From a bacterium (GTDB lineage: Bacteria; T1Sed10-126), in assembly GCA_003557545.1 (NCBI GenBank), contig PWOD01000164.1, positions 1 through 20,350 on the forward strand: a DNA stretch of 20,350 nt. Reading direction: 5' to 3'. Both the position numbers and the translations under genes were made by a program. Of the stretch, positions 1 to 20,350 are shown in pieces. Each line of letters opens with the position of its first letter. Position 1 is the stretch's first letter. The notes beneath the pieces are model-generated. The model had not been told where the DNA came from and ran no database searches. It was given only the letters and a program-made list of their open reading frames with translations.

Positions 1-3
1 GAT

Positions 4-3000
4 TTAACGAATTATTGTGAGAGTATTGGAACTACTCCTACCGCCGCCACTCACCCGGTAGATATAACTGCCGGAAGCAACTGACGGCCACCAGCTGGCC
101 AACCGATCACTATCCACAACAAGGGATTCCCTGACAATTCTGCGCCCCTGTAGATTAAACAGATCAAGCTGCACCAGATCTCCATAATCCTGGGGTAAAT
201 AAAAGCTTACCGGACCGCCCAGATCTCCACGGTAAGGATTGGGATATGAATAAACTCTCTCCGTTATCAATACCGGGGCCGTATCAGGATCATCCAGATC
301 ATCCAGAATTTGCTCGCCGACCGACCAGTCATGATAGGCTGCACCGGTTATATACCAGACCGGAGAGTTGCCGGTTACTTCAGCGGCAAGGAAGGGATAG
401 GCAGCATTTTTCAGCTGATCGGTCTCCTCAATATTCCAGCCGGCTGCCCGATAGGTCTCAATATCACGCATTCCTCCGGGAGTTCTTGCAGTCCCGCCAA
501 CACTTGCTGCCTGCAGGGTTTGCTGACTGTCCCAGAAACTATCCTCAACCACTCCTCCACCCACCGGACTATGTCCGACCAGACCACCCTTGACTCGTGC
601 TCCTTTGACCTCACCGCTCGCATAGGCCCGGCGAATCAGCCCGGCATTATAAGCGACAAGCCCACCGGTCTGAAAGCCTTCACCCCGAACATCGACCGTC
701 GAGTAAAGATCGACCAGCTCTCCACCGGAGAGATTTTCGCCGACAAACCCGCCCGTACGAAACTCCCCACTTACAGTCCCCCGGGCGGTGGAGTTAACTA
801 TACGTCCACTGTTTCCACCGGCCAGCCCGCCGGCATATAATCCACTGCTAACTAACTCCACATCGGCCTGCAACCGCTCAAGTTGACCGCCAATAACCCG
901 ACCGACCAGACCGCCACTGTAGATTCCATCCCCCATAACTGTCCCGTCAACACGACAATCTGTTATGGTCCCTTCAGATATCTGCCCAACCAGCAAGCCA
1001 ACATTATTAGATCCACTAACCTCTGCATCAAGCAGCTCCAGGGAAGTTATCTCCCCGGACTCGCCAACAAAACCAAACAACCCGGCTGCCCCGCTGCCCG
1101 GCCGCTCAACTCTCAATCCACTCAGGCTCTCTCCCCGACCGTCAAACCCTCCTGTGAATGGTGTCACAGCCGTACCCACAGGTTTCCAGCCCAGACCACC
1201 ATTGGCAGTCGAACCGGCCAGTCCATCATATCCCGGACTGGTTTGATCAAGCGATTGCATCAGTTTGTACTTGGCTGCCGGTTCACGTCTCAGTTGATCC
1301 AGCTGATACCAGTTATTCACCAGATATGGTTCGACCAAACTGCCCGCACCACCGGCAAAATCCAGCACATCAATATTCACACTATCAGAGGTATCAAAGC
1401 TTCTGACCAGCAGATTTATCCCATCATCCTCACGGGCCGTCAGATAACTTAATTCAACAACAGTTCCACTACGTCCCGGTAATCCTACCTGGGCTGTTGC
1501 AACAACCTGCTGATCAACCACCAGCTCTATCGTCTGAATGTCCGGATAATCTCCAGTATTATCGATCCCGGCGATAACCTGCACCTCCTGCTGTTTTACT
1601 ACCCGCAGCAGACTGGAGCTTTGATCGATTTGCACAATAAATTTCGGGTCCAGATAAACCCGCAGCGGCCAGGAATCATAACTATCCTCTGATTCCACCC
1701 ACAAAACTGCCCCATCATCCTTACGGGCCGTCAGATAGTCAAACTCAACTGTCTGTTCTGTATGGCCATCAAGGGTCAGCTGATGAGACCCCTGGTGGGT
1801 TCCTTCTACCAGAAAGTTGATCTCCTGCGTCCCCGGAAGATCACCCGTATTCTCCACCGTTACAACAATCACAGCAGTATCCCCCTGGTCAACCGTATCC
1901 GAACCATCCTGGTTGACAACCTGGTCGACTTGAATTTCAAAATAAGGAAATGTAAGAACAGTCAGCTCAACTGCATCATAAGTTCCCTCCCAACCAAGCT
2001 GCATTTCAGCCCCAGTCTCTTCGGCCAGTGCCTGCTGATAAAGAAAACTCACAGGAACTGTCTCGCCAACAGGTAAAATAAGATCGCTTTTGTCAATAAA
2101 AACACCGTCAAAATAGAACTCTATAGTTTGACCGTATTTAACCGGTTCAAGGCTGGAAACCAGGGCAGTAATCGAAACATCCTCACCTTCAACAACCTCG
2201 GTGTCAGTAGTTAGTTGATCAATTTTTAGTTGAAACTGCGGCTGGTCAAAAACCACAAACTGTTGGCTAAAAATATCGTTATCGGTACTGACTGAAAAAT
2301 CAACAAAATCAGTGGCAGGTGGGGGATTATATTTAAACTTTAAAAACTCCGTTTCGCCCCCCGACAACAGCAGAGGGCGGCTATCAAACAACTGACCGTC
2401 AACTTCAAACTGTACCAGCTGACTGTAGCTCACATTATTGACGTTAGATACCTCAACCCCGAGATAAAGTTCGATCCCTTCGATCCCGGCCAACAATGTC
2501 TCATCCTCTTTTAGATCAATATAAAACTCAGCCGGGCGCAGGAGGGACAAACTGCGAAATTCCGGGACAGATTGTCTATCTAAACTTTCAAAATTAATCT
2601 GAATCTGAAATTCAGAATGAGAGGCGGACCAGGGTAAAGTTAAATCTTCCTGCTCTGTAAGATTGATTGCCTGAAATTTTTCTTCAGACGGCTGGCCCGG
2701 ACTACCTATGACATCCAACGAGATAATCTGATCCCTTGTCGAATAATCCATGGCCACAAGTTCAGGCTTGCCGGCCAGCATTGAAATCACATTGCTTCGC
2801 CAGTAACCAGTTTCAGATAACGGATTAACATCAACAGCTAAAGAGTGTAATTGAGGATTAATAGTTTCATCCTCAGTTCTAAAAAGCTGACGAATCCAGA
2901 GGTATTGATTAGATAGATCATCCCCCGGCGCAAGCCCGGGAAGGGGCGCGCCATTGACGGCTGGCTGCCAGTTGGTTGGTGGAGTATTATTATCAGTGTT

Positions 3001-4143
3001 AACAGCTGTAAAAATATCAATCCCTGTCCCGGACGGTTCAGTCGATTGCCATTCAATCAGAGAACTAGTCAGATCTTGAATTTCTCCCAGTGAAACCGGC
3101 TGGGAAATCCGTTCGCCTGGAGGGGGTGAACCGATTATTTCAACCCGTCCATGACCGGTCCTGACGCCAGACTGATTATGCTGGTTAGTCCCGTCATTAA
3201 ACGACCCGCCGCCGCCTTTCTGAGCACCACCGGAATAACCACCACCTCCACCACCGGAGCGACATCCCCCCATTGCACCGCCACCAAACCCACCCGGCCC
3301 GGCCGAACAGGTGGAAGTACCACCCTGGCCCCCCTGCCGGAATCCCTGAGTCTTCGAACCCCAGCTCAAAGCTGACCCTGAGGCCCCCGAATAAAAACCG
3401 GCCCCAGCTCCCCCATGAGCATTATTGTCATTACCACCCTGCCCATTAGTTCCACGGGTAGCCCAATTGGTTCCATGTGGTGCACCACCATCTGGTCCAG
3501 TCAACCCCGGGCTTCCGTTCCCCGGGTTGGTACTATTGCTGGCCCCACCGCCTCCTCCCGCCACCAACAAGGGGTCAGCCGTTGTATGTGTGCTACCGGT
3601 GGCAACAAAGGTCCCTCCGCCGCCTCCGGTCATCTGACCCTGGTGGCCAACCAGGATTAAAATATTTTCACCCTCAGTCAACTGAAAATCACCTGACATC
3701 ATCGCCCCCAGACCACCGGTTCCACCTGACATCCCTCCCTGGGCACCCCAGGCCGTTATCCGATAAGTACCGGTGGAGGGAACCACCCAGTTTTGAATTG
3801 TTCCATTATGACCGGTACCGGTATTGGTAAAAATATATTCAGTGGGCGGTGTGGTTTGCAGCTGAAGATTATCATTAACAACCCCCAGCCGCTCAGTTGA
3901 ATAGCTATTATTCCAGTCATCTGCAGTATTTTCACTAAATTCTACAAATGGATGTAGATTCCACTGAAGCCTATCGCCGTCGATGCTAAAATCTTCACCC
4001 GCAGCAAATTCAGACCAATCGGATTGGCTGGTCCAGCTAACAAGTTCATTGGCATTGACCGGGGACAACCCCAAAAAACAAACCACTGTTAAAACCAGCA
4101 AATAGACCGAGACTATCAACAATTTTCCTACAGTTTTGACCAT
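4..4143 (-). CDS. Large secreted mosaic surface protein (Gly-rich, CARDB-like, GLUG, FlgD/T9SS-like C-terminus)
   Basis: Encodes 1379 residues, complete, with its TAA stop at positions 4-6. Residues 1-31 form a signal peptide with a hydrophobic core and likely cleavage after SPVNA. From residue 103 (YIFTNTGTG) to about 336 (GRVEII) lies a glycine-rich domain of the ALK/LTK type, with LVAGGGGGAS and FYSGASGSAL motifs. Residues of about 540-930 hold CARDB-like adhesion repeats that recur with DNTGD and YLTARxDDG. About 930-1205 is a GLUG region, introduced by PYLVNNWYQLDQL and FTGGFDGRGESLSGL and carrying repeated GGLVG/GGLAG units. Residues 1299-1379 (YSYPNPYRGD, LFNLQGRRI, SGSYIYRV) resemble a FlgD Ig-like or T9SS type A sorting domain. 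The inferred role is a cell-surface or released adhesin or scaffold; no catalytic motif was seen. An AGGGAG ribosome site lies about 12 nt before the ATG. It stands alone on its strand, divergent from the next operon. Confidence 0.85.
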   Translation of the reverse strand: MVKTVGKLLIVSVYLLVLTVVCFLGLSPVNANELVSWTSQSDWSEFAAGEDFSIDGDRLQWNLHPFVEFSENTADDWNNSYSTERLGVVNDNLQLQTTPPTEYIFTNTGTGHNGTIQNWVVPSTGTYRITAWGAQGGMSGGTGGLGAMMSGDFQLTEGENILILVGHQGQMTGGGGGTFVATGSTHTTADPLLVAGGGGGASNSTNPGNGSPGLTGPDGGAPHGTNWATRGTNGQGGNDNNAHGGAGAGFYSGASGSALSWGSKTQGFRQGGQGGTSTCSAGPGGFGGGAMGGCRSGGGGGGYSGGAQKGGGGSFNDGTNQHNQSGVRTGHGRVEIIGSPPPGERISQPVSLGEIQDLTSSLIEWQSTEPSGTGIDIFTAVNTDNNTPPTNWQPAVNGAPLPGLAPGDDLSNQYLWIRQLFRTEDETINPQLHSLAVDVNPLSETGYWRSNVISMLAGKPELVAMDYSTRDQIISLDVIGSPGQPSEEKFQAINLTEQEDLTLPWSASHSEFQIQINFESLDRQSVPEFRSLSLLRPAEFYIDLKEDETLLAGIEGIELYLGVEVSNVNNVSYSQLVQFEVDGQLFDSRPLLLSGGETEFLKFKYNPPPATDFVDFSVSTDNDIFSQQFVVFDQPQFQLKIDQLTTDTEVVEGEDVSITALVSSLEPVKYGQTIEFYFDGVFIDKSDLILPVGETVPVSFLYQQALAEETGAEMQLGWEGTYDAVELTVLTFPYFEIQVDQVVNQDGSDTVDQGDTAVIVVTVENTGDLPGTQEINFLVEGTHQGSHQLTLDGHTEQTVEFDYLTARKDDGAVLWVESEDSYDSWPLRVYLDPKFIVQIDQSSSLLRVVKQQEVQVIAGIDNTGDYPDIQTIELVVDQQVVATAQVGLPGRSGTVVELSYLTAREDDGINLLVRSFDTSDSVNIDVLDFAGGAGSLVEPYLVNNWYQLDQLRREPAAKYKLMQSLDQTSPGYDGLAGSTANGGLGWKPVGTAVTPFTGGFDGRGESLSGLRVERPGSGAAGLFGFVGESGEITSLELLDAEVSGSNNVGLLVGQISEGTITDCRVDGTVMGDGIYSGGLVGRVIGGQLERLQADVELVSSGLYAGGLAGGNSGRIVNSTARGTVSGEFRTGGFVGENLSGGELVDLYSTVDVRGEGFQTGGLVAYNAGLIRRAYASGEVKGARVKGGLVGHSPVGGGVVEDSFWDSQQTLQAASVGGTARTPGGMRDIETYRAAGWNIEETDQLKNAAYPFLAAEVTGNSPVWYITGAAYHDWSVGEQILDDLDDPDTAPVLITERVYSYPNPYRGDLGGPVSFYLPQDYGDLVQLDLFNLQGRRIVRESLVVDSDRLASWWPSVASGSYIYRVSGGGRSSSNTLTIIR
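1421..1737. repeat. Near-identical 26-bp DNA repeat in successive CARDB-like modules
   Basis: Positions 1421-1446 and 1712-1737 match at 25 of 26 bases, with a period of about 291 bp (97 codons, so in frame). Both copies encode the end of a module (YLTAREDDG and YLTARKDDG). The DNA identity suggests fairly recent duplication or gene conversion of one module inside the secreted protein. Confidence 0.75.
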
Positions 4144-4595
4144 TTTAAATCATTGCTCCCTGTAAAATTAAATTTTATAAGTTTTTTATTCTATCTGTCC
4201 GCAAGAAAGAACTGGTCACAAAATCCACACTTCCGATTAATCCAGATTCAGTTGAAAAAATAAGAAATTAGCAGATCGAAAGTTTATCTTTCAGCAAAGC
4301 TCTGATTTTGGCTGTCCCAATCTAAAAACTGGTTGTTCAACAGTTCTACCCAAGAACTATTTGGGAATATTTTTTTAATTAAAACTGTACTTAAACATGT
4401 TAATACAAAAATTTTACAAACGCAAACTTTTTCTTGTTTTTTGGCAAACAGGCTCAGTTCACCGGCAGCCAACATTCACCTCTCTTAACCAATCGATTAG
4501 TATAATCCCGGGAAGCAGGACAGCTTGTAAAACTCCACAGTTTGAGCTATTCTCAAATACCAGCCAGTTAAAAAATTAGATTGTGAGAAAAAATC
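4144..4595. other. Divergent intergenic region, about 450 bp, between the mosaic protein and the membrane operon
   Basis: This AT-rich gap should hold the promoters of both divergent units. On the minus strand a TTGCGG box (4199-4204) and a TATAAA box (4174-4179) are 19 bp apart, which is a weak candidate for the mosaic gene. A small hairpin at 4349-4366 (CCCAAG pairing with TTTGGG) is followed on the plus strand by a T-rich run, but no gene precedes it. Short ORFs of about 60 codons on both strands here lack ribosome sites and look non-coding. Confidence 0.5.
4501..4506 (+). promoter_or_regulatory. Candidate -10 box for the TVP38/cardiolipin synthase operon
   Basis: A perfect TATAAT lies about 90 bp before the first gene, preceded by GATTAG. 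No recognisable -35 box sits 16-18 bp upstream (ACCTCT at 17 bp), so this rests on the -10 alone. Confidence 0.25.
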
Positions 4596-5354
4596 ATGAA
4601 ATCAATCAAAAAAACAACCTGGTTGATGCTGTCAGGATGGCAGAATATAGTCCCGATTATCAGTTCACTGATCTTTCTGATTATTCTTTTTCGATTTTAC
4701 AACTACCGTCTTCCGGCCTTCATCGACCAGCGTTCAACTATCCTGTTCCAACTGACCACTCTACAAAACTATATTCGCTCTTATGAACTTTTTTCTTCCG
4801 TGATTTTCATTCTGTTTTATTTTATTGCCCACAACCTGTTTTTTCCACTGTTCATCTTATCACTGGCGGGCGGGGTGATTTTCGGCCCCCTGCTGGGAGC
4901 TCTACTGAGCTTTATTGGACTGTTTTTTTCCTCCCAGACCTATTACTGGGCCGGCCGCTACCTGGGACCACGTTTTATTGAGAAATTCAACAAACAAAGG
5001 CTGCCGGTTAACCACTACCACCAGATAAGTTCTAAATTCAGTTCGCTAATTTGTTTCCGATTTAACTATTTCATTCCAATTCAACTATTTAACGCCGCCA
5101 GCGGCGCAACCAGTATTAACTACCACCGCTACATAACAAGCACATTAACCGGACTATCGGTCCGCATCATAATCTACTCAATCCTGGGAGCCGCCTTACT
5201 AACAGACTCCGAATATTTTATTCTGGCAGTTATACTCTGGGCAGTCCTGGTAACCAGCCAAGCGTTGTTTGGACTGTGGCATTTCAACCGGATTTCACAA
5301 AAACAGCTGGCCTCAGTCAAATCCTCAAATCATTCCAAAGAAACTTTTAAATGA
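4596..5354 (+). CDS. TVP38/TMEM64 (DedA-like, SNARE-associated Golgi) family membrane protein
   Basis: Encodes 252 residues, an integral inner-membrane protein. A first membrane segment lies at about residues 18-36. The family's core segment follows in the middle (FFPLFILSLAGGVIFGPLLG, then LFFSSQTYYWAGRYLG), with further hydrophobic helices in the C-terminal half and a basic, polar tail. The GGVIFGPLLGA and YWAGRYLG pattern is typical of the TVP38/TMEM64 group. Relatives have been linked to lipid scrambling or transport and envelope homeostasis; no specific substrate can be read from the sequence. A weak GTGAG-type ribosome site precedes the ATG. The next gene begins 6 bp after the stop, so the two are almost certainly co-transcribed. 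That pairing with cardiolipin synthase supports a membrane-lipid role. Confidence 0.85.
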   Translation: MKSIKKTTWLMLSGWQNIVPIISSLIFLIILFRFYNYRLPAFIDQRSTILFQLTTLQNYIRSYELFSSVIFILFYFIAHNLFFPLFILSLAGGVIFGPLLGALLSFIGLFFSSQTYYWAGRYLGPRFIEKFNKQRLPVNHYHQISSKFSSLICFRFNYFIPIQLFNAASGATSINYHRYITSTLTGLSVRIIIYSILGAALLTDSEYFILAVILWAVLVTSQALFGLWHFNRISQKQLASVKSSNHSKETFK

Positions 5355-5360
5355 TCACTC

Positions 5361-6806
5361 ATGATTCAAATATTTGAGTTATTATTAACCATCTGGCCCT
5401 ATCTTGTATCAACTCTGTTATTCATGATTAATCTCAGTACAACCCTGCACATAATTCTTTACAAACAACAGATCCGGGCGGCAATTGGCTGGATTGGCCT
5501 GACATGGTTATCACCCGGTCTGGGTGCCATTCTCTATTTTCTATTTGGCATAAACCGAATTCAGCGAAAAGCCCAAAAAAAATATGAGGTTTCAACAAAA
5601 TCATGGAGTCAGTCAGAACAGTCAGTTGAAGTGGCAGGCCCTAACAACCTTCCGAAAAATCTTCGAAAACTAAACAGATCAATCTTCAACCTGACAGGTA
5701 TACCCCTGACAGCAGGTAATAAAATCATACCGTTAATCGACGGCGACAGGGTCTACAAACAGATGCTGACAGCAATTAAATCAGCCCAAAAAACAATTAG
5801 CCTGTCCACCTATATTTTCAACCGGGACAGGCTGGGGAAAAAATTCATCAACCAATTAATCAAAGCATCTGAACGAGGGTTAAAACTGCATGTTTTAATT
5901 GATGATATTGGTGCAAAATACTCATTTCCCAGCGTAATCGGGATATTTAGAAAAAACGGTATCTCCTGCCAGAGATTTATGAAATCCTTACTACCCTGGC
6001 ACATGCGCTACTACAATCTGCGTAACCATCGAAAAATTATGGTGGTCGACGGAAAACTGGGTTTCACAGGCGGAATTAATATTTCAGAAGCAGCAATGCA
6101 ATCACTAAATCCCCGGAACCCGATTAGCGACCTGCATTTCCAACTGACAGGACCGATCGTCCAACAGTTACAAAAAAGTTTCGCTGATGACTGGTTTTTC
6201 TGTAGTAATCAAAGACTCCAGGGTGAAGAGTGGTTTCCAGAACTCCAGAAGACCGGCCAGATCATGGCCCGGGGGATATCTGATGGTCCAGACGAAAACT
6301 ATAACCGGTTAGAATACAGTCTACAGGCTGCCATCAGCTGTGCTGAAAATTCGATTAAAATTATTACTCCTTATTTTCTTCCCGGAAGAGAACTAATCCG
6401 CTCATTAAAAATTGCTGCTTTAAAAGATATCGAAGTCGAACTGATTTTACCTGAACAGGGAAATTTGAAAATGGTCGAATGGGCCTCCCGGAGTTATTTT
6501 TCCGAGCTGTTAGAACGGGGCATTAAGCTGTACCTGTCACCCCCACCGTTTGATCATACAAAACTCATGCTGGTCGATAGTGAATGGAGCCTCCTGGGAT
6601 CAGCTAACTGGGATCCAAGAAGTTTAAAACTGAACTTTGAGTTCAACGTCGAAGCATACAGCTCCTCACTGAACCATCAGTTAACCAAGCTGTTTTCTGA
6701 TAAAAAAAAGCGCGCCATCAAGTTGACCAACAAGCAGCTGGAAAACCGCAGCTTCTGGCGGCAGCTACGAAACCGAAGTTTCAGACTGCTATCACCCTAT
6801 TTATAA
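5361..6806 (+). CDS. cls: Cardiolipin synthase (phospholipase D superfamily)
   Basis: Encodes 481 residues, the normal length for bacterial ClsA-type enzymes. Two N-terminal transmembrane helices (about residues 8-33 and 43-63) come first. Two complete HKD motifs follow: H223-x-K225 with the downstream Asp and GG (HRKIMVVDGKLGFTGG), and H399-x-K401 with Asp406 and GSAN (HTKLMLVDSEWSLLGSAN). Both catalytic histidines are present, so the enzyme should be active. Known members join two phosphatidylglycerols (or other phospholipid pairs) to form cardiolipin at the inner membrane. The start is 6 bp after the preceding gene and lacks a strong ribosome site, which suggests translational coupling. 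The C-terminus is basic and arginine-rich. No strong terminator was found in the 168 bp before the next operon. Confidence 0.93.
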   Translation: MIQIFELLLTIWPYLVSTLLFMINLSTTLHIILYKQQIRAAIGWIGLTWLSPGLGAILYFLFGINRIQRKAQKKYEVSTKSWSQSEQSVEVAGPNNLPKNLRKLNRSIFNLTGIPLTAGNKIIPLIDGDRVYKQMLTAIKSAQKTISLSTYIFNRDRLGKKFINQLIKASERGLKLHVLIDDIGAKYSFPSVIGIFRKNGISCQRFMKSLLPWHMRYYNLRNHRKIMVVDGKLGFTGGINISEAAMQSLNPRNPISDLHFQLTGPIVQQLQKSFADDWFFCSNQRLQGEEWFPELQKTGQIMARGISDGPDENYNRLEYSLQAAISCAENSIKIITPYFLPGRELIRSLKIAALKDIEVELILPEQGNLKMVEWASRSYFSELLERGIKLYLSPPPFDHTKLMLVDSEWSLLGSANWDPRSLKLNFEFNVEAYSSSLNHQLTKLFSDKKKRAIKLTNKQLENRSFWRQLRNRSFRLLSPYL

Positions 6807-6910
6807 AAAAATCTTTATCAAAAAATCGGCCCGTCCCCTCTGAAAACCAGTTGGATTTAATCAGCCCGGCAGACTCCAACCAGAAATTCGCTTGGAAAAT
6901 CATTTAGAAT

Positions 6911-6939
6911 TTGAACAAATTCGGGTAAACTTCTACGGT
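6911..6939 (+). promoter_or_regulatory. Weak candidate promoter for the fdrA operon
   Basis: TTGAAC (6911-6916) and TACGGT (6934-6939) are separated by 17 bp. The -35 box is good and the -10 box poor (3 of 6 bases). It lies 35 bp before the preferred start of fdrA. Read-through from the cardiolipin synthase gene is also possible, since no terminator was seen between them. Confidence 0.2.
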
Positions 6940-6974
6940 TCATAGTTGAATTATTGAAAGGAGTGTTACACTCG

Positions 6975-8501
6975 ATGGCTACTGCTTACAAGATCCAAAA
7001 AGACACCTATCACGACTCTGTAACCCTGATGTTAATAGCAAATGACCTCAAACAGCTCGATCGAATTGAAGAAGCAATGGTAGGGATGGGAACTGACTAT
7101 AACCTTGATAGTCTCAAACGGCTGAAGATCAACCTTCCCGAACTTAATAAATTAACTCCCAGCGACCTGATTATTGCGGTCAAAGGAGAAACAGAAGATG
7201 TCGCGGAGCAGGCGGTTGAGATGGCAGAAAACAAACTCACAGAACAGACACAGATCTCCAGCAATCAGGGTGACTATGCCCCGCCAACTCAACGCGGTGC
7301 TGCAAGCATACTTCCAGGAGCCAATCTGGTATTAATCTCAATTCCGGGGGAATACGCTGCCGACGAAGCGGACAAAGCACTTGAGGCCAATCGCCACGTG
7401 ATGCTTTTTTCCGACAATGTCAGTCTGGAAGAGGAACTGCGCTTAAAAAATAAAGCAGTCGAAAGAGAGCTGCTGATGATGGGCCCCGATTGTGGAACTT
7501 CGATCATTAACGGCGTTCCCCTGGCCTTCGCCAACGCAATCAGAAGAGGACCGATTGGGCTGGTTGCAGCTTCCGGAACCGGTTTACAGGAATGCAGCAG
7601 TTTAATCCATCAACTCGGGGGAGGAATCAGCCAGGCAATCGGAGTCGGAGGTCGAGACCTGTCCGAAAAAATTGCTGGCAAAATGACGATCCAGGCCGCT
7701 CAGGCACTGGGCAAAGATCCCCAGACCGAGCTAATCACCCTGATATCCAAGCCGCCGGACGAAGCAGTCTTAGACCGCTTATTTAAAGAACTCAAAAAAT
7801 TGGACAAGCCTGTGGTGATCTATTTTATCGGAGCCGACCCCGAGCTGATCGAAAAAAATGGTTTTACTGCAGCCACTGATCTTGAGGATGCAGCGATTAA
7901 ATCCTGTCAGAAAGCAGGAATTGGAAAACTTACACCACTGATTGCCCAAAAAACGTTAGAGGAATACGCCCGAAAAGCCGGACCGATTAAGGGATACCTG
8001 CGGGGACTCTACTCAGGAGGAACCCTCTGTGATGAGGCCCAGCGAATTCTGATAAAAGATTTACAACCGATTTTTTCTAACACGCCGGTGGAGGGATGCC
8101 AACAACTTGAGGATCCTTATCTGAGCCAGGCCCACACAATTATTGATCTGGGCGAAGATGAATTTACCCGGGGACGGGCCCATCCAATGATCGATCCAAC
8201 TCTACGCAAAGAACGTCTTATTCAGGAGATGAGTGATCCGGAGGTCGGACTGATACTGCTCGACCTGGTGCTTGGTTATGGCGCCCATCCAGATATGGCT
8301 TCAGAACTTCAGGAGGCAATTATAGAGGGCCGTAAACAGCTGCCCAAACCTCCTGCCGTGGCCGTTTCCATCTGCGGAACCGAAGAGGATCCCCAGGATT
8401 ATCAGCAGCAGCGTAAAATTCTGGAGAAAAGTGATGTTTACGTTTTTCCCTCACATGTCTCCATGGTAAAATTTACCCAACTATGTTTGAATGAGGATTG
8501 A
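6975..8501 (+). CDS. fdrA: FdrA/AllF-like protein, C-terminally shortened (acyl-CoA synthetase-fold carbamoyltransferase subunit)
   Basis: Encodes 508 residues from the ATG at 6975, chosen because AAAGGAG (6957-6963) lies 11 bp upstream; the TTG at 6954 has no ribosome site. The fold is that of the succinyl-CoA synthetase alpha superfamily. Visible motifs are GPDCGTS at 170-176, the following GLVAASGTGLQE, the VGGRDLS loop, a second-domain start GYLRGLYSGGTLCDEA, and GRAHPMIDPTLR at 400-411. The last is almost identical to the GRPHPMIDPTLR that I recall in E. coli FdrA. E. coli FdrA (AllF) is reported to act with YlbE (AllG) and YlbF (AllH) as oxamate carbamoyltransferase, which splits oxalurate to oxamate and carbamoyl phosphate during anaerobic allantoin use. 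This copy stops about 50 residues early, and the missing tail is encoded by the next gene. FdrA family membership is firm; oxalurate as substrate is inference. Confidence 0.9.
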   Translation: MATAYKIQKDTYHDSVTLMLIANDLKQLDRIEEAMVGMGTDYNLDSLKRLKINLPELNKLTPSDLIIAVKGETEDVAEQAVEMAENKLTEQTQISSNQGDYAPPTQRGAASILPGANLVLISIPGEYAADEADKALEANRHVMLFSDNVSLEEELRLKNKAVERELLMMGPDCGTSIINGVPLAFANAIRRGPIGLVAASGTGLQECSSLIHQLGGGISQAIGVGGRDLSEKIAGKMTIQAAQALGKDPQTELITLISKPPDEAVLDRLFKELKKLDKPVVIYFIGADPELIEKNGFTAATDLEDAAIKSCQKAGIGKLTPLIAQKTLEEYARKAGPIKGYLRGLYSGGTLCDEAQRILIKDLQPIFSNTPVEGCQQLEDPYLSQAHTIIDLGEDEFTRGRAHPMIDPTLRKERLIQEMSDPEVGLILLDLVLGYGAHPDMASELQEAIIEGRKQLPKPPAVAVSICGTEEDPQDYQQQRKILEKSDVYVFPSHVSMVKFTQLCLNED

Positions 8502-8506
8502 TAAAA

Positions 8507-8680
8507 ATGTCTGATTTGAACGGACTTTTCGAACAGAAGATCCAGGTGATCAACCTGGGGCTTCCCGCTTTTTACAAAGATCTACAGCACCAGGAAATAC
8601 CGGTGGTTCAGGTTGACTGGAATCCCCCGGCGCGAGGTAACAAAAAGCTCCAATCATTGCTTGGCAAACTGAAAAAATAA
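8507..8680 (+). CDS. Stand-alone FdrA C-terminal domain protein (57 residues)
   Basis: The ATG at 8507 is preferred because GAGGA (8493-8497) lies 9 bp upstream, inside the end of fdrA. A TTG at 8498 would overlap the fdrA stop but has no spaced ribosome site. The protein reads INLGLPAFYKDLQ, then VVQVDWNPPARGNKKLQSLL. This matches the C-terminal tail of full-length E. coli FdrA as I recall it (VINIGLRSFALEL, then GGNKKLARLLERL). FdrA at 508 plus this at 57 gives 565 residues, against 555 for E. coli FdrA. It is therefore a split-off FdrA domain, probably a small subunit of the same complex. Because it has its own ribosome site and a clean start, it does not look like a frameshift or sequencing error. 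Similar short proteins are annotated elsewhere as fdrA domain proteins. Confidence 0.85.
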   Translation: MSDLNGLFEQKIQVINLGLPAFYKDLQHQEIPVVQVDWNPPARGNKKLQSLLGKLKK

Positions 8681-8724
8681 TTTTTTTACTGAATTAAACT
8701 GTTATTCCACCAGGAGGAGATAGA

Positions 8725-9975
8725 ATGGAAATTGATTTAGAGAGAGCAAACCAGCAGGCGATTGAAAAGATCCAGGGGGGCAACCCGATTTTAAAGGGAA
8801 TAGGAATAGCCGGGGAGGTTGTCCCCGGGATGGATGAAAAACTGATTTTACACGCTGGTCCACCGGTTGACTGGGAAAATATGAGTGGTCCAACCCGGGG
8901 AGCTGTTATTGGAGCACTGATCTATGAAGGTCTAGCAGCCGGAGCAACTGAAGCCGAAGAGCTGGCCGCATCCGGCGAGATCAAGTTTGAACCCTGGCAT
9001 GAGCACAACGGGGTCGGTCCGATGGCGGGAGTAGCAACCAGCAGCATGCCGGTCTGGATCGTAGAAAATACTCAGTTTAATACTGAAGCCTACTGTACTT
9101 TTAATGAGGGTTTAGGTAAAGTCCTCCGCTACGGTGCCTATGCCCCGGAAGTAATTGACCATCTTAAATGGATGGAAACAGAACTGGCACCGATCCTTAA
9201 GGAGACTCTGGCCAATCTTGACAAACCTCTCAATCTCAAGAGCCTGATTGCAGAAGCGCTGGAGATGGGTGATGAGACCCACAATCGTAATCGCGCCGCC
9301 ACCTCCCTGCTCTATCGTAAACTAACCCCGGCACTGCTGGAAACCTCATTCAAAACCGAGCAGAAAAAACAGGTGCTGGAGTTTATAGATTCCAACGATC
9401 ATTTTTTCCTCAACCTCAGCATGCCAGCCGCAAAAGCCATGATTATGGCGGCAGAAAATATCGATGGATGTTCAATTGTAACCACCGTGGCCCGGAACGG
9501 AACGGAAACAGGTATCAGAGTTTCCGGTCTCGGCGATCGCTGGTTCACAGCACCGGCTCCGGTGCCGGAGGGGCTGCTGTTCTCCGGCTACTCAAAGGAG
9601 GACAGCTGTGCCGATATTGGTGACAGCACAATCACTGAAACCGTAGGGCTGGGAGCCTTTTCAATGGCTGCCTCCCCGGCGATTGTCAAATTTGTTGGGG
9701 GCTCGGTCGAGGATGCTTTCAACTTCACCCGTAAAATGTACGAAATCTGCGATGCCGAGTCAGAAAACTTCAAGGTGGCCCCGCTTGATTTCCGGGGTGC
9801 CCCCACCGGGATCAACCTATTAAAAATCTGTGAACTGGGTATAACCCCCCAGATTAACACCGGGATAGCTCACAAAGATCCCGGCATAGGACAGATCGGT
9901 GCCGGTCTCGTCCAGGCACCGATGGAATGTTTTGAGAAGGCCCTGGAAGCTTTTGTTGAAAAATACGCTGAATAA
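8725..9975 (+). CDS. ylbE: YlbE/AllG-like DUF1116 protein (putative carbamoyltransferase subunit)
   Basis: Encodes 416 residues, against 419 for E. coli YlbE. An AGGAGG ribosome site sits 6-8 bp before the ATG. Conserved DUF1116 blocks occur in order: LHAGPP (from about residue 42), GPTRGAVIGALIYEGLA, HNGVGPMAGV, NEGLGKVLRYGAY, MGDETHNRN, FFLNLSM, VARNGTETGIRVSGLGDRWF, DIGDSTITETVGLGAF, and near the end INTGIAHKDPGIGQIGAG. All match the E. coli protein closely. Together with FdrA it is expected to form the core of a carbamoyl-transfer enzyme acting in the cytoplasm. The third E. coli component, YlbF (DUF2877), is not in this window. It follows the FdrA tail gene by 44 bp and precedes the cyclase gene by 37 bp in one operon. 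Confidence 0.92.
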   Translation: MEIDLERANQQAIEKIQGGNPILKGIGIAGEVVPGMDEKLILHAGPPVDWENMSGPTRGAVIGALIYEGLAAGATEAEELAASGEIKFEPWHEHNGVGPMAGVATSSMPVWIVENTQFNTEAYCTFNEGLGKVLRYGAYAPEVIDHLKWMETELAPILKETLANLDKPLNLKSLIAEALEMGDETHNRNRAATSLLYRKLTPALLETSFKTEQKKQVLEFIDSNDHFFLNLSMPAAKAMIMAAENIDGCSIVTTVARNGTETGIRVSGLGDRWFTAPAPVPEGLLFSGYSKEDSCADIGDSTITETVGLGAFSMAASPAIVKFVGGSVEDAFNFTRKMYEICDAESENFKVAPLDFRGAPTGINLLKICELGITPQINTGIAHKDPGIGQIGAGLVQAPMECFEKALEAFVEKYAE

Positions 9976-10012
9976 ACTGCAACATCCATAATCTTTTAAG
10001 GAGGAATTTCAA

Positions 10013-10792
10013 ATGGTAACAATGTATGATTTAACTCAGGATCTAAGTATTCACACCCCACCCTGGCCCAGTTACATGCCACTGCAGTTGCAATATTTCA
10101 AACGGATTGCCGGTGCTCACCAGGGGCAGGGTGCCAACGGTCAGATCATCAAGACCAGCATGCATGTCGGCACCCATATAGATGGGGAGAAACATTTTGA
10201 TGCCAAAGGACGGACAATTGGCCAGGTCCCCCTGGAAGAGTTCTGCGGCGAAGGTGTAGTTGTTGATATTTCTGATGAAGTTGAGGATTTTTCACTATAT
10301 ACCCCGGAGATGCTGGAAGCAAAGGCGGAAATTAAAAAGGGTGATATCCTGATCATAAATACCGGCTACCACAGGTATGCCTGGGATCAGGAAGAATGTG
10401 ATGAAGTACGCTACATGGTAAAACATCCGGGTCCGGACCCAGAATTTCACAAATGGGCCAAGGAGAAAGAGTTCGCCTGGATCGGAGTCGACTGTGGCAG
10501 CGCCGACCATCCGATGAATACCATCCTCCGGGACTGGCATCCCCGCCTGTTCAAAAAAGCTGAGGCCAAACTGCAGGCCGATTACGGAAAAAGCTGGGAG
10601 GAGATGTTTCCTTACGAAGAATATTACCAGGTGATGCATCTTGATCTATTTCCAGAAGGTTTGATCCACGCTGAAAATCTTGGTGGTGCGATTGATGAAA
10701 TCAGTAATCAACGCAAATGGATTGGACTATTTCCCTGGAAAGGAATTGAAATGGAGTCTTCAATCTGTCGGATTGTTGCCTTCGACTTTTAA
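10013..10792 (+). CDS. Cyclase-family metal-dependent hydrolase (kynurenine formamidase/isatin hydrolase-like)
   Basis: Encodes 259 residues. AAGGAGG (9998-10004) is 8 bp before the ATG at 10013; an ATG three codons later is less well spaced. The family's metal-binding motif HxGTHxDxxxH is complete at residues 51-61 (HVGTHIDGEKH), and VDCGSADHP in the second half matches the conserved strand of the fold. Known members hydrolyse amide or cyclic amide bonds in substrates such as N-formylkynurenine and isatin, using Zn or Mn. A segment of about 30 residues after LRDWHPRLF is an insertion relative to short formamidases and resembles longer uncharacterised members. As the last gene of the fdrA-ylbE operon it probably makes or consumes the carbamoyl or oxamate-type intermediate. 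The exact substrate cannot be read from sequence. Confidence 0.85.
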   Translation: MVTMYDLTQDLSIHTPPWPSYMPLQLQYFKRIAGAHQGQGANGQIIKTSMHVGTHIDGEKHFDAKGRTIGQVPLEEFCGEGVVVDISDEVEDFSLYTPEMLEAKAEIKKGDILIINTGYHRYAWDQEECDEVRYMVKHPGPDPEFHKWAKEKEFAWIGVDCGSADHPMNTILRDWHPRLFKKAEAKLQADYGKSWEEMFPYEEYYQVMHLDLFPEGLIHAENLGGAIDEISNQRKWIGLFPWKGIEMESSICRIVAFDF

Positions 10793-10812
10793 TTTCTGTA
10801 AAGATTTATTTT

Positions 10813-10862
10813 CCCGGTTCGGCTTCCCGGTGCGGGGTTAACCCCGCACCGGAAGTACCGGG
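10813..10862 (+). terminator. Strong GC-rich palindrome at the end of the fdrA operon, probable terminator
   Basis: The core 10828-10851 is a perfect 12-bp inverted repeat with no spacer (CGGTGCGGGGTT and its complement). It is extended by CTTC/GAAG (10823-10826 with 10852-10855) and by CCCGGT/ACCGGG (10813-10818 with 10857-10862), giving about 22 paired bases. It starts 20 bp after the cyclase stop. The tail is ATTTCTCC rather than a clean U-tract, so it may act as a transcript 3' stabiliser, or as a binding site in front of the next gene. Confidence 0.6.
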
Positions 10863-10928
10863 ATTTCTCCCCTGCCAGCTGTTGTCCCCGCCAGTTTTCT
10901 AAAAAAGATCTCAACTAATTTTTTTCTC

Positions 10929-10957
10929 TTGTTTTTAATCAGAACCGGCAGTAAACT
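10929..10957 (+). promoter_or_regulatory. Weak candidate promoter for the outer-membrane protein gene
   Basis: TTGTTT (10929-10934), a 17-bp spacer, and TAAACT (10952-10957) lie 65 bp before the ATG. Both boxes are poor matches; it is listed because the upstream hairpin implies a separate transcript starts hereabouts. Confidence 0.2.
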
Positions 10958-11021
10958 CTAACTGGAAAAGATAAACCGTAAAATTATTTTATTCGGCAGG
11001 TTTGCCGGGAGTGAAGCTGGC

Positions 11022-12653
11022 ATGAAACTTAACAAAATTATGCTGTGCTGTTTCACCGGGCTCGTCATCATTGTACTGCTGGCGACTCCCGGCCTGGCCG
11101 GTACGTTTCGAACAGTTGGTGCTCGGGCGGACGGTATGGGAGGAAGCGGAGTTGCAGCGACAGCGGACGAACATGCCGGTCTATGGAATCCTGCAATGCA
11201 AGCCCTGAAACCGGGCTTCGCCGGGGGATTACAGATTGGAATAGAGGCCCAGATAACTAATGACTTTCTCGATGAGATCCAGGATCTGCAAAATTTTGAA
11301 GATGATTTTGATAAGCTGGATAATATTATCGACAGCGGCTTTTCCGACACTACGGCCTTTGCCCATTTTAACCGCCTAATAAAAGAACTACAGGATGTTA
11401 ACCAACCGGGCCAGGGACTACTAATCGACATCACCGGAGGACTTAACTTTGCCTACGACAACTGGTCGATCTCGGCTAATAACTTCAGTTCCCTATCGGG
11501 ACATACAACTTTTCAACTGGAAGATTTAATGATCGGAGATATTACCGGTGACGGCCAGGCGATCGGCCGGGAATTTATCGCCGGTGATCCCAATTCCACA
11601 ACGATAACCGATCGCACCCCCACCGAATATTCCGAAGCAACGGTTAAACTGATTGAACAACGGCTGAAACAATCCCTCGACGGCGATGATTTTGCCACAG
11701 TTTTTGGATTTGACACGGGAACCACTGCCAGTTCTGCAGCACGACATATAGCCTGGCGGCTGGAAAAAGGTGGTTTTGCCGGCGATACGGTAACCGATCA
11801 GATTCTCAACAGTTCAAGCCGGCTACTAATTCCCGGCATCGTGACAATCGCCCGGGGCGACACAGACAGTTTCGATACCGAAAACCAGCAGCTCATTTTA
11901 CAGGGAGCAATGATCAATGAGATTGCCCTGAACTACGCCCATCCAGAACCGGTTGTCGAACTATTTGGCAGTCCTATATATCTCGGTGGAACACTAAACT
12001 ATCTACAGGGAGAGCTGGCGAGAGTTGAATATCTGGTTTTTGAAGATAAGGATATTGGTGACGAGATAAGCGACAGCTTAGACGAAGGTCCCCGGAAAAG
12101 CTCGGCTTTCAGTCTTGATCTGGGTGCCGTCTGGGACGGTGCAAAAGAGCATGGTTTGCGAGCAGGTTTAAGCGGACGATATCTGAACAATCCCAGTTTT
12201 AATTTTCCCGAAATAAACGGTCAAACTAAAAAGCTCAGATTGAAATCACAATGGCGAGCCGGTTTTTCCGGATATCCGCTTGAATGGATCTACCGGTTAA
12301 CAGATACCGATGAACAACGGTTTGGTAGAGACTGGTGGCAAATCTCTGTCGACTATGACCTGACCAGAAATCGGACTCTGCTGCCCGACTATCACACCCA
12401 GTATCTGGCGATCGGCAATGAATTCAACATTTTCAACCGGCCCTGGATAAATTTTGCCCTGCGAGCAGGTTTACGTACCAATCGAGCTGAAAGCCGGGAA
12501 GGTAAGCTCTATACAGTGGGTCTGGGAATTCAGCTGGTGCGGGTCAATATCGACCTGAGCGGAACTATCAGCGATCGTAAAACACGGGATGAAGATGGCA
12601 ATAAATTTCCCACGGTTGCCGGCGGTTCATTAAACCTCTCGATGCGATTTTAA
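11022..12653 (+). CDS. Outer-membrane beta-barrel protein, TraF_2/PorV/FadL-like
   Basis: Encodes 543 residues with a clear signal peptide (KLNKIMLCCFTGLVIIVLLA) and likely cleavage after PGLAG or GLA. The mature start, ARADGMGGSGVAATADEHAGLWNPA, is the N-terminal signature shared by TraF_2 (PF13729), UPF0164, PorV and FadL-like barrels. The C-terminal half alternates polar and hydrophobic residues as barrel strands do (RAGLSGRYLN, FALRAGLRTN, YTVGLGIQLV) and ends with an aromatic residue (LNLSMRF). A GGGAG site precedes the ATG. Its presence implies an outer membrane. Function is unknown: hydrophobic-compound import and surface-protein secretion are both possible. The TraF name comes from database convention and does not imply conjugation. 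Confidence 0.75.
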   Translation: MKLNKIMLCCFTGLVIIVLLATPGLAGTFRTVGARADGMGGSGVAATADEHAGLWNPAMQALKPGFAGGLQIGIEAQITNDFLDEIQDLQNFEDDFDKLDNIIDSGFSDTTAFAHFNRLIKELQDVNQPGQGLLIDITGGLNFAYDNWSISANNFSSLSGHTTFQLEDLMIGDITGDGQAIGREFIAGDPNSTTITDRTPTEYSEATVKLIEQRLKQSLDGDDFATVFGFDTGTTASSAARHIAWRLEKGGFAGDTVTDQILNSSSRLLIPGIVTIARGDTDSFDTENQQLILQGAMINEIALNYAHPEPVVELFGSPIYLGGTLNYLQGELARVEYLVFEDKDIGDEISDSLDEGPRKSSAFSLDLGAVWDGAKEHGLRAGLSGRYLNNPSFNFPEINGQTKKLRLKSQWRAGFSGYPLEWIYRLTDTDEQRFGRDWWQISVDYDLTRNRTLLPDYHTQYLAIGNEFNIFNRPWINFALRAGLRTNRAESREGKLYTVGLGIQLVRVNIDLSGTISDRKTRDEDGNKFPTVAGGSLNLSMRF

Positions 12654-12722
12654 CAGCCATCCAACGGACCCTCTGACCGGTCAACCTGGATTAACCAGCC
12701 GCTATTCAACCAACAAAAAGTC

Positions 12723-12749
12723 AACTGAAAAATTCTGACTTCTTCAGTT
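12723..12749. terminator. Possible bidirectional terminator between the convergent barrel gene and typA
   Basis: AACTGAA (12723-12729) pairs with TTCAGTT (12743-12749) across a 13-nt loop. On the minus strand the stem is followed by GACTTTTTG. An alternative AAGTC/GACTT pairing overlaps it. It sits 29 bp beyond the typA stop, in a 124-bp convergent gap. The stem is AT-rich and weak. Confidence 0.35.
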
Positions 12750-12777
12750 TTAAGAGAAAAACAATCCACCAGCTTAA

Positions 12778-14595
12778 CTATGATTGACGTTTTCGATCAA
12801 TCTGGGAGAGCAGACGACAGCGCAATCTAATATTTTTCGGTGTTATCTCGATCAACTCAGTCGATTTGATCCATTCCAGTGCCTCTTCAATAGTTAGCGG
12901 AGTCACCGTGGTAAGCTGCACCGTATCATCAGAACCAGCAGCCCGGACATTGGTTAACTTTTTATTTTTAGTTATATTCACATTGAGATCGGTTCCCTTA
13001 TTGTGAACCCCGACTATCATCCCCTCGTAGCAGGGGGTCCCGGGGGTAACAAACAGCCGTCCCCGGGCTTCCAGGTTGGCCAGGGCATAGGCTCGAGCCT
13101 CCCCGGTCCGGTCAGCTATCAACGCGCCAGTATAACGTTCCTGAATCTCACCCTGATGCTCAATATATTCCGAAAAGTAGCTGTTCAACAGACCGGTTCC
13201 ACTGGTATCAGTTAAAAACTGGGAGCGATATCCAATCAATCCCCGGGTAGGAACCTTAAACTGGAGTTTAACACGATTTTTCCCCTGGGGAAGATAATTT
13301 TCCATTTTACCGCGGCGATTACCCAGAGCTTCAGTAACGACGCCAACGTACTGTTCCGGAATATCAACCTCTACTCTTTCCAACGGTTCCAGAGTTATAC
13401 CGTCCTGTTGTTTCAAACAAACGCGAGGTTTACTGACGACCATTTCATACCCTTCACGACGCATTTCTTCAAGAACTATGGCAAGCTGAAGTTCACCACG
13501 ACCCAGCAACTCCCAACAATCAGCCTGCTCAGTTTTTTGCAGTTTTAACGCGACGTTATTGCGAGTTTCACGTTGTAATCGTCGAAACAGTTTGCTCCCG
13601 GTAACATAGTCGCCATCCAGTCCAGCAAATGGACCGCTGTTAACCCCGATAGTTATTCCCACCGTCGGCCGTTCAACCGAAATACGGGGCAAAATCTCTG
13701 GGGTTTCCGGAGAAGTAATCGTGTCACCAATTTTAGCTCCTTCAAACCCGGCAATTACCGCAATATCACCGGCCTCCAGCCGCTCGACCGGGATTTTTTC
13801 TAAACCATCATAACTGAATAGAGCCTGGAGCTTCTGTTCAGTTCGGGAATTTTTCTGCACCAATAAAAGTTTTTCATTAACCTGCAGACTGCCCTGGCGA
13901 ATTCTCCCCACGGCGAGGCGGCCAAGATAATCACTATACCCCAGATCAGAAATTAATAGTTTCACGGGACCCTCAGAAACCACATCCGGAGCTGGTATTT
14001 CAGAGAGAATAGCATCAAATAAGAGCTGCAAATTCTCTCCCTGTTGTTCCGGTTGTTCAACCACAAAACCAGCAGTGGCCACACTATAAAACAAGGGGAA
14101 ATCAAGCTGTATATCAGCTGCGCCAAGTTCCATGAACAGTTCAAACAACTCATCTACGACAGCACTAATCCGGGCATCAGCTCGATCGATTTTATTTATA
14201 CAAACAATAATTCTCAGCCCCTTGTTAATTGCTTTTTCAAGAACAAACCTGGTCTGTGGCAAGGGTCCTTCGCTGGCGTCGACAAGCAGTATGGCACCAT
14301 CTACCATATCCATAATACGCTCCACTTCACCACCAAAATCAGCATGGCCCGGGGTGTCGATAAGATTGATTTTTACTCCCTGGTAAATAAAGGAAGCATT
14401 CTTTGAGGAGATAGTGATGCCACGTTCTCGTTCCAGATCACGCGAATCCATCACCCGGTCCCTGATCTGCTGATGCTCGGAAAAAGTTCCACTCTGCTTC
14501 AACATATGATCCACCAGAGTTGTTTTACCATGATCAACATGGGCAATAACCGCAAGATTTCTAATCTTACTATCAGTTTTTAACTTCAGATTCAT
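12778..14595 (-). CDS. typA: Ribosome-associated GTPase TypA/BipA
   Basis: Encodes 605 residues, the usual BipA length. GTPase motifs are all present: G1 AHVDHGKT at 18-25, G2 RGIT at 58-61, G3 DTPGH at 80-84 and G4 NKID at 134-137. The translation-factor beta-barrel domain and two EF-G-like domains (e.g. VEVDIPEQYVGVV) follow. The BipA-specific C-terminal domain contains the family hallmarks PTRGLIGYRSQFLT, GTPCYEGMIVG and KKLTNVRAAG. BipA binds the 70S ribosome and assists 50S assembly and growth under cold or other stress. A GGAGA site lies about 9 bp before the ATG. It probably has its own promoter, being 269 bp downstream of the CBS gene on the same strand. Confidence 0.97.
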   Translation of the reverse strand: MNLKLKTDSKIRNLAVIAHVDHGKTTLVDHMLKQSGTFSEHQQIRDRVMDSRDLERERGITISSKNASFIYQGVKINLIDTPGHADFGGEVERIMDMVDGAILLVDASEGPLPQTRFVLEKAINKGLRIIVCINKIDRADARISAVVDELFELFMELGAADIQLDFPLFYSVATAGFVVEQPEQQGENLQLLFDAILSEIPAPDVVSEGPVKLLISDLGYSDYLGRLAVGRIRQGSLQVNEKLLLVQKNSRTEQKLQALFSYDGLEKIPVERLEAGDIAVIAGFEGAKIGDTITSPETPEILPRISVERPTVGITIGVNSGPFAGLDGDYVTGSKLFRRLQRETRNNVALKLQKTEQADCWELLGRGELQLAIVLEEMRREGYEMVVSKPRVCLKQQDGITLEPLERVEVDIPEQYVGVVTEALGNRRGKMENYLPQGKNRVKLQFKVPTRGLIGYRSQFLTDTSGTGLLNSYFSEYIEHQGEIQERYTGALIADRTGEARAYALANLEARGRLFVTPGTPCYEGMIVGVHNKGTDLNVNITKNKKLTNVRAAGSDDTVQLTTVTPLTIEEALEWIKSTELIEITPKNIRLRCRLLSQIDRKRQS

Positions 14596-14720
14596 AATAA
14601 TTTCTCCAGAAAAATCCCCTTCATTATTAGAGAGGAAATAAGTTTAAAGGTGAGCCAGTCCCTGTATAACTTTTCTTTGCAGGAAGGAATACTCCACCGT
14701 TGATTAAAATTTACCCCATT

Positions 14721-14726
14721 ATTATA
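14721..14726 (-). promoter_or_regulatory. Candidate -10 box for typA
   Basis: A perfect TATAAT on the minus strand (ATTATA on plus), about 125 bp upstream of typA. The -35 region is a T-rich stretch without TTGACA. The leader would be about 120 nt; nothing resembling a known riboswitch was seen in it. Confidence 0.35.
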
Positions 14727-14798
14727 CGCTGTAGGACAGAAAAAAACCAGCTAAATAATTAGAAAATAGCAGACAAACTGCAGCCTAAGTCAGATTTG

Positions 14799-14821
14799 AA
14801 AAAACTAACCGGGCCAGCCGG
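14799..14821 (-). terminator. Possible terminator after the CBS gene
   Basis: Read on the minus strand, a short CCGG-CTGGC-CCGG hairpin (14821-14809) is followed by TTAG and six T residues (14804-14799). It lies about 45 bp past the stop of the CBS gene. The stem is only 4-5 bp, so termination may be partial. Confidence 0.35.
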
Positions 14822-14864
14822 CAGTACCTGATAGTTCTCCGTAATTGAAGCCAGCAGTTAAAAA

Positions 14865-15380
14865 TCAGCGTCGATCCTTCCATAACGCAACAATACAGTC
14901 GAGCAAGTCGATATCACGAATAACCCCGATGATAGTTTCAGAGTTATCATAGACGGGAAGAATTCGAACATTATTTTCAAGTAACCGATCCAGTGCAGTA
15001 ATTCCTGAGTCATCGGTATAAATTTTTTCGCGGTCTATCAGCATTATCTCCTCAACCTGCCGGGAAAGCCCCTTTTCCAGATCATTCTCAACATTTGCTG
15101 TAAGGGATTGTGAACCATAGGAACTCAGTGAGCTGGTTTCAAAAATCTCATGTTTACCAAAACTTTTGGTTAATTTTTTCAGACTCCGTAAAATATCACC
15201 CAAACTTAAGATCCCAACGATCCGGTCCTCATCCTGAACAACCAAAAATTTAAACTCCCGATCCTCAAGCTGATATTCAAGAAAACGATCAACTGCGTCC
15301 TCCAGATAATCTTTAACATCAACAACCTCATAATTTTCCAATGAAATCATTAAATTCTCAACCTTATATTTTTCAAGCAT
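14865..15380 (-). CDS. Stand-alone CBS-domain-pair protein
   Basis: Encodes 171 residues from the ATG at 15380, which has an AGGA site about 11 bp upstream. The ATG at 15392 has AGG directly against it and is less likely. Two CBS domains are visible: the first ending FLVVQDEDRIVGILSLGDIL, the second from VEEIM to RILPVYDNSETIIGVIRDIDLLD. They are joined by a linker with a serine-rich patch (ETSSLSSYGS). CBS pairs bind adenine nucleotides and regulate enzymes or transporters. The gene follows a DASS transporter by about 31 bp, so it may be that carrier's nucleotide-sensing regulator. There is no DNA-binding or catalytic domain. Confidence 0.85.
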   Translation of the reverse strand: MLEKYKVENLMISLENYEVVDVKDYLEDAVDRFLEYQLEDREFKFLVVQDEDRIVGILSLGDILRSLKKLTKSFGKHEIFETSSLSSYGSQSLTANVENDLEKGLSRQVEEIMLIDREKIYTDDSGITALDRLLENNVRILPVYDNSETIIGVIRDIDLLDCIVALWKDRR

Positions 15381-15411
15381 CGAATGACACATCCTGTTAA
15401 ATAATTAATAT

Positions 15412-16851
15412 TCAAACAATAATACCCAAAAAACTCCACCATAAGATCGACAGAACAGCCAGAAAAACAACCGCGACTATGTTAGTAACCAGACCGACTT
15501 TGAAAAAATCACTCATCGAAAAATAACCAAAACTGTAGGCAATAGCATTAGGCGGACAGCCAATGACCAGCATATAAGCAAAAGAGGTGAACATTCCAAG
15601 GGAAAGTGCAACAACTGTTGGATCAATATTAGCGCGCAGAGCTATCGGTATGGTTATCGGAATAATTAAAGCAGCCGACGCCACATTGGCCATAATTTCA
15701 GAAAACAGGGTGCCAAAGATACCCACCCCAATAAATAAAACAATCCAGCCATAACCGTCAAAGAAAGGGAAAAATAGACCGGCCAGGTACTCTGCCGTTC
15801 CAGTATAGTCCATGGCGCGGCCAAGAGAAATCCCCCCACCAAAAATCAACAGCGCCACCGCCCAGGCAATCTCCTTATTTAGAAGTTGCCATTTCACAAC
15901 TCCCGTAATAGCCAGCAATAACACACCGAGAAAAACCAACACCGAATAATCAATACCATGATAGCCGGTCGTAAGAAAACCGATTAAAACAAACGAAATT
16001 ATTATCAGAGTCAGAAGCTCATTTATGGTGAAACTGGTTTTTTGCAACTGGCGGGCTTCTACCTCTTTTGTGGGAAAACACAGCGAGCGATCCGGACGAA
16101 AAAACAGATAAACTGTGAACCAGACCACGGGAATGGTAAATAAAGCTGGAAGAAAAGCATGCAGCGTCCAGGTCCAAAACGATATTTCGACCCCGGCAAA
16201 CTCCTTAATAAAAGCTGCTGCCACCATATTTCTTCCTCCACCGGCCAGGGTACTCATCCCCCCGGCCGAACAACAAAAAGCCATAGAAATAAGTAAAAAT
16301 TTACCGGTTCGACTACCCGGTTTTATCTCGGCCGATCGCATTAAAGGCAGCAATGTCATCAGACCGAGTGTGACAGCTGAAACGTCATGCATTATACCGG
16401 ATAGCAGACCAAAAATAAGACAGGTAGTAAAAGAAAATTTAACAACATTCGTGCTGCTATTTTTCAGCAAAAAATTTCCCAACCGCCGAGTCAGACCAAC
16501 CTGTTCAGCAATATTAGCCAGCATCAAACAACCAATAACAAAAAATACAACCGGATGGGCATAGGAGGTCCAGACCTGTTCGGTCTCACCAATTCCAAAC
16601 AAAATTATCAAAGCGCCGGCCCCTCCCATTGTAATCGGCAGGGGCAAAGCTTCAGTAATAAATAAAATAATCAGGCCAGATAAAAGCGCTAAAAACCTGT
16701 GTCCCTCCACCGATAATCCGGCCGGAGTAGAAAATCCATAGAAACTAATCAATCCAACTAGTAGTGCAAACACTATCCAGAGCTGTTTTTTACCCAACCC
16801 AGTAAATTTTCTACCTCGACCAGCAAGATTTTCATTAACTATTTCCGTCAT
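15412..16851 (-). CDS. DASS/SLC13-family sodium:dicarboxylate-type transporter
   Basis: Encodes 479 residues from the ATG at 16851, which has AGGG 9 bp upstream; the ATG at 16860 is abutted by the same AGGG. It is an inner-membrane protein with about 11-12 hydrophobic segments. The family's substrate and sodium motifs can be traced: GGMSTLAGGGRNMVAAAF in the first half, EIMANVASAALIIPI in the second, and CPPNAIAYSFGYFSMSDFFK matching the C-terminal signature (xTPPNAIxxSxGY). Known members carry succinate, malate, citrate or sulfate with sodium. The serine-asparagine-threonine sites are diverged (MANVAS in place of SNTAT), so the substrate is uncertain. It is the first gene of a unit with the CBS protein. 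Confidence 0.88.
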   Translation of the reverse strand: MTEIVNENLAGRGRKFTGLGKKQLWIVFALLVGLISFYGFSTPAGLSVEGHRFLALLSGLIILFITEALPLPITMGGAGALIILFGIGETEQVWTSYAHPVVFFVIGCLMLANIAEQVGLTRRLGNFLLKNSSTNVVKFSFTTCLIFGLLSGIMHDVSAVTLGLMTLLPLMRSAEIKPGSRTGKFLLISMAFCCSAGGMSTLAGGGRNMVAAAFIKEFAGVEISFWTWTLHAFLPALFTIPVVWFTVYLFFRPDRSLCFPTKEVEARQLQKTSFTINELLTLIIISFVLIGFLTTGYHGIDYSVLVFLGVLLLAITGVVKWQLLNKEIAWAVALLIFGGGISLGRAMDYTGTAEYLAGLFFPFFDGYGWIVLFIGVGIFGTLFSEIMANVASAALIIPITIPIALRANIDPTVVALSLGMFTSFAYMLVIGCPPNAIAYSFGYFSMSDFFKVGLVTNIVAVVFLAVLSILWWSFLGIIV

Positions 16852-17180
16852 AGTTACCATCCCTGTCGGAGTTTTAACTTTGTGAATTTTAACCTGTAAT
16901 TTAGTAAATTTCCATACAGTCTTAACTTTCTTGAATGAGTACTAATGGTTTTCGCAACCCATCAACCTGTGAATTATTTTTTTAAAATAAACTCCGTGAC
17001 CCGGAAGTTCAAATCGATAGTAGAAACAAAAGACAACAGAAAAATTTATCAAAAGTCTGGGCTGATTCGAAGATTTTTGCTAACTATCAAACTACGACTA
17101 AGACTACCAGTTTAAACTCTCCCGGGACCTCTAGATTAAACAGCTTAATCATAATCAATTTACCGATTTAAAGGTTTAAT

Positions 17181-17209
17181 TTGATATTCGAACCAAACCG
17201 ATTTATACT
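17181..17209 (+). promoter_or_regulatory. Sigma-70-type promoter upstream of the pilin-like gene
   Basis: TTGATA (17181-17186) and TATACT (17204-17209) are 17 bp apart; each box matches consensus at 5 of 6 bases. This is the best promoter in the window. Transcription from about 17216 would give a leader of about 210 nt before the pilin-like ATG at 17425. Confidence 0.6.
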
Positions 17210-17229
17210 ATATATACTATTTGTTCTCT

Positions 17230-17244
17230 GATAAAAATTTTATC
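17230..17244. promoter_or_regulatory. Palindrome just downstream of the promoter, possible operator
   Basis: GATAAAAATTTTATC is a perfect 7-bp inverted repeat around one central base, 21 bp past the -10 box. The position suits a repressor site. The AT-rich composition makes chance occurrence plausible. Confidence 0.3.
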
Positions 17245-17255
17245 GTATATAAAAA

Positions 17256-17363
17256 CTAAAGGCTCAGGCGGCTCATATCTGCAGCTGTTTGAGCTGAATC
17301 AACCATGGTGGAAACAGGTGAAAGTTCTGAACCGATTAAATTATCAATCACTATACAGTCCAT
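17256..17363 (-). CDS. Possible 35-residue protein (uncharacterised)
   Basis: On the minus strand AGGAGG stands 5 bp before the ATG at 17363, and the frame stays open for 35 codons to TAG at 17256. The product starts MDCIVIDNLIGSELSPVS, has one cysteine and carries no signal peptide. The same frame extends 12 codons upstream to an ATG at 17399, adding two more cysteines (RCQEGC), but that start lacks a ribosome site. I do not recognise the protein. It lies antisense to the leader of the pilin-like gene, so it could equally be non-coding. Confidence 0.3.
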   Translation of the reverse strand: MDCIVIDNLIGSELSPVSTMVDSAQTAADMSRLSL

Positions 17364-17424
17364 ACAACCCTCCTGACAGCGATCCGGGGTCTGCTCCATT
17401 TAACCAGCAGATAATTAAGAAATC

Positions 17425-17814
17425 ATGAGCAGTTCAGCCCGGCCGACAAAAGCAAACGAACGGGGCCAGGTCATGTTAGAATACAGCCTGTTCATGGTGT
17501 TGATTGCTTTCATGGTCCTGTCTATTTTTATTATATTGGACCCTCAAATCAGGGATTTCTTTGCCCGGTCGATCGGTGAAGAGACGGTTGAAACTGCGCG
17601 GGAAGAGTTGGAACGTTCAATCCAGGAAACAGCCGTAGAGTATCAAACCTACCAGACCGGCGTTCGTTATGAGGAGGGTGATGTAGTTAAAAATCCTGAT
17701 GACGACAAACTCTACGTTGCCATCCTGGAACATACTGCCTATGACGGAGAAAATCCAGAGTTCCCATTTGACCGCAGCCCCCCACACCCGGATTTTTGGA
17801 AATTAAAAGAATAG
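17425..17814 (+). CDS. Pilin-like protein with class III signal and C-terminal CBM5/12-like domain
   Basis: Encodes 129 residues. Residues 12-38 read ERGQVMLEYSLFMVLIAFMV and onward: a basic leader, cleavage expected between Gly14 and Gln15, Glu at +5 (Glu19) and a hydrophobic helix of about 20 residues. This is the layout of Flp/TadE pilins and archaeal class III signal proteins. A charged helical stretch (about 50-72) follows. Residues 73-129 resemble a CBM5/12 chitin-binding-like module: VRYEEGDVV, then LYVAI, then GENPEF, then FWKLKE, with aromatics Tyr82, Tyr97 and Trp125 at the expected places. It is probably membrane-anchored or assembled and exposes a small carbohydrate-binding-like head. 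The ribosome site is weak. No assembly ATPase or prepilin peptidase is nearby. Confidence 0.65.
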   Translation: MSSSARPTKANERGQVMLEYSLFMVLIAFMVLSIFIILDPQIRDFFARSIGEETVETAREELERSIQETAVEYQTYQTGVRYEEGDVVKNPDDDKLYVAILEHTAYDGENPEFPFDRSPPHPDFWKLKE

Positions 17815-17827
17815 CAAACTCTTTTTG

Positions 17828-18136
17828 TTATAAAATTTTTCGGGCTGTATCAGCCTTACCTCGCAGTTCTTCAAACAGGGACTCAACATCCCGCCAGGCA
17901 ATCTCGGTCGAACGGAGTGAATCTTCAAGCTCGGCGGCTGTGACGTGAAATACTATCAACCCAAAACTCCCGGCTGCGCCCTTGATACCATGGGCGATCT
18001 TCCGGGCTGCCTCAGATTCACGGGCTTTAATATGCTCACCCAACTCCTTCATGTCATCATCTAAATTATCGAAAAATTCGGGTAATAGAGGCCGCAAGGT
18101 TTCATCTACCTCAGAAAAATAAAAAAAATAATCCAT
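17828..18136 (-). CDS. Stand-alone Hpt (histidine phosphotransfer) protein
   Basis: Encodes 102 residues, a four-helix Hpt domain and nothing else. The phosphorylatable histidine is His49 in AHGIKGAAGSFG, an excellent match to the Hpt consensus AHxLKGxAxxxG. A strong GGGAGGA site is 7-9 bp before the ATG. It is encoded 41 bp downstream of the hybrid kinase and so most likely takes phosphate from that kinase's C-terminal receiver and passes it to a regulator outside this window. It is acidic. It converges with the pilin-like gene, only 13 bp separating the two stops. Confidence 0.92.
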   Translation of the reverse strand: MDYFFYFSEVDETLRPLLPEFFDNLDDDMKELGEHIKARESEAARKIAHGIKGAAGSFGLIVFHVTAAELEDSLRSTEIAWRDVESLFEELRGKADTARKIL

Positions 18137-18177
18137 CCCATAATTCCTCCCTGCTGCGAATAATGATCAAAATCTCA

Positions 18178-20350
18178 TCAACTATTTAACTGCTGAACAA
18201 GCATTTTAATTAATTGCTGTTTTTTCAGTGGTTTTGTTAAATAATCATCAACTCCAGCTTCCATCGCCTGCTTGCGAGCCTCACCATAGGAATGGGCACT
18301 GAGAGCCACTACGGGAAGGCTGTCCTGACGATTCTGTTGTTCCCATCGACGAAACCGGCGCACCGCCTCGTAACCATCAATCACCGGCATCTCGAGATCC
18401 ATTAAGACCAAATCAAACTGGTCCTGTTTAAGTTTTTTAAGCGCCTCACGGCCATTCTCTACAACAATCAACTCCAGCGCAAATTCTGCCAGAAAATGTT
18501 TAATTAACAGCTGATTGTTGCGGTTATCCTCGGCCAGCAGAATCCGCCCCTCCAGAGTATTCTCCTCAGATACCATCTTCTCCAGTGCAGTGGAACCAGA
18601 CTCTTTTAACTGAAGTTCCGGGATCAGCCGAACCAGCACCTCAACCAGCCCCTGCCAGGTAAGCGGTTTATGAAAACATTCAGTGCAATACCCAGCAGTT
18701 TGACAACTTTTCTGGGTAGGTTCACTTAGCATACAAACAGCCCGTTTCTCCAGGATCTTGACAAGCTCTGGGGAGGTTTTCAGATCCTCACTATCAATTA
18801 AACTATAATCATACAAAACTGCTGCATAGGTACCAGTTTGTAAAGCCTCTTTAAACTCCGACCAGCTGGTGACAACCTGACAGGACAGATTAAGATGATC
18901 TAAATAATTCCCCACAATTTTACAAAATTCAGCGGAGCTGGCAGCCAGCAAAATCGGTTCGGCGACAAACTCCTCATCCTCGGAAAACAGTCGATAAAGA
19001 TCCCCTACGGTCGACACCGGTTGTGATTCAGGGGATGATGGAAAATCCAATTTAACCTTAAACCGACTTCCTTTACCCAATTGACTTTCCAGGTCAATCG
19101 TCCCCTCCATCTGTTCAACTAAACGCTTACAGATACTGAGGCCCAAGCCAGTTCCCTGGTAACGACGGCTGTGTGATTCATCAACCTGATGGAAAATTTC
19201 AAAAACTCGCTTTTGCTCCCGAGGGTCTATACCAATACCGGTATCTTCAACCATCCACTCCAGCACTGGATTGGCAGAGTCAGACCCGGCTGCTTCCAAC
19301 GACAATTTTATTTCACCGCAATCAGTAAACTTTATGGCATTATTCAGCAGGTTGACCAGCACCTGGCGGACCCGCCGCGGATCACCGATAACCCGTAAAG
19401 GAGTTCGAGGATCGACATAAACAATCAATTCAACCCCTTTATCAGCAGCCTGGCCCAAAAACAACTCGGCCACTTCTTCTGTTAATAATCCAGGCGAAAA
19501 ACTTTCTTCCACCAGAGAAAACTGGCCGACTTCCTGCTGAGAAATATCCAGAATATCGTTAAGCAAGGTCAACAACATCTCACTGGAACTTTCAAAAACA
19601 TTAACAAACTTCTGCTGAGCCAGATCTAACTTGGTTTCCTTCAGAAGCTCCACAAACCCCATAATGGCATTCAGCGGTGTTTTTATCTCATGGGAAACAT
19701 TGGCCAGAAAACGGGATTTTGCCTGACTCGCCTCGGCCAGCTTTTCACGGGTCTTAACTAACTCCGTTATATCAACCGAAACCCCGAGAAATTGCTGTTT
19801 GTTAACAGCCGAAAGATTCAGCTTATAAGCAAAGAATAAAATTACAATCTCCTCACCATCCTTGCGCACCCCGGGCAACTCTCCCCTCCAGACCCCCTGC
19901 GACTTGAAACTTTCCAAAATCTCTAACTCTTTTTCTTTCACAGTATCCGGATGTAAAATGGCCACCGGACGTCCTAATACCTCCAAGCTATTATAGCCGT
20001 AAATACGCTCGGCTCCGGGGCTAAACTCACGGATCAACAGCTCCTGACTATCAGATGATTTTTCAGTGATTACAAAACCCACATCTTTACTGGCGTTAAA
20101 AATTCCTTCCAGCTTCTGCCGCTGCTGTTTTTCAGCAGTAATATCAAGCGAACTTCCAATAATCTCCCTGACCTCTCCTCCGATAGTAACCGGATTTAAC
20201 CGAGTCAACCAGGTCCGCACGCCCTCCGGCAGATCTAACTTTTCTTCATAAGTCACCGGCGCACCGGCCTTCAAACAACTTTGATAGTTTTTCATGATAG
20301 ATTTACCCAACTTCGACCCAAGTGCTTCCACCGGAGTTTTATTCCAGATA
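18178..20350 (-). CDS. Hybrid sensor histidine kinase, 5' end beyond the window
   Basis: The frame is open to the window edge with no good start (an in-frame GTG at 20331 lies inside a PAS domain), so the N-terminus is missing. Numbering from that GTG, the order is: end of one PAS domain (to about 70, ITAEKQQ), a full PAS (about 75-190), HisKA with His214 (NVSHEIKTPLN), a HATPase with NNAIKFT, VEDTGIGI and GTGLGLSI boxes, a degenerate receiver (about 455-575) and a true receiver with Asp645 (LVLMDLEMPVIDG) and LTKP. The first receiver keeps an Asp (VLYDYSLID) and a Lys (HKP) but lacks the acidic pair at its start (ILLAASS against ILLAEDN). No transmembrane segment is seen in the part present. 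It feeds phosphate to the adjacent Hpt protein. Confidence 0.9.
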   Translation of the reverse strand, partial: IWNKTPVEALGSKLGKSIMKNYQSCLKAGAPVTYEEKLDLPEGVRTWLTRLNPVTIGGEVREIIGSSLDITAEKQQRQKLEGIFNASKDVGFVITEKSSDSQELLIREFSPGAERIYGYNSLEVLGRPVAILHPDTVKEKELEILESFKSQGVWRGELPGVRKDGEEIVILFFAYKLNLSAVNKQQFLGVSVDITELVKTREKLAEASQAKSRFLANVSHEIKTPLNAIMGFVELLKETKLDLAQQKFVNVFESSSEMLLTLLNDILDISQQEVGQFSLVEESFSPGLLTEEVAELFLGQAADKGVELIVYVDPRTPLRVIGDPRRVRQVLVNLLNNAIKFTDCGEIKLSLEAAGSDSANPVLEWMVEDTGIGIDPREQKRVFEIFHQVDESHSRRYQGTGLGLSICKRLVEQMEGTIDLESQLGKGSRFKVKLDFPSSPESQPVSTVGDLYRLFSEDEEFVAEPILLAASSAEFCKIVGNYLDHLNLSCQVVTSWSEFKEALQTGTYAAVLYDYSLIDSEDLKTSPELVKILEKRAVCMLSEPTQKSCQTAGYCTECFHKPLTWQGLVEVLVRLIPELQLKESGSTALEKMVSEENTLEGRILLAEDNRNNQLLIKHFLAEFALELIVVENGREALKKLKQDQFDLVLMDLEMPVIDGYEAVRRFRRWEQQNRQDSLPVVALSAHSYGEARKQAMEAGVDDYLTKPLKKQQLIKMLVQQLNS

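Follow-up and report, generated by a model that had tools for sequence, protein, structure and literature searches.

The locus studied here raises the question of what an operon does that encodes two subunits of an oxamate carbamoyltransferase next to a cyclase-family hydrolase, and holds neither the third subunit (AllH/DUF2877) nor a carbamate kinase. The window is the entire 20,350-base contig C164 of a 2.15-Mb draft genome, which is 92% complete and lies in 239 contigs; the sole member of its family among the sampled genomes is entered as “bacterium isolate T1Sed10_126”. The initial annotation had read the operon either as a two-subunit carbamoyltransferase or as a variant enzyme for another carbamoylated or cyclic amide compound, with the hydrolase supplying or clearing the intermediate. 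The operon has the following features:

6975–8501, + strand: FdrA/AllF, 508 aa (NF004760, PF00549, PF02629), a CoA-binding and CoA-ligase-like subunit without the C-terminal tail
8507–8680, + strand: FdrA tail ORF, 57 aa (NF004760 positions 508–555)
8725–9975, + strand: AllG (DUF1116, PF06545), carbamoyltransferase subunit
10013–10792, + strand: cyclase-family metallohydrolase (PF04199), a proposed ring-opening cyclic-amide hydrolase
10812–10863, + strand: strong hairpin 3′ of the operon (MFE −42.8 kcal/mol, z −4.7)

The FdrA/AllF and AllG subunits of the AllFGH oxamic transcarbamylase family are both clearly represented, with FdrA scoring 475 bits against NF004760 (cut-off 433) and AllG 317 bits against PF06545, while the cyclase scores 121 bits against PF04199. 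FdrA starts at the ATG after GAAAGGAG, with an open TTG also present at 6954, and a good Shine-Dalgarno sequence precedes each of the FdrA, AllG and cyclase genes. The initial annotation was right on the four ORFs and their coordinates, with the cyclase last, on the match to E. coli AllF and AllG (39% identity for FdrA and 43% for AllG/YlbE), and on the closing hairpin, which is terminator-like without an adjoining long T run and whose z-score is relative to shuffles. DUF2877 and carbamate kinase are, as it stated, not in the operon; neither lies on contig C164.

The 57-aa ORF corresponds to the C-terminal ~48 residues of E. coli FdrA, aligning to positions 508–555 of the 555-aa E. coli FdrA model with 47% identity over 47 aa; FdrA is therefore split in this operon. 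In other genomes the tail may likewise stand alone, extend AllG at its N terminus, or bridge FdrA and AllG, and in four loci (L045; L046, with 1,039 aa; L069; L077) FdrA and AllG form a single ORF. This switching of partners, together with the existence of the full fusion, suggests that the FdrA and AllG subunits touch via the tail.

A search of the rest of the genome recovered an intact AllH on contig C52 (PF11392, 66–67 bits; cut-off 25), which immediately follows XdhB-, 2Fe-2S- and XdhA-like genes and is itself followed by an unrelated flavoprotein gene. This AllH keeps the GxGPGLTPxxDD and GHSSG motifs common to E. coli YlbF, so that a degenerate AllH can be rejected. Loss of AllH through a contig end is likewise rejected, since the operon is internal to its contig between unrelated genes and the AllH on C52 has the flavoprotein gene after it. 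Unlike in the E. coli-type allantoin pathway, the carbamate kinase lies outside the AllFGH operon, on contig C147 (387 bits; cut-off 358), amid carbamoyltransferase paralogues and a threonine-synthase-like gene; these paralogues are not YgeW-like, since NCBIfam identifies one as an ornithine carbamoyltransferase and scores the other two well under the cut-off of its YgeW model. The corresponding gene order in sister genome G001 is XdhB, 2Fe-2S, XdhA, AllH, a phage-type integrase, FdrA, tail, AllG and cyclase, and in the nearest relative, the only sampled member of the family, AllH lies 2.4 kb upstream of FdrA. Because G001 holds the same genes in one locus, the parts in the present genome look like a once-continuous cluster that is now broken up. 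Three Riflebacteria, among the nearest by AllG, also have an FdrA-AllG-cyclase unit with AllH elsewhere (3/3 tested). Thus, the hydrolase does not stand in for AllH and carbamate kinase, as the initial annotation had it: both are encoded elsewhere, and the cyclase is an ordinary part of a module, as detailed below.

To place the operon in a wider context we gathered about 120 AllG loci, 80 of them via a scan of bacterial and archaeal genomes and the remainder from wide sampling, mostly with one genome per family; L031 and L019 are one locus. AllG is present in about 10% of the sampled genomes (40/386), and 20 of the 29 full-flank AllG loci of that 386-genome sample (nearly 70%) carry the cyclase. 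A survey of their neighborhoods shows the cyclase to be the standard partner of AllG across many phyla: it lies on the AllG strand in 83/84 loci and within 150 bp of AllG in 65/84. A cyclase-subfamily profile (E ≤ 1e-40) matched 11 of 98 sampled genomes, all 11 of which have AllG, giving 11/13 AllG-positive versus 0/85 AllG-negative genomes (p = 7e-13). Spacing, strand and co-occurrence together reject a chance neighbor. Some genomes that are cyclase-negative at the locus level carry the cyclase elsewhere (G072, G076, G083). In the AllG tree, the protein from the window is nested among cyclase-associated AllGs. E. coli AllG lies outside this group together with several other rows that lack the cyclase; their branches are long and their exact position is uncertain.

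In many phyla, the module is made up of AllH, FdrA, AllG and the cyclase, usually with a molybdenum (Mo) hydroxylase and often with a uracil-type permease. Typical operons run XdhB-2Fe2S-XdhA-NAT-AllH-FdrA-AllG-Cyc or GNAT-thiolase-DUF35-AllH-FdrA-AllG-Cyc-XdhB-2Fe2S-XdhA-NAT. Neighborhood statistics were computed on 72 loci with full flanks, of which 58 bear the cyclase and 14 lack it. AllH and AllG lie less than 9 kb apart in 52 of the 58; a Mo hydroxylase is near 47/58 cyclase-bearing versus 3/14 cyclase-lacking loci (p = 5e-5) and a carbamate kinase near 3/58 versus 6/14 (p = 0.001), these p values being indicative only because the loci are related by descent. The linked enzyme is not well described as a xanthine dehydrogenase: at the position of the active-site Glu of bovine xanthine dehydrogenase (Glu802), Ala is found in 44/44 readable cyclase-bearing loci and likewise in the protein encoded on C52, and among solved structures the closest are 4-hydroxybenzoyl-CoA reductase and CO dehydrogenase, with xanthine dehydrogenase behind them. 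The top NCBIfam model is XdhA, below its cut-off. In the family sample, the single locus without a cyclase that could be read at the Glu802 position (L149) has Glu there.

Most cluster permeases have Glu in the NAT signature (TTYSENTG), as in E. coli UraA and RutG; the role of this Glu/Gln residue has been described previously (PMC5972032, PMC3405029). Two permeases of the Gln type, as in XanQ and UacT, sit in cyclase-lacking, kinase-bearing clusters and join XanQ and UacT in the permease tree. In that tree 20 of 25 cyclase-linked permeases group with UraA and RutG in a clade with full support and five lie outside it, with E. coli YbbY too divergent to place. Most clusters are without a permease gene in reach, and the uracil-permease-like gene of the present genome is on contig C175.

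Further genes vary from cluster to cluster: a dicarboxylate-type type III CoA-transferase, which scores best against CoA:oxalate CoA-transferase, an amidase, a nitrilase-like hydrolase, a PucR regulator, a cytosine-deaminase-like amidohydrolase, an MmdA-like carboxyltransferase with a Na+-pump decarboxylase subunit, and a trio of thiolase, zinc-ribbon (DUF35) and GNAT-like proteins. PucR regulators are usually linked to purines. As a set, the varying genes are compatible with the disposal of malonate. AllD was found over its cut-off in 0/23 module genomes (undetected in 22, one weak sub-cut-off match), with the E. coli control positive, and the present 92%-complete genome gave no match to it. 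Barbiturase (PF09663) matched in 0/23 module genomes, but in no control genome either. Carbamate kinase is encoded by 22/23 module genomes (two of the 22 counted from split matches) as against 23/85 AllG-negative genomes (p = 1e-9). Such an enrichment is what a module supplying carbamoyl phosphate would lead one to expect, and an anaerobic way of life may be a further cause of it.

We know of no assayed enzyme from this AllFGH clade or this cyclase subfamily. The cyclase has the HxxxHxDxxxH metal site of PF04199 (H51-H55-D57-H61), and these residues as well as H209 and E221 are invariant in 33 relatives. Its predicted structure (pLDDT 85, weaker around residues 20–70, where the metal motif lies) matches isatin hydrolase, an enzyme that opens a cyclic amide, with Z 19.5 and kynurenine formamidase with Z 17.4–17.8. 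Residue 221 is an invariant Glu twelve residues past H209, as in KynB, in place of the Gln/Ala of the GLQC/GLAS isatin hydrolase signature (position 219 of LaIHA; spacing relative to the His from PMC6117287). This Glu may point to the hydrolysis of a linear amide, although whether Glu (KynB) as against Gln/Ala (isatin hydrolase) signals such an activity is left open by that study (PMC6117287). Since the clusters contain no second ring-opening hydrolase of comparable constancy, the cyclase is the candidate for the ring-opening enzyme of the module.

Gene context, permease type, the absence of AllD and the structural kinship between the hydrolase and isatin hydrolase thus point to a cyclic nucleobase rather than the allantoin route of E. 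coli. They lend support to the second reading of the initial annotation, a variant enzyme for another cyclic amide whose intermediate the hydrolase supplies. We are fairly confident that the module serves a nucleobase or cyclic-ureide pathway in which a three-subunit AllFGH is fed by the cyclase. For its substrates and reactions, we infer the following scheme from the families, their linkage and co-occurrence, and the permease and active-site signatures, and we lean slightly towards it: uracil or thymine would be oxidized to a barbiturate, the ring opened by the cyclase and the product phosphorolyzed by AllFGH to carbamoyl phosphate. The uracil-type permease would import uracil or thymine, and the Mo hydroxylase (XdhABC-like, beside AllH on C52) would hydroxylate them to barbiturate or 5-methylbarbiturate. 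The cyclase-family metallohydrolase would open barbiturate to N-carbamoylmalonamate (ureidomalonate), which AllF with its tail, AllG and AllH would jointly phosphorolyze to malonamate and carbamoyl phosphate; as N-carbamoylmalonamate is oxalurate (N-carbamoyloxamate) plus one CH2, AllFGH could act on it likewise. A carbamate kinase, usually encoded elsewhere, would make ATP from the carbamoyl phosphate. An amidase or the nitrilase-like hydrolase would release malonate from malonamate, the type III CoA-transferase would activate it and the MmdA-like Na+-pumping decarboxylase would remove CO2, with the set of disposal enzymes varying by organism. Thymine would give the methyl homologs of these intermediates.

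The more far-reaching claim, that this is an oxygen-independent, energy-conserving oxidative pyrimidine pathway present in many phyla, with the cyclase as a new kind of barbiturase and AllFGH acting on N-carbamoylmalonamate, we hold a shade more tentatively, as very nearly evenly balanced. Several observations count against uracil as the substrate: the KynB-like E221 of the cyclase, the CoA-transferase nearest to CoA:oxalate CoA-transferase, the five permeases outside the UraA clade, the lack of a nearby permease gene in most clusters, the usually purine-linked PucR regulators, the thiolase/DUF35/GNAT-like trio for which the scheme has no role, and the dispersal of the parts over separate contigs in the present genome.

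Some of these same features would suit an oxalurate route with another entry, in which the hydrolase acts on a cyclic precursor of oxalurate such as parabanate, or on something left by purine or hydantoin breakdown, and AllFGH converts the resulting oxalurate to oxamate and carbamoyl phosphate, as in E. coli. Links to purines are common for PucR regulators and for proteins resembling xanthine dehydrogenase, the CoA-transferase scores highest against CoA:oxalate CoA-transferase, and oxalurate is the sole proven AllFGH substrate (PMC11326118). However, the permeases are mostly of the uracil-transporter type, the Mo hydroxylase is without the xanthine dehydrogenase Glu, decarboxylases of the MmdA-like and Na+-pump kinds fit a malonyl or methylmalonyl unit but not oxalate, and AllD is undetected in 22/23 genomes; we therefore consider this route unlikely. 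The module might instead degrade a different N-heterocycle or cyclic ureide (hydantoin, an orotate-like compound or a modified base) by the same three steps, in which it would be hydroxylated, ring-opened and phosphorolyzed. The substrates of such Mo hydroxylases include many heterocycles, and both the five permeases outside the UraA clade and the trio left over by the uracil scheme would be accommodated; but the chemistry of AllFGH calls for an N-carbamoyl amide, a class to which barbiturate belongs once its ring is open, and most cluster permeases are UraA/RutG-like, making such a substrate somewhat less probable again.

Two further explanations concern the genes outside the operon. The initial annotation had held that AllH and carbamate kinase, if encoded at other loci and co-regulated with the operon, would make this an ordinary E. 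coli-type allantoin pathway scattered over several loci. Both genes were indeed found (on C52 and C147), but the conclusion does not follow because AllD is undetected here and in 21/22 other module genomes; furthermore, the cyclase and the Mo hydroxylase are constant partners, and the AllG of the window belongs among cyclase-linked AllGs, apart from the long branch of the E. coli protein. A scattered allantoin pathway is hence very improbable. Its two-subunit proposal, a functional FdrA-AllG carbamoyltransferase without AllH, would explain why AllH is outside the operon here and apart from FdrA-AllG-cyclase in Riflebacteria. It conflicts with the presence of an AllH with both conserved motifs in this genome, with the placement of AllH in the FdrA locus of the nearest relative and near AllG in 52/58 cyclase-bearing loci, with AllH in 3/3 Riflebacteria genomes tested, and with the dependence of the E. 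coli activity on all three genes (PMC11326118). By analogy with that dependence we expect the AllH on C52 to be required for the carbamoyltransferase here too, and we give the two-subunit enzyme only the slenderest chance.

The uracil scheme can be set against four known systems. With E. coli AllFGH/AllK the present system shares the three subunit families (AllF and AllG at 39–43% identity), the AllH motifs and a carbamate kinase in the genome; in E. coli, AllK belongs to the operon, AllD supplies the oxalurate and there is no cyclase, whereas here the constant partners are the cyclase and a Mo hydroxylase, carbamate kinase is encoded in trans, AllD went undetected and the FdrA tail forms its own ORF. 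The oxidative pyrimidine pathway of Rhodococcus comprises uracil/thymine dehydrogenase, barbiturase and ureidomalonase. It has in common with our proposal oxidation followed by ring opening, with barbiturate and ureidomalonate as proposed common intermediates, but its barbiturase is of the PF09663 family and ureidomalonate is hydrolyzed to urea, in place of the phosphorolysis to carbamoyl phosphate proposed here. Isatin hydrolase and bacterial kynurenine formamidase (PF04199) share the fold (Z 19.5 and 17.8) and the HxxxHxDxxxH motif with the cyclase at about 20% identity, and the cyclase differs in its KynB-like Glu 221 combined with a constant AllFG partnership. The reductive uric acid pathway of E. 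coli and C. difficile (YgeW; PMC12507026) is likewise anaerobic and uses N-carbamoyl phosphorolysis to carbamoyl phosphate for ATP, but with a carbamoyltransferase of another superfamily, another substrate and other hydrolases. AllFGHK has been described for oxalurate (PMC11326118; in nitrifiers, PMC12625717); in the open-access literature (ureidomalonate, malonamate, barbiturase, AllFGH) we found no description of the cyclase/Mo-hydroxylase module, nor any account of AllFGHK on substrates beyond oxalurate.

Together, these observations present the four genes as one instance of a catabolic operon that recurs across many bacterial phyla and probably oxidizes uracil. Its subunits belong to known families; the pathway would be new if confirmed. 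Read at face value, the current names of these families, “oxamate carbamoyltransferase subunit” and “putative cyclase”, would credit many bacteria with allantoin catabolism when they probably carry out something else. Cultured carriers of the module, which include Anaerocolumna aminovalerica, Alkaliphilus transvaalensis and Anaerotruncus colihominis, make the proposal directly testable. If true, it would add a pyrimidine pathway that gives ATP without oxygen, a new family of ring-opening enzymes and, for a carbamoyltransferase family that was assigned as recently as 2024, a second physiological substrate.

Beyond the FdrA-AllG-cyclase operon, the window also encodes the following proteins:

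4-4143, minus strand: secreted-looking 1,379-aa protein with CARDB, GLUG and glycine-rich repeats
11022-12653: TraF_2/PorV-like protein, immediately downstream of the operon
17425-17814: 129-aa protein whose N-terminal segment (GQVMLEYSLFMVLIAFMVLSIF) is Flp-pilin-like
17828-20349, minus strand: hybrid PAS/histidine kinase/receiver protein, then a separate Hpt-domain protein

The 1,379-aa protein terminates in a YPNPY-type C-terminal end similar to a sorting domain, and the TraF_2/PorV-like protein is probably an outer-membrane protein; a Pfam search with the 129-aa protein gave no match.

The carbamate kinase of this genome lies on a separate contig, C147, in the following setting:

locus L018, 13689-19102: carbamate kinase together with a threonine-synthase-like PLP enzyme, flanked by three carbamoyltransferase paralogues

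One of the three paralogues is an ornithine-type enzyme scoring over the cut-off, and the other two are closest to N-acetylornithine carbamoyltransferase.

A GNAT-like family of ~240 aa, which matches Pfam weakly at most, is found repeatedly in the AllH-FdrA-AllG-cyclase module (e.g., L020:11751-12473, and many other loci), usually accompanied by a thiolase and a DUF35-type zinc-ribbon protein. The cluster of Clostridium bowmanii (L100) looks decayed: AllH and the cyclase were detected as short fragments and FdrA was not detected in the cluster, with AllG, the permease and the Mo hydroxylase intact. In the sister genome G001, a gene for a phage-type integrase (L019:5583-6668) is positioned between AllH and FdrA; this integrase may be linked to the way the cluster came apart in the genome of the window.

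Follow-up and report, generated by a model that had tools for sequence, protein, structure and literature searches.

Flp pilins are minimal subunits, and the locus considered here raises the question of whether such a pilin can act as the carrier of a carbohydrate-binding module. The locus is an open reading frame at 17425-17814 on the forward strand of the window, by which we mean the whole stretch of 20,350 nucleotides that was analysed, and it encodes a protein of 129 residues with an ATG start and a TAG stop. An earlier note, made from the sequence of the window alone, had placed a frame of this length at exactly this position and had described its product as a pilin-like N-terminus with a class III signal joined to a CBM5/12-like head. 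Our analysis treats it as a modular Flp-type prepilin gene, taking in turn the gene, its two halves and the rest of the genome.

Gene structure and context

The frame is a real gene. Its codon usage, at 0.181 log-odds per codon where 1000 shuffles reach 0.052 at most, is typical of the window's genes, and this holds for both halves of the protein (0.194 in the pilin part and 0.164 in the head). The gene stands alone between a divergent gene for a DASS transporter and convergent genes for an Hpt protein and a hybrid histidine kinase, so that the claim of no assembly genes beside it is borne out. The good promoter of its own with which the gene had been credited fares less well, being reduced to a single match to 10 of 12 consensus positions (17181-17209, forward strand), approximately 215 bp upstream; four promoter-like sites around the gene, against 2.1 +/- 1.4 expected, are not clearly above chance for the region. 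No Shine-Dalgarno-like stretch was found ahead of the ATG.

The Flp-type pilin half

The protein begins with a class III leader peptide (residues 1-14; 17425-17466), with predicted cleavage after Gly14, and reads MSSSARPTKANERG|QVMLEYSLFMVLIAFMVLSIFIILDPQIRDFF across the cleavage site. The residues around this site, RG|QVMLEY, form an exact Flp-type prepilin motif, G14|Q15-V-M-L-E19-Y20, with Glu at +5 and Tyr at +6; the same G-X4-E-Y motif has been described for Flp pilins (PMC5430801). The hydrophobic N-terminal helix of the mature pilin (residues 15-38; 17467-17538) is followed by a helical stalk (residues 39-74; 17539-17646), the first part of which is paralogous to the C-terminal part of the Flp pilin encoded in the genome's own Tad locus. 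In the protein model, a helix spans residues 9-38 and the pLDDT is 85-96 by block across residues 11-40. Residues 12-68 are 39% identical to the Tad-locus flp product on contig C86 (BLASTP E-value 4e-12 in a single comparison), and a search of the whole genome with the window protein returns one other match, a 73-residue reading frame on C86, with an E-value of 3.5e-6.

The C86 flp passes the Pfam cut-off for Flp_Fap (33.7 versus 32.2 bits), whereas the window protein gives no Flp_Fap row at E-values up to 10. We therefore call it Flp-type by paralogy and motif, and not a formal member of PF04964. With that proviso, the earlier reading of a pilin-like N-terminus with a class III signal is upheld by the motif, the helix and the identity to the genome's own flp, and is refined to the Flp/Tad class. 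Matches to DUF7266, MxiC_C, SpoIISA and BlyA holin were discarded, all falling far under their cut-offs. Like the Flp/Tad (type IVc) pilins, the protein combines the G|X4-E-Y motif and a hydrophobic helix with paralogy to its own flp, but it is about twice the usual size, owing to its C-terminal head.

The CBM5/12-like head

The head (residues 75-129; 17647-17811) shares with CBM5/12 (PF02839, as in chitinase C and endoglucanase Z) the spacing Y76..Y82..G85-D86-V-V88..Y97-V-A99..T104..W125-K-L127. CBM_5_12 is the only Pfam family that matches the head alone, over residues 75-109, with an E-value of 0.0071 and 16.8 bits (0.052 and 14 bits for the whole protein), the E-values being computed for 24736 models. 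The score lies under the curated cut-off of 26.2 bits, and for this reason we speak of a CBM5/12-like or CBM5/12-derived head and not of a family member. The head differs from CBM5/12 in two further respects, besides being carried by a pilin and not by an enzyme. About a dozen residues, acidic and proline-rich, are inserted at approximately 107-123, ahead of the last Trp, and the exposed Trp-Trp (WW) position is occupied by L101-E102, as judged from an alignment with the modules on contig C90 (see below) and 20 modules of annotated records. Against a profile built from 23 chitinase-type modules the head scores 3.6 bits, which 89 of 4644 shuffles equal or exceed. An hhalign comparison of the head with the C90 modules alone was not significant, a PDB sequence search returned just Ndt80, at a chance-level E-value of 0.23 or worse, and a search of PHROGs gave no match.

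Structure prediction adds to the case in a limited way. AlphaFold, run on the single sequence of residues 70-129, gave a poor model (mean pLDDT 55) with strands at 87-90, 95-99 and 125-127, and at this low confidence the layout may correspond to the three strands of CBM5/12. Foldseek found nothing significant with it, three matches standing at an E-value of 8. When 11 chains were re-aligned to the head model, just two reached Z of at least 2, namely 8yfp_A and 1wvv_B (Z of 2.3 and 2.0), values that are weak, near the floor and common by chance, so that their weight lies in the identity of the two matches. The enzymes concerned are a chitin-oligosaccharide deacetylase, matched at residues 363-406, and chitinase C, matched at residues 36-76. 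Profile searches locate CBM5/12 stretches in both, and the matched ranges are taken to be these domains, entry numbering being assumed. For the earlier description of a CBM5/12-like head, then, the spacing, the match of the head to CBM_5_12, the weak fold match and the sister pilin described below speak in favour, but the match stays under the Pfam cut-off, the WW pair is gone and the modelled strands come from a low-confidence prediction that Foldseek did not recognise.

A sister pilin with three CBM5/12 modules

A scan of the whole genome with CBM_5_12, at E-values up to 10, returns exactly two loci, the window gene and a place on contig C90. At the latter, three matches exceed the curated cut-off, modules 2-3 with an E-value of 5.7e-12 and module 1 with 4.2e-6. 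An independent search of the genome with the Tad-locus flp returned the place on C90 directly upstream of these modules. The layout of this second gene (7259-7888 of C90, reverse strand) is that of a Flp-type pilin (GQGLVEYGMLIGLIGLLVISAVVLMGP), a linker rich in Gly, Ser and Asp, and three CBM5/12 modules in tandem, which resemble the CBMs of GH18 chitinases and LPMOs. As C90 was outside the knowledge of the earlier note, it supports independently the existence of Flp-CBM5/12 fusions in this genome, and this unselected evidence is the decisive addition. Together with the sub-threshold Pfam match and the weak fold match, it supports the head of the window protein as a descendant of CBM5/12. The joining of a pilin module to a C-terminal module that is not specific to pilus biology is strong in C90 and probable in the window protein.

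The C90 gene is broken once, by an in-frame TAG at codon 107, inside the first CBM5/12 module. A general reassignment of TAG was considered and rejected, because 7 of 54 long reading frames on the genome's contigs end in TAG. With TAG a normal stop, the interruption can be put down to an error of assembly, to a strain variant, to a pseudogene or to local read-through. Even though the gene is interrupted in the assembly, the predicted binding of its modules is more credible than that of the window head. For the latter, carbohydrate binding is plausible and should be regarded as putative; it is the weakest step in our interpretation, because the classical ligand residues are missing. The loss of the WW pair and the lack of recognition by the strict chitinase-type profile would both argue against simple sugar binding. 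No GH18 chitinase was found in either of the two genomes of the phylum.

Tad machinery in the genome

The earlier note had held that absence of any prepilin peptidase from the genome would count against its reading. The genome (2.15 Mb in 239 contigs, 92% complete) proves to encode one prepilin peptidase (Peptidase_A24), on contig C213, as well as a Tad machine. On C86, a Tad locus headed by flp includes two TadE-like genes, RcpC/CpaB, a secretin and a TadZ-like ATPase, and an 82-residue reading frame piece at the contig end, which has no Pfam match, is read as the start of TadA. Contig C52 holds the rest of a T2SSE/TadA-type ATPase, one TadE-like gene and two further genes, whose products are, by size and order, probably of the TadB and TadC type. 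The join of C86 to C52 is put forward on gene order, since the genes of the two contigs taken together stand in the same order as on contig C53 of the sister genus, where the locus is unbroken. Contig C167 encodes a classical type IV pilus, but the Flp motif makes assembly by that system the less likely option.

The TadZ-like ATPase of C86 (367-2022, reverse strand) begins with a receiver-like domain and ends with an RDD membrane domain. Such a fusion is unusual for a Tad locus, and a protein of similar length occurs at the same place in the sister genus.

Proposed role and alternatives

We regard it as somewhat better than an even prospect that the product of the gene is a modular Flp pilin belonging to a Tad (type IVc) pilus, displaying a CBM5/12-derived head that most likely serves as an adhesive for polysaccharide or a glycosylated surface. 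The prepilin would be inserted in the membrane and cut behind Gly14 by the one prepilin peptidase that the genome encodes; the mature pilin would then join, as an accessory subunit, the pilus built by the Tad machine, because it has the polymerising helix in common with the main Flp pilin. Of these steps, the paralogy of the pilins, the Tad machinery and the sister fusion are demonstrated, whereas processing, incorporation, display and binding are predicted. The head may then be displayed on the filament surface or at the tip, as an adhesive module whose target has presumably drifted from plain crystalline chitin. If its TAG is an assembly error or a strain variant, or is read through, the C90 product would be the stronger binder, of the chitin or cellulose type. 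More tentatively, and as a proposal that we would sooner doubt than assert, the Tad pili of this lineage may be decorated with Flp pilins bearing CBM5/12-type modules (one divergent, three in tandem), which would form a dedicated polysaccharide grapple along the shaft or at the tip.

Several other explanations must be weighed. The head could retain the CBM5/12 fold without binding carbohydrate, acting as a spacer or in protein-protein contact on the pilus. This is suggested by the replacement of the WW pair with L101-E102, by the acidic, proline-rich insertion and by the absence of a GH18 chitinase partner from the genome. CBM-type modules are, however, mainly ligand-binding, and inspection of the sequence shows aromatic residues close to the insertion (F113, F115, F124 and W125) that could make up an alternative face for a ligand, so that we consider a mere spacer unlikely. 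That the likeness to CBM5/12 is due to chance, an unrelated small fold having been joined to a Flp pilin, would fit the sub-threshold Pfam score and the weakness of profile and structure support, but three observations speak against it: the genome's single other CBM_5_12 locus is likewise a Flp pilin, the Pfam E-value is already scaled to 24736 models, and the only two structural matches with Z of at least 2 are enzymes that bear CBM5/12. We give this explanation little credence.

The lack of a Shine-Dalgarno-like stretch, taken with the in-frame stop in the C90 sister, means that the pair could be decaying, and the window gene might on these grounds be a decaying paralog, an adhesive pilin turning into a pseudogene, as the interrupted C90 copy may be; the sister genus, moreover, has no ortholog. 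Nevertheless, the frame is intact, codon usage is gene-like in both halves and the pilin motif is fully preserved, all of which make decay a decidedly unlikely account. That the protein is a membrane protein with a class III signal that remains outside any pilus, as a surface-anchored stub, has in its favour that the gene is an orphan with no pilus genes adjacent. This we find scarcely credible, because the protein resembles that part of the genome's own Flp which polymerises. Orphan flp genes have, in addition, been described away from tad loci, and in Bdellovibrio they are functional and can be essential for predation (PMC5430801).

Distribution and comparison with known systems

Of 386 whole genomes from varied families scanned with a Flp profile, 67 have matches, and the distinct Flp frames read out of these matches, most of which end shortly after the helix, include no CBM5/12 head outside the window's genome. 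When the C90 protein served as the query in two further phyla, covering 2 and 39 genomes (five of which also belong to the sample of 386), plain Flp alone was returned. In all, no Flp-CBM5/12 fusion was found among approximately 420 sampled genomes outside the window's phylum, which is itself sampled by two genomes. In the second of these, that of the sister genus, there is no match to CBM_5_12 and no pilin gene at the matching transporter locus; its flp was not found either, and the likely reason is that its Tad contig stops just short of the expected place. No ortholog of the window protein emerged from the searches made, and scans for close relatives by peptide patterns (two on genome contigs and one on viral contigs) were negative. 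Searches of phages and plasmids by tblastn, with the whole protein or the head, returned chance-level matches, mostly to N4-type DNA primase.

In another phylum, a Flp-type pilin (G209:C39:8000-9800) has a long linker rich in Ser and Thr, part of which is masked, together with a beta-type C-terminus of approximately 100 residues, and is another candidate for a modular Flp pilin.

Modular pilins, in which a binding domain is grafted on a pilin, have been catalogued on the basis of the IPR012902 motif (PMC8179133, PMC9934059). With type IV pilins of this kind, such as PilB and PilC of Streptococcus sanguinis, the window protein shares a binding module grafted for display on a filament, but they join the IPR012902 N-terminal motif to vWA, lectin and other modules, whereas the window protein has a CBM5/12-like module on a Flp carrier. 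The Kil system of Myxococcus, with its customised Tad tips (PMC12075869), shares the idea of Tad pili that expose variable domains; its carriers are TadEFG-like minor pilins, in contrast to the Flp-type carrier of the window. Toxin domains, too, have been mentioned in passing as being carried by Flp pilins (PMC12605009). A literature search returned no paper joining 'Flp pilin' and 'carbohydrate-binding module'. The combination of a Flp carrier with a CBM5/12-derived head is thus a variation on the established idea of modular pilins, and one not found in the sampled genomes or the literature searched. If our preferred reading is correct, the Flp pilin class itself would be usable as a carrier, customisation having so far been assigned to tip proteins of the TadE/F/G type, and an uncultured lineage would have a simple, testable route to grip insoluble polysaccharide. 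The head also offers a small domain open to binding tests in laboratory strains.

Other genes in the window

Elsewhere in the window, the product of 4-4143 on the reverse strand is large and secreted; it combines a Gly-rich region with CARDB and GLUG repeats, and its C-terminal tail resembles type IX sorting domains. The genome also has a PorV/TraF-like protein, encoded at 11022-12653 of the window. At 6954-10792, on the forward strand, genes for a FdrA-type acyl-CoA synthetase subunit, a second protein with no NCBIfam match and a hydrolase of the arylformamidase/cyclase family stand in a row. The second protein probably belongs with the FdrA-type subunit, and the row looks like a cluster for ureide or amide degradation.
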